Of a stretch of 64,000 bases of DNA, positions 1 through 64,000 are shown in pieces (the stretch's first letter is position 1; each line of letters starts with the position of its first letter). The DNA lies in assembly GCA_002402045.2 (NCBI GenBank), contig NVUX02000074.1, positions 1 through 64,000 of the forward strand, given 5' to 3'. The position numbers were made by a program, and so were the translations under genes. The DNA comes from Paracoccaceae bacterium. GTDB taxonomy: Bacteria; Pseudomonadota; Alphaproteobacteria; Rhodobacterales; Rhodobacteraceae. The notes under the pieces were generated by a model, which saw only the letters and a list, made by a program, of their open reading frames with translations, was not told the DNA's origin and searched no databases.

Positions 1-25
1 CGCGCCATGTGGCGCGCCCTTTTTT
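1..25 (+). terminator. GC-rich hairpin followed by a T-run
   Basis: The arms CGCGCC (1-6) and GGCGCG (11-16) can pair around a 4-nt loop and are followed by CCC and six T (20-25). This is a Rho-independent terminator shape for a plus-strand gene lying left of the window. It also lies about 20 nt beyond the petC stop, so it may end both transcripts, but the bases to the left that would show this are outside the window. Confidence 0.5.
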
Positions 26-43
26 AATTCAATCACGTAAGAT

Positions 44-826
44 CTAATCTTTACGCTTGGCTTTCGCCCAGATCTTTTTGTTGGTCAGATATAGCATAAC
101 CGCAAAGAAGCTGAGGAAAATTACCGCCACAAGGCCAGCCTTTTTACGGTCCACCAGCTTAGGCTCCGCTGTCCACATCAGGAAGGATGCAACATCTACA
201 GCCAGCGCGTGCTCGTCATTGTCTGCCGCAGGTTCATATTCTACCAGCTCGTCAAACAGGGGCGGTGGCATAGATGTCCAGCCGCCAGGGAAGGTTGTAT
301 TTTCATACAAGATCGCGCCAGCTTGCTCTTTTTCTTCGCCAGTATAACCGGTTAGAAAGGCCACAATGTATTCTGGGCCACCAACGCCGCGGAACAGTGG
401 GTTAACCACCAAGCCGTATGGGCCTTCAAAGCCTTTGCGAGCTTTAGCCATTAGCGAAAGATCGGGCGCGCCTTCATAGCTGCCATCGCCAAATTTGTCT
501 GACGGGATCGCAGGGCGATAGTCGTCAAGCTCGGCGTCAAAAACCTCAAACTGTGCGGCATAGGCTTTTACCTGGTCTTCAGGTAGGCCAACGCCGCCCG
601 CATCTCCAAGGTTGCGATAAGCCACAAGGTTAAGCCCATGACACGCGGCGCAAACTTCGGTGTAAACTTGCAAGCCGCGCTGAAGCTCGGCCTCCTCGTA
701 AATACCAAATACACCTTCAAAGCTAAACGCGATGTCGTGGATTTTTCCAGTTTCGCTCGCAATTGCCGAAGTCCCAAAACCCAGCACCACAAGGGCGGAA
801 AGGATCGTTTTCTTAAACATTTTCAT
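44..826 (-). CDS. petC: Cytochrome c1 of the bc1 complex
   Basis: This is the membrane-anchored c-type cytochrome of complex III, which passes electrons from the Rieske centre to soluble or membrane cytochrome c on the periplasmic side. The 260-residue product has an N-terminal signal peptide (about 1-23), the haem-attachment motif CAACH at 59-63, a probable axial methionine in GWTSMPPPL (Met186) and one C-terminal membrane anchor (about 228-250) followed by a basic tail. It is the last gene of petABC, 9 nt after petB. A second ATG two codons in is a possible start but makes little difference. The assignment is secure from motifs, length and operon position. Confidence 0.97.
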   Translation of the reverse strand: MKMFKKTILSALVVLGFGTSAIASETGKIHDIAFSFEGVFGIYEEAELQRGLQVYTEVCAACHGLNLVAYRNLGDAGGVGLPEDQVKAYAAQFEVFDAELDDYRPAIPSDKFGDGSYEGAPDLSLMAKARKGFEGPYGLVVNPLFRGVGGPEYIVAFLTGYTGEEKEQAGAILYENTTFPGGWTSMPPPLFDELVEYEPAADNDEHALAVDVASFLMWTAEPKLVDRKKAGLVAVIFLSFFAVMLYLTNKKIWAKAKRKD

Positions 827-835
827 TGTCCTTTC

Positions 836-2152
836 TTACTCTGCCGATTTCGGCGGATAGTGGGAATCGAAGTCTTCTTCAATCGTTTCAGGCGGTGTTT
901 GCGGTTTCTCGAACAGGCCAAGAAGCGGCAGGATCACCAAGAAATACCCAAACCAATAGAAGGAGGCGTAAAGCGCCATGCTGGCATAAGGCTCTTCCGC
1001 AGGGCGGGAGCCGAGCCACATCAGGAACATGAAGTCAAACGCCAGCAGCCAGAAGAAGAAGCGGAATGCTGGGCGGAAACGACCCGAGCGCACTTTGGAT
1101 GTATCCAGCCATGGCACCAGTGCCATCACAAAGATCGAGCCAAACATGGCCACAACCCCAAAGAACTTCGCATCAACAATGCCGCCGGTGATGAAGGATG
1201 TGAACTGCACAACCATAACATCAGCGGTAAACGCCCGCAGAATGGCGTAGAATGGGAGGTAATACCACTCTGGCACAATATGTGCTGGCGTTTTCAGCGG
1301 GTCAGCCATGATATAGTTATCCGGCTCGCCAAAGAAGTTCGGCATAAAGCCAATGACCGCAGCAAACACGATCAACACCACGACAAGCGCGTAGAGATCT
1401 TTGATCACAAAGTATGGCCAGAATGGCAGCGTGTCTTTCTCGGCTTCTTTCTTTGAACCACGGCGAACTTCAACACCGGTTGGGTTGCTGTTACCGGTGG
1501 TGTGGAAAGCCCAGATGTGCAGCGCCACAAGCGCCACAATCACAAATGGCAGCAAATAGTGTAGCGAGAAGAAGCGGTTAAGCGTTGCATTATCAACAGC
1601 TGGCCCCCCAAGCAGCCAAGCCTGCAAGCTTTCGCCTACGCCCGGAACCGCGCCAAACAACCCGGTAATTACGGTCGCACCCCAGAAGGACATTTGGCCC
1701 CATGGAAGCACATAGCCGAGGAAACCCGTTGCCATCATGGCAAGGTAAATCAGCATACCGATGATCCACGTAACCTCACGCGGGGCTTTATATGAGCCAT
1801 AGTAAAGGCCACGGAAAATGTGCAGGTACACCGCAATAAAGAACAGCGTCGCGCCGTTCATGTGGGTATAGCGGATTAACCAGCCATAGTTCACATCCCG
1901 CATGATGTGCTCAACAGATTGGAAGGCCATGGCCACGTTTGGCGTATAGTGCATTGCCAAAATAATGCCGGTAATGATTTGCAAAACCAGTGTGAAGGCA
2001 AGGATAATGCCCCAGATCCACATCCAGTTAAGGTTTTTCGGTGTCGGAATCATAATCACATTATGAATCAGCCCTACAATAGGAAGCCGCTTGTGGAGCC
2101 ATTTTTCCGCGTTGGATTTTGGCTCGTACTGATCGTGTGGGATACCACCCAT
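836..2152 (-). CDS. petB: Cytochrome b of the bc1 complex
   Basis: This is the integral-membrane subunit carrying haems bL and bH and the Qo and Qi quinone sites. The 438-residue product has the usual hydrophobic helices. Haem-ligand histidines lie in [18 protein letters not shown] and again in [17 protein letters not shown], and the Qo-site PEWY motif appears as [17 protein letters not shown]. Its length is normal for the long alphaproteobacterial form. It sits 11 nt after petA and 9 nt before petC, the classical fbcFBC order. Confidence 0.98.
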
Positions 2153-2163
2153 GATGTTCTCCC

Positions 2164-2721
2164 TTAGCCTAGTTTAATTACGGTGTCGGACAAAAACTCG
2201 GATGTCGGCACCAGAAGGTTGAGCGGGGCAGGCCCCTTGCGAATACGGCCAGCCGCATCATAGTGCGACCCGTGGCATGGGCAAAACCAGCCACCAAAAT
2301 CTCCGGCGCCATCACCGATCGGGATACAGCCGAGATGGGTGCAAACACCGATCATCACCAGCCATTCGCCCGCTTCGTCCAGCGTGCGGTTTTCGTCAGA
2401 GGCATCTGCCGCGAAATTATTGTCATTTTGCGAAGTTTGATCCGGCAGGTCCGCCAAAGGCGTGCTCCGGCTGGCTTCAATTTCTTCGGCGGTGCGGCGG
2501 CGAATAAAAACCGGCTTGCCGCGCCATTTTTTGGTGATCTGTGTGCCCGGCTCAATGCCGTCAATGTCGATCTCGATGGACGCGAGCGCCTGCACATCAG
2601 CGCTGGGGTTCATTTGGTCGACCAGCGGCCAAACAGCGGCGCCAACCGCTATGGCCCCGGTTGTGGCGGTCGCGACATATAGAAAATCGCGGCGCGAGCC
2701 TGTATCTTCTGCGTGAGACAA
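2164..2721 (-). CDS. petA: Rieske iron-sulfur subunit of the bc1 complex
   Basis: This subunit carries the high-potential [2Fe-2S] cluster that takes the first electron from ubiquinol. Cluster-binding boxes CTHLGC (127-132) and CPCHGSH (147-153) are intact. The N-terminus has a twin-arginine-like stretch (SRRDFLY) followed by a hydrophobic anchor, as expected for a Tat-inserted Rieske protein. The start codon is TTG at 2721. I chose it because the following residues, MSHAED, match the N-termini of Rhodobacter Rieske proteins as I remember them, and a G-rich ribosome-binding sequence precedes it. It is the first gene of petABC. Confidence 0.97.
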
Positions 2722-2742
2722 TGGAGGTCCCCCCTTGCTGAT

Positions 2743-2757
2743 GCCCGATTTTCGGGC
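2743..2757. promoter_or_regulatory. Small perfect hairpin in the petA leader
   Basis: GCCCGA (2743-2748) and TCGGGC (2752-2757) pair around three bases. The hairpin lies 22 nt upstream of the TTG start of petA, so it would form in the 5' leader of the petABC mRNA. It may affect translation or stability. No U-tract follows, so it is not an obvious terminator. Confidence 0.35.
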
Positions 2758-2859
2758 TGGCTATACATTTTAAACCCGCAGATTGCAGGCATTGCAGGAA
2801 CCGAATACACCTGACACGGCGCGCGGTCCAGCGGACTTTGCGCCGCATGCCTAAAGAAA

Positions 2860-3318
2860 GTGGAAATATTGCCCCAAAAACTACGAATCGCTGCTTTTCA
2901 GCCCGATATAGCCCCGAATCTCGGCACAATGATTCGCCTCGCAGCCTGCTTTAATGCCGGAATTGACGTGATCGAGCCCTGCGGATTCCCGTTTTCGGTC
3001 AAAGCCCTGCGCCGATCAGCGATGGATTATGCCGATATTGCCGATATCGCCCGCCATATTTCGTGGGAGGCATTTCAGGCCCAGCGCACTGGCCGCCTAA
3101 TTCTTATGTCCACCAAAGCCGCCACGCCGCTATGGGATTTTGGCTTTCAGGATGGCGACACCATAATGATGGGCCGCGAAAGCGCGGGCGTGCCTTCTGC
3201 CGTGGCCCAAGCCTGCGATGCCCGCCTGCTTATCCCCATGCCCGGCGGTGGCCGCTCGCTTAATGTGGCGGTTTCAGCCGGTATCGCACTAGGCGAAGCC
3301 ACTCGCCAACTCCGCTAA
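2860..3318 (+). CDS. trmL: tRNA (cytidine(34)-2'-O)-methyltransferase
   Basis: This is a SPOUT-fold 2'-O-methyltransferase that modifies the wobble base of leucine tRNAs. The 152-residue product has the normal TrmL length. The family signature NLGTMIRLAACFNAG follows an IAAFQPDIAPN start, and the knot region with SLNVAVSAGIALGEATRQL is at the C-terminus, where S-adenosylmethionine binds in this family. It is divergent from petA, and the 138-nt gap must hold both promoters. Confidence 0.93.
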   Translation: MEILPQKLRIAAFQPDIAPNLGTMIRLAACFNAGIDVIEPCGFPFSVKALRRSAMDYADIADIARHISWEAFQAQRTGRLILMSTKAATPLWDFGFQDGDTIMMGRESAGVPSAVAQACDARLLIPMPGGGRSLNVAVSAGIALGEATRQLR

Positions 3319-3322
3319 AGCG

Positions 3323-3334
3323 GGGGCGCGCCCC
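3323..3334. terminator. Perfect 12-bp GC palindrome between convergent genes
   Basis: GGGGCGCGCCCC lies between the ends of trmL (plus strand) and the DUF1801 gene (minus strand). It could act as a bidirectional transcription end. There is no T-run, so the assignment is tentative. Confidence 0.3.
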
Positions 3335-3337
3335 GAA

Positions 3338-3702
3338 TCATTCCGGATATTTCGCGGCCATATCCGCCAGTTTGTTGATATATAGGCAAGACTTCCCCTT
3401 TTTATGCTTCCCGATTCGGCTCAAAATTTCGCTATAGTCGGTGTATTCCGGCAGGATATACACCACCAAGTTGGCTTTACGCGGCGAAAACCCAACCCGC
3501 ATAAAATCCCCCTCGCGGTTACTTTCATATTTATAGTGATAGCGCCCAAAGCCGATAATCGCCGCGCCCCACATTTTGGCAGGCCCGTTATCCGCGCCAT
3601 CATCGCTAGCACCACCTCGGCATCCGCGCGGCGCTTTGGGTTTTCAACACTTTCCAGAAATGCCGCAACATCCCAGTCGTTTTCTTGCGTTTTATTCGCC
3701 AT
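3338..3702 (-). pseudogene. Frameshifted DUF1801-family gene
   Basis: Two overlapping minus-strand frames together give one DUF1801-like protein. The first frame, starting at the ATG at 3702 with an AAAGAGG-type ribosome-binding site, gives MANKTQENDWDVAAFLESVE and continues to ARITGLPK. The rest, beginning MWGAAIIGFGRYHYKYESNRE and ending AAKYPE, is in another frame. One extra base in the four-T run at 3574-3577 (plus strand) would join them into about 121 residues with the family-like GLPKMWG junction. DUF1801 proteins are small YdhG-like proteins of unclear function. The break may be a real mutation, a sequencing error in a homopolymer, or less likely a programmed slip. Confidence 0.75.
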
Positions 3703-3787
3703 TCCACGCCTCTTTTTGCAATATCCTAGCATATTTCTGAAAAGCACCATATCCGCTTGCGAAAGGGCTGTCTTCCCCGCATCATCA

Positions 3788-3806
3788 CCACAAACCTAAT
3801 TTGTGG
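3788..3806. promoter_or_regulatory. Inverted repeat just before the gabD start
   Basis: CCACAAA (3788-3794) and TTTGTGG (3800-3806) are perfect arms around CCTAA. The right arm runs into the GGAAAG ribosome-binding site (3805-3810), so the mRNA hairpin could mask it. As DNA, the element could equally be a repressor operator. Confidence 0.4.
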
Positions 3807-3815
3807 AAAGCCCCA

Positions 3816-5291
3816 ATGCTCGATAAAACCGAACTCGCCAGCAAGCTCAAAGACCCGTCACTGCTTATCACCAATGCCTATGTGGCTGGTGAATGGGTGG
3901 GGGCCGATAGCGGCAATACTTTTGCCGTTACCAATCCTGCCCGCGGAGATGTTATTTGTGATGTGGCCGATTGCGGCGTCGCCGAAACCCGTCGCGCCAT
4001 TGAAGCGGCTTATAAGGCGCAAAAGCCATGGGCCGCCCGCACCGGAAAAGACCGCGCGGCTGTGCTGCGTAAGTGGTATGATTTGATGGTCGAAAATGTT
4101 GATGATCTTGGTGCGATCCTTACCGCTGAAATGGGTAAGCCACTGGCCGAGGCCAAAGGCGAAATCCTTTACGGAGCCAGCTTTATCGAGTGGTTTGCCG
4201 AGGAAGCCAAGCGCATTTACGGTGAGACAATACCCGGTCACCAGGAAAGTAAACGCATTATCGTAATCAAACAGCCGGTGGGCGTGGTGGCCTCCATTAC
4301 CCCGTGGAACTTCCCGAATGCCATGATTGCCCGCAAGGTTGGCCCCGCGCTGGCGGCTGGCTGCACTTTTGTCGCCAAACCCGCTGCCGAAACCCCACTT
4401 TCAGCGCTGGCCATGGCCCTGTTGGCCGAGCGCGCTGGCGTGCCAAAAGGCGTGTTTTCCGTGGTCCCTTCAACCGCGTCTGCTGATGTTGGCAAGGAGT
4501 TCACCTCGAACCCCAAAGTGCGCAAGCTTACGTTCACTGGCTCCACCCAAGTGGGCCGTATTTTGCTGGCTCAAGGGGCCGAGCAGGTGATGAAAATGTC
4601 AATGGAGCTAGGCGGAAACGCCCCCTTCATCGTGTTTGATGACGCCGATCTGGACGCCGCCGTTGAAGGCGCAATGATCGCGAAATACCGCAATAACGGC
4701 CAAACCTGTGTATGCGCCAATCGGATTTACGTGCAAGACGGCGTTTATGATGCCTTCGCCGAAAAAATGGCCACGGCTGTTGGCAATATGAAGGTCGGAG
4801 ACGGCTTCGAGAGCGGCATCGTTGCAGGCCCGCTTATAACCGAGGCGGCCGTGGAAAAGGTGGAAGCCCATATTGCCGACGCCATTGCTAAGGGTGCGAC
4901 CGTTACCACCGGCGGCCATCGCCATGCGCTGGGTGGCACATTTTTCGAGCCAACCATCCTTACCGGCGTAACCCGTGATATGATCGTCACAAACGACGAA
5001 ACCTTTGGCCCCGTGGCGCCGCTGTTTCGCTTCACCGATGAAGACGACGTGATCGAGCAAGCCAACGATACCATCTTTGGCCTCGCCAGCTATTTCTACG
5101 CCAATAACCTTAGCCGCGTTTGGCGGGTGGCCGAAGCGCTAGAATATGGCATGGTCGGGGTGAATACCGGCCTGATCTCCACCGAAGTGGCACCTTTTGG
5201 CGGGGTCAAGCAATCTGGTCTCGGGCGCGAAGGCTCACACCACGGCATAGAGGATTACTTGGAGCTGAAATACATTTGTATGGAGGTTTAG
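3816..5291 (+). CDS. gabD: Succinate-semialdehyde dehydrogenase (NAD(P)+)
   Basis: This enzyme oxidises succinate semialdehyde to succinate, the last step of GABA breakdown, and so feeds the TCA cycle encoded nearby. The product is 491 residues from the ATG at 3816. An upstream in-frame TTG (3801) is less likely because GGAAAG sits properly before the ATG. Aldehyde-dehydrogenase landmarks are present: WNFPNAM, the glycine-rich FTGSTQVG, catalytic Glu264 in MELGGN and catalytic Cys298 in GQTCVCANR. The CxC arrangement (Cys298 and Cys300) is seen in GabD enzymes, where it can form a redox-sensitive disulfide. Glutarate-semialdehyde is an alternative substrate that sequence alone does not exclude. 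Confidence 0.92.
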   Translation: MLDKTELASKLKDPSLLITNAYVAGEWVGADSGNTFAVTNPARGDVICDVADCGVAETRRAIEAAYKAQKPWAARTGKDRAAVLRKWYDLMVENVDDLGAILTAEMGKPLAEAKGEILYGASFIEWFAEEAKRIYGETIPGHQESKRIIVIKQPVGVVASITPWNFPNAMIARKVGPALAAGCTFVAKPAAETPLSALAMALLAERAGVPKGVFSVVPSTASADVGKEFTSNPKVRKLTFTGSTQVGRILLAQGAEQVMKMSMELGGNAPFIVFDDADLDAAVEGAMIAKYRNNGQTCVCANRIYVQDGVYDAFAEKMATAVGNMKVGDGFESGIVAGPLITEAAVEKVEAHIADAIAKGATVTTGGHRHALGGTFFEPTILTGVTRDMIVTNDETFGPVAPLFRFTDEDDVIEQANDTIFGLASYFYANNLSRVWRVAEALEYGMVGVNTGLISTEVAPFGGVKQSGLGREGSHHGIEDYLELKYICMEV

Positions 5292-5315
5292 GCCAGCGGG
5301 CTAGCTATATGCGCC

Positions 5316-7490
5316 TTACCAAAAGCTAAAAGACAGGGTCTGCGGCGCGAGGCAAATCTCGTTGCTGCAGGCTTGCAACACAAGCGTCACCACATTTCCC
5401 CCAGGAGCAATGGGCGCGCTTAGCTGCACCACACCTTCATACAGCGCCAGCGGCGTTTCACTATTAAAGGCCAGCGTGGTGATCAGCGGCTCCGGATAAG
5501 CCGCCGCGCCCAGCGCCGCGCCATTAATTTGCAGCGCGGTCGGGATAAAGTAATCTTCCAGCGGCACATGGGCATTTATATGCCAGCCTTCAGCCACCTG
5601 AATGGTGATATCCACAACACCCGCGCCTCTGTTAAGCTTTGCCCGCACCAGCACCGCCCCGTTGGCCACCGCCCGCGCAGGGCCAGTATCACCGCGGTTT
5701 TGCGCATCTACCGCGGCTAGCGCCGCGGCCCGCTGCTCGGGAAAGGTCAGCGCGTGGCCTGAAAGCACATCCGCCATTGCACTGGCCTGTTGAATGAACT
5801 CAACATCCGCCCCACGCCGTGCCAAGGCGCTGAGCAGCCATTGGGCCTGCGCATTGCCAGAAGGCACCTCGCCATCATCAAGCTGAATAAAAGCCCCAAG
5901 CCCTTGAGGCTGCTCGTTTATCCTGAATATCCCGCTATCTTCCTGAAAATTTGCCAACATATAGCGGGCAATGCGCGCCGCCTCAGGTAGCCAGCCGCCT
6001 GTCGGGTCGGCATCATGCAGGGCCACAAGCGCTCGGCCAAAGCCCGCATAATCGGGCAATTGCGCCTCTATCGTGGCCGCGCCCGCAATATGGCTACGAA
6101 AATACCCGTCTCCATTGCGCATATTTTCCATAATAAACCGCGCGGAAGCCTGCGCCGCCGCCAGATATTCCGGCCGCTCATACGCGTGTGCACCAGCGAC
6201 CAATGAAATAATCATCTCGCCATTCCAACCCATCAGGATTTTTTTATCCGTATGGGGCAGCGCGCGGGCCATGCGCGCCAGCCGCAGCCTTTCAAGCCCC
6301 GCGTCAAGCCGCGCTTGGTCCGCAACCGCATCAGTGAGCCGCAGCGTGCTCGCCCCTTCAATGGCACCGTTTTCCACCACATTCAGGGTTTCTATCAGAA
6401 AATCGGCCTCCACCCCCGCCACGTCGCGAACTTCATCCGGCGCCCAAACATAGAAAACCCCCTCCTCATATTCGCCAGCCTCATTCAACGAATCTGCATC
6501 CTCAGATGCATAAAACCCGCCGGTCGGTGCCTGCATATCACGCACTACATAGTCAAACACGCGCTGGGCTGCCCGTGCATAGTCAGGGTTGGGCTGCACC
6601 CCATCAAGCCGTGTTAAAACCCGCCCGATCAAGGCTTGGGTATAGAGCATTTTCTCAAAATGCGGCACCGCCCACGCATTATCTACCGTATAGCGATGGA
6701 AGCCTCCGCCCGCTTGGTCATGAATGCCCCCATTCACCATGCTCGTGGCTGCCAGTTGCACCGCTTCCAGCAAGGCCTGGTCTGCGTTGCGCTCGGCTTG
6801 GTCGAGCAAATAGAGCAAGCTGGATTCCTGCGGAAACTTCGGGGCCACACCAAAGCCGCCATTAAAATCATCCATCTGGCTCAGCATACGCGCCGAAACC
6901 GCGCTGGCCAAGGCGGGTGTAAGTGGCCTCGCCCGCGCCTTTCTGTTTAAATATGCCCGCACAACATCGCCCAGCGCCTCGGCCGTGCCCTCAATGCCTG
7001 TGCGGTCCTCCAGCCACAGCCGGTTTAGCTCGCTTAAAACCTCCAAAAACCCATCGCGCGGGTAATATCCATCGCCATAAAATGGCGCGCCCTCTGAGGT
7101 GAGAAACACCGAGTTGGGCCAGCCTCCGCCCCCCGTCGCGGTTTGTGTTACCAGCATAAACTGCTCATCAAGGTCGGGCCGCTCCTCACGGTCCATCTTA
7201 ATTGAAATGAAGTTCTCATTGAGAAAGGCGCCGATAGTTTCATCCTCAAAACTCTCTTCGGCCATAACACGGCACCAGTGGCAAGCCGCATAGCCAACCG
7301 AAAGAAATACCGGCTTGCCCTCCGCGCGGGCCTTGGCAAAAGCCGCTTCGCCCCACGGGTACCAGTCCACCGTATTATAAAGATGCTGCAATAAATATGG
7401 GGAGGTTTCCCCCATCAAATGGTTGGGTGCACGCTCCTGCGCAGCTATTGGGCTGGCGAGGATAAGGGCAATAAGGGCAATAATTCTCAT
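5316..7490 (-). CDS. Exported DUF255 thioredoxin-like protein with a DsbD-alpha-like C-terminal domain
   Basis: The 724-residue product begins with a clear signal peptide ([18 protein letters not shown]). I chose the ATG at 7490 because it puts the signal peptide first. Residues about 20-190 are the DUF255 thioredoxin-like domain with CHWC at 70-73, followed by an (alpha/alpha)6 barrel-like region typical of YyaL/SPATA20 proteins. Unusually, the last ~115 residues look like the N-terminal domain of DsbD: beta-rich, with a closing [11 protein letters not shown] segment (Cys708, Cys713). Signal peptide, CxxC and DsbD-like tail together suggest periplasmic thiol chemistry. The function of this family is not established, and the domain reading of the tail is by eye. 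Confidence 0.82.
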
Positions 7491-7563
7491 GGCAGGCTCC
7501 GCATTTTTCAGCAAACTAGCACAGGCCGTGGTTAGCGCCTCTCACGTCTGCGCGAGGCGTCAA

Positions 7564-8403
7564 TCAGCCATTTTCAGCCAAAAGCTGGCCCATTATCGGA
7601 ATATCACCGGGGTAAGCTGCGGCCAGCACCGCCATAAAAGTGGTATCGGCATGGGCGAGGCGCAAAAAATCAAGCGCGTAGGGGTCGTCTGCCATGGTTT
7701 GCCACCTCGTCGTCAGATTCAGCTCATCCGCCGGTTTACTAAACTTGGAAAATGACGATCCACCACCATAGCGCTGCACTTCGCCAAGCGTATTATCTAG
7801 CTCTGCCAGCCCCAATTCTTTCAGCTTATCGCAGCGATAACTGGGCGATATCGCCCAATTATCAAAGCAAATAACCACGTGTTTGGTTTCCTGCGCCGCC
7901 AAAAGATGCGCTTTATAGCGCATAATCTCAAATATAATCCCGTTGCTGATATCCAGTGCCTCGGGCGCTGATTTATGGTTCATCAGCCGCATAAGCCGAA
8001 TGAAAGACGGCAGCCAGTTCACAAAACTGCGCGTTACAAGCACATTGTGGTCAAACGCGGCATCTGGAAAATTCGGAGAAATCTCACCCTGCTCAAATCC
8101 CGCTTCGTATGAAATCAGCACAAAAGGGGATTTTTCGGGGGGTAAATAGGCCTCCAAGGCCCGTTTTAGCGGGTAGCCCTTCCCGCAAAATTTTCCGTTT
8201 AGCTCAGATTGCCCACAGGTGCGCGTGGCGGAGCGGCGCATAGTGCAACTATTCAGGAAAACGGTGTCCGGTCGCCCGCAATTACGCAACATCCAGTTGA
8301 TAACCGCATGTTGCCCTGTGCGCCGAATGCCCAGCACCCGCATCCGGCCATCCGATGCCGCAAAGAGCTGCTGCTCAATCTCGACAAAGGGCTGGTCGGG
8401 CAT
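7564..8403 (-). CDS. Sulfotransferase-like P-loop protein
   Basis: The 279-residue product carries an N-terminal GIRRTGQHAVINWM motif (25-38), resembling the 5'-phosphosulfate loop of PAPS-dependent sulfotransferases. VLVTRSFVNWLPSFIR in mid-protein resembles the 3'-phosphate-binding strand and helix. There is no signal peptide or membrane segment. It starts 3 nt after the sdhB stop and is probably translated from the sdh mRNA, though a role in respiration is not obvious. The substrate cannot be told. A kinase or another P-loop enzyme is possible. Confidence 0.6.
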   Translation of the reverse strand: MPDQPFVEIEQQLFAASDGRMRVLGIRRTGQHAVINWMLRNCGRPDTVFLNSCTMRRSATRTCGQSELNGKFCGKGYPLKRALEAYLPPEKSPFVLISYEAGFEQGEISPNFPDAAFDHNVLVTRSFVNWLPSFIRLMRLMNHKSAPEALDISNGIIFEIMRYKAHLLAAQETKHVVICFDNWAISPSYRCDKLKELGLAELDNTLGEVQRYGGGSSFSKFSKPADELNLTTRWQTMADDPYALDFLRLAHADTTFMAVLAAAYPGDIPIMGQLLAENG

Positions 8404-8406
8404 GGG

Positions 8407-9183
8407 TTAAACCTTACGCGCGATCATCAGCTTTTTAACTTCGGCAATCGCCTTGGCAGGGTTTAGCCCCTTTGGGCAGCTCCGCGTGCAGTTCATAATC
8501 GTGTGGCAGCGATAAAGCTTAAACGGGTCTTCAAGGTTATCCAGCCGCTCGCCGGTGGCCTCGTCGCGGCTATCAATAATCCAGCGATAGGCGTGCAGCA
8601 GGGCCGCTGGTCCGAGGTAGCGGTCCCCATTCCACCAATAGCTTGGGCAGCTGGTGGAACAGCAGGCGCACATTACGCATTCATAAAGCCCATCAAGCTT
8701 TTTGCGGTCCGTGATGCTTTGGCGCCACTCTTTGGCAGGCCGGTTGGTTTTGGTTTCCAACCACGGCATAATGCTGGCATGCTGGGCGTAAAAGTGTGTG
8801 AGATCAGGGATAAGGTCTTTCACCACCGGCATATGCGGCAGCGGATAGATCTTTATATCGCCCTTCATCTCATCAATGCCATACAGGCAAGCAAGGGTGT
8901 TAATCCCGTCGATATTCATCGCACAAGAGCCACAAATACCTTCGCGGCACGAGCGTCGAAAGCTCAGCGTTGGGTCAATTTCGGTTTTAATTTTTATCAG
9001 GGCGTCCAGCACCATCGGGCCACAATCTTTTACGTCGATAAAATAAGTATCAACCCGCGGATTTTCGCCTGAATCAGGGTCAAACCGGTAAATTTTCACC
9101 GCGCGCACGTCTTTGCCCTCGGGCTTGGGCCAGATTTTGCCGGCCTTCATGCGTGAGTTTTTTGGCAGTGTAAATTCAACCAT
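8407..9183 (-). CDS. sdhB: Succinate dehydrogenase iron-sulfur subunit
   Basis: This subunit relays electrons from SdhA flavin to the membrane quinone through three clusters. The 258 residues contain ligands for [2Fe-2S] (CREGICGSC, Cys79/84/87, plus Cys99), [4Fe-4S] ([12 protein letters not shown], about 169-180) and [3Fe-4S] ([17 protein letters not shown], from 226). It is the last sdh gene, separated from sdhA by two small lipoprotein genes, and is followed after 3 nt by a sulfotransferase-like gene. Confidence 0.98.
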
Positions 9184-9234
9184 GGTGCATATTCCTTATG
9201 GCGGCATGTGCTGGCCCGAGGGCCAGCGCCTAAA

Positions 9235-9441
9235 TTATTGTGACCCCAGCGAGGAAACCAGCGTGGCCCCGTTGGTGATAAACAGCACAGCACGCTCGCG
9301 TTGCACTGCATTCAAATCAACCCAGATGTTTTGCTCATCCGGCGAAAGCTGCAAGTATTCCGGCGCAAGGCTGGTTACGGAGTCTGTTATTGCACAGGCC
9401 CCCAGTGCCAAAGCACCCACAAATAAAACGGCAATTTTCAT
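9235..9441 (-). CDS. Small lipoprotein (68 aa) in the sdh operon
   Basis: The N-terminus MKIAVLFVGALALGAC is a lipoprotein signal with lipobox LGAC, predicting cleavage before the cysteine and lipid anchoring. The mature part is only about 53 residues and has no recognisable domain. Its ATG directly follows the TAA of the preceding 92-residue lipoprotein gene without a spacer, so the two are translationally coupled. It lies 51 nt before sdhB. A membrane-anchoring or assembly role near succinate dehydrogenase is possible but unsupported. Confidence 0.72.
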   Translation of the reverse strand: MKIAVLFVGALALGACAITDSVTSLAPEYLQLSPDEQNIWVDLNAVQRERAVLFITNGATLVSSLGSQ

Positions 9442-9720
9442 TTACATTCCCTCCACAATCTGGCCATTGGCCGTAAGTTTGCTCATGCAGGCCTCAAATG
9501 TTTGCGCCCTTGGTTTAGGCGTCAAGTTTATGCGTAGTCCGAGCCCAAAAGACGGCCCTGTATTGGAATTAACCCCCGCAGTGGCATTGCCCGAAACCAC
9601 TTGCGCGGCCTCGTCAGCTTGTGCTTGGCACATGGCAACGGCATCCGCGCGCGTCATGGTTTCCAAGGTCGGTGTGCAGGCGGCAACCGCCAGAATTGAG
9701 AGTGCTAAAATATGTTTCAT
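9442..9720 (-). CDS. Small lipoprotein (92 aa) in the sdh operon
   Basis: MKHILALSILAVAAC is a lipoprotein signal with lipobox VAAC. The mature ~78-residue part contains two further cysteines (in AMCQAQADEAAQ and FEACMSKLTANG) that could form a disulfide, and a Gly/Asn-rich middle. I do not recognise a family. The gene follows sdhA after 15 nt and abuts the next lipoprotein gene, so it belongs to the sdh transcript. Confidence 0.72.
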   Translation of the reverse strand: MKHILALSILAVAACTPTLETMTRADAVAMCQAQADEAAQVVSGNATAGVNSNTGPSFGLGLRINLTPKPRAQTFEACMSKLTANGQIVEGM

Positions 9721-9735
9721 AATATGCTCCGTAAA

Positions 9736-11544
9736 TTAATACACCCGTTTTTTGGGTGCCAAACGCTTCACCTCAATGCCACCCTCAGATTCGGGGGTGA
9801 GCGGTGTAACGTGAACATCACGATAGCTTAATTTAACCTTCCAGTCATCCCCGATGGTGGCCAAGGAGTGCTTGCGCCATTCCTTGTCATCACGATCAGG
9901 GAAATCTTCATGCGCATGCGCGCCGCGGCTTTCCTTGCGGGCCTCGGCAGATACAATGGTGGCCAAGGCGTTGGGCATCAGGTTGGCCAGCTCAAGGGTT
10001 TCCATCAGGTCGGAATTCCAAATCATCGAGCGGTCGGTAACGTTGATATCATCCATTTTATTGGCAACAATATCCATCTTCTCACAGCCCTCTATTAGGC
10101 TTTCAGAGGTCCGGAACACGGCGGCATCATTTTGCATGGTTATCTGCATTTCAAGCCGAAGCTCAGCCGTTGGCACCGCCCCGCGCGCATGGCGGATATT
10201 GTCAAACCGCTCCATCGCGGCCTCCACCGAGGCCTCGTCAAAGGCTTGGTTTGGCGCGTCGGGGTCAATGATTTTACCCGCCTTAATCGCCGCCGCACGG
10301 CCAAAGACCACGAGATCAATCAGCGAATTGGAGCCAAGCCGGTTGGCCCCGTGCACCGAAGCACAGCCCGCTTCCCCCACAGCCATCAGGCCGGGCTCAA
10401 TAGCGTCGTGGTTATCGGCGGTCGGGTTCAGTACTTCGCCCCAATAATTGGTCGGAATGCCGCCCATATTATAGTGAACCGTTGGCAAAACCGGAATTGG
10501 TTCTTTGGTGATGTCTACTCCGGCAAAAACTTTTGCACTTTCTGAAATGCCGGGCAGACGCTCGGCCAAAACTTCAGGCGGAAGGTGATCTAGGTGCAAG
10601 AAAACATGGTCTTTATTTGGTCCAACACCACGGCCTTCGCGAATTTCGATGGTCGAGCAGCGCGATACCACATCGCGTGAGGCGAGGTCTTTATAGGTCG
10701 GCGCATAGCGCTCCATATAGCGCTCGCCTTCGGAATTCGTCAGGTAGCCGCCTTCACCGCGCGCGCCCTCGGTAATGAGCATGCCCGCGCCATAAATGCC
10801 GGTGGGGTGGAATTGTACAAATTCCATATCTTGCAAAGGCAGGCCTTGGCGCGCAACCATGCCGCCGCCATCGCCAGTGCAGGTATGGGCCGATGTGGCG
10901 CTGAAAAACGCGCGGCCATAGCCGCCAGTGGCCAGCACTGTCATTTTAGCATTAAAACGGTGCAGGGTGCCGTCATCCAGCTTCCAGGCCAAAATGCCCT
11001 GAATTTCACCATTCACACCGCGCAGCAGGTCAATCGCGAAATACTCGATGTAAAACTGGGCATTATGCTTCAGGCTTTGGCCATAAAGCGTGTGCAGCAT
11101 AGCGTGGCCGGTGCGGTCAGCAGCGGCACAGGTGCGCTGCACGGGCGGGCCTTCGCCATATTCGGTTGTGTGGCCGCCAAAAGGCCGCTGATAAATCTTG
11201 CCATCTTCGGTGCGGGAAAACGGCACGCCGTAATGCTCCAGCTCATACACCGCTTCAGGGGCGTGGCGCACCAGATACTCTTGCGCGTCCATATCGCCCA
11301 ACCAGTCGGAACCCTTGATCGTGTCATACATATGCCACTTCCAGTTATCCGGCCCCATGTTGGACAGGCTGGCCGCAATGCCACCCTGTGCTGCCACGGT
11401 GTGGGAGCGCGTGGGGAACACCTTGGTAACGCAGGCGGTTTTTAGCCCTTGCTCGGCCATGCCCAGCGTGGCCCGTAGGCCAGCGCCGCCGGCGCCCACA
11501 ACCACCACGTCATATTCGTGGTCAATAAATTCATATGCAGCCAT
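9736..11544 (-). CDS. sdhA: Succinate dehydrogenase flavoprotein subunit
   Basis: This is the catalytic subunit that oxidises succinate to fumarate with covalently bound FAD. The 602-residue product has the dinucleotide-binding fold [16 protein letters not shown] near residue 14, the FAD-attachment histidine in [11 protein letters not shown] (His48), and the conserved active-site stretches [13 protein letters not shown] and [13 protein letters not shown]. Length is normal. It follows sdhD by 15 nt. Confidence 0.98.
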
Positions 11545-11559
11545 GATATTTTTCCTTAC

Positions 11560-11943
11560 TCAACCGCCGAAAGCGATTTTGGCGACTGAAAAAACGCCGG
11601 TTACGCCGATTAGCGTGGTAAACATTGTGTTGACGAGAAGCGCGGTTGTCATCGCGGCTTTGCCATGTACATAATCCACAATCACCTCCTGCAACCCCTG
11701 CCGGAGATGCGACATGATGGTGATAAAAAACAGGATTGCGATGATGGCATTAACCGGATGCTCATAGATCGCCCGCACCTCATCAAAATCTGAGCCAATG
11801 GCGCGCAAAAGCGGGAAGATAAACAGGAGCACAAGTGGCAAAAGCGCCACCGCTGCTACCCGCTGTTTCCACCATTCCACTGTGCCGTCTTTAGCCGAGC
11901 CGAGGCCCTCAACGCGCTGCCTATCCGTTTGATACCGCATCAA
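11560..11943 (-). CDS. sdhD: Succinate dehydrogenase membrane anchor subunit
   Basis: The 127-residue hydrophobic protein has about three membrane helices. The motif HLRQGLQEVIVDYVHG matches the second-helix signature of SdhD, where haem b and quinone are contacted. Its start overlaps the end of sdhC by 4 nt (ATGA), and sdhA follows. Small-subunit identity rests on this motif and on operon order. Confidence 0.93.
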   Translation of the reverse strand: MMRYQTDRQRVEGLGSAKDGTVEWWKQRVAAVALLPLVLLFIFPLLRAIGSDFDEVRAIYEHPVNAIIAILFFITIMSHLRQGLQEVIVDYVHGKAAMTTALLVNTMFTTLIGVTGVFSVAKIAFGG

Positions 11944-12335
11944 AATACTCCCGTCGAAACCAGAATGCCAATAACCGTTAACACCACCGAGCCCGCCATT
12001 ACGGCCAAACCTGAGCGGTAGGCCGTTTCAAGATCAAGCCCTTTGCCTGCGTCCCAGAAAAGATGCCGGATACCGTTGCAAAAGTGAAAAGAAAGCGCCC
12101 AGAGGGAGGCGATCAGGATAAAACCACCTACAACCGACGTCATAACGGCGTTTGCGGTTTCAAAAGAGTCCTCACCAATGGCAAGCGCCAAAAACCACCA
12201 CGTGATCATGGTGATGCTGACTGCCAAGCCCACGCCGGTAATCCGATGGAATATGGACAAACCCATCGTCCAGAGCGGGCGGTAAATGGATAGATGGGGG
12301 GAAAGTGGGCGTTTGCCCCTGTTCACATCTGCCAT
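11940..12335 (-). CDS. sdhC: Succinate dehydrogenase cytochrome b556 subunit
   Basis: The 131-residue product has three membrane helices. RPLSPHLSIYRP and SIFHRITGVGLA are the SdhC signature, which includes quinone-site residues in the family. The segment CNGIRHLFWDAG carries the probable haem-ligand histidine. It is the first gene of the sdh operon, and the promoter should lie in 12336-12470. Confidence 0.95.
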   Translation of the reverse strand: MADVNRGKRPLSPHLSIYRPLWTMGLSIFHRITGVGLAVSITMITWWFLALAIGEDSFETANAVMTSVVGGFILIASLWALSFHFCNGIRHLFWDAGKGLDLETAYRSGLAVMAGSVVLTVIGILVSTGVF

Positions 12336-12470
12336 GGTATCTCCTGACTATTTATCGGCTCAAAGCATAGCTTGAGTCTGTTTTGACGCAGGTTTACGCA
12401 GATTCCCCTTTCGGGCAAGTTAATTCGAGGCAATGTATCTCGAACTATTCAGATTGTGCTGGGTTTGGAT

Positions 12471-12507
12471 ATTTGTGATCACTTAAATTTTTTATGTGAT
12501 CACAAAT
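12471..12507. repeat. Long AT-rich hairpin with GTGATCAC arms, copy 1
   Basis: ATTTGTGATCAC (12471-12482) pairs perfectly with GTGATCACAAAT (12496-12507). After one mismatch, TAAA/TTTA extend the stem to a TTT loop. It touches the stop codon of the minus-strand sulfotransferase gene. No T-run follows on either strand, so it is not a standard terminator. A near-identical element lies at 19037-19073. Confidence 0.7.
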
Positions 12508-13061
12508 TAACGCTTGTTTTTGTTGGCATGGGGGAAAGGCTTAAGCACGTCTTTACCAAGGAAGTTGACCAAGTCCAGCCAACCATCCCCTTTGGACAGG
12601 TCCATCACCAATAGATCATCGGGGCGATCAGCAAAATACTCAACAATCTCGGCGTTCTGTGCATCGTATTTCTTGCAATATAGTGCTTCATTCCCCGAAA
12701 GCCGTTCCACACCATACATCCAGCTTCGTAGCGGGTTGTTTTGGTCAGGAAAGAAGCGACGGTAGCTTTCCAGCCAATCCGCAGTATCTCGGATTGTCAG
12801 AATGAATTTTGCACCCGGATGGGCGGCATCCAATTCGCGATAGATAAATGCATTGGGAGAATCCTGAATGGCGTCCACACCGTCGACCACAGCCAACACT
12901 TTCTCGATAATCTTGGGCCTTGGGTCCGGCGCACGCCAATTCATCCTGCGGTTCAATACCTTAGTCGAAACGCCAACAGAAAAGCCCAGCGCATGCAGGG
13001 CATTTCCAAGAGAGCTGGTGCCGGTTTTTTGGAACCCAATGCAGAAAATTTTGCTTGTCAT
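12507..13061 (-). CDS. Sulfotransferase family protein
   Basis: The 184-residue product starts MTSKIFCIGFQKTGTSSLG, a textbook 5'-phosphosulfate-binding loop (GFQKTGTSSL) at its N-terminus. FILTIRDTADWLESYRRFF has the R-[DN]-x3-[WD]-x2-S pattern of the 3'-phosphate-binding motif. It is shorter than most bacterial sulfotransferases but has both PAPS motifs. The start overlaps the stop of mesaconyl-CoA hydratase by 4 nt (ATGA), implying coupled translation. The acceptor is unknown and may be a surface glycan. Confidence 0.82.
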   Translation of the reverse strand: MTSKIFCIGFQKTGTSSLGNALHALGFSVGVSTKVLNRRMNWRAPDPRPKIIEKVLAVVDGVDAIQDSPNAFIYRELDAAHPGAKFILTIRDTADWLESYRRFFPDQNNPLRSWMYGVERLSGNEALYCKKYDAQNAEIVEYFADRPDDLLVMDLSKGDGWLDLVNFLGKDVLKPFPHANKNKR

Positions 13062-14083
13062 TGTGGCATCAGTGCCCAGAAATCCAGATCAAGCAGCACA
13101 TGGGATGGGAATTTCCCCTCCACTTTCTCAAGGCTCTGCCCCACGCCTCCCGTATAGGCTTGCAAGCGCAGCCTGATAGCGCCGATGCCGCGAATCTCGG
13201 CCTTGTCCAGCACGGTTGAGCGCGCTCGAATGGTATCCCCTGAAAAGCAGGGGTTGGCATGGGTGCCAGCATTAATGGCCACGATCATTTGCGCATTGGC
13301 GAGGCCGTTAAAGCTCAGCGCGCGGGCCATAGAAATTACGTGGCCGCCGTAAATCAGCCGCTTGCCATCGGGGCGTTGGCTGGCGTCAAAATGCACCTTG
13401 GCGGTGTTTTGCCAAAGCCGCGTGGCGATCATGTGTTCGGCTTCTTCAATGGTGACGCCATCAATGTGGTCGATCACCTCGCCAATTTCATAATCGGCTA
13501 ACCGGTGCTTTTCGCCGGCCTGCGCAAAATCATAGCGGCCAAAATCCAGCCCCTCGGGCATAGGAAGCTCTGCCGCCTCAAGCGCGGGTTTCAGCACGGG
13601 AATCACCGTCTTCGGCGCGGGCGCATTCACGTCCCGCTTTCGCACCATCACCCAGCGCACATAGCTCAGCACCGCCTCGCCGCGCTGGTTGGTGCCGGTT
13701 GAGCGCACCCAGACCACGCCGTTTTTACCATTGGAGTTCTGCTTTAGGCCGATCACTTCTGAGCGGGTGGAAAGCGTATCCCCCGCATAAACCGGCTTTA
13801 AAAACCGACACTCGGCATAACCCAGATTGGCCACGGCATTCAGCGAAATATCCGGCACAGTTTTGCCAAAAACTATGTGAAACGCCGCGAGATCTTCAAT
13901 CGGGCTTTCCGGCAGCCCGCAGCTACGCGCAAATTCATCGCTTGAATACAGCGCAAAGCGGGTGGGGTAGAGCGCGGTATAAAGTGCGCGCTCACCGCCC
14001 GAAACCGTGCGGGGCGTGGCGTGTTCAAACACCTGCCCAACACGATAATCCTCAAAGAAATAGCCAGTATTAACCTTGCTCAT
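13058..14083 (-). CDS. mch: Mesaconyl-C1-CoA hydratase (beta-methylmalyl-CoA dehydratase)
   Basis: This MaoC/hot-dog-type hydratase interconverts mesaconyl-C1-CoA and beta-methylmalyl-CoA in the ethylmalonyl-CoA pathway of acetyl-CoA assimilation. The 341 residues contain two hot-dog halves. Segments such as SLNAVANLGYAECRFLKP and EVIGLKQNSNGK closely resemble the Rhodobacter sphaeroides enzyme as I remember it, and length agrees. Its neighbours are malyl-CoA thioesterase upstream and sdh and mdh, all pathway-related. It overlaps the DUF1737 gene upstream and the sulfotransferase downstream by 4 nt each. Confidence 0.9.
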   Translation of the reverse strand: MSKVNTGYFFEDYRVGQVFEHATPRTVSGGERALYTALYPTRFALYSSDEFARSCGLPESPIEDLAAFHIVFGKTVPDISLNAVANLGYAECRFLKPVYAGDTLSTRSEVIGLKQNSNGKNGVVWVRSTGTNQRGEAVLSYVRWVMVRKRDVNAPAPKTVIPVLKPALEAAELPMPEGLDFGRYDFAQAGEKHRLADYEIGEVIDHIDGVTIEEAEHMIATRLWQNTAKVHFDASQRPDGKRLIYGGHVISMARALSFNGLANAQMIVAINAGTHANPCFSGDTIRARSTVLDKAEIRGIGAIRLRLQAYTGGVGQSLEKVEGKFPSHVLLDLDFWALMPQ

Positions 14084-14283
14084 ACCAGCCCCAGCTTCAA
14101 GCCGGGGGTGTAGTTGCCCTCATATTCCTTCACCACGGCTTGGGCACAGCGCACCACACCACGGCCCGCATCATAGGTCATTACGGGGTCGCCTTGCAGC
14201 GACCATCCCTTGGCCAGCGCTTCCGAAACCTTATGGCAAAAGGCCGAGGTGTCATCTTCGGTCAACAGTCGGTAGGCGAGCAT
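14080..14283 (-). CDS. DUF1737 domain protein
   Basis: This is a 67-residue product from the ATG at 14283 (MLAYRLLTEDDTSAFCHKV). A longer frame upstream reaches into nnrU and is unlikely. ALAKGWSLQGDPVMTYD is typical of the small DUF1737 family, which has no established function. The ATG lies one base after the nnrU stop and the gene overlaps mch by 4 nt, so it is embedded in the ethylmalonyl-CoA operon. Confidence 0.83.
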   Translation of the reverse strand: MLAYRLLTEDDTSAFCHKVSEALAKGWSLQGDPVMTYDAGRGVVRCAQAVVKEYEGNYTPGLKLGLV

Positions 14284-14284
14284 T

Positions 14285-14845
14285 TTATCCTCCAAATGGA
14301 TTTGGACCAAGCCAAATGTGCAGCCCGGAAATTACGGCAAACACCACGGCTGAAATAATCAGCAGCTTTATATCGCCTTTGATAGGGCCAGCTTCGGGCT
14401 TTTCCCAAGCGCCTTCTTGCACGTTGATCAGCACCATATTGGCCAGTGCCCAAAGGGCCATGCCGCCAAACAGCACGATCGAGGCAATATCGCCATTCAC
14501 CAACAGGTGCGCGCCAGACCACAGAACAACGCCCCAAAGCATGGGGTGGCGCAGCCATGTGCGCGCGTGGCCCTTGGAGTTGCCCATGCCCAGCATAATC
14601 ACGGATATAATCATCAAAGTGTTGTTGATATGCCGCGTAAAGCTTGGCAGCTCATACACAAATTCAAAGGGGGCGGCCCGATATCCGAATACCATCAATA
14701 TGATAGACGCCAGTATCAGCAGCGCCATCACGCCTTTTGAGCCTTCCCCCATTTTTGCGGTCATGCCCGCCCGCATTTCCGGCGCGAGCCGCTTGAAGAA
14801 ATGCGCGATGGTCCACAGCGCTACACCGGCTATTAGTAAGTTCAT
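14285..14845 (-). CDS. nnrU: NnrU family membrane protein
   Basis: The 186-residue integral membrane protein has about five helices. HARTWLRHPMLWGVVLWSGAHLLVNGD is characteristic of the NnrU/NnuR family (split here: HARTWLRHPMLWG and GAHLLVNGD). These proteins were first linked to nitric-oxide metabolism and resemble membrane methyltransferase-like proteins. In this family genes often sit near ethylmalonyl-CoA genes with no denitrification neighbours, as here, so the nitrogen role is doubtful. Confidence 0.82.
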   Translation of the reverse strand: MNLLIAGVALWTIAHFFKRLAPEMRAGMTAKMGEGSKGVMALLILASIILMVFGYRAAPFEFVYELPSFTRHINNTLMIISVIMLGMGNSKGHARTWLRHPMLWGVVLWSGAHLLVNGDIASIVLFGGMALWALANMVLINVQEGAWEKPEAGPIKGDIKLLIISAVVFAVISGLHIWLGPNPFGG

Positions 14846-14854
14846 GATCGTCCC

Positions 14855-15691
14855 CTAGGTTTTCATTTTGGCGATCATATCGGCCTTGGCAAGCAAACGC
14901 ACGGCATTTTCTACGTGCAGGTTTTCCACGATCTTCCCGTCAACCACCGCCACACCAGACGCATTTTCAAAGGCTTCAATATAGCGCTGGGCGAGGGTCA
15001 AATCCGCTTCGCTCGGTGCAAATACGTCGTTTGTAACCTCGATCTGCGCGGGGTGAATCAGCGTTTTGCCGTCAAACCCCATGGCCAGGCCCTGTTGGCA
15101 TTCAGCCCGCAGCCCGTCTTCATCTTTAAAGGCATTATATACGCCATCAATACATACCAATCCATACGCCCGCGCCGCCAGAAGGCACAGCGAAAGCGAT
15201 GTCATAACCGGTGCGCGGTCTGGCATGTGCTCGGCAAACAGCTCTTTTACGAGGTCATTTGTGCCCATCACAAACCCCTCCAGCAATGGCGTACTGGCGG
15301 CAATTTCTTTGGCGTTCAAAATGCCAAGCGGGGTTTCCATCATCGCCCAAAGGCGGGTTTTGCCTTTAAGCTGCCCTGCAATCGCCTGTAATTCCACCGC
15401 GCCGTTCACCTTCGGAATCAAAATCCCGTCAGGCTCCGCGGCTATCGCGGCTTTCAGGTCGGCCTCGCCCCACACGCTCTCCAGCCCGTTTATCCGAATA
15501 AGCCGTTTGCGCGCCCCATAGCCGTGCTGCACCATTTCACACACCAAATCACGGGCTGCCAGCTTATCTTCCGGCGCCACTGCATCTTCCAGATCAAAGA
15601 TCAGCGCGTCAGCCGCTAGCCCTTTGGCCTTTTCCAGCACGCGTTCGCGCGATCCGGGCAAATAAAGCACTGAGCGGTAAGGATGGGACAT
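14855..15691 (-). CDS. mcl2: (3S)-malyl-CoA thioesterase, CoA-ester-lyase family
   Basis: The HpcH/HpaI-CitE fold enzyme of 278 residues hydrolyses (3S)-malyl-CoA to malate and CoA, the last step of the ethylmalonyl-CoA pathway. The start is the ATG at 15691, which has AGGAGG in front; the frame continues upstream without a ribosome-binding site. Motifs are RSVLYLPGS, IFDLEDAVAPEDK, WAMMETPLGILNA, VMGTNDL and GFDGKTLIHPAQIE, the last typical of CitE-like lyases. The short length and strong resemblance to Rhodobacter Mcl2 favour thioesterase over malyl-CoA lyase Mcl1. Its product, malate, is the substrate of the divergent mdh. Confidence 0.88.
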   Translation of the reverse strand: MSHPYRSVLYLPGSRERVLEKAKGLAADALIFDLEDAVAPEDKLAARDLVCEMVQHGYGARKRLIRINGLESVWGEADLKAAIAAEPDGILIPKVNGAVELQAIAGQLKGKTRLWAMMETPLGILNAKEIAASTPLLEGFVMGTNDLVKELFAEHMPDRAPVMTSLSLCLLAARAYGLVCIDGVYNAFKDEDGLRAECQQGLAMGFDGKTLIHPAQIEVTNDVFAPSEADLTLAQRYIEAFENASGVAVVDGKIVENLHVENAVRLLAKADMIAKMKT

Positions 15692-15744
15692 GTGGGCCTC
15701 CTGAAGTATGTTGCAGTGCAGCAGTTTAAGGAAGGTTTCTGTAA

Positions 15745-16802
<1,058 letters not shown>

Positions 16803-16803
<1 letters not shown>

Positions 16804-17714
16804 TGCCAACACGCGGATTTGTATTCGCAACAACTGGGCCAGAGTATACCACTTTGGCCCAGCGCGCTGCTTTATCGGTAAAGCAGCATTGCCCAAATAT
16901 CCCGATAGATATGTTCACAGATCAATCGCTGACCGACGATACATTCGCCCAGATCCACGAGCTTGAAACCAGCTGGTTTCGTCCAAAAATGGAATCCATG
17001 TATCGCTCGCGCTTTGCGCATACGGTGTATCTGGATGCCGATCTGCTGGTTATTGCAAATATCAGCGATATATTTGACATGCTCGGCCGGTTTGACCTCG
17101 CAGCGGCGCAGGATCAGTATCGAAACACCCCGCTCGCCACCAACATGTATAAACGCGCCATGCCTGCGGCTTTTCCACAGTATAATGGCGGCGTCCTTGG
17201 GTTTGCCCGCAATACCCGCACTCAGGCCTTTCTTAAAAGCTGGGAGCAAGCGCTAAAAAATAGCAAAAGGCCCCGTGACCAACCCATTTTGCGTGAGCTT
17301 CTTTTTGAGTCTGATCTGTCAATTTGCACACTACCCTCCGAATATAATGTCCACCGCATAGAGCATCTGCGCACGCTTACCTCACACGATGCCGCGCCCC
17401 GCGTGATCCACCATCACCATTTTCACCAGCATATCAGCCATGGCTATTATCCGATAACCTCTGTGCAAGAATTGCTCGGCAGCCCGCTTGCAAATCACGT
17501 GCAAAAGCTCATTGCGGCTGATACCAGCCTGAACCCCGAGACCACGCGCAGCAAAGTGCCTGCCTATTGTGATATTCATCGGGGAAAACCAATGCCGACG
17601 CCGCATCGGATAAAAAACAAAAAGGACTTAGCGCAAAAGTTCAAAAACCCCTTTCGCGGCACATACGGAGAAACCTGGTATCGGGCGATTAAAAAATGGC
17701 TCACAAAGGGGTGA
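16803..17714 (+). CDS. Glycosyltransferase-like protein with a DxD motif
   Basis: The 303-residue product resembles family-8-like nucleotide-sugar transferases. It has an N-terminal FVFATTGPEYTTLAQRAALS segment, a metal-binding DxD (Asp78-Ala-Asp80 in VYLDADLLVIAN) and PQYNGGVLGF, which matches the acceptor/metal region of this fold. A histidine cluster HHHHFHQH occurs later. It overlaps the mdh stop by one base (TAATG), so it is co-translated with mdh although the functions are unrelated. A surface-sugar role is plausible, and the substrate is unknown. Confidence 0.72.
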
Positions 17715-17742
17715 GCAGAGAATGGCCTGCTCAATTCTTTTA
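17712..17742 (+). terminator. Weak Rho-independent terminator after the glycosyltransferase
   Basis: TGAGCAG (17712-17718, including the stop codon) pairs with CTGCTCA (17727-17733) and is followed by ATTCTTTT. The stem is short, so it may only partly separate mdh from the genes downstream. Confidence 0.42.
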
Positions 17743-17804
17743 CATTGAATATCGCGCCTTTAAAAACTACCTTTGGTATAGTCATTCATAAATAGGAGGC
17801 CTCA

Positions 17805-19019
17805 TTGCGCATTCTCACAACCCTCGCTCTCATTTTCGCCACGGGGTCCGTGGCCGCTCAACCCAACAGCTTGCTTGCGGAGTCCAGCCTCACTGAGGCC
17901 GAAGCGATATTGGCCGCACAGCCCGATAAATCGCCCAATGATCAGTTCACCTATGGGGCTGTTTTGTTCCTCCGCGGCATTGAGAAATCGCTCCAGTTTC
18001 GCTGGCAGCATAATATGGCGATCAAAGATTTTGATCTGCCGGTGCTGCGCCTGCCAGTGCCGCCCAACCCCGATGCCCAGCCGTTTTCTCCCGAGCTTAT
18101 CACCGTTTTGTTTGCAAACCTGCGTGATGATATGGCGGTCAGCCAAGCCGCACTTGAGGCCGTTTCCGGTGAGGTTTCGGTAAAAATTGACCTGATGACC
18201 CTGTGGTTTGATATAAACATGAACGGCGTGCAGGACGAAGGCGAAGGGCTGATAGAGTTTGGCATCAACACCACAATGAGCCCCCGCCAAGCGCGAGATA
18301 TGCTGGCACAAACCAACCCCGCCCTTACGGTTCAATTTGATACCGCCGATGTGGCGTGGCTAAATGCCTATACCCACCTGCTGTCCGGCCTTTCCGAGCT
18401 GGTGATCGCCTTTGATCCAACAGAGGCAATTACAAAGGTGCTGAGCAGCAATCAGGCCATGATGGCCCTGCGCGGCAATACGTCAGCCCCCAATATATTA
18501 GACGCCCTGATTGGCGGTAACGCAGGTGGGTTTGGCGGCTGGGTCGACCAGTTTGCCATGGTTTACGGCGCGCTTAACCAGCAGCCTATCGCTGAAAACA
18601 CCCGCGCAGCACATGGGCATTTTCTGGCCATGATCGAGCAAAACAAGGTATTTTGGGCGGCTGTGGCAACAGAAACGGACAATACCCTAGAGTGGATTCC
18701 CAACGCTACCCAAACCGCCGCGCTGGGCTTTACCCTCCCCGAAGGGGCGGCTGAGGCATGGCAAGCCATCCTTGGGGATGCCGAGCAAATGCTCAGGGGT
18801 GAGCTGCTTGTTTCTTATTGGCGCATCGCCCCGGCAGGAGGTGTCAACATTCAAAAACTGTTTGAAAACCCGCCGGCGGTCGATATCGTAGACTGGTTTC
18901 AAGGCGCTGGCTTGCTACCATACCTAGAGCGCGGCCCCACGCTTTCCGCCCGCAATTTCCGGCAGTTTGAGCGGATGCTCTTGGGCGACACCCTGCTCTT
19001 TGCCCTATTGTTTAACTAA
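17805..19019 (+). CDS. Exported protein of unknown function (404 aa)
   Basis: I do not recognise this family. The start is TTG at 17805, well supported by AGGAGG at 17794-17799 and by the signal peptide it produces (MRILTTLALIFATGSVAAQ). The mature protein is mostly soluble and helix-rich. One segment, DLMTLWFDINMNGVQDEGEG, looks like a single EF-hand-like or dockerin-like calcium loop (D-x-N-x-N-G-x-x-D-E). No catalytic motif is visible. It lies between mdh/glycosyltransferase and sucC, with a long hairpin 18 nt downstream. Confidence 0.75.
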   Translation: MRILTTLALIFATGSVAAQPNSLLAESSLTEAEAILAAQPDKSPNDQFTYGAVLFLRGIEKSLQFRWQHNMAIKDFDLPVLRLPVPPNPDAQPFSPELITVLFANLRDDMAVSQAALEAVSGEVSVKIDLMTLWFDINMNGVQDEGEGLIEFGINTTMSPRQARDMLAQTNPALTVQFDTADVAWLNAYTHLLSGLSELVIAFDPTEAITKVLSSNQAMMALRGNTSAPNILDALIGGNAGGFGGWVDQFAMVYGALNQQPIAENTRAAHGHFLAMIEQNKVFWAAVATETDNTLEWIPNATQTAALGFTLPEGAAEAWQAILGDAEQMLRGELLVSYWRIAPAGGVNIQKLFENPPAVDIVDWFQGAGLLPYLERGPTLSARNFRQFERMLLGDTLLFALLFN

Positions 19020-19036
19020 AAACCGAGCACTCCAGC

Positions 19037-19073
19037 TTTTGTGATCACACTTTTTTTCAGTGTGATCACAAAA
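19037..19073. repeat. Long hairpin with GTGATCAC arms, copy 2
   Basis: TTTTGTGATCACAC (19037-19050) pairs perfectly with GTGTGATCACAAAA (19060-19073), extended by one more pair around a T-rich loop. It lies 18 nt after the preceding gene and about 45 nt upstream of the likely sucC promoter. It shares the core TTTGTGATCAC...GTGATCACAAA with the element at 12471-12507. Confidence 0.7.
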
Positions 19074-19117
19074 CCATATTATCACCCCAAATTGACCCCA
19101 GCTGCGACAAAATGGCT

Positions 19118-19146
19118 TTGCAGACTCATTTTTTCGTGTCTAATGC
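19118..19146 (+). promoter_or_regulatory. Possible sucC promoter
   Basis: TTGCAG (19118-19123) and TAATGC (19141-19146) are separated by 17 bp in the 198-nt gap before sucC. The match to the sigma-70 consensus is moderate. It would give a leader of about 65 nt. Confidence 0.35.
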
Positions 19147-19217
19147 GCCTTGACCATACAGTTTGTTTACCCTTTTGGGGGCACAAACTGGAAATTGCTG
19201 CAAAAAGGGACATACGA

Positions 19218-20411
19218 ATGAATATCCACGAGTATCAAGCCAAGAAGCTTCTGGGCGAATATGGCGCACCAATCTCTGACGGCCGCGCCGTTCTTAAAGC
19301 CGAAGACGCCAAAACCGCAGCTGGTGAGCTAGACGGCCCGATCTGGGTTGTGAAAGCGCAAATTCATGCAGGCGGGCGCGGCAAGGGTTCTTTTATAGAG
19401 CCTGAGGCTGGCGAGGCTGGTGGCGTGCGAATCACCAAATCTGTTTCGGAGGCCGCTGAAGAAGCGCAAAAAATGCTGGGCCGCACTTTGGTTACCCACC
19501 AATCTGGTCCTGCGGGCAAGGTTGTGAACCGGGTTTATATTGAAGACGGGGCGAGCATCGCCACCGAGCTTTATTTGGCCATATTGGTTGATCGCGTATC
19601 TTCCCGCGTGTCTTTTGTATGTTCCACCGAAGGCGGCATGGATATCGAGACCGTGGCCGCTGAGACCCCCGAAAAAATCCTGAGCTTTAACGTGGACCCT
19701 GCGTCCGGCATTTCCGGCTTCCACGGCCGCCGCGTAGCGTTTGCGCTCGGGCTAGAAGGCAAGCAGGTTAAGCAATGCGTGCAGCTGATCAACCAGCTTT
19801 ATAAGCTCTTCATTGAGCGTGATTGCGAAATGCTAGAAATCAACCCGCTGATCGTGACCACCGAGGGCGACCTTGTGTGCCTTGATGCCAAAATGGGCTT
19901 TGATGATAATGCGATGTATCGCCAGCCAGAGATTCTGGCGCTGCGCGACGAGAGCGAAGAAGACCCCAAAGAGCTGGCCGCTTCCAAGTTTGACCTGAAC
20001 TACATTTCGCTCGACGGCGAAATTGGCTGCATGGTAAATGGCGCGGGCCTTGCGATGGCGACGATGGATATCATCAAGCTCTTCGGTTCTTCCCCGGCTA
20101 ACTTCCTCGATGTTGGGGGCGGTGCCACCACTGAAAAGGTGACCGAAGCGTTTAAAATTATTACCTCTGATCCGAACGTAAAAGGCATTTTGGTGAACAT
20201 CTTCGGCGGTATCATGCGCTGCGATGTGATCGCCGAAGGCGTGGTGGCTGCGGTTAAAGAAGTGGGCCTAAAAGTGCCGCTTGTTGTGCGCTTAGAGGGC
20301 ACCAACGTGGAAAAAGGCAAAGAGATCATCAACAATTCAGGCCTTGGCGTGATTGCGGCTGATGACCTAGGCGATGCCGCGCGCAAGATTGTGGCGGCGG
20401 TTAAGGGATAG
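19218..20411 (+). CDS. sucC: Succinate-CoA ligase (ADP-forming) beta subunit
   Basis: With SucD it converts succinyl-CoA to succinate, making ATP. The 397-residue product starts at the ATG at 19218 ([15 protein letters not shown], the standard N-terminus); the frame extends upstream but lacks homology. The ATP-grasp region ([16 protein letters not shown]) and the C-terminal ligase domain ([15 protein letters not shown]) are intact. A small membrane-protein gene starts 4 nt downstream, before sucD. Confidence 0.97.
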
Positions 20412-20415
20412 CGGA

Positions 20416-20733
20416 ATGGAACTGCTTATCCCAATGGCTGTTTTGGCTGTGATTACATTCGGATTAGGCTTTATGTGGCAAAAATCTATTCGACCTCCTT
20501 CATTGGGGCGAAAGTTGTTTTTTGGCTGGCTGCTGCAACTCGTAATCATTCTTGGGGTTTTTATCATTTCCGCTAGAAGCGGCGCGCCTAGTAGTTCTCA
20601 CGACTCAAGTGGCTTGGGAGGGATGGGCCATGCACTCGAATGGGGCGCATACACACTAGGTTCCTTGATTGGCTGGTTCGGAAACATCTTTTCTGGATTC
20701 GCCGTCCATGGGCGTCACACAAACAATGAATAG
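20416..20733 (+). CDS. Small membrane protein between sucC and sucD
   Basis: This is a 105-residue product from the ATG at 20416, 4 nt after the sucC stop. There are two hydrophobic segments near the N-terminus ([17 protein letters not shown] and [15 protein letters not shown]) and a third amphipathic one ([19 protein letters not shown]). I do not recognise a family. The DNA is visibly more AT-rich than sucC and sucD on either side, suggesting a later insertion into the operon. Confidence 0.65.
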
Positions 20734-20754
20734 ACCAAGGCCTCAACTATTTTC

Positions 20755-20766
20755 CGGCATATGCCG
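20755..20766. repeat. 12-bp palindrome before sucD
   Basis: CGGCATATGCCG is a perfect palindrome 24 nt upstream of the sucD start. It is short enough to be chance. It may be an operator or an mRNA hairpin. Confidence 0.2.
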
Positions 20767-20789
20767 ATCAAATTCCAAAGGAGCCTAAA

Positions 20790-21671
20790 ATGGCCGTACT
20801 TGTAAATGAAAACACCCGCGTAATCTGCCAGGGCCTCACCGGCTCGCAGGGCACGTTCCACTCTGAGCAAGCGATTGCTTATGGCACCAAAATGGTGGGC
20901 GGCGTTACGCCCGGCAAAGGTGGGCGGAGCCATATCGGCTTGCCGATCTTTAACACCGTAGCCGAGGCGCGCCACGCGACCGAAGCCAATGCCACCGCGA
21001 TTTATGTGCCGCCCCCGTTTGCGGCAGATGCCATTCTGGAAGCGATTGATGCGCAGATGGAGCTTATTATCTGCATTACCGAAGGCATTCCGGTGCTGGA
21101 TATGATGAAGGTGAAGCGGGCGCTTGAGGGCTCCAAGTCTATCCTCATCGGGCCAAACTGCCCGGGTGTTATTACACCCGACGCCTGCAAAATCGGCATT
21201 ATGCCGGGGCATATTCATAAGCGCGGCTCGGTTGGGGTTATTTCCCGCTCCGGCACGCTGACCTATGAAGCCGTGAAGCAAACCACAGATATCGGCCTTG
21301 GGCAAAGCACCTGTATTGGTATTGGCGGCGACCCTATTAAGGGCTTTGAGCATATCGACGCGCTTGAGCTGCTGCTGCATGACGATGAAACCCAGAGCAT
21401 TATTATGATCGGGGAAATTGGTGGTTCTGCCGAGGAAGACGCGGCGCAATACATCAAAGACATGGCCAAGAAGGGCATTTCCAAGCCGATGGCTGGCTTT
21501 ATCGCTGGCCGCACGGCACCTCCGGGCCGCCGCATGGGCCACGCTGGCGCGATTGTTGCTGGTGGCAAAGGCGGCGCGGAAGACAAGATCGAAGCGATGA
21601 AAAGCGCGGGCATTGTGGTGGCCGAAAGCCCCGCAGACCTCGGCCAAGCCGTGTTGAAGGCGATTGGGTAA
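20790..21671 (+). CDS. sucD: Succinate-CoA ligase (ADP-forming) alpha subunit
   Basis: The 293-residue product carries the CoA-binding N-terminal domain ([19 protein letters not shown]) and the active-site histidine that is phosphorylated (His251 in [14 protein letters not shown]). A strong AAAGGAG ribosome-binding site precedes the ATG. It pairs with SucC. Instead of following sucC directly, it is separated from it by an orphan membrane-protein gene. Confidence 0.98.
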
Positions 21672-21676
21672 TTAAT

Positions 21677-22399
21677 ATGAAAAGGAGCGCGCACAAAGCG
21701 GCAAGGATGAAGCGAGGCATCTTAGCCCTTGGTCTAGGACTTGCTTTGTGCGCTCCTTTGTCATTTGTGAGGGCAGAACCGTATGGCCCTGCCCTCAATA
21801 CCGCTATAGAACTCTGCCTCACTCTCCCCGAAGACGGCGAGAACGTGGAGGCGCACCTGATTGAAGCAGGCTGGAAAAAGAATCATAGTGAAAAAGCTGT
21901 ATTTGACACAATGATCTCCACACATTTTGCGTTCCGGTATTCCTCTGAAAACGCTGAAGAACTTGGGTACTCGTTCCGAAACAGCGATTTCATGGCTGCC
22001 TCAGCGCTCGGAAATTCTGCACTCCCACCTCATCAACCAAGCTACTCACTCGACGACGTCCGCCTCGCTACTATCGGCCTTTCATTGGATACGCCGTATT
22101 GCCTCCTCACTGGACCTATCCGCTTGAATTCTGCCCTAAACATAATCGGTATATCTGAAGATAACGCAGTTGAAAGCGATCCTAGATTCAGTCAATTCGG
22201 GGAAATATCACGCGTTCTTTATACAGTGAAGTTCGAAAATAAAGACGTTGTCGTTGCTATTGTTGATACTGACGCGATCTCTGAAAAAGTCGCTGAATTC
22301 AGTCTCGATCAATATCTTGAAATTCTTGCCGTAGTTCAAGAAGTGAATATCTACATCAATCCCGCGGAAACCAGCGGTGAAAGGTATCCCCATGAATGA
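21677..22399 (+). CDS. Exported orphan protein between sucD and sucA
   Basis: This is a 240-residue product with a signal peptide whose core is GILALGLGLALCAPLSF. Translation may begin at 21677 or at the in-frame ATG at 21707, which would place the signal peptide first. The mature part has no domain I recognise; two cysteines (in AIELCLTLP and TPYCLLTG) could pair. The sequence is more AT-rich than the flanking suc genes. A long inverted repeat (21681-21759) lies in its first codons, and its end overlaps the sucA start by 8 nt. Confidence 0.65.
   Translation: MKRSAHKAARMKRGILALGLGLALCAPLSFVRAEPYGPALNTAIELCLTLPEDGENVEAHLIEAGWKKNHSEKAVFDTMISTHFAFRYSSENAEELGYSFRNSDFMAASALGNSALPPHQPSYSLDDVRLATIGLSLDTPYCLLTGPIRLNSALNIIGISEDNAVESDPRFSQFGEISRVLYTVKFENKDVVVAIVDTDAISEKVAEFSLDQYLEILAVVQEVNIYINPAETSGERYPHE
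21681..21759. repeat. Long imperfect inverted repeat at the start of the orphan gene
   Basis: GCTTTGTGCGCTCCTTT (21743-21759) is the reverse complement of AAAGGAGCGC (21681-21690) plus ACAAAGC (21693-21699), with a 2-nt bulge. The 17 pairs enclose about 43 nt. The hairpin would sit at the beginning of the coding region and could include its ribosome-binding area. Confidence 0.65.
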
Positions 22400-25355
22400 T
22401 CAATCCAACAATGACCAGTTCCACGCAGAAAGTTTTTTGCAGGGGCATAACCTCGAATATATCGAGCAGCTTCAGGCGCGCTATGCGGTTGATCCTTCAT
22501 CGGTAGATGATAGCTGGCGCACTTATTTTGCCGCGCTCGGCGTGGCGGCGGCAGATGCCAAGGCCGAGGCCGCTGGCCCAAGCTGGGGGCGCAAAGATTG
22601 GCCGCTTGAGCCAACGGATGATCTGACGGCAGCGCTAGATGGCCAATGGCCTGCGGACCCAGAAAAAGCGGCGGATAAAATTCGCGCCAAGGCGTCTGAA
22701 AAGGGCGCGGCTATTTCTGAGGCCGAAGTTAAGCAAGCGGTGCTGGATTCCATCCGCGCCCTGATGCTTATCCGCGCTTACCGTATTCGCGGCCACCTTT
22801 CCGCCGATCTGGACCCGCTCCAAATTGACCCCCCCAAGCTGCACCCCGAGCTGGAGCCAGCGATGTATGGCTTTACCGAAGCGGACATGGACCGGCCAAT
22901 TTTTCTTGATAATGTGCTGGGTATGGAGCACGCTTCGATGCGCGAGATTGTGGCCATTGTTAAGCGCACGTATTGCGGCACGTTTGCCCTGCAATACATG
23001 CATATTTCCAACGCCGCTGAAGCAGGCTGGCTGAAGGAGCGCATTGAGGGTTACGGCAAAGAAATCGGCTTTTCCAATGAGGGCCGCAAAGCGATCCTGA
23101 ATAAGCTGGTAGAGGCCGAGGGCTTTGAAAAATACCTGCATGTAAAATACATGGGCACCAAGCGTTTTGGCCTTGATGGCGGCGAAAGCCTGATCCCTGC
23201 GATGGAGCAAATTATCAAGCGCGGCGGCGCCTTGGGCGTGGAGCAGATTGTGATCGGCATGCCGCACCGTGGGCGGCTAAGCGTGCTGGTCAATGTGATG
23301 GCCAAGCCGTTTCGCGCGATCTTTAACGAGTTTCAGGGCGGGTCTTCCAAGCCAGATTCAGTTGAAGGCTCGGGCGATGTAAAATACCACCTCGGTGCCA
23401 GTTCTGACCGCGCGTTTGACGGCAATAATGTGCACCTAAGCCTAACGGCCAACCCAAGCCACCTTGAAGCGGTAAACCCCGTGGTGCTGGGTAAAGTGCG
23501 CGCCAAGCAAGAGCAAGTGGGCGACCTTGATCGCTCACGGATTATGCCCATTTTGCTGCACGGCGATGCGGCATTTGCTGGCCAAGGCGTGGTTGCCGAG
23601 TGCTTTGGCCTTTCGGGCCTACGCGGGCATAGAACCGGCGGCACTATTCATATTGTGGTCAATAACCAGATCGGTTTTACCACCTCGCCGCATAATTCAC
23701 GCTCCAGCCCTTACCCGACTGATATTGCGTTGATGGTGGAAGCGCCTATTTTCCACGTAAATGGCGATGACCCAGAAGCCGTGGTGCATGCTGCGAAAGT
23801 GGCCACCGAGTTTCGGCAAAAGTTTGGCAAAGACGTGGTGCTGGATATTTTCTGCTACCGTCGCTTTGGCCATAACGAGGGTGATGAGCCCATGTTTACC
23901 CAGCCTCAAATGTATACCGCGATTAAAAAGCAAAAAACCACGTTGCAGCTTTATTCCGAAAGACTGGTGGCTGACGGTTTGATGTCTGAAGGCGAAATTG
24001 ACGCGCTGAAAACCACGTTTCAGGCCTTTTTGGCCGATGAATTTGAAATTGGCACCGAGTATAAGCCCAATAAGGCTGATTGGCTCGATGGACGCTGGTC
24101 AAAAATGCGGCGCGATACTGAGGAGTACCAGCGCGGTGATACCTCGGTGGATATGGCGCGGGTTAAGGACGTGGGCGCAGCGCTCACCAAGCTGCCCGAA
24201 GGCTATAACGCCCACAAAACCGTTTTGCGGCTGTTAAAAGCCAAGGGAAAGATGATCGAAACCGGCGAGGGCATTGACTGGGCCACCGGCGAAGCGCTGG
24301 CCTTTGGCACGCTGCTGTTGGACGGCTTTCCAGTGCGCCTTTCAGGGCAAGATTGCACCCGTGGCACGTTTAGCCACCGGCATTCCGGCATTATTGATCA
24401 AGAAACCGAAGAGCGGTATTTGCCGCTAAACCATATCAAAGACGGGCAGGCCGAGTATGAGGTTATCGACTCAATGCTCTCGGAATACGCGGTGCTGGGC
24501 TTTGAATATGGCTACTCCTTGGCCGAGCCGGACACGCTAACCCTGTGGGAAGCCCAGTTTGGCGACTTTGTTAATGGCGCGCAGATCATGATCGACCAGT
24601 TTATCAGCTCCGGTGAGGCAAAATGGCTGCGGATGTCTGGCCTCGTGATGCTGCTACCGCACGGCTATGAGGGCCAAGGCCCCGAGCACAGCTCTGCCCG
24701 CCCCGAGCGGTTTTTGCAGATGTGCGCCGAGGATAACTGGACGGTGGCAAATTGCACAACACCTGCCAATTATTACCATATCCTACGCCGCCAGATGCAC
24801 CGGTCTTTCCGGCGGCCACTGGTGCTGTTTACACCCAAATCACTTTTGCGCCACAAGGGCGCAACCTCGAAAATCGAGGAATTTGCCGAGGGTTCCAGCT
24901 TCCACCGTATGCTGTGGGATGACGCTCAATTTGGAAAATCCGATACAAAACTGGTGGCGGATGCTGAAATCCGCCGCGTGGTACTGTGCTCTGGCAAGGT
25001 TTATTATGATCTGCTGGCCGAGCGGGATGCGCGCGGCCTAAATGACGTATACCTCATGCGGGTTGAGCAGCTTTATCCGTTTCCTGCCAAATCTATGCGG
25101 GAAGAGCTGGCTCGCTTTAAGAATGCCGAGTTTGTCTGGTGCCAAGAAGAGCCGAAAAACCAAGGGTATTGGAGCTTTGTTGAACCCAATATTGAAGAGG
25201 TGCTTAACCAGATTGATGCTAAACACAGCCGACCAATTTATGTGGGCCGCAAGGCGGCGGCCTCTCCGGCCACGGGCCACGGGGCCTCTCACAAACACCA
25301 ACTTGAAGCCTTCCTGAACGATGCGCTGACCATTGACAAAGGACTAGACCAATGA
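22392..25355 (+). CDS. sucA: 2-oxoglutarate dehydrogenase E1 component
   Basis: This is the thiamine-diphosphate-dependent decarboxylase of the 2-oxoglutarate dehydrogenase complex. The 987 residues begin at the ATG at 22392 ([18 protein letters not shown]), with AAAGG just upstream. The N-terminal E2-binding segment includes [14 protein letters not shown]. The ThDP region has [13 protein letters not shown] and the transketolase-like part [11 protein letters not shown]-type sequence (here [19 protein letters not shown]). Length is typical. It overlaps sucB by 4 nt. Confidence 0.97.
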
Positions 25356-26530
25356 CCGATATCCGCGTGCCTACCCTAGGCGAATCCGTTACCGAAGCGA
25401 CTGTGGCGACATGGTTTAAAAAACCCGGCGATGCCGTGGCGGTTGATGAAATGCTCTGTGAGCTGGAAACCGATAAGGTGACAGTGGAAGTGCCGTCGCC
25501 TATTGCGGGCGTTATGGGCGAAATCATTGCTGCCGAAGGTGAAACCGTGGGGGTAGATGCTTTGCTGGCGACACTGGTTGAAGGCGCGGGCGCGGTGGCA
25601 GCGGCTCCAACATCGGCGCCAACCGCTGTGGCGGCACCCGCCGCTGCGCCAACGGCAGCGAAAGACGTAGAGGATGCCCCTTCGGCCAAGAAAATTATGG
25701 CTGAGAAGGGCATTGACCCTGCATCCGTGCAAGGCTCTGGCCGTGATGGTCGGATTATGAAGGAAGACGTGGCTAAGGCTTCGGCCGCCCCTGCGCCTGT
25801 TGCGGCGGCCCCACGGCCGGCCACGAATGAGGTGCGTGAAGAGCGGGTGAAGATGACGCGTTTGCGCCAGACCATTGCCCGCCGCCTGAAAGAGGCGCAG
25901 AATTCAGCGGCCATGCTGACCACCTATAACGAGGTGGACATGACGGAAATCATGTCGCTTCGGACCCAATACAAAGACCTGTTTTTGAAGAAACACGGTG
26001 TAAAGCTGGGCTTTATGAGCTTCTTTACCAAGGCTTGTGTGCATGCGCTGCATGAGGTGCCCGAGGTGAATGCCGAGATTGATGGCACCGATATTGTGTA
26101 TAAAAACTACGTGAATATGGGTGTGGCTGCGGGCACTCCTACGGGCCTTGTGGTGCCGGTTATTCGCGATGCGCACGAAATGTCCTTCGCCGAAATTGAG
26201 AAGAAAATTGGTGAGCTTGGCGGCAAGGCGCGTGACGGTAAGCTGACTATGGCAGAAATGCAGGGCGGCAGCTTTACGATCTCAAATGGTGGGGTTTATG
26301 GCTCACTGATGAGCTCACCTATTCTGAACCCACCGCAATCGGGCATTTTGGGCATGCACAAAATTCAGGATCGCCCCGTGGCCATTAACGGTGAAGTGGT
26401 TATTCGCCCGATGATGTATCTGGCCCTGAGCTACGACCACCGCGTGGTAGACGGCAAAGGCGCCGTGACCTTCCTTGTGCGCGTGAAAGAAGCGCTGGAA
26501 GACCCACGGCGGCTGTTGATGGATTTGTAG
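25352..26530 (+). CDS. sucB: Dihydrolipoyl succinyltransferase (E2)
   Basis: This is the core of the 2-oxoglutarate dehydrogenase complex. The 392-residue product has one lipoyl domain (lipoyl Lys42 in [11 protein letters not shown]), an Ala/Pro-rich linker (about 85-108), a peripheral-subunit-binding domain ([20 protein letters not shown]) and the catalytic domain with His363 and Asp367 in [12 protein letters not shown]. The start overlaps sucA (ATGA). An orphan gene separates it from lpdA. Confidence 0.97.
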
Positions 26531-26576
26531 AGAAGATATTCAGATGCTATCACTAATCTTAGAAAGGTAAGGTACA

Positions 26577-26999
26577 ATGTGCGCTAAATCACTGCTCTCC
26601 AAAACTATTTTATTTTTGGGATTGCCTTTTTGTGCGAGCGCCGAGCCAACAGCGCTAGAGTGCAGTTACGATGGTTATTCGAATATCTTTCAACTTTCCA
26701 TCAACCTCGACACTATGCAACTCAAGCTAGGAAAAGAATTTGGGTTTTGGTATCCGATTGTTTCATTTTCCGAGAACTACATTACGGCATTAGGTCGTGG
26801 AATTACTTTCGCTGGCGAAGACGAATGGGAAAATCCTCCAGCGCACGGAGGGGACATTTTCGTGGTCAACAGAATCACTGGCAGCCTTTATTGGGCATCT
26901 GTAGGCGGCACCTGCACAACGGGCACATCTGGTGATTGCGAGCAAGGTTCAATGAATGCACTTGGTCAATCCGGACAATGCAGAACCAAACTATTTTGA
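26577..26999 (+). CDS. Exported orphan protein between sucB and lpdA
   Basis: The 140-residue product has a signal peptide (ILFLGLPFCASAEP region) and a small mature domain with repeated beta-strand-like segments and several cysteines (LECSYDGY, GTCTTGTSGDCEQG, GQCRTKLF). I do not recognise a family. AAAGGTAAGG precedes the ATG. Base composition is visibly more AT-rich than sucB and lpdA, in keeping with the other two orphan inserts in this operon. Confidence 0.66.
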   Translation: MCAKSLLSKTILFLGLPFCASAEPTALECSYDGYSNIFQLSINLDTMQLKLGKEFGFWYPIVSFSENYITALGRGITFAGEDEWENPPAHGGDIFVVNRITGSLYWASVGGTCTTGTSGDCEQGSMNALGQSGQCRTKLF

Positions 27000-27045
27000 A
27001 TGAGTACATAACTTCGTACTAGAACTTATCCTCAGGAGGCCTTCA

Positions 27046-28434
27046 ATGGCAGACTATGACGTAATTATCATCGGTGGCGGCCCGGGTGGCTATGTTTGCG
27101 CTATTCGTTGCGCACAACTGGGGCTTAAAACGGCTTGTGTTGAGGGGCGCGGGGCGCTGGGGGGCACATGCCTTAATGTTGGCTGTATTCCTTCAAAAGC
27201 CTTGCTGCATGCCTCGCATAGCTACCACGAAGCCCATACGAACTTTGAGAAAATGGGGCTGATGGGCGCAAATGTGACCGTCGATATGGGTAAGATGATT
27301 GACTATAAGCAGTCGGTTATTGATGCCAATGTCAACGGGATCGAGTTTTTGTTTAAGAAAAACAAAGTCGATTATTTGCGCGGCTGGGGCAAGATCACCG
27401 GTAAGGGCGAGGTCAGTGTTGATGGCGAGATCCACAAAGCCAAGAGCATTGTAATTGCCACCGGCTCGGAAGTTGCGCCGCTTAAAGGTGTTGAGGTAGA
27501 CGAGAAAATCGTGGTCAGCTCGACCGGCGCGCTGGCGCTTACCGAGGTGCCTAAGCGCATGATCGTGATCGGCGCGGGGGTTATAGGGCTAGAAATGGGC
27601 TCGGTTTATAGCCGCCTTGGCGCTGAAGTGACGGTTATCGAATTCCTTGATCATGTAACCCCGGGGATGGATGCTGAAATTCAGAAAACCCTGCTGCGGA
27701 GCCTTAAAAAGCAGGGCATCAAGTTTATCCTGAAGGCCGCTGTGCAGAGCGTTGAAAGCAAAAATGGCGTGGCGACGGTGAATTATAAGCTGCGCAAAGA
27801 TGACAGCGAGGCCAGCCTTGAGGCGGACATTGTGCTGCTGGCAACGGGCCGCAAGCCGTTTACTGATGGCGTTGGGCTGGAAGAAATGGGCATTGCGACC
27901 TCGCCGCGTGGGCAGGTGGTGACCGATGGCCATTGGAAAACCAATGTCGAGGGCATTTATGCCATTGGCGACGTGATTGACGGCCCGATGCTGGCGCATA
28001 AAGCCGAAGACGAAGGCATGGCCGTGGCCGAAAGCATTGCTGGCCAAGCGGGCCATGTGAATTACGGCGTGATTCCGGGGGTGATTTATACCACGCCAGA
28101 GGTGGCCTCAGTTGGCAAAACCGAAGCCCAGCTTAAGGAAGAGGGTCGTGCCTACAAGGTTGGAAAATTCACCTTTATGGGCAATGGCCGCGCTAAAGCG
28201 GTGTTTGGCACCGAAGGGTTTGTAAAAATTCTGGCCGATAAAGAAACCGACCGGATTTTGGGCTGCCATCTAATGGGGCCAATGGCGGGCGAGCTGATCC
28301 ATGAAATTTGCGTGGCGATGGAATTTGGTGCGAGCGCCGAAGATATTGCCCGCACCTGCCACGCCCACCCGACCTTTAGCGAGGCCGTGCGCGAAGCGGC
28401 GCTGGCCTGCGGAGATGGCGCCATTCATGCCTGA
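27046..28434 (+). CDS. lpdA: Dihydrolipoyl dehydrogenase (E3)
   Basis: This flavoprotein reoxidises the lipoyl groups of 2-oxoacid dehydrogenases and passes electrons to NAD+. The 462 residues contain the FAD motif [16 protein letters not shown], the redox disulfide CLNVGC (Cys42/Cys47) and the catalytic C-terminal His-Glu region [22 protein letters not shown] precedes the ATG. Its position after sucAB suggests service to the 2-oxoglutarate complex. Confidence 0.97.
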
Positions 28435-29158
28435 TATGGGCCTCCTGATACTGGGTGCAGTATTGGGAGGGCTGGTTAACGGGCTCAGCGGCTTTGGCTT
28501 TGCCATTATGGCGCTGGGCGTGTGGCTGTTGTTTTTGCCACCTACGCTCGCGGGGCCGCTGGTGGTGGCCTCGATCATCGGCTCAAATGTGCAAGCCCTG
28601 CCAAGGGTTTGGCCGCAAATTAACCTACGCCACACAGCCCCTTTTGTGCTTGGTGGCCTTGTCGGCGTTCCTATCGGTGTGGCCCTGCTTGGCGTGATAT
28701 CGGTGCCGCTTTTCAAGGGCTTTGTGGCCGCCGTAATACTGGTTTTCCTTGCCATAATGCTAATATTTGGCAAGCATATCCGGCTGCCAGCCAAAGCCGA
28801 GCGCTTCAATCCGGTCATCGGCATTATTGGCGGCATCATGAGCGGGCTGGCGGGCTTGGCGGGCGTTGCCCCCACCATTTGGGCCACAGTTTTGCGCTGG
28901 GACAAACCCACCAAGCGCGGCATATTCCAGAGTTACAATCTAAGCATGGCGGTCCTGTCAATGCTCATACTCTTCTGGGCGGGCTACCTAACCCCAGAGT
29001 TTTGGCGCTTGGCGCTGGTCTCGGTTCCTGTTGCCGCGGCCGCCGCATGGGTCGGTGTGCAAATATATTTACGGTTAGGCGAGGCGCAGTTTCATGGCGT
29101 GGTCATGGCTATCCTCAGCGCCTCGGGCGTTTCCATATTGGTGAGCCTATTTCTTTAG
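28427..29158 (+). CDS. TauE/SafE family permease
   Basis: The ~243-residue product has about eight hydrophobic helices with the family's two-repeat layout; [19 protein letters not shown] and [21 protein letters not shown] are the two related glycine-rich entries. TauE/SafE proteins are putative exporters or importers of sulfur- or carbon-containing organic anions such as sulfite or sulfoacetate. The start at 28427 overlaps lpdA by 8 nt, and an ATG at 28436 is possible. Its stop overlaps the convergent murQ stop. Confidence 0.8.
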
Positions 29159-30111
29159 CAATCCAAAACCTTTGAAGCTTCAATCGCACTGCGCAGATGG
29201 CCGCCAAAGTCTTCCACACGTTTTATCGCAGCATTAGCATCCAGATCTCCACCACAGGCCTGCATTAAAATCGCGGCTTTAATGTTCCACTCTGTTGCGA
29301 TCAAGGCTGCCAAAGCCGCCTTTCTATCGCTTTTGGATAGGTCTGCCACCAAATTTATCGCGCGGCCTTGCAGCTTTTTGTTAGAGGCGTTCAGGTCCAC
29401 CATCCGGTTGCCATAGCATTTGCCAATTTTCACCATTGCGCCGGTTGAAATCATGTTCAAAATCTGCTTTTGCGCGGAGCCGGATTTAAGCCGGGTAGAC
29501 CCCGAAAGAATTTCAGGGCCAACAATTGGCGTGATCGGAATATCGCATAGCTGCGCCAGCGGGCTATGGGTATTGCAAGATATTCCAGCCGTTTTTGCTC
29601 CGGCCTCCTGCGCCTCGCGCATGGCCCCAAGCACATAAGGCGTGCGGCCTGATGCCGCGAGCCCCACCACAAAATCAGTGGCCGAAACATTAACCATGCG
29701 CAAATCTTTTGCACCCTGCTCGGCGCTATCTTCTATGCCTTCCTGCGCCTTAAACATCGCAGCATTCCCCCCCGCGATCAGGCCGATAACCATATCAGGC
29801 GGTGCCGAAAACGTAGGCGGCACTTCGGCCGCATCCAGCACCCCGAGCCGCCCGCTTGTGCCCGCACCGGTGTAAATAATCCGGCCGCCAGCCCGCAGCG
29901 CACGCGCCGCGGCCTCAATGGCTTGGCCGATTTGGGGCAATACCTTTTCAACCGCCTCGGCAATCTTATGGTCTTCGGCGTTCATAAGCGTGGCAATTTC
30001 GAGCGGGCTCAAGGTATCCAGCTGCTCAGAGGCAGGGTTTGTCTTTTCAGAATCCAGCTCTTGCAAGCCGAGTGCGAGTTGAATCAGATCTGTTTTTGCG
30101 GTATCAGTCAT
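29155..30111 (-). CDS. murQ: N-acetylmuramic acid 6-phosphate etherase
   Basis: This enzyme removes D-lactate from MurNAc-6-P, giving GlcNAc-6-P, the key step for reusing cell-wall muramic acid. The 318-residue product begins at the ATG at 30111 (MTDTAKTDLIQLALG); the open frame extends upstream through the operator region and is not coding there. Features are the sugar-phosphate-isomerase (SIS) motif YTGAGTSGRLGVLDAAEVPPTF, which contains the family's catalytic glutamate region, and VGLAASGRTPYVLGA. It is divergent from an RpiR-type regulator across an 81-nt gap with two palindromes. Confidence 0.95.
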   Translation of the reverse strand: MTDTAKTDLIQLALGLQELDSEKTNPASEQLDTLSPLEIATLMNAEDHKIAEAVEKVLPQIGQAIEAAARALRAGGRIIYTGAGTSGRLGVLDAAEVPPTFSAPPDMVIGLIAGGNAAMFKAQEGIEDSAEQGAKDLRMVNVSATDFVVGLAASGRTPYVLGAMREAQEAGAKTAGISCNTHSPLAQLCDIPITPIVGPEILSGSTRLKSGSAQKQILNMISTGAMVKIGKCYGNRMVDLNASNKKLQGRAINLVADLSKSDRKAALAALIATEWNIKAAILMQACGGDLDANAAIKRVEDFGGHLRSAIEASKVLDC

Positions 30112-30114
30112 GGT

Positions 30115-30129
30115 GGAATTATATATTCC
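30115..30129. promoter_or_regulatory. Candidate RpiR/MurR operator 1
   Basis: GGAAT-TATAT-ATTCC is a perfect 5-5-5 inverted repeat, 3 nt upstream of the murQ ATG and inside the divergent control region. The same architecture recurs at 31056-31070 in front of the ABC transporter. Confidence 0.6.
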
Positions 30130-30155
30130 TAAAATACCTAAGGTCAATAATATAA

Positions 30156-30174
30156 AATTCCTATTATCGGAATT
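30156..30174. promoter_or_regulatory. Candidate RpiR/MurR operator 2
   Basis: AATTCC-N7-GGAATT is an inverted repeat of the same half-site in the opposite orientation, 19 nt upstream of the regulator's ATG. It may serve autoregulation. Confidence 0.45.
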
Positions 30175-30192
30175 CTCTGCAAGGGGCAAAAA

Positions 30193-31029
30193 ATGAGCAC
30201 CAACCTGATCGCGCGTTTGAATATGGGGCTGGAGGGCATGTCGGTCAATGAGCGGGCGATTGCAGAGGTGATATTGGATGCGCCGAGCGAGGTGGTCGGG
30301 CTTTCTTCGCAGGCTTTGGCGAAGCGGTGCCATGTGAGCCAGTCCAGTATTATCAAATTTTGCCAAAAAGTTGGCTTTCCGGGGTTTCCGGCGCTCAAAA
30401 TCGCGCTTAGTGCAGAAACCGCGCGCAGTGAAAACGCTGAGCAAATCCATGCGGGAATATTTAGCGACGATTCCATTGGCGCGGTTGCCAAAAAGCTGTT
30501 TGCCAGCAAAATATCAGCGCTTTCGGAAACCATGAAGGCCAACCCGAATGAAGAGCTAGACGCCGCCGTATCACAGATCAGCGGCGCCAATCGAATTCTG
30601 ATCCTCGGGGTTGGGGGCTCAGCACTGGTGGCGCAAGATCTTTCCTCAAAGTTGGCGAAATTTGGCAAAGCCGTGATTGCGGGCGGTGATAGCCACGTTC
30701 AACTGGCCAATTTGGCGAGCTTTGGCGCCGGTGATCTGCTGATCTCGATCTCCTATTCCGGCACCACCCGCGAAGTGCAGGTGGCGGTAGAATTTGCGCA
30801 GGCGCACCGCATTCCGGTGCTGCATATCGGCGCTTATCACCAAGCGCCGCGCCCCGAGGTCGTGCTGCAATGCGTGGCCGACGAAAATGTGGTGCGCAGC
30901 TCTTCTATTGCCACGCGCACCGCACAAATGGCCATTACAGACCTTTTATTTGTGTTATTTGTGCAGCGGCAAGGCGATGTGGCCCAAAGGATTTCTGATA
31001 GCCACGGGCTGGTAAAGATGATTCGATAA
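30193..31029 (+). CDS. RpiR/MurR-type transcriptional regulator
   Basis: The 278-residue product has an N-terminal HTH of RpiR type (LSSQALAKRCHVSQSSIIKFC) and a C-terminal SIS domain (RILILGVGGSALVAQDLSSK and ISYSGTTREV) that binds a sugar phosphate. Being divergent from murQ, its likely ligand is MurNAc-6-P, as for MurR. The palindromes at 30115, 30156 and 31056 are the probable targets, which would place murQ, the regulator itself and the ABC operon under one control. Confidence 0.9.
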   Translation: MSTNLIARLNMGLEGMSVNERAIAEVILDAPSEVVGLSSQALAKRCHVSQSSIIKFCQKVGFPGFPALKIALSAETARSENAEQIHAGIFSDDSIGAVAKKLFASKISALSETMKANPNEELDAAVSQISGANRILILGVGGSALVAQDLSSKLAKFGKAVIAGGDSHVQLANLASFGAGDLLISISYSGTTREVQVAVEFAQAHRIPVLHIGAYHQAPRPEVVLQCVADENVVRSSSIATRTAQMAITDLLFVLFVQRQGDVAQRISDSHGLVKMIR

Positions 31030-31039
31030 TAAAATATTA

Positions 31040-31068
31040 TTGACAGAAGCCAATTAGAATATTAAATT
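31040..31068 (+). promoter_or_regulatory. Promoter of the sugar ABC-transporter operon
   Basis: TTGACA (31040-31045) and TAAATT (31063-31068) are separated by 17 bp, a strong sigma-70 match. The -10 lies within the candidate operator at 31056-31070, as expected for repression. Confidence 0.62.
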
Positions 31069-31070
31069 CC
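31056..31070. promoter_or_regulatory. Candidate RpiR/MurR operator 3
   Basis: AGAAT-ATTAA-ATTCC has the same 5-5-5 layout as GGAAT-TATAT-ATTCC at 30115-30129, with one arm mismatch. It covers the -10 of the transporter promoter. Confidence 0.55.
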
Positions 31071-31148
31071 TAGAGATAGAAACACGGCGGGCACGAGTCT
31101 TTTTGCCGGCCTTCAGAATGAAAACTGTTCACTAGGGAGAATTCGGAC

Positions 31149-32363
31149 ATGAAAAACCATTTAACAAAAGCCGTGATTGCGGCGACGGCGCTGTCCATTG
31201 CTGCGCCCGCATTTGCGCAAACCGAGCTAAGCTTCTGGAGCTGGCGCCAAGAAGATGTGGCGGCTTATGGCGAGATTATCGCTGCATTTGAAGCGGAAAA
31301 CCCGGAAATTTCGGTAACGTATACCGCCCATGAGGCCAAAGCTTACAACACCATTCTCACCACGGCACTTGCCGGTGGCTCTGGCCCCGATATCATTCAC
31401 ACCCGCGCTTATGGCAGCTTGGAAAACATTTCCAGCGCTGGCTATCTAGAGCCGCTAGACGGGCAAGTTGACCTTTCGCTTTTAAGCGCCGACGAGCTGT
31501 TGGGCACCACCCTGCGCGCCGATGGCCATGTTTACGCCGTGCCGTTTGCCTCCCAAACCGTGGTTGTTTATTACAACATGGATATCTTTGATGCGCAGGG
31601 CATTACCGCGCCTGACACATGGGACGAGTTCCTTGCGGTGTCGCAGCAACTCAAAGATGCTGGCATCACCCCGCTGGCCAATGGCACTGCCGATGGTTGG
31701 ACGGTCGAAATTATGTCTGGCGCCTTTATGCCCAATTTTTACGGCAGTGAGTTTTTCGGTGACGTAACTTCGGGCGCAACCACCTTTGAAGACCCGCGCT
31801 ACGTAACCGCGCTTGGCAAAATGGCCGAGCTCGCCCCCTTTATGCCCGTTGGCTTTGAAGGCGTAGATTATGCCACCATGAAGGCCCTGTTTAACTCCGG
31901 TGCCGCTGCTATGTTTGTTGGCGGTTCTTGGGAGATCAACGGTTTTCGCGAAGCTGGTGTGAATATCGGCATGATGCCTGGGCCTTCGGCTGAAGCCGGC
32001 AGCGAACGCATGGTTGCCACCTGGATGGATGGCGGCTACGCCGTTAATGCCGCTTCGGAAAACAAAGAGGCCGCGCTGGCGTTTATCCGTTTTACGGCGA
32101 CCACGCCTTTTGCGCAAATGCTCACGGACAAGCTGAACAATATTGCCGCTGTTGATGGCGCAATGTCGTCTAACCCCGATTTGCAGCAAGTGGCCAACTT
32201 CCACTCAGCCGCTACGCCTTACATCATGTTGGTGGCCTTCCGGTTTGATAAGCCAACCGGCTCTAGCCTGCTACAAGATGGGCTTCAGCAGCTGATGACG
32301 GGCTCAAAAACCGCTGAAGAAGTTGCGGCAGATGTAACTGCGGGCATCGCAGCTGCCGAATAA
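31149..32363 (+). CDS. ABC-transporter solute-binding protein, CUT1-like
   Basis: The 404-residue periplasmic protein has signal peptide MKNHLTKAVIAATALSIAAPAFA, followed by a mature start TELSFWSWRQEDVAAYGEII typical of carbohydrate-binding proteins of family 1. ALAGGSGPDIIHTRAYGSL and PDTWDEFLAVSQQL are common in this class. AGGGAGAA precedes the ATG. Its position after murQ/murR suggests an amino-sugar or muropeptide-derived ligand, possibly MurNAc, which is inference only. Confidence 0.9.
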   Translation: MKNHLTKAVIAATALSIAAPAFAQTELSFWSWRQEDVAAYGEIIAAFEAENPEISVTYTAHEAKAYNTILTTALAGGSGPDIIHTRAYGSLENISSAGYLEPLDGQVDLSLLSADELLGTTLRADGHVYAVPFASQTVVVYYNMDIFDAQGITAPDTWDEFLAVSQQLKDAGITPLANGTADGWTVEIMSGAFMPNFYGSEFFGDVTSGATTFEDPRYVTALGKMAELAPFMPVGFEGVDYATMKALFNSGAAAMFVGGSWEINGFREAGVNIGMMPGPSAEAGSERMVATWMDGGYAVNAASENKEAALAFIRFTATTPFAQMLTDKLNNIAAVDGAMSSNPDLQQVANFHSAATPYIMLVAFRFDKPTGSSLLQDGLQQLMTGSKTAEEVAADVTAGIAAAE

Positions 32364-32372
32364 AAACAGACG

Positions 32373-32398
32373 CCCGGGGTGCTTTCCAGCGCTCCGGG
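32373..32398 (+). promoter_or_regulatory. Hairpin between binding-protein and ATPase genes
   Basis: CCCGGGGTGC (32373-32382) pairs with GCGCTCCGGG (32389-32398) with two G-U pairs and a 6-nt loop, followed by AAATTTTC. Such intercistronic hairpins commonly protect the upstream mRNA, or partly terminate transcription, so that the binding protein is made in excess. Confidence 0.5.
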
Positions 32399-32424
32399 AA
32401 ATTTTCTAAAAGGGCAGGCACGGC

Positions 32425-33507
32425 ATGGCAAATATCGAATTACGCGGGGTTAGCAAACAGTTTGGCGACGTGAAGGTCATCAAAAATGTGAGCCTGACGG
32501 TGGAAGATAACGAGTTTGTGGTGTTTGTTGGCCCGTCCGGCTGCGGAAAATCTACGCTTTTGCGGCTGATCGCCGGGCTGGAAGACCTGACGAAGGGCGA
32601 AATCCATATTGATAATGCGCGGATAGACCACCTCGCCCCCGCTGCACGCGGGCTGGCGATGGTGTTTCAAAGCTACGCGCTTTATCCGCATTTTACCGTG
32701 GCCCAAAATATGGGCTATGCCCTGCGGGTGGCCAAGGAAGACAAAGCCAGCATTGATAAAAAGGTGCGCGCCGCCGCCGATATTTTGCAGCTGACAGATT
32801 ACCTCGATCGCAAGCCAAAAGCGCTTTCGGGCGGGCAGCGCCAGCGCGTCGCCATTGGCCGCGCCATTGTGCGCAACCCCAAAGTTTTCCTGTTTGACGA
32901 GCCGCTTTCCAACCTGGACGCCAAGCTGCGCGTGGCCATGCGCATTGAGCTCACAAAGCTTCACCGCACGCTAAATGCGACCATGGTTTATGTGACCCAC
33001 GACCAAGTTGAGGCCATGACCATGGCCGACAAAATCGTGGTGTTGCGTGATGGTATGGTCGAGCAAATCGGCGCCCCGCTTGATCTTTATAACGCCCCCG
33101 ATAATCGCTTCGTGGCCGGTTTTATCGGCTCTCCCGCCATGAACTTTTTTGCCGGTAAGGTTGAGGGCTTTGTGGAGGGCGGCATCGAAATATCGCTCAC
33201 CGAGGGCGCACCGCTTACCTTCCCCTGCACCGGCAGCGGGCTTTCCATTGGCGACGCGGTAGACTTCGGCGTCCGCCCAGAGCATTTTTGCATTGGGCAG
33301 GGGGCCGACGGCACGTTGAAGGGCGAAGTTTATGCGGTAGAGCGGCTCGGGGGCGAAACCTATCTTTATCTGTCCTCCAGCAGCCAAAAAGAACTGGTTG
33401 TGCATATGTCTGGCGACCATCAAGTCGCTGTCGGAGACCATGTCGAAATTGGGTTTTCAATCGCACAATCACACCTGTTTGGCCCCGATGGCCAAAGCGT
33501 AAGGTAG
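32425..33507 (+). CDS. ABC-transporter ATPase, MalK/UgpC-like
   Basis: The 360-residue product has Walker A GPSGCGKST (36-44), signature LSGGQRQRVAIGRAI, Walker B VFLFDEPLSNLD and a C-terminal TOBE/regulatory domain (DFGVRPEHFCIGQG). This long form is typical of CUT1 sugar transporters. It energises the two permeases that follow, 6 nt downstream. Confidence 0.94.
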   Translation: MANIELRGVSKQFGDVKVIKNVSLTVEDNEFVVFVGPSGCGKSTLLRLIAGLEDLTKGEIHIDNARIDHLAPAARGLAMVFQSYALYPHFTVAQNMGYALRVAKEDKASIDKKVRAAADILQLTDYLDRKPKALSGGQRQRVAIGRAIVRNPKVFLFDEPLSNLDAKLRVAMRIELTKLHRTLNATMVYVTHDQVEAMTMADKIVVLRDGMVEQIGAPLDLYNAPDNRFVAGFIGSPAMNFFAGKVEGFVEGGIEISLTEGAPLTFPCTGSGLSIGDAVDFGVRPEHFCIGQGADGTLKGEVYAVERLGGETYLYLSSSSQKELVVHMSGDHQVAVGDHVEIGFSIAQSHLFGPDGQSVR

Positions 33508-33513
33508 GCGATT

Positions 33514-34461
33514 ATGGATGATAGTGAATACACCCGCGCCAAGCGCCGCCGCGCCCGCAACCTCAAGCTATGGCTCGCTTTTTTGCTAGCCCCGCCCGCC
33601 GCAATCCTGATCATTTTTGTGTTTCTCCCCATGGCCAGCGCCGTGGTTTACAGCTTGTATGACTGGAACGGGCTGGTGCGCAAAGAGTTCATCGGCCTCG
33701 ATAATTTTGCGGATATCCTGTTTAACCCCAACAAAAACGTAATTCTGTTTAATGCTTTTGGCAATAACGTAAAAGTTTTTGTCACCCTGATGATCGTGCA
33801 AAACGGCATCGCCTTGGTGCTGGCGCTGCTGCTGGCCCGCAATCCGCGCGGCTTTCGGTTTTACCAAGTGGTGTTTTTCCTGCCGGTTATCCTCTCCACG
33901 GTGATCATCGGTTTTCAGTGGAAAATGTTTCTCAACCCGATTTTTGGCCTTGTAAACAAAGCGCTACATTATGCCGGGCTTTCTGAATGGGCCTTGCCGT
34001 GGCTGGGCCTGCCCGAAACCGCGCTGCCTTCAATGCTGCTGGTGAATAGCTGGCACTGGTTTGGCTTTCCGACACTGGTTTTTCTCGCCGCCATTCACCG
34101 CATTCCCAAAGATTTTATCGAGGCCGCACGGCTTGACGGGGCTTCCGAGTGGCGCATTGCGCGTGAAATCATCTGGCCCCTGATCGCCCCCGCGGTTACC
34201 ATTATCGTGGTGCTCACCTTTATCGGCTCGTTCAACTGGTTTGAAATTCCTTATATTATGAACGGCCTAGAGGGCTCGCCCCAAGGCAGCACTGATATGC
34301 TCGGCCTGCTGTTTTATCGCACCGCCTTTGGCTCGGTCAGCGCTGGCGGGTCTGATTTTGGCTCCGGCTCGGCCCTCGCTGTGCTGATGTTTATTTTCAT
34401 CTTTATATTCTCAATTATCGCGACCAAGTATCTGACGAGTCGTGAAGTGGAAATGAGCTAG
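33514..34461 (+). CDS. Sugar ABC-transporter permease 1
   Basis: The 315-residue MalF-like permease has six or more membrane helices. The ATPase-contacting EAA loop is present as EAARLDGASEWRIAREIIWP. It lies between the ATPase and the second permease, 6 nt and 9 nt apart, as usual for CUT1 operons. Confidence 0.92.
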   Translation: MDDSEYTRAKRRRARNLKLWLAFLLAPPAAILIIFVFLPMASAVVYSLYDWNGLVRKEFIGLDNFADILFNPNKNVILFNAFGNNVKVFVTLMIVQNGIALVLALLLARNPRGFRFYQVVFFLPVILSTVIIGFQWKMFLNPIFGLVNKALHYAGLSEWALPWLGLPETALPSMLLVNSWHWFGFPTLVFLAAIHRIPKDFIEAARLDGASEWRIAREIIWPLIAPAVTIIVVLTFIGSFNWFEIPYIMNGLEGSPQGSTDMLGLLFYRTAFGSVSAGGSDFGSGSALAVLMFIFIFIFSIIATKYLTSREVEMS

Positions 34462-34470
34462 GAGGCGGCT

Positions 34471-35304
34471 ATGGAAAAGAAACGCAACGCCGGTTTTGAA
34501 ACATGGCTTATGCACATATTTCTGGTGAGCACCGCCATTATCGTGCTCTACCCGATTTTTATGATGGTGATGTCCGGCTTTAAAACCAATGCCGAGATAT
34601 TCGGCTCGCCTTTTGCCATGCCCAAAAGCTTTAACCTCGATAATTATGCGGTGATCTGGAACACAACGGACGTGCCGCGCTATCTGATCAACTCCACGAT
34701 CGTAACCGTCATTTCCGTCATCGTCCTGCTTATCACCGGCACCATGGCCGCCTATGCGATCTCGCGCTATAAATTCCGTGGTTCTATCATGGTTTCGCTG
34801 TTTTTTCTGGCGGGGCTAATGCTGCCGCTGCGCCTCGCCATCATCCCGCTTTTTGTGCAGCTCAAAGCCATGGGGCTGGTCGATAACCTGATGGGGCTTA
34901 TCATGATTTACACCGCCATGAGCCTGCCGAGCACCGTGTTTATCCTCACAGGTTTCCTGCGCTCGCTCCCGAGTGAGCTGGAAGACAGCGCCCGTGTTGA
35001 TGGCGCCTCGGAGCTGCGCATAATGGTGCAAATCATGGTGCCGCTAATAACCCCCGCCATGGTCATTGCCGGCATTTATAACGCCGTGCCCATCTGGAAC
35101 GATTTCTTCTTCCCGCTGATCTTCATCCAAACCCCCGAAAACAGAACCCTCGCCCAAGGTCTCACCAGCTTTTTCGGCGAATACAGCGTGAATTTCGGCG
35201 TGCTCTACGCGGGCCTCACACTGGCGGCGCTGCCCGTGGTGGCGGTGTTTATCCTGCAATCCAAGCGCTTTATTGCCGGAATGACAGCCGGAGCCATTAA
35301 ATAA
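34471..35304 (+). CDS. Sugar ABC-transporter permease 2
   Basis: The 277-residue MalG-like permease has six helices and an EAA-type loop, EDSARVDGASELRIMVQIMV. The C-terminus QSKRFIAGMTAGAIK is typical of the MalG class. AGGAGG precedes the ATG. It completes the transporter and is followed after 3 nt by a serine-hydrolase gene. Confidence 0.92.
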   Translation: MEKKRNAGFETWLMHIFLVSTAIIVLYPIFMMVMSGFKTNAEIFGSPFAMPKSFNLDNYAVIWNTTDVPRYLINSTIVTVISVIVLLITGTMAAYAISRYKFRGSIMVSLFFLAGLMLPLRLAIIPLFVQLKAMGLVDNLMGLIMIYTAMSLPSTVFILTGFLRSLPSELEDSARVDGASELRIMVQIMVPLITPAMVIAGIYNAVPIWNDFFFPLIFIQTPENRTLAQGLTSFFGEYSVNFGVLYAGLTLAALPVVAVFILQSKRFIAGMTAGAIK

Positions 35305-35307
35305 GCC

Positions 35308-36258
35308 ATGGATACCCTGCTGCAGGCCGCCTTGGATGCGAAGCTTTTTTATGGGGCTGAAGTGCTGCTGGCGCAGGGCGCAAATGTGCAGCTTCACCGC
35401 ACGTATGGCACCTATGACGGCACGCGCCCGCTAGAAAAAACCGCAGTTTTTGATGTCGCCTCCCTTACCAAGCCCGTCGCCACCGCCAGCCTGCTGCTAA
35501 CGCTGGGGCTTAATCTCGATAGCTTGGTCTCGGCCTATCTCCCGGGCTTTACCGGCGGCAATAAAGAGGCCGTCACCCTGCGCCACCTCGCAGCACACCT
35601 CTCCGGCCTGCCCCCCACCGTGCGGTTTATCGAAACCTGCACCACGCCCAATGAAACCTTTGAAGCCCTGCTGAAAGTGCCGCTGCAATCCCCGCCGGGC
35701 AGCACCGTAACCTATAGCTGCCTTGGCTATATGTTGCTGGGCAAAGTTCTAGAGGCCCATACAGGGCAATCTCTGCAATCGCTTTTCGCCAACCACATCG
35801 CCACGCCAGCAGGCATGGCAAATAGCGGCTTTCTCCCCAAAACCACCCTCGCGCGCTTGGTGCCATCTGGCATGCGCCCGCATAATGGCGGCCAGCTTGG
35901 CGTGGTGAATGATAGTAACGCATGGCTCATGGGCGGTGCCTCGGGCAATGCGGGGCTTTTTTCCACCGCGCCAGATTTGCACCGCTTTGCCCAATGGATA
36001 CTGCGCACCCCAATGCCCGAGATGTTTGCCAACCAATCCCCCACAGGCGCTGTGGCGCGGACCATTGGCTTTGAGCTGCATACGTCCGCTGTCAGCCATA
36101 CCGGCTTTACGGGCACCTCGCTCTGGATCAACCCAAAAACTGCGCGCATCGCCATTTTGCTCAGTAATCGCACCGCCATTAGCCATCGCGGCAGCCTTGA
36201 AGCCATGAAGACCTTCCGGCAGCAGTTTTACAGCGCTCTAGCCCGAAACCAGCCATAA
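35308..36258 (+). CDS. Beta-lactamase-fold serine hydrolase
   Basis: The 316-residue product has the class C/esterase active site: SLTK at 52-55 (S-x-x-K nucleophile), Tyr136 in TYSCLGYMLLG and an HTGFTGTSLWINP segment in place of the KTG box. There is no signal peptide, so it should act in the cytoplasm. Co-transcription with the transporter and the link to murQ suggest that it trims imported muropeptide or amino-sugar compounds. As I recall, the Bacillus subtilis murQRP operon also contains a beta-lactamase-like gene (ybbE). It overlaps the convergent downstream gene by 21 nt. Confidence 0.8.
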   Translation: MDTLLQAALDAKLFYGAEVLLAQGANVQLHRTYGTYDGTRPLEKTAVFDVASLTKPVATASLLLTLGLNLDSLVSAYLPGFTGGNKEAVTLRHLAAHLSGLPPTVRFIETCTTPNETFEALLKVPLQSPPGSTVTYSCLGYMLLGKVLEAHTGQSLQSLFANHIATPAGMANSGFLPKTTLARLVPSGMRPHNGGQLGVVNDSNAWLMGGASGNAGLFSTAPDLHRFAQWILRTPMPEMFANQSPTGAVARTIGFELHTSAVSHTGFTGTSLWINPKTARIAILLSNRTAISHRGSLEAMKTFRQQFYSALARNQP

Positions 36259-37158
36259 AAGTAAGGGGATTGTGATGAACGAAACCACCGTTTGCACGGT
36301 TGAAATGGTGGCATAAAGCTCGGCATCCCCCCCCATTTTGCGCGCGAGCACATAGCCGTTCATCGCCGTTGGCACCGCCGCCGCAATAAGCAGCACATCC
36401 CGCTCCAGCCCGGTCACGCCAAAAGCATAGGCCGCGCTCATCATCACCAGCGGGGTGAATAAAAGCTTGCCAATAATGCCGATCAGCATTTCTTTTGAAG
36501 GGTGCAGGGCTGCTTTCAGGCTCAGCCCCGCGCCCATCGCCAGCAAAGACATCCCCAGCGCCGAACGGCCCAAAAGGTCCAGCGTGCTCATGACGGGCGG
36601 CCAAATAGCCACCCCGTTTAGCAAAAGCCCCATCCCGATGCCCCAAATCAGCGGATTTTTCACAATCGTCAGCACCACCCCGCGCAAATCGACCTTTTTA
36701 TCCGAAAACGCCGCCAGCACCATGATGTTGGTGATCTGTAATATTGGCACCAATACGGCAAAAATAATAGCAATCAGCGCCGCCCCGTTTGGGCCATAAA
36801 GATTAAGCACAATCGCCAGCGCTATAAACCCGTGCCATCGGGTAACCGTTTGATAAATAGTAGAAAACTGTGCTGGTTTTGTGCCAAGAAAGCGCCGAAG
36901 CAGCGGCCAAAGCGCCAGCACAGTGCCGCCGATTGTCGCCACGCTCACCAGCAGCGTCAGTGTAAACGCCCCCGCTTCAATGCCGGATAAATCCGCCTCT
37001 ATCATGGTTTGGGCCAGAATCGCCGGAAACAGCACGTAAAAGCACAGGTCTTCCACCGCGCTCCACTTATCAGCGGCAATGAATCCGGTTTTGCGCAGGC
37101 CAAAGCCCAGCACAATAGTGGCAAAAACCGGCAAAGTGGCTTGAAGCACAGAAAGCAT
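36238..37158 (-). CDS. AEC (auxin efflux carrier) family transporter
   Basis: The 306-residue product has about ten hydrophobic helices in two similar halves. LPVFATIVLGFGLRKTGFI at the start and AAAVPTAMNGYVLARKMGG in the last third are characteristic of AEC transporters, which in bacteria move malate, malonate or other small organic acids. It stands alone after a cluster of two uncharacterised genes. The substrate is not predictable. Confidence 0.88.
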   Translation of the reverse strand: MLSVLQATLPVFATIVLGFGLRKTGFIAADKWSAVEDLCFYVLFPAILAQTMIEADLSGIEAGAFTLTLLVSVATIGGTVLALWPLLRRFLGTKPAQFSTIYQTVTRWHGFIALAIVLNLYGPNGAALIAIIFAVLVPILQITNIMVLAAFSDKKVDLRGVVLTIVKNPLIWGIGMGLLLNGVAIWPPVMSTLDLLGRSALGMSLLAMGAGLSLKAALHPSKEMLIGIIGKLLFTPLVMMSAAYAFGVTGLERDVLLIAAAVPTAMNGYVLARKMGGDAELYATISTVQTVVSFITIPLLLWLVSG

Positions 37159-37188
37159 AGCGAGTCCTTAGATATTCAGCTCATTATT

Positions 37189-37770
37189 TCAGTTTTTCGA
37201 CCCCAAGCCAAGCCCCTGCCACCACGCATCCTTGGCCAGTGCCGCCCTCAGCGGCGTCGCGGTCTGCACGGGCGCGTTCTCAATATAAGCATACGCCTCC
37301 TCCAGGCTTTCCCCGCCCAAAGTTTTTAAATAACAAATGCCTTCAGCCACAGAAAACCCCCTCATGGTATGCGCCTCGAAATTCGGCTCAAGGTCGGTCC
37401 ACACCGCGCCGTCCCAGCCCATTTGGGCGCACCACTTTTGCACCCTCGCCACCACGTCCGGCATGCGCCCGTGCTGAAAATCGGCATGATATGCGCCGAT
37501 TAACCCATCGGGTGCCCGCTCTCTCGCCTGCAAATCTGAAATGGCATCATGAATATTTTCGCGTGTGGAGCGGATAATATGAGTTTTGCAGGGCACCCCC
37601 GCCTTTGGGTCAAGGCACACCACCAAGCCCAGTTTGCGCTTGGGCGATACACGGCTAAATTCCATCGGCAGGCGCGGCCCACCCTCCATATGCCATTCCC
37701 CCGCCACATGCGGGGTCAGGATTTCGAGATCCCAAATCAGCGAGCCCCAGCCAATAATAGCAATTTTCAT
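37189..37770 (-). CDS. Uncharacterised protein with a GWGSL N-terminal motif
   Basis: This is a 193-residue product from the ATG at 37770 (MKIAIIGWGSLIWDLEIL). The GWGSLIW start resembles the substrate loop of gamma-glutamylcyclotransferase-like folds (usually GYGSL), but no clear family match follows and a catalytic glutamate cannot be assigned. Later segments include WDGAVWTDLEPNFEAHTMRGF. It overlaps the upstream membrane-protein gene by 4 nt and is probably translated with it. Confidence 0.65.
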   Translation of the reverse strand: MKIAIIGWGSLIWDLEILTPHVAGEWHMEGGPRLPMEFSRVSPKRKLGLVVCLDPKAGVPCKTHIIRSTRENIHDAISDLQARERAPDGLIGAYHADFQHGRMPDVVARVQKWCAQMGWDGAVWTDLEPNFEAHTMRGFSVAEGICYLKTLGGESLEEAYAYIENAPVQTATPLRAALAKDAWWQGLGLGSKN

Positions 37771-38900
37771 GAGAACGGCCACCGGTATGGAAAGGCATTT
37801 GTTGCATAAGGAAGATACCAGCAACTGGCGTAGACGATGAGCGCCAGTATAGATAATCCGATGGTTTTAGCCGAATATGACGTGGCGGCAGGCCGGCTAT
37901 CTACCAACAATGTTAGCAAAAAAAGTGGCACAAAGCTTGCATAAATAAACCGGCCCCAGTCGATTCCGACAAGGCTTATCAAAATCGTGCCAATCAGGCT
38001 TACCATAAGCAATGGCTTTGCCCATGGTGTTGCCAGCACCTTTGCGAGGCTTTTTCTCACGGGGATAAACGCAAGCAAACACAGCACAATCGCCTGTGGG
38101 TAGTATATAAAGTAAGCACCGTCTTTGGCCGTCGTCCACGTCGAAATAAGCGCTTTGTGGCCATCAATCGCCAAAAACGCCACGGCCCCGTAAGGATCAC
38201 TATAGCCAAATGGCTGCAAAGACTGGTCAATAAGCGCTGAGATATGCGCATTGCCCGATGCACTCATGCTCATCACAAATGCAAGACCAGACAAAGACAC
38301 AAGCCCGAGCAAAATAACCATACGTTTGGCCGTGAGCCGTAAAGTATAAAGAAAAATGACCAATAAGTAAGGCAGCCAGACAGCCAGCATTTCATGGCTT
38401 AGAATCAACAACGGATACCCCAGCATCACACCATAGAAAATGTACTCGAAAATGTGTTTATTTGGCCGCCGCGCCAGCCAAACCAAATAAGCCATTATCG
38501 AAAATAAAATGATTTCTTTTCGGTAGCCACCTACGCGGTCAAATACATGAAAAAGAAATATAAAAGGTGAAAGCAAAAGGGGTAAGTGAGGGATAAGTGT
38601 TGTTTGTATCCGCAGCAATAGCCACGCAAAAAACAAAAAAACAGCGTATATCGAGCATTGCAAAACCACCACAATTGCGCCGGGGTTAACCTCCAGCATA
38701 TGCGCCAATCGCAACATCCCTTCCCCAAGCAACCCTCGGCGCACAAAGCCGCCTTGGTAGTTTATTAGCCAATCACCAATATTCCACGGGCTACGTATCA
38801 AGTGGAAATAGATAGCACCATTGATGGTGAACAGAAAAATGATGAATAGCGCCAGCGGTATTGCCAACCTTATCAAGCTGTTAATGCGCTTGGAGGTCAT
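37767..38900 (-). CDS. Polytopic membrane protein of unknown function
   Basis: The ~377-residue product has about nine hydrophobic helices. The overall pattern (one helix, then a soluble stretch IRSPWNIGDWLINYQGGFVR, then paired helices with a basic RVGGYRKE loop) resembles EpsG/Wzy-like polysaccharide proteins, but no family is certain. I place the start at 38900 (MTSKRINSLIRLA). A start at 38930 inside the hemF end is also open. It lies directly downstream of hemF. Confidence 0.65.
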   Translation of the reverse strand: MTSKRINSLIRLAIPLALFIIFLFTINGAIYFHLIRSPWNIGDWLINYQGGFVRRGLLGEGMLRLAHMLEVNPGAIVVVLQCSIYAVFLFFAWLLLRIQTTLIPHLPLLLSPFIFLFHVFDRVGGYRKEIILFSIMAYLVWLARRPNKHIFEYIFYGVMLGYPLLILSHEMLAVWLPYLLVIFLYTLRLTAKRMVILLGLVSLSGLAFVMSMSASGNAHISALIDQSLQPFGYSDPYGAVAFLAIDGHKALISTWTTAKDGAYFIYYPQAIVLCLLAFIPVRKSLAKVLATPWAKPLLMVSLIGTILISLVGIDWGRFIYASFVPLFLLTLLVDSRPAATSYSAKTIGLSILALIVYASCWYLPYATNAFPYRWPFS

Positions 38901-38914
38901 CTGGCGCCCAGCTA

Positions 38915-39814
38915 TCAAGGCCATTTGCATTCTGGCGGCAGAGACATCAGCACCGCCTCGGGGTTATGCCCGGTTTGCAGGCCAAATTGGGTGCCACGGT
39001 CATAAACGAGGTTAAATTCGGCATAGCGCCCCCGTTTGATGAGCTGCACTTCGCGGTCCTCCTCTGTCCAAGGCGCCGGCATATGTTTTTCGGTCAGCGG
39101 CACAAAGGCTTTCAGGAAGGCGCGGCCGACATCTTGGGTGAAAGCAAAATCTGCGTTCCAATCTTGGGTATTGAGGTCGTCATAAAAAATGCCGCCAACG
39201 CCGCGCGGTTCATTCCAGTGCTTGATCATGAAATATTCATCGGCCCATTCTTTATACCGCGGATAATAATCCGGGCTGTGAAGCTCGCAGGCCTCGCGCA
39301 GGCGGGCATGAAAAAAGGCGGTATCGTCTGTGTTTTCCAGCATCGGGTTCAGGTCGGCCCCACCGCCGAACCACCAGCCAAAGGGGGTCCAAAACATGCG
39401 GGTGTTCATATGCACGGCAGGGGTTTTGGGCGAGCGCATATGCGCAACCAGTGAAATGCCAGCCGCCCAGAATTGCGGATTATCCGCAATGCGGTTCATG
39501 CCATTTCGCGCGGTCATCGAGCGCTGGGCGGCCTCGCCAAGGGTGCCGTAAACAGTGGAAATATTCACGCCGACCTTCTCAAAAACCCGCCCTTTGCGCA
39601 TAACCGACATCTCGCCACCACCGGCATCGGTGCCGTCACCATTATCGCGCTTGGTGGGTTTCACCTCAAAGCGGCCAGCGGGCAGGGCGGCGTGTGGGCC
39701 GGTATCCTGCACGTCTTCCAAGGCTTCAAAGGCGCTGCAAATCTGGTTGCGCAGCTCACGAAACCACGCCGAGGCGCGGGCTTTTTGCGGGGTCATATCA
39801 TCAATTTTTTCCAT
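38915..39814 (-). CDS. hemF: Oxygen-dependent coproporphyrinogen III oxidase
   Basis: HemF converts coproporphyrinogen III to protoporphyrinogen IX using O2, in haem and bacteriochlorophyll synthesis. The 299-residue product shows the family blocks FWTPFGWWFGGGADLNP, HPDYYPRYKEWADEYF-like sequence (here HSPDYYPRYKEWADEYF), RGVGGIFYDDL and EFNLVYDRGTQFGLQTG. AGGAAAGG precedes the ATG at 39814. It is divergent from a strong promoter at 39876. Confidence 0.97.
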   Translation of the reverse strand: MEKIDDMTPQKARASAWFRELRNQICSAFEALEDVQDTGPHAALPAGRFEVKPTKRDNGDGTDAGGGEMSVMRKGRVFEKVGVNISTVYGTLGEAAQRSMTARNGMNRIADNPQFWAAGISLVAHMRSPKTPAVHMNTRMFWTPFGWWFGGGADLNPMLENTDDTAFFHARLREACELHSPDYYPRYKEWADEYFMIKHWNEPRGVGGIFYDDLNTQDWNADFAFTQDVGRAFLKAFVPLTEKHMPAPWTEEDREVQLIKRGRYAEFNLVYDRGTQFGLQTGHNPEAVLMSLPPECKWP

Positions 39815-39875
39815 GTACCTTTCCTATCTTTTCTGCATCGTTTTCGCCATGTAAAAGTTATCAAGCAATCAAGGG

Positions 39876-39904
39876 TTGACTACGGCAAATTTGCCTCGTA
39901 TAAG
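39876..39904 (+). promoter_or_regulatory. Strong promoter with a palindrome in its spacer
   Basis: TTGACT (39876-39881) and TATAAG (39899-39904) are 17 bp apart, close to consensus. The spacer contains the perfect palindrome GGCAAATTTGCC (39884-39895), a likely repressor or activator site. Transcription would start near 39911 and give a leader of about 140 nt before the 63-residue gene. Confidence 0.7.
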
Positions 39905-39936
39905 CACCGGACCATTCATTGGATAGGATAGCGAAA

Positions 39937-39969
39937 ATGACCAAGGCAAAGTATCTCTCAGCGATTTAG
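39937..39969 (+). CDS. Possible 10-residue leader peptide
   Basis: ATG at 39937 opens MTKAKYLSAI and stops at 39969. A purine-rich GGATAGGATAGCG stretch precedes it. It lies in the leader between the promoter at 39876 and the next gene. It is too short to be sure, but the position fits an upstream ORF. Confidence 0.3.
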   Translation: MTKAKYLSAI

Positions 39970-40050
39970 CGAGCCTTTGCTTTTTGCGTGGCTCATCGCC
40001 CCGCATCTTCATTTTTCAGTATTCCGATTTGCCCCTAGGAGGGCGTTCCA

Positions 40051-40242
40051 ATGTTACCCCCCCACTTTATTGGCGACCCTCGCCACCGACCAAATTTCAA
40101 CCCGCACCCCGACTGGTTTACCCGTGATATGGGCGAGCGGATTCATGAAATCACCCCCAAACGCATATGGCGTTTCCCCATCTGGCCGGGCTTTCGGCTA
40201 GAGCTTAAGTTGATCCCTGTAAAAGGCGTTGAGCATGTTTAA
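40051..40242 (+). CDS. Small His/Pro/Trp-rich protein coupled to an ABC exporter
   Basis: This is a 63-residue product, unrecognised. It is rich in Pro, His, Arg and aromatic residues (HFIGDPRHRPNFNPHPDWF and KRIWRFPIWPGFRLELK) and has no signal peptide or membrane helix. AGGAGG at about 40037-40042 precedes the ATG with good spacing. Its last 8 nt overlap the start of the ABC-transporter gene, so the two are translated together. Confidence 0.65.
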   Translation: MLPPHFIGDPRHRPNFNPHPDWFTRDMGERIHEITPKRIWRFPIWPGFRLELKLIPVKGVEHV

Positions 40243-42067
40243 GAAATTTGAAAATCTGGTCAATCCGTTTGCGGATTATGACGAGAAAACCCCCTCGGCC
40301 ACCCTTTGGCCCTATATCAAAGCCCAGCTAGTGCCCTTCAAAAAATGGCTGCCGCTGATGGCCTTTTTGGGTGTGCTCACCGCGCTGATGGAAAGCGGTT
40401 TGATCTTTTATTCCGGCCGGATCATCGACATGATGAACGGCTCAGGGGCGGAGAACATGTGGACAGAACACGGGCGTGAATTGCTCTTCGCGGGCGTGTT
40501 CATTCTCTTGCTTCGGCCACTGGTCATTACCTCTAACCATTTGTTTTTAGAGCAAACATTGGCCGGTAATATGCAAGAGCAAGCCCGCTGGCGGGCACAT
40601 AAGCACCTGCTTGGGCAAAGCACTGAGTTTTTCCAAAACGACTTTGCGGGCCGGTTGGCCAACCGTGTTATGCAGATGGGTCCTGCGATGGAAGATAGCG
40701 CCTATATGGCGCTGGAGGGCATCTGGTATGCCGGCACATATGTGCTGGGCGCGATCCTTGTTTTGATGACAATCGACATCCGCCTCGCCGCCCCGATGGC
40801 CATTTGGCTGCTGGTTTACATGTGGTTTGTGCGGCGCGTTGCCACCCGTGTTGCCCACGCGTCCGAGCGTATGTCTGAAACCAAATCACTGGTCACGGGC
40901 CGCATTGTGGACGCTTATGCCAACATCGAATCCGTCAAGCTTTTCGCCCATGGCAAACGCGAGGAGCAATATGCGCTTTCCGCCATGAAGCGGCACCGCC
41001 TGCGCTTCCTTCGGTTCCTGCGGTTGATGACTCGGCTGACCTTTAGCCTTGCCATGCTGAACGGTTTTTTGATGATCGGCGTTATCGGCCCTGCCATCTG
41101 GCTTTGGACCCTTGGCATCGTTTCCGTTGGTGAAGTTGCGGCGGCATCGGCCCTCACCATCCGGCTAAATGGCATGACGGGCTGGATTATGTGGGTCACC
41201 GTTAGGTTGTTTGAGCATGCGGGCGTAATGCGCGAAGGCCTGCAAAGTATCTCGGTGTCGCACAGTGTGAAAGATGCGCCAAGCGCCCCCGAGCTGGTTT
41301 TGACCAAGGGTGAGATTCGCATTGAGGGGCTAACGCACCATTACGGCAAAGGCGCTGGAGGCCTGGATAACATATCGCTCACGATCAAACCCGGTGAAAA
41401 GGTTGGGCTTGTGGGGCGGTCTGGCTCAGGCAAATCCAGCCTGGTGAACCTTTTGCTGCGCTTTCGGGATTCCGAGGCAGGGCAGATATTGATCGACGGG
41501 CAGTCGGTGAGCGCGGTGACGCAGGACAGCCTGCGCCGCCAAATTGGCATGGTTACGCAAGATAGCAGCCTGCTGCATCGCTCTGTGCGGGCCAATATCA
41601 TGTATGGCAAGCCCGACGCATCTGAGGCCGACATGGTGCTGGCCGCCAAGCGGGCTGAAGCGCATGAGTTTATCGGAGATCTGCAAGACCCGCACGGTAA
41701 CCACGGCTATGATGCGCAGGTTGGCGAGCGCGGGGTTAAGCTTTCTGGCGGGCAACGGCAGCGCATTGCGATTGCGCGGGTTATTCTGAAAGATGCGCCG
41801 ATTTTGGTGCTGGACGAAGCCACAAGCGCCTTGGATTCAGAGGTGGAAGCCGCCATTCAAGAGACGCTTTATGGCGTGATGAAAGGCAAAACCGTGATCG
41901 CGATCGCGCACCGGCTTTCCACCATCGCCCAGATGGACAGGATTGTGGTGCTTGATGCGGGGCGCGTGGCCGAGCAGGGCACGCACCGCGAATTGCTGGC
42001 CAAAAACGGGCTTTATGCCGGGTTTTGGAACCGGCAATCGGGCGGGTTTATTGACACAGAAGCTTAA
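40235..42067 (+). CDS. ABC exporter with fused membrane and ATPase domains
   Basis: The 610-residue product starts at the ATG at 40235. Residues about 36-330 are a six-helix exporter domain. The ATPase domain has Walker A LVGRSGSGKSS (about 392-402), Q-loop VTQDSSLLHRS, signature LSGGQRQRIAIARVI and Walker B ILVLDEATSALD. It is an MsbA/multidrug-like half-transporter that would work as a dimer. The 63-residue gene upstream and their shared promoter suggest a dedicated cargo or regulator, but the substrate is unknown. Its stop overlaps that of the convergent rnr. Confidence 0.9.
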   Translation: MFKKFENLVNPFADYDEKTPSATLWPYIKAQLVPFKKWLPLMAFLGVLTALMESGLIFYSGRIIDMMNGSGAENMWTEHGRELLFAGVFILLLRPLVITSNHLFLEQTLAGNMQEQARWRAHKHLLGQSTEFFQNDFAGRLANRVMQMGPAMEDSAYMALEGIWYAGTYVLGAILVLMTIDIRLAAPMAIWLLVYMWFVRRVATRVAHASERMSETKSLVTGRIVDAYANIESVKLFAHGKREEQYALSAMKRHRLRFLRFLRLMTRLTFSLAMLNGFLMIGVIGPAIWLWTLGIVSVGEVAAASALTIRLNGMTGWIMWVTVRLFEHAGVMREGLQSISVSHSVKDAPSAPELVLTKGEIRIEGLTHHYGKGAGGLDNISLTIKPGEKVGLVGRSGSGKSSLVNLLLRFRDSEAGQILIDGQSVSAVTQDSLRRQIGMVTQDSSLLHRSVRANIMYGKPDASEADMVLAAKRAEAHEFIGDLQDPHGNHGYDAQVGERGVKLSGGQRQRIAIARVILKDAPILVLDEATSALDSEVEAAIQETLYGVMKGKTVIAIAHRLSTIAQMDRIVVLDAGRVAEQGTHRELLAKNGLYAGFWNRQSGGFIDTEA

Positions 42068-44310
42068 GGCTTGCGCTGCGCTCTGCCCTTAAACTTCCGG
42101 TGCTTTACTTGCCCGCGCGCTTTGCCCTTGGGCGCTGCCCCGCGCCGCTTGCCTTTGCGGCTACTCGGCAGCGCTTTGCCGTCTACTTCGAGCAGCTCAA
42201 AAAGCAGCCCGCCCGTTAGCGCGTCGGCTTCTACCAGCTTCACTTTGGCCCGCAAACCCGAGCGCAATACACGGCCCGAGTGCTCGCCCGTAAGCGTGCG
42301 GTGATCCTCAGCATAGTTGAAATATTCATGCCCGAGGCGAGACACCGGAATAAGCCCATCGGCACCGGTATCATCAAGCTTCACGAATATACCAAACCGC
42401 GCCACGCCAGAAACCACGCCAGCAAAAGAGCTGCCAACTTCTTCTGACAAAAAGGCCGACAGATAACGGTCAGTTGTATCCCGCTCCGCCAGCATGCTGC
42501 GACGCTCGGTTTTGCTGATATGCTCGGCCGTGTCCTCAAGGTTTTCGGCCTCAGCGGGCGTCATGCCGTCATCGCCCCAGCCGTGGGCTTTAATGAGGGC
42601 GCGGTGCACGATCAGGTCTGCATAGCGGCGAATGGGCGAGGTAAAGTGGGCGTAGCGCTGCAAATGCAGCCCAAAATGCCCCATGTTTTGGGGGCCGTAA
42701 TAGGCTTGGGTCATTGAGCGCAGCACGATCATGTTGATCAGCTCGGCATGCTCACCGCCCGCTGCTTGGTCTAGCAATTTGTTAAGCTGCGCGGTTTCTA
42801 GTCGCTGCCCTTTGGCCAGCACCATGCCCACCGATTGCACGGTTTCGTGCAGCGCCTCCATCTTGTCGACGTTTGGCTCCTCATGCACGCGATAAATAAA
42901 ATCCGCCTCGGCTTTTTCCAGCGTTTCTGCCGCGCACACATTGGCCAGAATCATAAATTCTTCTACCAGCTTATGGGCGTCAAAACGGTCTCGAAACGCG
43001 ACCGAGCTAACCGTGCCTTCATCTGAAAGCACAATTTGCCGCTCGGGCAGGTCAAGATGCAGCGGCTGGCGCTTTTCCCGCGCTATTTTTGCGGCAGCAT
43101 ACGCGGCCCAAAGCGGCTTGAGCGCGGTTTCAAGAATGGGTTCTGTCACATCATCCGGCGCGCCATCAATGGCGGCCTGCGCTTGGTTATAGCTGAGCGC
43201 CGCCGGAGATTTCATTAAGCCACGGGTAAAACGATGCGATTTTTTCGCGCCGTTTTTGTCCAAAACCACCCGCAGGGCAAGGCAAGGCCGCTCGACACCC
43301 GCATGCAGTGAGCACAGGTCACCCGAAAGAGCATCGGGCAGCATTGGCACCACGCGATCAGGGAAATAGGTGGAGTTTCCGCGCTTTTTAGCCTCAATAT
43401 CCAGCTTGGAGCCGGGCCGCACATAATGCGCCACATCGGCAATCGCGACCCACACAATATGGCCGCCACCCTCAGGGTCTGGCATGGCGCAAATGGCGTC
43501 ATCGCGGTCACGCGCATCGGCGGGGTCTATTGTGAAAAGCGGCAGGTGGCGCAGGTCTTCGCGCTTGCCCAGTTTTGCTGGCTCGGCCTTGTCGGCTTCA
43601 GCCTCCACGTCTTCGGGAAACTGGTCCGGAATCCCGTGCTCATGAATGGCAATGAGCGAGATCGCTTTGGGGGCGGACGGGTCTCCGATCCGGGCCAGCA
43701 CGCGCGCGCGCCCAAGGCCACGGGTCCGCCCGCCAGTGTTTTCAGCTTCCACCAGCTCGCCATCGCGCGCGCCGTTTCGGTCTCCGGGGGCCACCTGCCA
43801 CTCGCGGTCTGCCTTTTTATCAACCGGAATAATCCGCCCGCCAAAATCATGCGCACGATAAATGCCAACGATCTTTTCCGCCCCGCGCCCGATCCGCCGG
43901 ATCAGCCGCGCTTCTTTAGCCTTGGCCTCAATGCGGCACAAAATCCGGTCTCCAACAGCCAGCGCCGGATCATCCTTTTTGGCCACAAACACCAAGCGCG
44001 GCGCAGGGCCGTCACCCTTCCAGCTTAGCGGCTCGGCAAACAGGTCTCCGTCGCTGTCCTGCGCCACAATGTGCAGCAGCTCCACCGGCGAAAGGCTGTT
44101 TTTGTCTTTGAACTTTTTACGGTCTTTGGTCAGATGCCCCTCAGCCGAAAGCTCGCGCAATATTCGCTTTAGCTCAATGCGCGCTTGCCCCTTAATGCCA
44201 AACGCCCGCGCAATATCGCGCTTGCCGGTTTGGGAGGGGTTGTCTTTGATCCATTCAAGAATGGTCGCTTTGGTGGGGAAATGTTTCATTAGGTTTCTTA
44301 GCGCGGACAT
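42064..44310 (-). CDS. rnr: Ribonuclease R
   Basis: This is a 3'-5' exoribonuclease that degrades structured RNA. The 748-residue product has an N-terminal winged-helix-like region (KRDIARAFGIKGQARIELKR), cold-shock-like domains, the RNB catalytic domain with active-site aspartates in DPADARDRDDAICAM, an S1 domain (GVVSGVARFGIFVKLDDTGADG, split as GVARFGIFVKLDDTG) and a Lys/Arg-rich tail. It is somewhat shorter than the E. coli enzyme. An ATG seven codons in (44289) is an alternative start. Confidence 0.95.
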   Translation of the reverse strand: MSALRNLMKHFPTKATILEWIKDNPSQTGKRDIARAFGIKGQARIELKRILRELSAEGHLTKDRKKFKDKNSLSPVELLHIVAQDSDGDLFAEPLSWKGDGPAPRLVFVAKKDDPALAVGDRILCRIEAKAKEARLIRRIGRGAEKIVGIYRAHDFGGRIIPVDKKADREWQVAPGDRNGARDGELVEAENTGGRTRGLGRARVLARIGDPSAPKAISLIAIHEHGIPDQFPEDVEAEADKAEPAKLGKREDLRHLPLFTIDPADARDRDDAICAMPDPEGGGHIVWVAIADVAHYVRPGSKLDIEAKKRGNSTYFPDRVVPMLPDALSGDLCSLHAGVERPCLALRVVLDKNGAKKSHRFTRGLMKSPAALSYNQAQAAIDGAPDDVTEPILETALKPLWAAYAAAKIAREKRQPLHLDLPERQIVLSDEGTVSSVAFRDRFDAHKLVEEFMILANVCAAETLEKAEADFIYRVHEEPNVDKMEALHETVQSVGMVLAKGQRLETAQLNKLLDQAAGGEHAELINMIVLRSMTQAYYGPQNMGHFGLHLQRYAHFTSPIRRYADLIVHRALIKAHGWGDDGMTPAEAENLEDTAEHISKTERRSMLAERDTTDRYLSAFLSEEVGSSFAGVVSGVARFGIFVKLDDTGADGLIPVSRLGHEYFNYAEDHRTLTGEHSGRVLRSGLRAKVKLVEADALTGGLLFELLEVDGKALPSSRKGKRRGAAPKGKARGQVKHRKFKGRAQRKP

Positions 44311-44325
44311 AACGCGGGCGCAAAT

Positions 44326-44350
44326 AAAAAGGGCGGCACAGTGGCCGCCC
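44326..44350 (-). terminator. Rho-independent terminator of the beta-barrel gene
   Basis: On the minus strand, GGGCGGC (44350-44344) pairs with GCCGCCC (44337-44331) around 6 nt and is followed by five T (44330-44326). It lies 26 nt after the stop of the outer-membrane gene and just upstream of rnr, separating the two. Confidence 0.75.
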
Positions 44351-44375
44351 TTATGAAGTGCTGTATATTATAGCC

Positions 44376-45002
44376 TTAGAATTTCCAACCGGCACGCAGG
44401 GCGGCCGAACTCAAAGCCGTGTGTCCTACGAAATTAGGGTTGTCTTCACGTGGACCAGACATATCTCGAACAAGATATTCAGCACCAACAAACAAATGTT
44501 CACCGATCATATAATCGAGGCCCAAGCCATAGCTAAGCCCGCTTGCAGAGTAGCTGGTCGACGTTGTCCATTCTGTCATCGAATATCCAACAACACCGTA
44601 AATGAGCGCGTGCCCCGCCGCAAAACCGACCCGCGCTTTTGCGTCCAATACAAACGATTGGGCTTCGTTATCAAATGGTGCAACATGGGAACCGGCTGAA
44701 TTATAGGCAAGCTCCCCGCCATAAACCAGCGCGCCCCGCTGTAAGTTGTAGCCAGCAAAACCACCGAATGATGTATTTTTCTCAAAATCGTAAACAAAGG
44801 GAATGGTCGAGCCGGGGCTTCCATAACCAAGCTCTCCACTGTCAAAGCTGACCAAGCCGCCTGCGTAAAACCCTGACCAATCAGTTGATTGAGAAGCCGC
44901 CACCGGCACAACGGGTGCTTCGCTATAAGGCGCGGGGCTGCCAGCCAATGCGCTGCTGGAAATTGTTGCCGCTACAAAAAGGGTGCTAAAAAATGTATTC
45001 AT
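44376..45002 (-). CDS. Outer-membrane beta-barrel protein (opacity/OmpA-barrel-like)
   Basis: This is a 208-residue product from the ATG at 45002. The signal peptide is MNTFFSTLFVAATISSSALA. The mature part shows DWSGFYAGGLVSF, the typical start of small alphaproteobacterial 8-strand barrels, alternating strands such as GGFAGYNLQRGALVYGGEL, and a C-terminal aromatic residue (AALRAGWKF) used for outer-membrane insertion. The role is probably structural or adhesive and cannot be specified. Confidence 0.83.
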   Translation of the reverse strand: MNTFFSTLFVAATISSSALAGSPAPYSEAPVVPVAASQSTDWSGFYAGGLVSFDSGELGYGSPGSTIPFVYDFEKNTSFGGFAGYNLQRGALVYGGELAYNSAGSHVAPFDNEAQSFVLDAKARVGFAAGHALIYGVVGYSMTEWTTSTSYSASGLSYGLGLDYMIGEHLFVGAEYLVRDMSGPREDNPNFVGHTALSSAALRAGWKF

Positions 45003-45107
45003 TGTAAAATCCAATCAAAAAACTGTTAACGTATGATTGACGAATACTAGATCAACTCAAGCGAGAAATCAATGGAATTAGGTATTTAGGACATGGAAGA
45101 AGGTTTG

Positions 45108-45464
45108 CTATCCGATTGCCGGAATTCTCGCCACAAAATGCCCCTTAACCCCTTGCGGCCATTGCTTGTAGGGCACCTGCCCGGTTTCGCTGGCGTCGTA
45201 AGCCTTGGCGTAGTCCACAATCGCTTGCGCGGCCTCGGCATCCGGGGTGAATTTCCCCAGCACGTATGAAAGCTTGCCCTCGGCCTGAATGGAAATATTG
45301 CAATGGCGGTCGCAGCCCATCAGGCAGGCTTGCCGCCGCACGGTTATTCCCTTTGAGGCCAGTGCTTCTACATGCTCGGCCAGCATTTCCCCGCCGGTTT
45401 TTCCATCAAGCAGCTTTTGATCCGTCGAAAAATTGCAAGTATCGCAAACAGTGATTGTAGTCAT
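45108..45464 (-). CDS. DUF1636 metal-binding protein of the cobalamin locus
   Basis: The 118-residue product has cysteines in VCDTCNFS (Cys7, Cys10) and QACLMGCDRHCNISI (Cys47, Cys51, Cys55), a thioredoxin-like ferredoxin pattern that probably binds a [2Fe-2S] cluster. DUF1636 proteins are often encoded among cobalamin genes, as here, 1 nt after cobK. A redox role in corrin synthesis is an inference. Confidence 0.82.
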   Translation of the reverse strand: MTTITVCDTCNFSTDQKLLDGKTGGEMLAEHVEALASKGITVRRQACLMGCDRHCNISIQAEGKLSYVLGKFTPDAEAAQAIVDYAKAYDASETGQVPYKQWPQGVKGHFVARIPAIG

Positions 45465-45465
45465 A

Positions 45466-46170
45466 TTATTCCCCTAGGTTTTTTACCCACTTAACCGCTT
45501 CCGCCGCGGTTTCAACCGTTAAAACCTCAGGCAAGCGCGGCCTTTTCACCATGATCACCTTCACGCCGAGCTGATTGGCGGCGTCCAGCTTGGCCCGGGT
45601 CGCCTCTCCCCCTGCATTTTTGCTTACAAGATGGGTGATGTTATGCGTCACCATCAGGTCCAACTCGTTTTGCAAAGAAAACGGCGGGCGCTGCGAAATG
45701 ACCTCGCCAAAAGGCGCTTGCAATGGGGGCTCGATGCTCCGTGTCAGGCTCCAAACATCGCCTCGCCCCCCAAAAGCGCCAAGCGATTGGCGGCCAACAC
45801 TCAAAAACACACGTGCGCCTGCGGGAATGGCCTTCGCCGCCCCCGACAAGCTTTTGGCCTCCAGCCATTCCGGCTCATACGGCCAAGCGGGGCGTTCAAG
45901 ACGGAGCAATGGCATGGCTTGAAGCCTCGCCGCCTCAAAAGCATTTTGGCTCATTTGTGCTGCAAAGGGGTGCGTTGCGTCTATTACGCATTGAAAGCGT
46001 TCCGCGCGCAGAAATGCCGCCAAGCCTTCCGCCCCGCCAAATCCGCCCGTCCTATGCGGTATAGACAGTGGCTTACGCGTCACCCCTGCCAAGGAAAGCA
46101 TGGCCTTTTCGCCCAGCGCATCTACCAGCTGTCGCGCCTCTGCCGTGCCCCCTAAAACCAGAGCCTTCAA
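45466..46170 (-). CDS. cobK: Precorrin-6A reductase
   Basis: CobK/CbiJ reduces precorrin-6A (or the cobalt form) with NADPH during corrin-ring synthesis. The 234-residue product begins with KALVLGGTAEARQLVDAL, the family's N-terminal glycine-rich signature, and contains CVIDATHPFAAQMS and THLVSKNAGGEATRAKLDAA. The start codon is TTG at 46170, overlapping the cbiD stop (TTGA). It is in line with cbiD and the DUF1636 gene. Confidence 0.92.
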   Translation of the reverse strand: MKALVLGGTAEARQLVDALGEKAMLSLAGVTRKPLSIPHRTGGFGGAEGLAAFLRAERFQCVIDATHPFAAQMSQNAFEAARLQAMPLLRLERPAWPYEPEWLEAKSLSGAAKAIPAGARVFLSVGRQSLGAFGGRGDVWSLTRSIEPPLQAPFGEVISQRPPFSLQNELDLMVTHNITHLVSKNAGGEATRAKLDAANQLGVKVIMVKRPRLPEVLTVETAAEAVKWVKNLGE

Positions 46171-47210
46171 AACCCCGTCTGCGCCAGCACAGCCCCCGCG
46201 CGGTCTATCATAATCACTTCAACCGCCACCGTCCCGCGCAGGGTTTTTTCTGCCACCTGCTTGGCCTTGGCCGCCACCGCCTCCGCCATAGGCGCGCCGA
46301 CCATGGTATAAGCCTCCAGTGCTGTATTTGCCCCCGCCACCTCCGGCCGGTTTACCATTTCAGCCAAGGCGGCAAAATCCACCTGCGAGCGCCCCGAGTG
46401 CAAATCCATCGCCCCTTGCGCCAGCTTGGTGAGCTTTCCGATGCCGCCAGCGATCGTCAAGCGCTCGACAGGATGGCGGCGCAGGTATTTTAGAGTGCCG
46501 CCGACAAAATCCCCCATATCAAGGCAATCGCCCTCGGGCAGCCCATAAAGCTTGCGCGCTGTGGCCTCGGATGTTGCGCCTGTGGCCGAAATCAGGTGTG
46601 GGCGGCCCAAGGCACGGGCCACATCCACGCCGCGGTGGATGGATGCTATCCATGCCGAGCAGGAAAATGGCCGCACAATGCCGGTGGTGCCCAGTATCGA
46701 AAGCCCGCCAACAATCCCGAGCCGCCCGTTCCACGTTTTCAAAGCCAGCGCCTCGCCATCTTTCACCGAGATTTTGATATCAAAATCAGGCGAATGGCCG
46801 TCCAGAACTTCGGCAATCGCGGCATCAATCATCAGGCGCGGTACAGGGTTTATCGCCGGTTCGCCCACCGCAATGGGCAAGCCCGGTTTGGTAACCATGC
46901 CCACGCCTTCGCCTGCTATAAATTTCAGGCCGTTGCTGCCAAGCGAAACCTTGGCGCAAATCAGCGCGCCGTGGGTTACATCCGGGTCATCCCCCGCGTC
47001 TTTAATAATGCAGGCCTTGGCCCAACCTTCGCCGCTTTCCCGATGGGCGATCACGAATCGAGGCGTTTCTCCGCGTGGGAGGGTAATCTCGGATGGGTCT
47101 AGAAAACCATTTCCGAGTAAGGCCGAGCACGCGCTTTTAGCGGCCGCCGCGGCACAGGCACCCGTTGTCCAGCCCCGCCGGAGCTCTTTGATTTTTGCGT
47201 TCCCCTTCAT
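46167..47210 (-). CDS. cbiD: Cobalt-precorrin-5B C1-methyltransferase
   Basis: CbiD methylates C1 of the corrin ring. The 347-residue product has the family start RRGWTTGACAAAAAKSAC, followed by ITLPRGETPRFVI, GITGIVRPFS-type sequence (here GTTGIVRPFSCSAWI) and GDFVGGTLKYLRRHPVERL. It overlaps cobK by 4 nt. CbiD belongs to the anaerobic branch in enteric bacteria but also occurs in aerobic organisms that lack CobF, which probably applies here. Confidence 0.93.
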   Translation of the reverse strand: MKGNAKIKELRRGWTTGACAAAAAKSACSALLGNGFLDPSEITLPRGETPRFVIAHRESGEGWAKACIIKDAGDDPDVTHGALICAKVSLGSNGLKFIAGEGVGMVTKPGLPIAVGEPAINPVPRLMIDAAIAEVLDGHSPDFDIKISVKDGEALALKTWNGRLGIVGGLSILGTTGIVRPFSCSAWIASIHRGVDVARALGRPHLISATGATSEATARKLYGLPEGDCLDMGDFVGGTLKYLRRHPVERLTIAGGIGKLTKLAQGAMDLHSGRSQVDFAALAEMVNRPEVAGANTALEAYTMVGAPMAEAVAAKAKQVAEKTLRGTVAVEVIMIDRAGAVLAQTGF

Positions 47211-47343
47211 TGCTTTTCAGGGGTAAAGCCTGCCGCAGAGTTTGGCAAGTAAAGCTGCATATGTCGGACAGTCCCGAGCGTGCGCCTCCGCGGCGACCCT
47301 TCGGGCCACCTTGTCGGCGCATGCGGCGCTTTGCTTGCAGGGG
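47211..47343 (-). other. 133-nt gap between moaB and cbiD
   Basis: On the minus strand the RNA could form GGUGGCCC-GAA-GGGUCGCC with G-U pairs, but no T-run follows. I see no B12-box and the gap is too short for a normal cobalamin riboswitch. It may hold the cbiD promoter. Confidence 0.3.
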
Positions 47344-47880
47344 TCAGCTTTTGCTGCGCTGTTTATGCTCTTCCAGTCGCGGCATGATTTCTACAAAATT
47401 GCAGGGGCCGTGGCGATAATCAAGCTGATGCACCAAAATATCGTCCCAGCCATCTTTGCACGCCCCCGGAGAGCCGGGGAGGGCAAAGAGATAGGTGCCG
47501 CCAGCCACGCCGGCGCAGGCACGAGATTGTGTAACGGATGTTCCGATTTTCGGAAAGGAAATCATGGTAAACAGCGTCCCGAACGCCTCGATTTCCTTCT
47601 CATAAACATCCCGATGCGCCTCAACCGTAATATCGCGCCCCGTTAGGCCTGTGCCGCCGGTAGAAATCACCACGTCCACAGCCTCAGACGCCACCCATTC
47701 CCGCAGCTTATCAGCCACTTGGTCACGCTCATCGCGGATAATCGCGCGATCGGCCAAAATATGGCCCGCGGCTTGCAACCGCTTCACCAATATGTCGCCA
47801 GATTTGTCATTTTCCAGTTTGCGCGTGTCAGACACCGTCAACACCGCAATCCGCACAGGGATAAATTCTCGTTCAGTCAT
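47344..47880 (-). CDS. moaB: Molybdenum cofactor biosynthesis protein B
   Basis: The 178-residue MoaB/MogA-fold protein takes part in molybdopterin handling. VLTVSDTRKLENDKSGDILV, VVISTGGTGLTGRDITVEA and LPGSPGACKDGWDDILV are the family motifs. It abuts the upstream phosphoesterase gene with no gap. The molybdoenzyme gene soeA in this window is a likely end user of the cofactor. Confidence 0.93.
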   Translation of the reverse strand: MTEREFIPVRIAVLTVSDTRKLENDKSGDILVKRLQAAGHILADRAIIRDERDQVADKLREWVASEAVDVVISTGGTGLTGRDITVEAHRDVYEKEIEAFGTLFTMISFPKIGTSVTQSRACAGVAGGTYLFALPGSPGACKDGWDDILVHQLDYRHGPCNFVEIMPRLEEHKQRSKS

Positions 47881-48237
47881 TCAAAGCTCCAGCTCGATCC
47901 AGTTCACGTCCGGCCCAAGGTTTGCCACCTTTGTTAAGCCAATTTCGCCGCGTTCTCCCCAGCAATCATGCACATGCCCACAAAGCATTAGCCGTGGCTG
48001 CACGCGCTCAATGGCTTTTCGTATTTCGACAGATCCCATGGAGCCACGAGGCGCCATCACATCGGCCACGCCTTTGGGCGGAGAGTGGCAAATGATGATA
48101 TCCGCGCCCATCGCGGCTTTCAGCAGCGGTGCGGCCTCAGCTTCGGGGATGTCAAAAGGCTCTATAGCCATCATGGTTTCTACCAACCCTTTACGGCGCA
48201 GGGCAAAATGCACATCAGAAAAGGCGAGAATTTTCAT
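47881..48237 (-). CDS. Internally shortened calcineurin-like phosphoesterase
   Basis: This is a 118-residue product from the ATG at 48237. It opens with MKILAFSDVHF (metal-ligand D-x-H) and ends with ADIIICHSPPKGVADVMAP, LCGHVHDCWGERG and ANLGPDVNWIEL, the C-terminal metal-binding blocks of this family. The central GD and GNH/E blocks that complete the di-metal site are absent. The sequence passes directly from VHF to ALRRKGLVETMMAIEP without a frame change, so about 80 residues seem to be missing. It may be inactive. It lies between udg and moaB with a 4-nt overlap and a zero gap. Confidence 0.75.
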   Translation of the reverse strand: MKILAFSDVHFALRRKGLVETMMAIEPFDIPEAEAAPLLKAAMGADIIICHSPPKGVADVMAPRGSMGSVEIRKAIERVQPRLMLCGHVHDCWGERGEIGLTKVANLGPDVNWIELEL

Positions 48238-49013
48238 TTGCCATCCAACCGGGCTTTTAGGCTCAGCAAATCCGCCCATGCCTCGCGCTTTTTCTCGGGC
48301 GAGCGCAGCAGATACGCAGGATGAAACAGCGGAAGTGCGGGAATGCCAAGCACCTCCCCCCATTGCCCGCGCATTTTGTTAATACCAAGGGCGGTGTCAC
48401 GCAAAGTTTTGGTGCTCGCGTTCCCCATGGTCACAATGAAATCGGGCTGCACCAGCTCGATATGCCGCAGTAAAAACGGCTTCATCAGGGCTATTTCTTC
48501 CGGCTTTGGGTCTCGGTTTTGCGGGGGTCGCCAAGGCAGCACATTGGTAATATATAGCGCAGACTCGGGCGCCGCTTCATGCCGTGAAAGCCCGATAGCC
48601 GCAAACATTTTGTCGAGCAGCAGCCCCGCTCGGCCAATAAAGGGCTTGCCCTCGCGATCCTCCTCGCGGCCCGGCGCTTCGCCGATAATCATTACGCGGG
48701 CAGCGGGGTTTCCATCGCAAAACACCGTGGTGCGCGCGCCCTGCTTTAGGGTGCAATGCGCAAAGGATTCCACCTCTGAACGCAAAGCATCCAGGCTATT
48801 GCAAGCTTGCGCTAAAGGCGTCGAGTTAAAGGCAACGGGCGCAGCCGTGATGGGCGTATGCGGAGCGGGCGCGGCGGCAGGTTTGGGCTTTGGGGCCGGT
48901 TTTTCCAGCGCATAGCGGTTTATCGGCGTTTCCCCAATGGCCTCGTCAGCACCCAATTCCAGATGCCAGTCCAGAAGGGCAAGATCATATTCGAATTGAG
49001 TTGCTTCCAGCAT
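48234..49013 (-). CDS. Uracil-DNA glycosylase, family-4-like
   Basis: This is a 259-residue product from the ATG at 49013. It removes uracil from DNA. Motif A is GEAPGREED (111-119) and motif B is HPAYLLR (231-237). A Pro/Ala-rich linker (about 38-60) joins an extra N-terminal segment. In family 4 the [4Fe-4S] ligands are C-x2-C, the Cys of CRPP and a later Cys. Here these positions read Phe84, Cys87, Trp161 (LPWRPP) and Met177, so the cluster is probably missing. Iron-sulfur-free relatives are, as I recall, known from Bradyrhizobium. Confidence 0.85.
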   Translation of the reverse strand: MLEATQFEYDLALLDWHLELGADEAIGETPINRYALEKPAPKPKPAAAPAPHTPITAAPVAFNSTPLAQACNSLDALRSEVESFAHCTLKQGARTTVFCDGNPAARVMIIGEAPGREEDREGKPFIGRAGLLLDKMFAAIGLSRHEAAPESALYITNVLPWRPPQNRDPKPEEIALMKPFLLRHIELVQPDFIVTMGNASTKTLRDTALGINKMRGQWGEVLGIPALPLFHPAYLLRSPEKKREAWADLLSLKARLDGK

Positions 49014-49079
49014 CCAAGAGATTCCTTTCACACCAACCTAGCGTGAAGCAGCCGCCTTGGAAACTGGATTATTTCAATT

Positions 49080-50054
49080 TTAAAACGCGATGCTAACCCC
49101 GGCACGCAGATAAGGAACGACAATCGAGCTGAACACAGGCGCTTGCACCGACAGGGTGTTTTCTGGGTTGAGCGTGTTTTCAAAACCTGTGGCCACATTG
49201 TTATAGATGGTGACCCCGATCCGGCTGGTAAACGAGATGTTGTTCCTGTGGGCATAAGATAGAAGGGCTGAAATATCGGTGCGAACAACCGTGGAGTTCC
49301 CACTGAAATCGGCGGTCGCTTGAGGCGTTGAGCTAGCATTTCCATCTAAATATATGTATGAATAGTCGTACTGGTTGGCCAGAGCCGCCATATCAGCCCC
49401 AATATTAAGGCTCAGCTTATCAGAAACCGCCCGATGATAGGTAACCCCGAAAGAAATGCCGGTCATTTTATTATTTGCGGCCCCGCTTGCGGTTATCAGG
49501 CCCGGTGTTAGCGGGTCATAATCAAAGGAAAGGCCAAAATCTTGCGCGGCATTCGCATGCATTAGCCCAACCGACCATGAAAGGTTATTCGCGATCGCAG
49601 TTTGAATGCCAGCAGAAGCTGCAAATGTGTTTGTGGATACAGTGGCTACAGCATCCCATGTATCTTCGATCAGGTAGCCATCATCATGAATGCCGGGCAG
49701 CGCTGCCGTCAGCCCACCCCAGCCGTCTGCAAAGCTTGTGTCAGCCGATACTGAATTACCTTCGACCCTTATATATAAAGAGCTACCGCTGTTCAGGCCT
49801 GCCGTAAGCTCAGCGGCATAGCTGGCGCCTAGGCCAAAGCCTAGCGCATCGGCGCCAATTATTTCGGTGACCGCCCAAGGGGCGGGGCTATTTGCAGCGC
49901 TGTTATTTTCAACCAAAAATGATGCGTCAGAGCTGTTTAGCGGCAGCGCCAGCCCACCCTCAACGTGAACGGTATATTCGCCAGTAAAGGTTTGGGCATT
50001 GGCCGTAATTGCCAAAGTGGACAGGCATATTGTGAGGGGGAGGGCGTAATTCAT
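49080..50054 (-). CDS. Outer-membrane beta-barrel protein (324 aa)
   Basis: The signal peptide is MNYALPLTICLSTLAITANA. The mature part is glycine-, serine- and aromatic-rich with alternating strands and ends in YLRAGVSIAF, a C-terminal phenylalanine typical of outer-membrane insertion. It resembles autotransporter- or Lpg1974-like barrels in style, but I do not assign a family. It is divergent from pyrB. Confidence 0.72.
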   Translation of the reverse strand: MNYALPLTICLSTLAITANAQTFTGEYTVHVEGGLALPLNSSDASFLVENNSAANSPAPWAVTEIIGADALGFGLGASYAAELTAGLNSGSSLYIRVEGNSVSADTSFADGWGGLTAALPGIHDDGYLIEDTWDAVATVSTNTFAASAGIQTAIANNLSWSVGLMHANAAQDFGLSFDYDPLTPGLITASGAANNKMTGISFGVTYHRAVSDKLSLNIGADMAALANQYDYSYIYLDGNASSTPQATADFSGNSTVVRTDISALLSYAHRNNISFTSRIGVTIYNNVATGFENTLNPENTLSVQAPVFSSIVVPYLRAGVSIAF

Positions 50055-50131
50055 CTAATGGCCTAACTCTTTAAAATTTAATGATGTGTTAAGGCTATGG
50101 TTTTTCTCATGGCGGCGCAATCAAATTTTCG

Positions 50132-50147
50132 CCATCAAGCTTGATGG
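50132..50147. promoter_or_regulatory. Perfect 16-bp palindrome upstream of pyrB
   Basis: CCATCAAGCTTGATGG is fully self-complementary and ends directly before the likely pyrB -35 box at 50148. Its placement suggests an operator for pyrB or for the divergent outer-membrane gene. Confidence 0.5.
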
Positions 50148-50175
50148 TTGTTTCAATTCATTTCCTTGCTATAAG
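50148..50175 (+). promoter_or_regulatory. Likely pyrB promoter
   Basis: TTGTTT (50148-50153) and TATAAG (50170-50175) are 16 bp apart, giving a leader of about 20 nt. Confidence 0.45.
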
Positions 50176-50201
50176 CGCTTAAACTTTGATGAGGCCACAC
50201 C

Positions 50202-51152
50202 ATGCTCCAGCACCGCCATCTTCTCGGGATAGAGGGGCTTTCCAAAGCCGAAATCACCACTATTCTGGACCTTGCCGAGCTTTACGCCAAGCAAAACCGG
50301 AGCGCTAATAAGCACTCGAAGGTGCTTAGTGGCATGACGCAAGTGAATATGTTTTTCGAGGCGTCTACCCGCACACAGGCGAGCTTTGAAATAGCTGGCA
50401 AGCGGCTCGGGGCGGATGTGATGAACATGCAAATGTCGGCCAGCTCTATCACCAAAGGCGAGACCTTGATTGATACCGCGATGACGCTGAACGCCATGCA
50501 CCCTGATCTGCTGGTTGTCCGCCATCCGCATTCCGGCGCGGTGGCCCTGCTGGCCGAAAAGGTGAATTGCGCCGTGCTAAACGCTGGCGATGGGCGGCAT
50601 GAGCACCCAACGCAAGCCCTGCTCGATGCCCTGACCATTCGCCGCGCCAAGGGGCGGCTGCACCGGCTGACCATCGCGATTTGTGGCGATATCGCCCATT
50701 CCCGCGTGGCGCGCTCAAACCTTCTGCTGCTTGGCAAAATGGAAAACCGCGTGCGCCTCATAGGCCCGCGCTCACTTATGCCGAGCGGCATTGAGCAGCT
50801 CGGCGTAGAGGTGACAGATGATATGGCAGCGGGCCTTGCGGGCGCCGATGTGGTGATGATGCTGCGCCTGCAAAAAGAGCGTATGGATGGCGGATTTATC
50901 CCCTCAGAGCGCGAATATTACCACCGCTGGGGCCTAGATGCCGCCAAATTGGCCCACGCCAAACCCGACGCCATTGTGATGCACCCCGGCCCGATGAACC
51001 GCGGCGTAGAAATAGACGGCGTGCTGGCCGACGACATCAACCGCTCGGTGATTCAAGAGCAGGTAGAAATGGGCGTGGCCGTCCGCATGGCCGTGATGGA
51101 CCTACTGGCGCGCGGGCTGCGGGCGAAGGACGATACAGGAGTGATGGTGTGA
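50202..51152 (+). CDS. pyrB: Aspartate carbamoyltransferase catalytic subunit
   Basis: This enzyme joins carbamoyl phosphate and aspartate in the committed step of pyrimidine synthesis. The 316-residue product has the carbamoyl-phosphate site [32 protein letters not shown] and the C-terminal [14 protein letters not shown]. The dihydroorotase gene pyrC, which often follows in relatives, is not downstream here. Instead come a LysE exporter and a small monooxygenase. Confidence 0.97.
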
Positions 51153-51242
51153 AGTCGAAGATTGATACGAGTACATTCAACGGCGGTTAAGTGGACGAAG
51201 CTGCCGTTTGGTCAAAGAAAATTAGTATGTTTCACAAAAGTA

Positions 51243-51271
51243 TTGCCACTCTGCAAATTTTAGAACATAAT
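51243..51271 (+). promoter_or_regulatory. Promoter of the lysE-like gene
   Basis: TTGCCA (51243-51248) and CATAAT (51266-51271) with a 17-bp spacer, in an AT-rich gap, give a leader of about 25 nt. Confidence 0.55.
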
Positions 51272-51303
51272 GGGAACAAATATTTAGCTATACGGAGCCA
51301 ATT

Positions 51304-51945
51304 ATGCAAGATTTCACGCTCTACCTTCCTGGTATTCTGCTCGCCTATGCCGCATTTCTTTTGGCCATCGCAAGCCCTGGCCCCAATATTCTTGCGGTGA
51401 TCGGAACCTCAATGGGTGTGGGCCGAGGCTCGGGTATTTCTCTTGCACTGGGCGTGGCGTGCGGGTCGTTCACATGGGCACTTCTGACCGTTTTTGGATT
51501 GTCTGCGTTGTTGGCAACCTATGCGTCGGCGCTCTTACTGATCAAGATTTTCGGTGGTGCGTATCTATTGTGGCTCGCTTATAAATCGTTCAAATCTGCG
51601 GCTTCTTCACATGATATTGAGGCAACAGAGCTGGCAGGAGGACGCCGCACACCGCTTGGGTATTTTAAGCGCGGCTACATTATTCAAATGACCAATCCGA
51701 AAGCCGCGCTGGCATGGATTGCTATTATTTCCTTGGGCTTACAGGACGGCGCACCGCTTTGGGTCGGTGCTTTGATCGTCATCGGAACCTTCATCATGTC
51801 GATTGCTGTTCACATCCTCTACGCTTTAGCCTTCTCAACCCCAGCGATGGTGCGGCTATACAGCAATTCGCGCCGCATAATCCAAGGTGTCCTAGGAACC
51901 TTTTTTGCATTCGCAGGCCTGCGCCTGCTGACCAGTCGGAGTTAG
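51304..51945 (+). CDS. LysE/RhtB family exporter
   Basis: The 213-residue product has six hydrophobic helices. AIASPGPNILAVIGTSMGVGR is the family signature and GYIIQMTNPKAALAW is its second conserved block. These proteins export amino acids or similar small molecules. It is followed after 6 nt by a small monooxygenase-like gene, and both are more AT-rich than pyrB. Confidence 0.88.
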   Translation: MQDFTLYLPGILLAYAAFLLAIASPGPNILAVIGTSMGVGRGSGISLALGVACGSFTWALLTVFGLSALLATYASALLLIKIFGGAYLLWLAYKSFKSAASSHDIEATELAGGRRTPLGYFKRGYIIQMTNPKAALAWIAIISLGLQDGAPLWVGALIVIGTFIMSIAVHILYALAFSTPAMVRLYSNSRRIIQGVLGTFFAFAGLRLLTSRS

Positions 51946-51951
51946 GCTACG

Positions 51952-52275
51952 ATGCCCTATACTGATCCCGCCGCCGCAAACTTGAATGCCGGGTTTGCCG
52001 TTGCCATTAATATCGTAGCCAAGGAGGGTAAAGGCGATGCCGTTGCAGAAATATTGCAAGGGCTGATCGCACCAACAATGGCAGAGGAAGGTGTAAAGTT
52101 CTTCGTGCCATACCGTTCACCAGACGACCCGTTATCATTCTTCATCTACGAACTCTATGTCGATGAAGCTGCATGGGAGGCCCATAATAAAGCGCCTCAT
52201 TTCCTAAGTATCGTTGATGAGCTAGTTTCACTGGCGGCTCACCGTCAGCGGATGCCGTTTGTGCCTTTTGCATAG
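51952..52275 (+). CDS. Antibiotic-biosynthesis-monooxygenase (ABM) domain protein
   Basis: The 107-residue single-domain product has the dimeric ferredoxin-like ABM fold: AVAINIVAKEGKGDAVAEIL, then DPLSFFIYELYVDEAAWEAHN and KAPHFLSIVDELV. Such proteins are cofactor-free oxygenases or quinone-related enzymes. The substrate is unknown. It is paired with the LysE gene. Confidence 0.83.
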   Translation: MPYTDPAAANLNAGFAVAINIVAKEGKGDAVAEILQGLIAPTMAEEGVKFFVPYRSPDDPLSFFIYELYVDEAAWEAHNKAPHFLSIVDELVSLAAHRQRMPFVPFA

Positions 52276-52386
52276 AATAGAAATGGTAACAATGGGGTTC
52301 TAAGCCGGCATGCGGCGAACTGAAAATTGGTAAATTATCACACAAGCCTTTCACGTTCGGGCACTGCCCTTGATTTAGGCGCTACC

Positions 52387-53427
52387 CTAAACCATAGCCG
52401 CCGCTTTGCACATATTGCCAAGCTTAGTGCGGGTTTGCTCCAAGCTTAAAAAGCCCAGCCCGCAATCTGGCGCGGCGATCAGGCGTTCGGGGGGGAGCAC
52501 GGTGAGGATTTCGCGCATGCGGGCGGCGATTTGCTCAACAGCTTCAATCTCGCTCACGGCGATATCTACAAAGCCGACAATTGCGGTGGTTTTGGTGAAT
52601 TTCTCAAACAGTGAAAGGTCGCTGTGGCAGTGGCAATCCTCGATCGAAAGCGCATCTATCTGGCCATCCAGCGCCTCGACCAGCTGGTGATAAACCGTAT
52701 GGTCGGCTTTGGGGTATTCGGGCTGGTCAATATGCTCGGGATAGCCGCAGCACATGTGAGCGGTGCGGGTGACAAAGCTTGGCATATTGTGAAACACCCG
52801 CTCTAGCGCCTCAAGGCCAAAGGCCATGGCGTCCTCGGGTTTGCGGGCAAATAGCGGCTCGTCTACCTGAATATGCACGCAGCCCGCCTCGGCCAGCGCG
52901 AGAGCTTCTTTGTTCAAAGCGTCTGCCAAATCAAACGCCAGCTTTTTATCGTCGTTATAAAAGCAATCGGCGACCGTGCCGATAATGGTCATCGGGCCGG
53001 GGATGGTGATTTTAACGGGGCGGTTGGAGAAGGATTGCGCTTGGGTGTAATCACGCGGTAGCACCGATTTTCCCGCAAGGATTTTGCTGCGAATGGCCGG
53101 CAGGTCTGACTCATAAGCGCCATTACGTAGCACGCGGTGCTCAAGGTTTTCAAAATCAAACCCCTGCATATAGCGGCACTGGTAATGCACATAATTCTCA
53201 CGGCGCTGCTCGCCATCGGTTGGAATATCAATGCCGCACGCGATCTGCGTTTCTATCGCCTCGCGGGTGGCGCGGGCAAATAGCGGCTCATGCGCAGGCT
53301 CATCTGTCCAGCTTTTCACCACAGTGTCGGTGTAGCTTTCATCGGCATGAACAACCTTGAACCAGTCTTTTATTGGCACATAGTCAGGTTTGGGAAAGGC
53401 CCCGATGCAGGTGGTTTTTATGGGCAT
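52387..53427 (-). CDS. Cobalamin-independent methionine-synthase-like methyltransferase
   Basis: This is a 346-residue product from the ATG at 53427, which has GGAGG ahead of it. It matches the C-terminal catalytic barrel of MetE. Zinc ligands can be seen as His224 and Cys226 in TAHMCCGYP, Glu263 in SIEDCHCH and Cys322 in APDCGLGFL. The N-terminal folate domain of full MetE is absent, so it is a core MetE-like enzyme that may use another methyl donor. The N-terminal part has KTTCIGAFPKPDYVPIKDWF and an IPTDGEQRRENYVHYQ block. Confidence 0.85.
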   Translation of the reverse strand: MPIKTTCIGAFPKPDYVPIKDWFKVVHADESYTDTVVKSWTDEPAHEPLFARATREAIETQIACGIDIPTDGEQRRENYVHYQCRYMQGFDFENLEHRVLRNGAYESDLPAIRSKILAGKSVLPRDYTQAQSFSNRPVKITIPGPMTIIGTVADCFYNDDKKLAFDLADALNKEALALAEAGCVHIQVDEPLFARKPEDAMAFGLEALERVFHNMPSFVTRTAHMCCGYPEHIDQPEYPKADHTVYHQLVEALDGQIDALSIEDCHCHSDLSLFEKFTKTTAIVGFVDIAVSEIEAVEQIAARMREILTVLPPERLIAAPDCGLGFLSLEQTRTKLGNMCKAAAMV

Positions 53428-53537
53428 GATATGATCCTCCAAAGTTGAGCCTAGGGTAGGGTTCAAAACCGCGCAAGGGGGTTTCTTACCGCGGCTAGGC
53501 TGTGCTACAAGCCAGTATCCAATTTAAGGTTTTCCCC

Positions 53538-54083
53538 ATGCTGATCTTGTTTAACAAACCCTTCGATGTGCTGTCTCAGTTTACGGACAAAGGCACAGAA
53601 GGTGCCAAGCGCCCGACGCTCTCCGCCTTTATTGACGTGCCCAAGGTTTACCCCGCAGGACGGCTTGATAAAGACAGTGAGGGCCTGCTTTTGCTGACAG
53701 ATAACGGCAAGCTGCAAGCGCGGATAGCCGACCCGAAATACAAGATGGAGAAAACCTATCTGGCGCAGGTCGAGGGCGAGCCAACCGAGGCCAGCATGGC
53801 CAAACTCCGCGATGGCCTGACCTTAAAAGACGGCCCCACGCGGCCGGCTGATGCCTTGCGTATTGACGAGCCAGAATGGCTCTGGCCCCGCACCCCGCCG
53901 GTGCGCTTTCGCAAAACCGTGGCCGATTGCTGGCTCGAAATTACCATCCGCGAAGGCAAAAACCGCCAAGTCCGCCGGATGACAGCGGCCATTGGCCACC
54001 CAACCCTGCGGTTAATCCGCTGGCGGGTGGGGGAGTGGACCCTAGACGGCCTCGAAAGCGGCGCTTGGGTGCAAGATCAATAG
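53538..54083 (+). CDS. rluE: RluE-like rRNA pseudouridine synthase
   Basis: This is a 181-residue product from the ATG at 53538 ([15 protein letters not shown]). The RsuA/RluE-type active site is [19 protein letters not shown], with the catalytic Asp in [27 protein letters not shown] is the C-terminal family block. The S4 domain is absent, as in RluE, which modifies U2457 of 23S rRNA. Confidence 0.9.
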
Positions 54084-54102
54084 CATATTTGCGGTCGAAA
54101 CC

Positions 54103-57100
54103 CTAATCACGCTCCAATATGAACTGGCTTTCTAGCTGGTCGTAGTAGTGGTTATGAAAGTGCATGGCATTGGCTGTTGTCGGTACGCCCGCTGCGAGTA
54201 ATATACGGCCAGCGGCAGATTCGTTTTCGCCATTCACTGCGTGTAAAAGGTTTCCGATCTCCTTATATTCTTCAGATTTGTTGGTTTTGAACCATGGGCC
54301 AATATCGGACCGCCAGCTCGCGTTCTCGCGTGCTGCATCGGCCCGCAGAGGTGCCGTAATTTCGCTCGCGACCCGCACATCTTCATCATCCATCGCACTG
54401 TCAATTTCGGTTGCGGCAGCTTCTGCCATAACTTTTCCGGTGGAAAGAACCGCAGCAGCAATAGATCCACCGAGCGGAATGATACCTATCCAGGCCCCGG
54501 CGACGTCGACAACATAGTTGTTCCGCCTAATCTCGGTTTGGAAGCCCCGCTCCGCGTTTACGCGGTCTCGAATAAACCCTTCAAAGCGGTTAATCGCCGT
54601 CAAAAGCCCGCCGGTCACCGCCGTTTGTGCACTCTGCATTCTAATCTCGATAAACCCGTCTATTCTGCCATCTGACGCTTGGAAAACATCCCTCACCGCA
54701 AGCTCGGCTTCTTCTATCATATTCTGAAATTCACCAACGAGTTCAAGCGCTTCAAGGAATAGGTTATTACTGGCAGCCGTCTCCATTCGCCCACGGCAGC
54801 CCGCGAGCTCGGTCTCGTAATGGGCAACGGTCCCTGTATCATCCGGTTCATCCGGAAATATGTTCTCAGCTTGGCCAATTGAGAATGGGGCCTCACTTTC
54901 ATAGCTCGCCTTGGCGCTATCAATGGCCAAAATCTCTGATTCAAAGCTGCCGAGCATCTCACTTTCAGCATATGCCGCTGTACGCGCGGCGGCCCACTCG
55001 GCGCTTTGCTCGTTGCCAAGGCGCTCCGCGTCCTTCGCGTCGATCACAGCTTGGGATTCGTCAGCTTCAGGGTAGATGCAGGTGCGCATTTCAGTGAGCT
55101 TAGGATCAAGATCCAAAACCGACATTGTGTCGGTATAGCGCTTATAAAGATCCGCATTTTCCGCTTCCGGCTCAAAATCATCAAGCAGGCCTTTAAGCAC
55201 AGCTATCTCGCCAATGGCCGCGGCAAATTCCTCCGACAAAATGAGACCCTCAACGGCCCCCACCTTTTCAAGGACGATATCCGCTGCAGGCTGAATCTCG
55301 GTAAACTCGTTGCTCCGCACCGCCGCAATGCGCGACGAAAGTGCAAGGAAGTCGGCATTGGCCTGATCACGCCGCGCGATAATTTCGTCATGCTGGCGGT
55401 CAAGGTCCGCAAGCTCGGTTTCCCAAGCCAAGACCATATCAAGCGCGCCCTGAAAATCAGCAGCAACAGCCAGCGTATCGGCTTGGGGCAAGGCGTCAAT
55501 TATATCGCCCGCAGCCGTTGAAATAACGCTGATTTCCGCGGTGGCCAAGCGGTTGGCATGGCTGCCCATTGCGGCCACGGCTGATTCATATTGGCGCTTC
55601 AGTTCGGCCAAATCCCGGAGCACCTCCTCTATGCGGCCCATTTCCGTGATGGCCGTTCGAATGCTGTCCAGCGCGCCCTGATACTCACCACCATCAGCCA
55701 TGATTTGAATTGAATCCAGGTCCGTTTCCACTTGTCCGAGCGCGGATTCTGTATCGGCGCCGATGAGATCAGAACTGGATTGCCGAACACCGGAAAGCCG
55801 GTCTTCAACCAACTGCCGTTCGGCCTCATAAAGCCGGCGAATAACTTCGGTTTCAACATCCGCGTTAGACGAATTGGGGTCTTCCCCCATCTCGGCCGCC
55901 ACCTCTGCCCGTAGCTGATTTTCGCGCAAGAGCTGCTCAACGGTATCAAGCGCGGCAGCAATGCCCTCATTTGCATCATTTGCAGCAATGAAATCTTGGC
56001 TATCGGCAGCAATGGTCATTTGCTGAAGGCTGGCGTCAATCTGGTTTAGCTGCTGGGTTGCAGCTTCGTCCACATGCTCGTGGCTGCGGGCTTCGGCCGT
56101 GCGCCGGTCAAGGATCGGGCGCATGGCCTCGTAGGTGGATCTTTTCGCGGCAACTTGCGCTTCGTGCTGGGTCCACGGTGCCGAAATCTCGCCTTCCGCT
56201 TGCTCAAGTACCTCACTGGCGAGTGTAAGCTCGTCGGCGCTCACATGGCCTTGGATTTGGTTAACAAAGGTAGCGCCGTTAGCGCCCCAAGCATCATCCC
56301 AATCGCCTAATTCATCTACCTTGGCCTGAAAGTCAGCCCAACGCGAGGCACGGCGCTCCCATTCTTCTCGTTCAGCCGCAATGCGCGCCGCTTCTGCCTC
56401 GGCCTCAGAGGTCAGCCGGTCAACCTCGCTCTGAATGATATCAAGCTCATAATCAACCGAATCGATAACCCCTTGGGCCGTCATAAAATCGCAGGCTTCG
56501 ATTTGGCCGTCGATATCCGCAACGCTGGTGTTTACGTCGGTAAAGCGCGGCGTCAAATCCGGGAAGGTTTGCGCCATTGTCTCGGTTTCGGCAATTTTAC
56601 TGGTGAGCGCAGCGTAGCATTCACCGGTCACACGCTTGGCTTCTATCAGACGTTCAATCTCGTTTTCCACGCTGGCAAGCTCGGTGCTTCCCATGCGCAG
56701 AAGCGACAGCGCCTCCACAAAATCACGCTCAGCCGTTGGCGCGGCCGAAGATATCAGGTTTGTGTCAATTTGATTGAGGCCAGTGGTGGTTAATTCATTA
56801 GAAACCTCCTCCGCGCGATAAACCTCTACACGCTCTTCAATAACGGCAAGCTCAGAGTCATAAAGTTCCTTGGCCGCAAATTGCAGACGGTACTCCACCA
56901 TCATCGGGGCCAAAGAGCCGTGTGCGGTGCCATAAGCATCTATGGCATTGCGATAACGCTGGTCTTCTGCCGCTGTTTCCATTTCTGAAACCGTGCCGTT
57001 AATGGGGGAAAGGCCAGTATCGCCCCAATCGGCTAGGGTCGAAATATCCCCGAGTAAATTGCCGACATCCGTGCTCAGACCATTCCATTCATTGGCGTTG

Positions 57101-57309
57101 GCGTCAAATTCGTCTTGCCGGTCCTGCGTTAGTCGCCGCAACTCTGTCAGCTGTCGGCGGATGCTTACAATCTCGGTGTATTCTTCATCATTTTCGTCAA
57201 CAACACCATCATCAGCACGGGCTTCCGCTTCTAGGCGGTCCAGGCTCCTTTGGTTGGTTGTAATGCCGTTATTGCCGCGTTCGATCAATTCGAGAAGTGG
57301 GTTACTCAT
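54103..57309 (-). CDS. Large helical-repeat protein with a C-terminal hydrophobic segment (1068 aa)
   Basis: I do not recognise a family. The protein is acidic, almost wholly helical and repetitive. An aromatic-x-x-Ala anchor recurs at residues 119, 197, 275, 361 (Leu), 440, 543, 619, 695, 772 and 851, as in RDFVEAL, ADFQGAL, EEFAAAI and AEWAAAR. Spacings are 78, 78, 86, 79, 103, 76, 76, 77 and 79. A second element, K-x2-x-Tyr-like (AKRSTYE, LKRQYES, AKASYES), follows most anchors by about 31 residues. Residues 933-962 are a glycine-rich hydrophobic stretch (VVDVAGAWIGIIPLGGSIAA), and the last ~100 residues are polar and end in HFHNHYYDQLESQF. No signal peptide is visible. GGGGACTGAAATT precedes the ATG. 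It lies 18 nt after the partner gene. Confidence 0.85.
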   Translation of the reverse strand: MSNPLLELIERGNNGITTNQRSLDRLEAEARADDGVVDENDEEYTEIVSIRRQLTELRRLTQDRQDEFDANANEWNGLSTDVGNLLGDISTLADWGDTGLSPINGTVSEMETAAEDQRYRNAIDAYGTAHGSLAPMMVEYRLQFAAKELYDSELAVIEERVEVYRAEEVSNELTTTGLNQIDTNLISSAAPTAERDFVEALSLLRMGSTELASVENEIERLIEAKRVTGECYAALTSKIAETETMAQTFPDLTPRFTDVNTSVADIDGQIEACDFMTAQGVIDSVDYELDIIQSEVDRLTSEAEAEAARIAAEREEWERRASRWADFQAKVDELGDWDDAWGANGATFVNQIQGHVSADELTLASEVLEQAEGEISAPWTQHEAQVAAKRSTYEAMRPILDRRTAEARSHEHVDEAATQQLNQIDASLQQMTIAADSQDFIAANDANEGIAAALDTVEQLLRENQLRAEVAAEMGEDPNSSNADVETEVIRRLYEAERQLVEDRLSGVRQSSSDLIGADTESALGQVETDLDSIQIMADGGEYQGALDSIRTAITEMGRIEEVLRDLAELKRQYESAVAAMGSHANRLATAEISVISTAAGDIIDALPQADTLAVAADFQGALDMVLAWETELADLDRQHDEIIARRDQANADFLALSSRIAAVRSNEFTEIQPAADIVLEKVGAVEGLILSEEFAAAIGEIAVLKGLLDDFEPEAENADLYKRYTDTMSVLDLDPKLTEMRTCIYPEADESQAVIDAKDAERLGNEQSAEWAAARTAAYAESEMLGSFESEILAIDSAKASYESEAPFSIGQAENIFPDEPDDTGTVAHYETELAGCRGRMETAASNNLFLEALELVGEFQNMIEEAELAVRDVFQASDGRIDGFIEIRMQSAQTAVTGGLLTAINRFEGFIRDRVNAERGFQTEIRRNNYVVDVAGAWIGIIPLGGSIAAAVLSTGKVMAEAAATEIDSAMDDEDVRVASEITAPLRADAARENASWRSDIGPWFKTNKSEEYKEIGNLLHAVNGENESAAGRILLAAGVPTTANAMHFHNHYYDQLESQFILERD

Positions 57310-57327
57310 AATTTCAGTCCCCTTTTG

Positions 57328-58698
57328 TTATTGCTGCATTTCTTTGAATAAGGATGCGATACGAGTGCGCATTTGCTTCAATTGCTTAAGCCGGCCGCCC
57401 TTGGCTTGCACATTCGCATCGGCGCTTTGGTTGCTCTCAGAAGCCTGAGCAACCATAGGCTCTAAAATATCCATGATTTTCTGGCTTTTCGCCAAATCAC
57501 CACCCTTGATCGCTTTGGCAAACCCTTTGGCGAGCATACCCACTTTCTTGACACTGTCTTTGTCACCCGATTTCAAGGCGGTCTTTATTTGCGGGGTTAG
57601 CGTTTTGAAGGCATCAACAAGGCGGCTGCGGTCGTCACCCGCGCTTTCCGAAGCGCTTGCGTCTTCGCTATCGTCATTCTCTGTCGCAGATGTTTCCGCC
57701 TCAGCACTGCCGTCATCTTCCACGCCTAGCTCATCTTCCACGTCTGGCTCTTCATCCGTGCTTGCGTGCTCTCCGATCAATGCTTCCATCTGGTCAAGCT
57801 TTTCGCCAGAGCTATACCACTCGTTATTTTCAACCGCATACTCAAATTCGCGCTTAAATCTGGCGATGGCTGTGGCGGCCGTATCATCCGCGCCACTCAC
57901 AATCCTTGCGACATTCCGAGCCATAGCGCTCATGCGGTCCAAAAATGGCTGTTTCTCTGCCATTAACCCGTCATAATCATCCAAAACCGTTGTCACTTTG
58001 TCCAAGGCTTCGCCTGCGCGCTCAAAAAGCTCGTCATCCATGGCGCGGGTAAACAGGCCCATTGTGTCCTTTAGCCCGTCAATCATCAGGCTTGCTGTGT
58101 CGGCCAGCAGCGTATCGATGCGCGGCTGAAGCTCCTCCAGTCGTTCCTCTAGCGCCACACGAGGGTCAACCTCTTCGCCGCCGGCTGCTGCTTCTGCGTC
58201 GTCCTCCGGGGCGGCCCTGCCGCGTGCTGGCGCGCTTTCTTCTGCTGCCGCCTCAGGTGCAGGCGCGGCCGCTTCGGCCTCGGGTTCTGGTGCGGCGCGG
58301 CGCGTCGGCGCGGCGCTTTCTTCTTCGGCTGGGGCTTCCGCTGATGCGGCCGCATCTCCGTCCGGCTCTTTTAACTCTAGCCGGTTTTTAAGCCCGCGCT
58401 CGGAAAAAAACTTTTTTGCCACTTTGGGCAAGTTGCCGGGAATTTTATCATTGATCGGATCAATAATAATAACCTGGCCTTCCATAGTGATCGTGCCCCA
58501 AACCCCTTTGGCCATGCCGCCAGCCTTTTTGGCGGCTTTCACCAGCACCTCGGGTGATTTCTTAAGATGCACCTCCAAGACAATGCCGTCTTTGGACATT
58601 AGCATTGCACAATTATGCTGCTTTTTCTTAACCTTGGCCAAAACAGCCTTTAGCTCAACGCCTTCACTTTTTAACTCTGCAGGGCTTTTGTTCGCCAT
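57328..58698 (-). CDS. Modular partner protein: alpha/beta head, Ala/Pro/Glu linker, helical repeats (456 aa)
   Basis: This family is also unrecognised. From the ATG at 58698, residues 1-110 form a small basic alpha/beta-like domain (NCAMLMSKDGIVLEVHLKK, then GVWGTITMEGQVIIIDP). Residues 113-177 are an Ala/Pro/Glu linker with an internal duplication (EESA...RRAAPE and EESA...GRAAPE). Residues 178-311 are helical and contain DDELFERAGEALDKV, which matches the anchor of the repeats in the downstream protein. After an acidic Ser/Asp/Glu linker (312-356), the last 100 residues are basic and helical (KSGDKDSVKK and KGGDLAKSQK look like short repeat anchors). No signal peptide. It is first of the two-gene unit. 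Confidence 0.8.
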   Translation of the reverse strand: MANKSPAELKSEGVELKAVLAKVKKKQHNCAMLMSKDGIVLEVHLKKSPEVLVKAAKKAGGMAKGVWGTITMEGQVIIIDPINDKIPGNLPKVAKKFFSERGLKNRLELKEPDGDAAASAEAPAEEESAAPTRRAAPEPEAEAAAPAPEAAAEESAPARGRAAPEDDAEAAAGGEEVDPRVALEERLEELQPRIDTLLADTASLMIDGLKDTMGLFTRAMDDELFERAGEALDKVTTVLDDYDGLMAEKQPFLDRMSAMARNVARIVSGADDTAATAIARFKREFEYAVENNEWYSSGEKLDQMEALIGEHASTDEEPDVEDELGVEDDGSAEAETSATENDDSEDASASESAGDDRSRLVDAFKTLTPQIKTALKSGDKDSVKKVGMLAKGFAKAIKGGDLAKSQKIMDILEPMVAQASESNQSADANVQAKGGRLKQLKQMRTRIASLFKEMQQ

Positions 58699-58953
58699 AA
58701 TCAATTCCCATAAATAAAGGTTTCTCGGATATCTTGCGCACTAAAATAAGTGCATTTCCGGAGATAACCCTGCCATATTCGTAAAAAAAGGGGCGTTCTG
58801 TCAAGGGTTGAGTTGAACTTTGTGATTAATTCGCGCGCTGGGGTTGAATTGACGCCCTGTAAATCCCTTCTGCTTTTGGGGGCCGAAAAGGAATGTGTTT
58901 CCAAGGTCTGCGCTTAAATATAGCCCGCGGCACCGGATTTCTGGCAGCAATCG
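58699..58953 (-). other. 255-nt gap between the LytTR gene and the repeat-protein unit
   Basis: The gap holds the promoter at 58775-58804. Nothing else is convincing. A short frame at 58701-58904 has no ribosome-binding site and unremarkable residues. It is AT-rich near 58690-58830. Confidence 0.45.
58775..58804 (-). promoter_or_regulatory. Promoter of the repeat-protein unit
   Basis: On the minus strand TTGACA (58804-58799) is followed after 18 bp by GAATAT (58780-58775). The -35 is perfect and the -10 is weak, which suggests a need for an activator. It would give a leader of about 70 nt. Confidence 0.5.
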
Positions 58954-59730
58954 CTATGCCAAAACCTTGCGAACCGTTGGCCCATAAGTGCGGCTAATGG
59001 GCAGCAGCCTTGTGTCAACCAACTCCAGCATCAGCTTTCCGCTTTTCCGCCGCAGCTTGCGCGCGGCCTTTTTTGCCACCCAATGAGAGCGATGAATTTG
59101 CAGGCCATCTAGCCCCGCCAGCTCCTCGATCGCTTCACTTAACCCCAGCAATATCAGCGTTGAACCTTTGGTGGTGGTCACTTCGACATAATGATCCTGC
59201 GCAGACAGTGAAATGATGGCGGTTCCCAGCTCGGAGGGGAGCCGCGCAAAGAATGTCGGGGTGTGCTTGGGCAGCGTTTGCTCGGCCAACCCAAGGCGGG
59301 CCATCACCCGCAAATACATCAGCCCACCAATTAATGCGCAGACAAAAAATACGTTTATCATGATTGTGAAAGCGGGGGCATGTCCACGCAAGGTTCGCTC
59401 TGCCCACATTACGATAAGGCCAATGGGAATGCTCGCGAGCGATATCGCACATGCAACCCGCAAGGCGGCGGACCATTCATCAAAGCGCGGATGCATGAGC
59501 ACCAGCGAAAGCAGCGCCAGCACCACCCCCCAGCCAGACCCGATGCAAAGCAGCCAATAGAGCGCCCGATGCCCCACCGGCATTGCCGACGTTTCAAACG
59601 GGCCGAGAACCGTGAAGGCCAACCACGTGATCAGCAATGCGATAGATTGCTCGCGCCAGTGCCAAAATCTGAGCACGCGCTTGAAGCGGTTAAGGAATGT
59701 GTATTTCACGTAGGCAAACCTGCATTTCAC
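58954..59730 (-). CDS. Membrane-anchored LytTR-type transcription regulator
   Basis: The ~258-residue product has about four hydrophobic helices (between residues 28 and 145) and a C-terminal LytTR DNA-binding domain (AQDHYVEVTTTKGSTLILLG, then IHRSHWVAKKAARKLRRKSG). There is no receiver domain, so the membrane part probably senses or sequesters. The start is a GTG at 59730 or 59709. Both overlap a direct repeat that may be its own operator, so the true start is uncertain. It is divergent from a small membrane-protein gene. Confidence 0.83.
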   Translation of the reverse strand: MKCRFAYVKYTFLNRFKRVLRFWHWREQSIALLITWLAFTVLGPFETSAMPVGHRALYWLLCIGSGWGVVLALLSLVLMHPRFDEWSAALRVACAISLASIPIGLIVMWAERTLRGHAPAFTIMINVFFVCALIGGLMYLRVMARLGLAEQTLPKHTPTFFARLPSELGTAIISLSAQDHYVEVTTTKGSTLILLGLSEAIEELAGLDGLQIHRSHWVAKKAARKLRRKSGKLMLELVDTRLLPISRTYGPTVRKVLA

Positions 59731-59733
59731 GTA
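59703..59733. promoter_or_regulatory. Direct repeat with 21-bp period, candidate LytTR site
   Basis: ATTTCACGTA occurs at 59703-59712 and again at 59724-59733. On the minus strand these read TACGTGAAAT, two copies exactly 21 bp apart, the spacing at which LytTR domains bind DNA. Confidence 0.55.
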
Positions 59734-59800
59734 ATCGATATTTCCGCAGCATCAAATGCCTGCCACAGGAAAGCAAGCAAATTTAACAGGAGATCATCAC

Positions 59801-60277
59801 ATGCTTTCAGGTATTCTAACAGGTGCACCACTTTGGGTTTGGCCGCTTTTGGCAGGGTTAATCCTGCTGGGCCTTAAAGCCTCAAAAGACCGCAGGGCGC
59901 TTTGCCTGCCAAGCTATTTTCACCCTTTGCTTGGCCTGCTATCGGTGAGTGCGGTGCATGGGCTTGGGGTCGGCGGGCTGGTGTGGCTGGGCTTTGCCGT
60001 GGCTTATCTGGTGGGGGCCGTGCTTGGCCACAGGTTTCAAGGGCAAAAAATTGTTGGCAAATCGGCAAAGCATGTCAGCCTCAAAGGAGAGTGGCTGACA
60101 ATGGCCGTGCTCATGGTGATATTCTGGATGAACTTTGTGGGCGGTGTTGTAGAAGCAACTCTCCCTCTCGCCTTCGCATCCCTCTGGTTCAAAGCAGGTT
60201 TTGCGCTGCTCGCGGGCTTGGCAGCCGGATCATGGGCGGGCAGGGCCTTGCGGGTATTTGCAACGCCCGCGCGCTAA
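59801..60277 (+). CDS. DUF6622-like small membrane protein
   Basis: This is a 158-residue product from the ATG at 59801 with AGGAG upstream. It has four hydrophobic helices (LWVWPLLAGLILLGLKASKD, LLGLLSVSAVHGLGVGGLVWL and two later). The pattern resembles the small DUF6622 membrane family as I know it, which has no known function. It is divergent from the LytTR gene and probably its regulatory target or partner. Confidence 0.72.
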   Translation: MLSGILTGAPLWVWPLLAGLILLGLKASKDRRALCLPSYFHPLLGLLSVSAVHGLGVGGLVWLGFAVAYLVGAVLGHRFQGQKIVGKSAKHVSLKGEWLTMAVLMVIFWMNFVGGVVEATLPLAFASLWFKAGFALLAGLAAGSWAGRALRVFATPAR

Positions 60278-60282
60278 AATGC

Positions 60283-60804
60283 CTATTGCCGCACCCAGCT
60301 ATTAACCATTTTCTCGTCACCGCCTTCAACGTTAAAGTTGAGTGCGGTGTCGGTGCAAGTATAGCTGCCCTCGGCCCCGTGGCCCATCGGCGCCATTTCT
60401 TCAGAAAAAGGTATGTCCATCACCATGGGCGTGCCCCCTATACTCAGGGTGGCTTTGGCAGCATAATTAAACTCACCCATGGTGAATGCGAACACCCCAG
60501 CGTCAGCATTACCACTAAACCCGCCGGTGCCATTCATCGCCACCGCCATCGGCGGCATGCCTGACTGCTGCATTTTAATCACCAGCCCATCGAGCACATA
60601 TCGCCCGCCCGAGGCCGAAAGCCGCATTTGCACCTCGCCCGAAATTTCGACCTGCTCCATGCCGGGGTTGGCCGCAAATTGCGCGGCAAAGGCGCCGGGC
60701 GCAGGCACCCAAGTGCCAATCAGGCAGCTATCGGAAATTTCGGCCACGCTGGCGCTGGCTGTTAAAACAATAATTGCCGATAAAACAATCGATTTCTTAA
60801 GCAT
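60283..60804 (-). CDS. Exported protein of unknown function (173 aa)
   Basis: Starting at the ATG at 60804 (GGGGAG ribosome-binding site), the signal peptide is MLKKSIVLSAIIVLTASASVA. The mature protein is beta-rich and lipocalin-like in style, with SDSCLIGTWVPAPGAF at the start, repeated glycine-bounded strands and a second cysteine in GSYTCTDTALNF that could pair with the first. No family recognised. It converges on the DUF6622-like gene with a 5-nt gap. Confidence 0.7.
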   Translation of the reverse strand: MLKKSIVLSAIIVLTASASVAEISDSCLIGTWVPAPGAFAAQFAANPGMEQVEISGEVQMRLSASGGRYVLDGLVIKMQQSGMPPMAVAMNGTGGFSGNADAGVFAFTMGEFNYAAKATLSIGGTPMVMDIPFSEEMAPMGHGAEGSYTCTDTALNFNVEGGDEKMVNSWVRQ

Positions 60805-61019
60805 CACGGGCTCCCCTTTGTTCAATCCAGAATTGCATAAATACTGCGCCTTGCCAACAAAGGCTTAACCGCTGTGAGCAAGAAGCCGCCACGGTGAGAA
60901 CGCCTATAAAACAGGATGCGGCAACAAGCCCCATAATTTCTATGGATTACAAAATTCGAATGTATTATGCCTGAGCGTTAGACGGCCTTGCAAAAAGGCT
61001 GGTAAACTTTGGGGGAAGT

Positions 61020-63857
61020 ATGACAAAGCATCATCAGCCACAGCTGGACACCTCGCCAGTTGTCAGTGACGAAATCCGCCAGACCACATGTTATATGTGC
61101 GCCTGCCGTTGCGGCATTAATGTCCATATCAAGGACGGCAAGGTTAAGTATATTGAGGGCAACCGCGACCATCCGGTGAACAAAGGTGTGCTTTGTGCCA
61201 AGGGGTCGGCGGGGGTTATGCAGCACTATGCGCCGTCTCGTTTGCGCAATCCGATGAAGCGGGTTGGGGAGCGCGGCGAAGGCAAGTTTGAGGATATTAG
61301 CTGGGAAGAGGCGTTTGATATCGCGGTGGGCCTGCTCAAACCGATTCGTGAGAAAGACCCTAAAAAGCTGGCGTTTTTCACGGGGCGAGATCAGTCACAA
61401 TCAATGACCGGCTGGTGGGCGCAAAATTATGGTACGCTGAATTATGCCGCGCACGGTGGCTTTTGCTCGGTAAACATGGCCGCTGGCGGTATTTACACCA
61501 TGGGCGGGGCGTTTTGGGAATTTGGCGCGCCCGATTGGGACCGCGCAAAGCTGTTTTTGATTTTTGGCGTGGCCGAAGATCATGATTCGAACCCGATCAA
61601 AATGGGCCTTGGCAAGCTGAAGGCTAATGGCGCCAAAATCATCGCCGTGAACCCTATTCGCACCGGCTATAATGCCATTGCCGATGAGTGGGTTGGCATT
61701 ACGCCGGGCACCGATGGCCTGTTTATCCTGTCGCTCATTCATGAGCTGCTGAAAGCGGGCAAGGTCGATCTGAATTACCTCATTCGCTACACAAATATGC
61801 CGTTCTTGGTGAACCAAGTTGAAGGCAGCGCCGAATATGGCCTGTTTGTCCGCGATGCCGAGGGCAACCAGCTGGTATGGGACCGTGCAACAAGCAAAGC
61901 TGTGCCGTATGAAACCAGAGGCACCAAGCCCGCGATGAGCGGCATGGTTGAGGTAAATGGCGTACAATGCCGCCCCGCTTTTGAGCTGCTAGCCGAAAAA
62001 TACCTGACGGACGAATACACCCCAGAAGCGGTGGAAGAGCGTTGCGGTATTTCAGCCGCGCGTATCCGTTCTATCGCCGCAGATATCGCCCGCGTAGCCT
62101 TCGATGAGGAAATCACACTCGATATTCCGTGGACGGATTGGAAGGGCGAAAAGCACGAAACGATGACAGGCCGCCCCGTGGCGATGCACGCGATGCGCGG
62201 CATCTCGGCCCATTCCAACGGCTTTCAAACCGCCCGCGCTTTGCATATACTGCAAATCCTGATCGGCTCGGTTGAGGTGCCCGGCGGTTTCCGCTTCAAG
62301 CCGCCTTATCCGAAATCGGTGGAGGACCACCCAAAGCCGCACCACGATGTGACCCCCGGCGCGCCGCTAAATGGCCCGCATTTGGGCTACCCTCGTGGGC
62401 CAGAAGACCTGTGCATTGACGAAGATGGCAAAGCCAAGCGTATCGACAAAGCCTTTACGTGGGAAAACCCGCTTTCGGCCCACGGCATGATGCATATGGT
62501 GATTTCAAATGCCCACGCGGGCGACCCCTATAAAATTGACACCCTGTTTATGTATATGGCGAATATGTCGTGGAACTCGTCTATGAATACGTCGCAAGTT
62601 ATGGACATGCTGCGAGACAAAGACGAGGACGGGAATTACATTATCCCGAATATCATCTATTCTGATGCCTACAGCTCAGAAATGGTCGCCTTCGCGGACC
62701 TTATCCTGCCAGACACCACCTACCTTGAGCGCCATGATTGCATTAGCCTGCTGGACCGCCCGATTTGCGAAGCCGATGGCTTAGCTGACAGCATCCGCTG
62801 GCCGGTGGTGGAGCCAGACCGCGATGTGCGCGGCTTCCAATCTGTGCTGATTGAGCTGGGTGCGCGCCTTGGCCTGCCAGCGATGGTCAATGAAGATGGC
62901 TCGGCGAAGTTTAAGGATTACGCCGATTATATTGTTAACCACGAGCGCCGGCCCGGCGTTGGGCCACTAGCTGGCTGGCGTGGCAAAGACGGCAAGGGCA
63001 AAGGGCGCGGCGAGCCAAACCCCAAGCAGCTTAATAAATACATCGAAAACGGTGGCTTTTGGCATGAACAAATCAAGCCAGAAAACGCGTTTTATAAGCC
63101 GTGGAACAAGGGCTACCAAGAGTGGGCCGTGGAGCGCGGCATCTTTGATAAAGAGTCGCCCTACGTGTTTACGGTCTACCAAGAGATTATCCAGAAATTC
63201 CGCCTCGCAGCCGAAGGCCACGGCGATATTCAACCGCCAGAGCACCTGCGCGCGCAAGTAAAAATGGCGATGGATCCGCTGCCATTCTGGTATGAACCTT
63301 TTGAGCAAACCCTGATAAATAAAGACGAATATCCCATTCATGCACTCACCCAGCGCCCTATGGCGATGTATCACTCTTGGGGTACACAAAACGCGTGGCT
63401 GCGCCAAATTCATGGCCGCAACCCGCTGTTTATCTCGGGCGAGCTTTGGGCCGAGCATGGCTTTGCTGAGGGCGATTGGGCGCAAGTTACATCGCCCAAC
63501 GGCACCATCACGGTGCCGGTTGTGCTGATGGAAGCGCTCAACGCCAAAACCGTTTGGACATGGAACGCGATCGGCAAACGCAAGGGCGCTTGGGCGCTGG
63601 GCGAAGACGCGCCGGAAACCAAAGAGGGGTTTTTGCTGAACCACCTTATTAGCGAGCTTTTGCCCGCCAAAAAGGACGGCCAGCGCTGGAGCAACTCAGA
63701 CCCGGTAACCGGCCAAGCCGCATGGTTTGACCTTCGGGTGAATATCAAACGGGTAGGTGCCCCCGCTGATTTGCAAACCAGCCCAACATTCGCGCCCCAA
63801 GCCTCACCCGTAGGCAAAGGGCCAAAAGACATAGCCTTCGGGGAGGAATGGAAATGA
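61020..63857 (+). CDS. soeA: Sulfite dehydrogenase molybdopterin subunit SoeA
   Basis: The 945-residue molybdopterin oxidoreductase has [4Fe-4S] ligands Cys24, Cys27, Cys31 and Cys59 (TCYMCACRCG and VLCAKG). Cys149 in HGGFCSVNMAAGG is a probable Mo ligand. There is no Tat signal, so it faces the cytoplasm, as in SoeABC. SoeABC oxidises sulfite to sulfate during sulfur or taurine-type degradation and passes electrons to quinone. The best evidence is overall similarity to SoeA together with a following SoeB-like ferredoxin gene that overlaps by 4 nt. Thiosulfate- or polysulfide-reductase relatives are the alternative. Confidence 0.87.
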   Translation: MTKHHQPQLDTSPVVSDEIRQTTCYMCACRCGINVHIKDGKVKYIEGNRDHPVNKGVLCAKGSAGVMQHYAPSRLRNPMKRVGERGEGKFEDISWEEAFDIAVGLLKPIREKDPKKLAFFTGRDQSQSMTGWWAQNYGTLNYAAHGGFCSVNMAAGGIYTMGGAFWEFGAPDWDRAKLFLIFGVAEDHDSNPIKMGLGKLKANGAKIIAVNPIRTGYNAIADEWVGITPGTDGLFILSLIHELLKAGKVDLNYLIRYTNMPFLVNQVEGSAEYGLFVRDAEGNQLVWDRATSKAVPYETRGTKPAMSGMVEVNGVQCRPAFELLAEKYLTDEYTPEAVEERCGISAARIRSIAADIARVAFDEEITLDIPWTDWKGEKHETMTGRPVAMHAMRGISAHSNGFQTARALHILQILIGSVEVPGGFRFKPPYPKSVEDHPKPHHDVTPGAPLNGPHLGYPRGPEDLCIDEDGKAKRIDKAFTWENPLSAHGMMHMVISNAHAGDPYKIDTLFMYMANMSWNSSMNTSQVMDMLRDKDEDGNYIIPNIIYSDAYSSEMVAFADLILPDTTYLERHDCISLLDRPICEADGLADSIRWPVVEPDRDVRGFQSVLIELGARLGLPAMVNEDGSAKFKDYADYIVNHERRPGVGPLAGWRGKDGKGKGRGEPNPKQLNKYIENGGFWHEQIKPENAFYKPWNKGYQEWAVERGIFDKESPYVFTVYQEIIQKFRLAAEGHGDIQPPEHLRAQVKMAMDPLPFWYEPFEQTLINKDEYPIHALTQRPMAMYHSWGTQNAWLRQIHGRNPLFISGELWAEHGFAEGDWAQVTSPNGTITVPVVLMEALNAKTVWTWNAIGKRKGAWALGEDAPETKEGFLLNHLISELLPAKKDGQRWSNSDPVTGQAAWFDLRVNIKRVGAPADLQTSPTFAPQASPVGKGPKDIAFGEEWK

Positions 63858-64000
63858 CCCAGCTACCTACATCAACCCAAAAAAAGCTCGGGCTGGTCAT
63901 TGACCTAGACACCTGCGTCGGCTGCCATGCCTGCGTGATTTCGTGCAAAGGCTGGAACACCAATGAATATGGCGCGCCGCTTTCAGATATGGACGCTTAC
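63854..64000 (+). CDS. soeB: Iron-sulfur subunit SoeB, start only
   Basis: Only the first 49 codons are in the window. They encode MTQLPTSTQKKLGLVIDLD followed by CVGCHACVISCKGWN, the first ferredoxin-type [4Fe-4S] motif of DmsB/SoeB subunits. The start overlaps soeA (ATGA). The membrane subunit soeC should follow outside the window. Confidence 0.88.
   Translation, partial: MTQLPTSTQKKLGLVIDLDTCVGCHACVISCKGWNTNEYGAPLSDMDAY

What the first reader, a model, noticed from the sequence alone, without database searches (positions are those of the whole stretch)
54103..57309. Unrecognised 1068-residue protein built from about ten ~78-residue helical repeats
An aromatic-x-x-Ala anchor recurs ten times (residues 119 to 851) with spacings of 76-79 for seven of nine intervals, and a Lys...Tyr element lies about 31 residues after most anchors. 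Repeats have diverged beyond obvious identity, so automatic annotation would give only 'hypothetical protein'. The regular period suggests a rod or solenoid of helical hairpins. I know no characterised protein with this layout. This is my main candidate for an undescribed system.
Basis: partly seen in the sequence, partly recalled or inferred. Interest (0 to 1): 0.75.

Follow-up and report, generated by a model that had tools for sequence, protein, structure and literature searches.

The report
Repeat-built candidate secretion-system cargo protein
A large uncharacterised bacterial protein made of roughly ten copies of a 76-residue helical unit sits beside a smaller docking-like protein, and relatives of both occur in bacteria that carry a particular type VI secretion system, so it is probably one of that system's undescribed payloads, though no secretion has been shown.

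Summary
The 1068-aa ORF ("P1068") is real (dN 0.18, dS 1.37 against an orthologue), matches no Pfam or NCBIfam family above cut-off and no PDB chain, and carries about ten degenerate units with a 76-80-residue period. A 23%-identical homologue keeps the same 76-residue register. Structure prediction failed (two sequences, pLDDT 41), so "rod or solenoid" is untested beyond "mostly helix".

It is the second gene of a two-gene unit. The first gene ("P458") starts with a ~117-residue domain that the libraries searched do not know. In 292 genomes of the order the domain occurs in 22, all with type VI secretion (TssC in 80 of 292). In 15 of the 22 a copy lies 2.0-2.2 kb from TssC, divergent. Elsewhere it heads large proteins with variable C-termini, one an endolysin-like hydrolase (E 9e-24). 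P1068's own head plus repeats also heads proteins ending in HExxH-containing domains, again in domain-positive, TssC-positive genomes.

Best reading (0.5): P1068 is an accessory cargo of the roseobacter TssCL-type T6SS and P458 its docking adaptor, by analogy with RIX adaptors. Secretion, toxicity and an immunity gene are not shown.

The parts
54103..57309 (-). P1068: 1068-aa protein with head, repeats and C-terminal region
   Evidence: ORF; orthologues 73% and 71% identical in G007/L003 and G003, diverged one in G009; dN 0.178, dS 1.365
56983..57309 (-). P1068 head, residues 1-109, shared with proteins of other genera that have other C-termini
   Evidence: alignment A8; search of 292 genomes
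54682..56982 (-). P1068 repeat array, residues 110-876, about ten units of ~76 residues, two of them weak and partial
54106..54681 (-). P1068 C-terminal region, residues 877-1068; contains a hydrophobic, glycine-rich stretch around residues 935-960 (by eye); no recognised domain
57310..57327 (-). 18-nt gap between P458 stop and P1068 start with a GGGG stretch that may be a ribosome-binding site
57328..58704 (-). P458: proposed adaptor, 458 aa from TTG or 456 aa from the ATG at 58698
   Evidence: ORF; same gene order in the four genomes with P1068
58345..58698 (-). N-domain of P458 (~117 residues), the T6SS-linked domain
   Evidence: alignment A5; surveys
57331..58344 (-). P458 acidic linkers and helical modules; the last ~110 residues resemble modules in other N-domain proteins

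Best explanation
P1068 is an accessory cargo protein (effector or effector carrier) of the roseobacter TssCL-type type VI secretion system. P458, encoded 18 nt upstream, would dock on the injected apparatus (Hcp or VgrG) through its N-domain and take P1068 with it through helical contacts. The repeats would form an elongated helical scaffold that spaces or presents the C-terminal ~190 residues, which would act in the recipient, perhaps at a membrane. Shown by sequence: the repeat, the two-gene unit, the two undescribed N-terminal modules, and their co-occurrence and (for the N-domain) physical linkage with T6SS genes. Inferred: docking, secretion, P458-P1068 contact, the fold, and any activity of the C-terminus.
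For: Same 292 genomes of the order: TssC in 80, N-domain in 22, all 22 among the 80; P 4e-14 by genome, 9e-7 by genus, not corrected for phylogeny. Head profile in 3 of 292 (G000, G280, G365), all three N-domain- and TssC-positive. N-domain gene 2.0-2.2 kb from the TssC match and divergent in 15 of the 22 (places; gaps). In 50 chosen genomes, 22 of 23 N-domain-positive ones have a second PF05943 match in a frame over 1000 aa, 0 of 27 negatives do; in G000 that frame is VipA plus VipB, as in published TssCL. N-domain proteins have variable C-termini: endolysin-like (L051, PDB E 8.9e-24), HExxH-containing, papain-like by eye. Head/repeat proteins too: HExxH in L092, L093, L094. The pair is kept in 4 of 4 genomes with P1068, and a head/repeat gene is next to an N-domain gene in G412 as well. 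P1068 is patchy: absent from G001, G002, G004 and G011, which have TssC.
Against: No secretion, binding or toxicity data. P1068's C-terminus has no recognised domain. No immunity-like gene: no minus-strand ORF of 80 aa or more between 53467 and 54102, and in L003 and L039 the next gene is a HAD-like phosphatase by eye. At 3 of 8 head/repeat loci (L092, L093, L094) and at 4 of 4 short head proteins no N-domain gene is near. In G412 the pair is divergent, not an operon. In-cluster N-domain proteins read in full show no toxin, which also fits a structural role. P1068's array did not align with the helical spacers of the N-domain metallopeptidase-like proteins (hhalign E 0.13). G099 has the N-domain and TssC but no long second PF05943 frame. 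The 50-genome set was largely chosen from earlier hits.
Confidence: 0.5

Rival explanations
1. P458 and P1068 are accessory structural or assembly factors of the TssCL T6SS (sheath, tube, membrane scaffold or chaperone) and are not injected.
For: Many N-domain genes sit beside tssC (20 genomes at 2.0-2.2 kb), and those read in full have helical C-termini without a recognised toxin. TssCL machines carry unusual extra parts.
Against: P1068 is absent from four same-genus genomes with TssC and lies on another contig than the T6SS of G000 (C37 against C53). Both modules head variable, enzyme-like C-termini elsewhere.
Confidence: 0.2
2. P1068 works inside its own cell, for example as a coiled-coil scaffold of the EzrA or SMC-accessory kind, and the T6SS link is indirect (shared lineages or gene pool).
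For: Sub-threshold similarity to EzrA (E 9.5e-5), JetC (E 0.005), an SbcC-like subunit (E 0.011) and tropomyosin. No correction for phylogeny was made; the N-domain is nearly confined to one order in the samples.
Against: All those matches are weak and generic. The association also holds by genus, and the fixed position of N-domain genes beside tssC is physical, not only statistical.
Confidence: 0.15
3. P458 and P1068 are exported by another machine (an extracellular contractile injection system or a type I or IV system) that tends to occur in the same genomes.
For: Only TssC was surveyed; no marker of another secretion machine was tested here.
Against: The fixed gene position beside tssC points to T6SS for the N-domain family.
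Confidence: 0.1

Closest known systems
RIX-domain T6SS effectors and secreted adaptors (PMC10435454; outline with abstract and Results sections 7 and 9 read)
   Same: An N-terminal domain shared by proteins with different C-termini, in genomes with a T6SS; short members without a toxin that carry the effector encoded by the next gene
   Different: RIX is a ~55-residue arginine-rich domain of Vibrionaceae and Moritellaceae, not encoded in T6SS clusters; the N-domain here is ~117 residues, found in Rhodobacteraceae-like genomes, and often encoded beside tssC. RIX secretion was shown by experiment; nothing here was
TssCL-type T6SS of roseobacters (PMC9515649; passages read)
   Same: G000 has VipA plus VipB in one 1470-aa protein next to VgrG, besides normal TssB and TssC
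   Different: In the passages read, the paper predicts effectors by similarity to known ones and describes neither the N-domain nor the head/repeat family
WHIX-domain T6SS effectors (PMC12135965; search listing with start of abstract only)
   Same: A domain sufficient for T6SS export carried by effectors with different toxic domains
   Different: No sequence comparison with WHIX was made here
EzrA and other long coiled-coil proteins
   Same: Long, acidic, mostly helical; weak local similarity
   Different: Below Pfam's cut-off (21.3 against 39.6 bits); P1068 has a 76-residue period and a head shared with enzyme-bearing proteins

Membership tests
T6SS cargo effector or secreted adaptor | Secreted in a T6SS-dependent way | not testable with these tools
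T6SS cargo effector or secreted adaptor | Genetic association with T6SS | tested here: met
   22 of 22 N-domain genomes among 80 TssC genomes of 292; head profile 3 of 3; gene position beside tssC. No phylogenetic correction
T6SS cargo effector or secreted adaptor | Module carried by variable C-terminal toxin-like domains | tested here: met
   Endolysin-like L051; HExxH proteins. Only L051 has strong library support; the rest are motif or by-eye readings
T6SS cargo effector or secreted adaptor | Recognisable toxin activity in P1068 itself | tested here: not met
   C-terminal 189 residues: no Pfam match at E 1, no PDB match at E 5
T6SS antibacterial effector | Cognate immunity gene next to it | tested here: not met
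   No minus-strand ORF of 80 aa or more between P1068 and the next gene; the RIX paper reports none beside anti-eukaryotic effectors, so this bears on antibacterial activity only
RIX-domain proteins | N-terminal ~55-residue arginine-rich motif of two helices | not tested
   No RIX profile was searched; lengths and host range differ
TssCL-type T6SS in the window's genome | VipA and VipB domains in one long protein besides tssB and tssC | tested here: met
   L071:5387-9799 with VipA 9-157 and VipB 1073-1357; separate TssB and TssC in L070
EzrA (PF06160) | Score above Pfam's gathering cut-off | tested here: not met
   21.3 bits against 39.6

The most novel reading that the evidence does not exclude
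Roseobacter TssCL secretion systems use their own targeting code: a ~117-residue docking domain, encoded beside tssC and copied onto dispersed toxins and stand-alone adaptors, plus a second module of a helical head and 76-residue repeats. P458 and P1068 would be a split effector in which adaptor and rod-shaped cargo are separate chains, the repeat number setting the reach of the C-terminal domain.
Probability: 0.3. Interest if true: 0.8.

Novelty: new variant of a known kind. Interest (0 to 1): 0.6.

Why it matters
The one paper that my searches found on TssCL says that, as of 2022, no function had been described for the T6SS of its squid symbionts or of reference roseobacter genomes. The two profiles (N-domain and head/repeat) give candidate cargo lists for this machine, and P458-P1068 offers a testable adaptor-cargo pair with an unusual long repeat protein as payload.

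Tried and rejected
Library scans of P1068 gave only weak matches: Pfam EzrA and NCBIfam Rad50 below cut-off, PADLOC JetC2 E 0.005, PHROGs E 0.011, PDB none at E 1. P1068 and P458 against plasmids: no match; the same for an N-domain protein and a head/repeat protein of other genomes. The genome-contig scan gave one locus, L003. AlphaFold2 with two sequences was uninformative for P1068 (pLDDT 41) and P458 (50), so I ran no fold search. N-domain profile against PDB: nothing better than E 0.42. The weak P1068 match in G000:C99 overlaps a 515-aa ORF that looks like a phosphate permease by eye; the one in G007:C221 was not opened. G021's repeat hit is an SbcC-like ATPase by eye. That P1068's array equals the helical spacer of the N-domain metallopeptidase-like proteins was not supported (hhalign E 0.13).

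By-eye readings without a library match above cut-off: papain-like proteins (L048, L052, L078, L079), M15-like ends (L044, with PF08291 at E 0.0027, below cut-off; L099, no match), HExxH proteins (L049, L056, L077, L080, L092-L094), the shared C-terminus of L101, L102 and L103.

Limits: the repeat HMM was iterated on its own targets; one search is the test that was not, although its source is a homologue. The C-terminal module was built from six proteins including P458, L041 and L042; proteins outside that set matched more weakly (L047 1e-11, L044 2e-9, L052 3e-7, L053 4e-5, L045 1e-4). The 50-genome set was mostly chosen from earlier hits. In some searches at most 15 first-look candidates per genome were scored, so N-domain copies may be missed. 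No survey is corrected for phylogeny. TssCL was confirmed by domain content in G000 only; elsewhere by frame length. The N-domain was not sought in G001, G002, G004, G011 and G012.

Full report
WHAT IS THERE. The ORF at 54103-57309 (-) encodes 1068 residues. It is conserved coding sequence: against L003 (WTAL01000261, a Rhodobacteraceae MAG; the matching G007 contig has the same length, 15915 bases) the three codon positions differ by 18, 14 and 49%, dN 0.178, dS 1.365 over 997 codons. Upstream on the same strand, 18 nt away, lies a 458-aa ORF, with a GGGG stretch before the P1068 start. P1068 is found in 4 of 101 relatives, all of the same genus: G000, G003, G007 and G009. In 4 of 4 a P458-like gene precedes it. 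The genes around the window's pair differ from those around L003 and L039.

THE REPEAT. Thirteen aromatic-x-x-Ala matches give six pairs at 76-79, which none of 20000 shuffles reached. Of 26 matches in the G009 homologue, 23% identical, seven lie in steps of 75-76. An HMM from those seven units alone finds five units in the window protein at domain E 0.04 or better and two weaker ones (E 0.64 and 1.7); the protein scores 31.4 bits, its reverse 12.2, shuffles at most 4.6. hhalign of the profile against itself gives offset 76-78 over 465 columns, E 3e-9. The unit consensus has the aromatic-x-x-Ala anchor and Lys-x-x-Tyr, Tyr about 31 residues after the aromatic. About ten units fit, two of them weak and partial, with one long interval of 103. 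The AlphaFold model has pLDDT 41 and is mostly helix; I draw no fold from it.

THE PARTNER. P458 begins with a domain of about 117 residues. P458 matches no Pfam or NCBIfam family above cut-off and nothing convincing in PADLOC or PHROGs. A profile of 22 such domains from 19 proteins (A5) was searched in several sets. In 292 genomes of the order 22 have it, all 22 among the 80 with TssC; P 4e-14 by genome and 9e-7 by genus, without phylogenetic correction. In 289 genomes of the class 2 have it, G000 and G099; in 185 of the phylum only G000. In 50 chosen genomes 23 have the domain and all 23 have TssC, against 5 of 27 without it; 22 of the 23 also have a second PF05943 match in a frame over 1000 aa, against 0 of the 27; the exception is G099. 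In G000 that long protein is VipA plus VipB, next to VgrG, which matches the published TssCL (PMC9515649, passages read).

POSITION. In 15 of the 22 domain-positive survey genomes an N-domain gene lies 2.0-2.2 kb from the TssC match, each time divergent (places). Over both sets one search lists 20 such genomes and two more at about 8 kb. In G000, whose only N-domain match is P458, the divergent ORF next to tssA and tssB carries an M15 peptidase domain (E 1.6e-11). The in-cluster N-domain proteins that I read, L082, L084 and L085, have helical stretches and no recognised toxin.

VARIABLE C-TERMINI. Elsewhere the N-domain heads large proteins, the longest read being 1877 aa. L051 ends in an endolysin-like hydrolase (PDB E 8.9e-24). 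L049, L056, L077 and L080 contain HExxH; L048, L052, L078 and L079 look papain-like by eye. After L080's gene comes a CpXC protein (E 2.4e-20). Short N-domain proteins without an evident toxin, L041 and L042, share a C-terminal helical module with P458 (they were part of the model).

P1068 RELATIVES. A profile of 25 repeat units (A6) hit 8 of 53 genomes: the four with P1068, then G412, G365, G280, and G021, whose hit is an SbcC-like protein and a false positive. G412 has a 1302-aa head/repeat ORF whose start is 74 nt from a divergent N-domain gene, or 218 nt from the more likely ATG, and an 823-aa one with HEVGH. G365 and G280 have 718- and 1366-aa ones with HEVGH and HEVAH. The head profile (A8) hit 3 of 292 genomes, G000, G280 and G365, all domain- and TssC-positive. 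It also found four short head proteins: L103 in G000 itself, L101 and L102, which share its C-terminal domain by eye, and L099, whose end looks M15-like by eye without library support. An N-domain gene is adjacent at 5 of 8 head/repeat loci and at 0 of 4 short ones. The five adjacent ones are those whose repeat protein has no evident enzyme.

READING. Two undescribed N-terminal modules travel with one T6SS type, sit on variable C-termini, and meet in the P458-P1068 unit. The RIX paper shows by experiment that a short marker protein can deliver the cargo encoded by the next gene (PMC10435454, abstract and sections 7 and 9 read). By that analogy P458 is an adaptor and P1068 its cargo. P1068 is absent from G001, G002, G004 and G011, which have TssC, as expected of cargo and not of a core part. 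Against it: no secretion data, no immunity-like gene, no recognisable activity in the P1068 C-terminus, head/repeat proteins that lack an N-domain neighbour, and toxin-free N-domain proteins inside the clusters. A structural role remains possible.

LITERATURE. Seven searches (the last found nothing) returned no paper whose listing describes these modules. The library holds only open-licence PMC papers, and I read parts of two.

Noticed in passing
L071:5387-9799 (G000:C53:29287-33699): TssB-TssC fusion (TssCL) of 1470 aa with a long acidic linker of repeated DLLADMA-like units (by eye) between VipA and VipB.
   Followed up: partly
L071:4552-5385 (G000:C53): A 277-aa ion-channel protein (PF00520, E 2e-43) encoded between the ClpV region and TssCL in the T6SS cluster.
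   Followed up: no
58954-59730: LytTR DNA-binding protein (E 1e-11) with predicted membrane stretches by eye, the next same-strand gene upstream of P458; a possible regulator.
   Followed up: no
L103:1477-3012 (G000:C32): A second head-domain protein (511 aa) in the window's own genome, with a C-terminal domain shared by L101 and L102.
   Followed up: partly
L080:2349-3047 and L077:2239-2937: CpXC-domain gene directly after the N-domain HExxH protein in two genomes; a candidate immunity or chaperone gene.
   Followed up: partly
L003:1543-4947 and L039:2615-5848: LanM-like lanthipeptide synthetase (by eye) upstream of the P458-P1068 orthologues in two genomes but not in the window.
   Followed up: no
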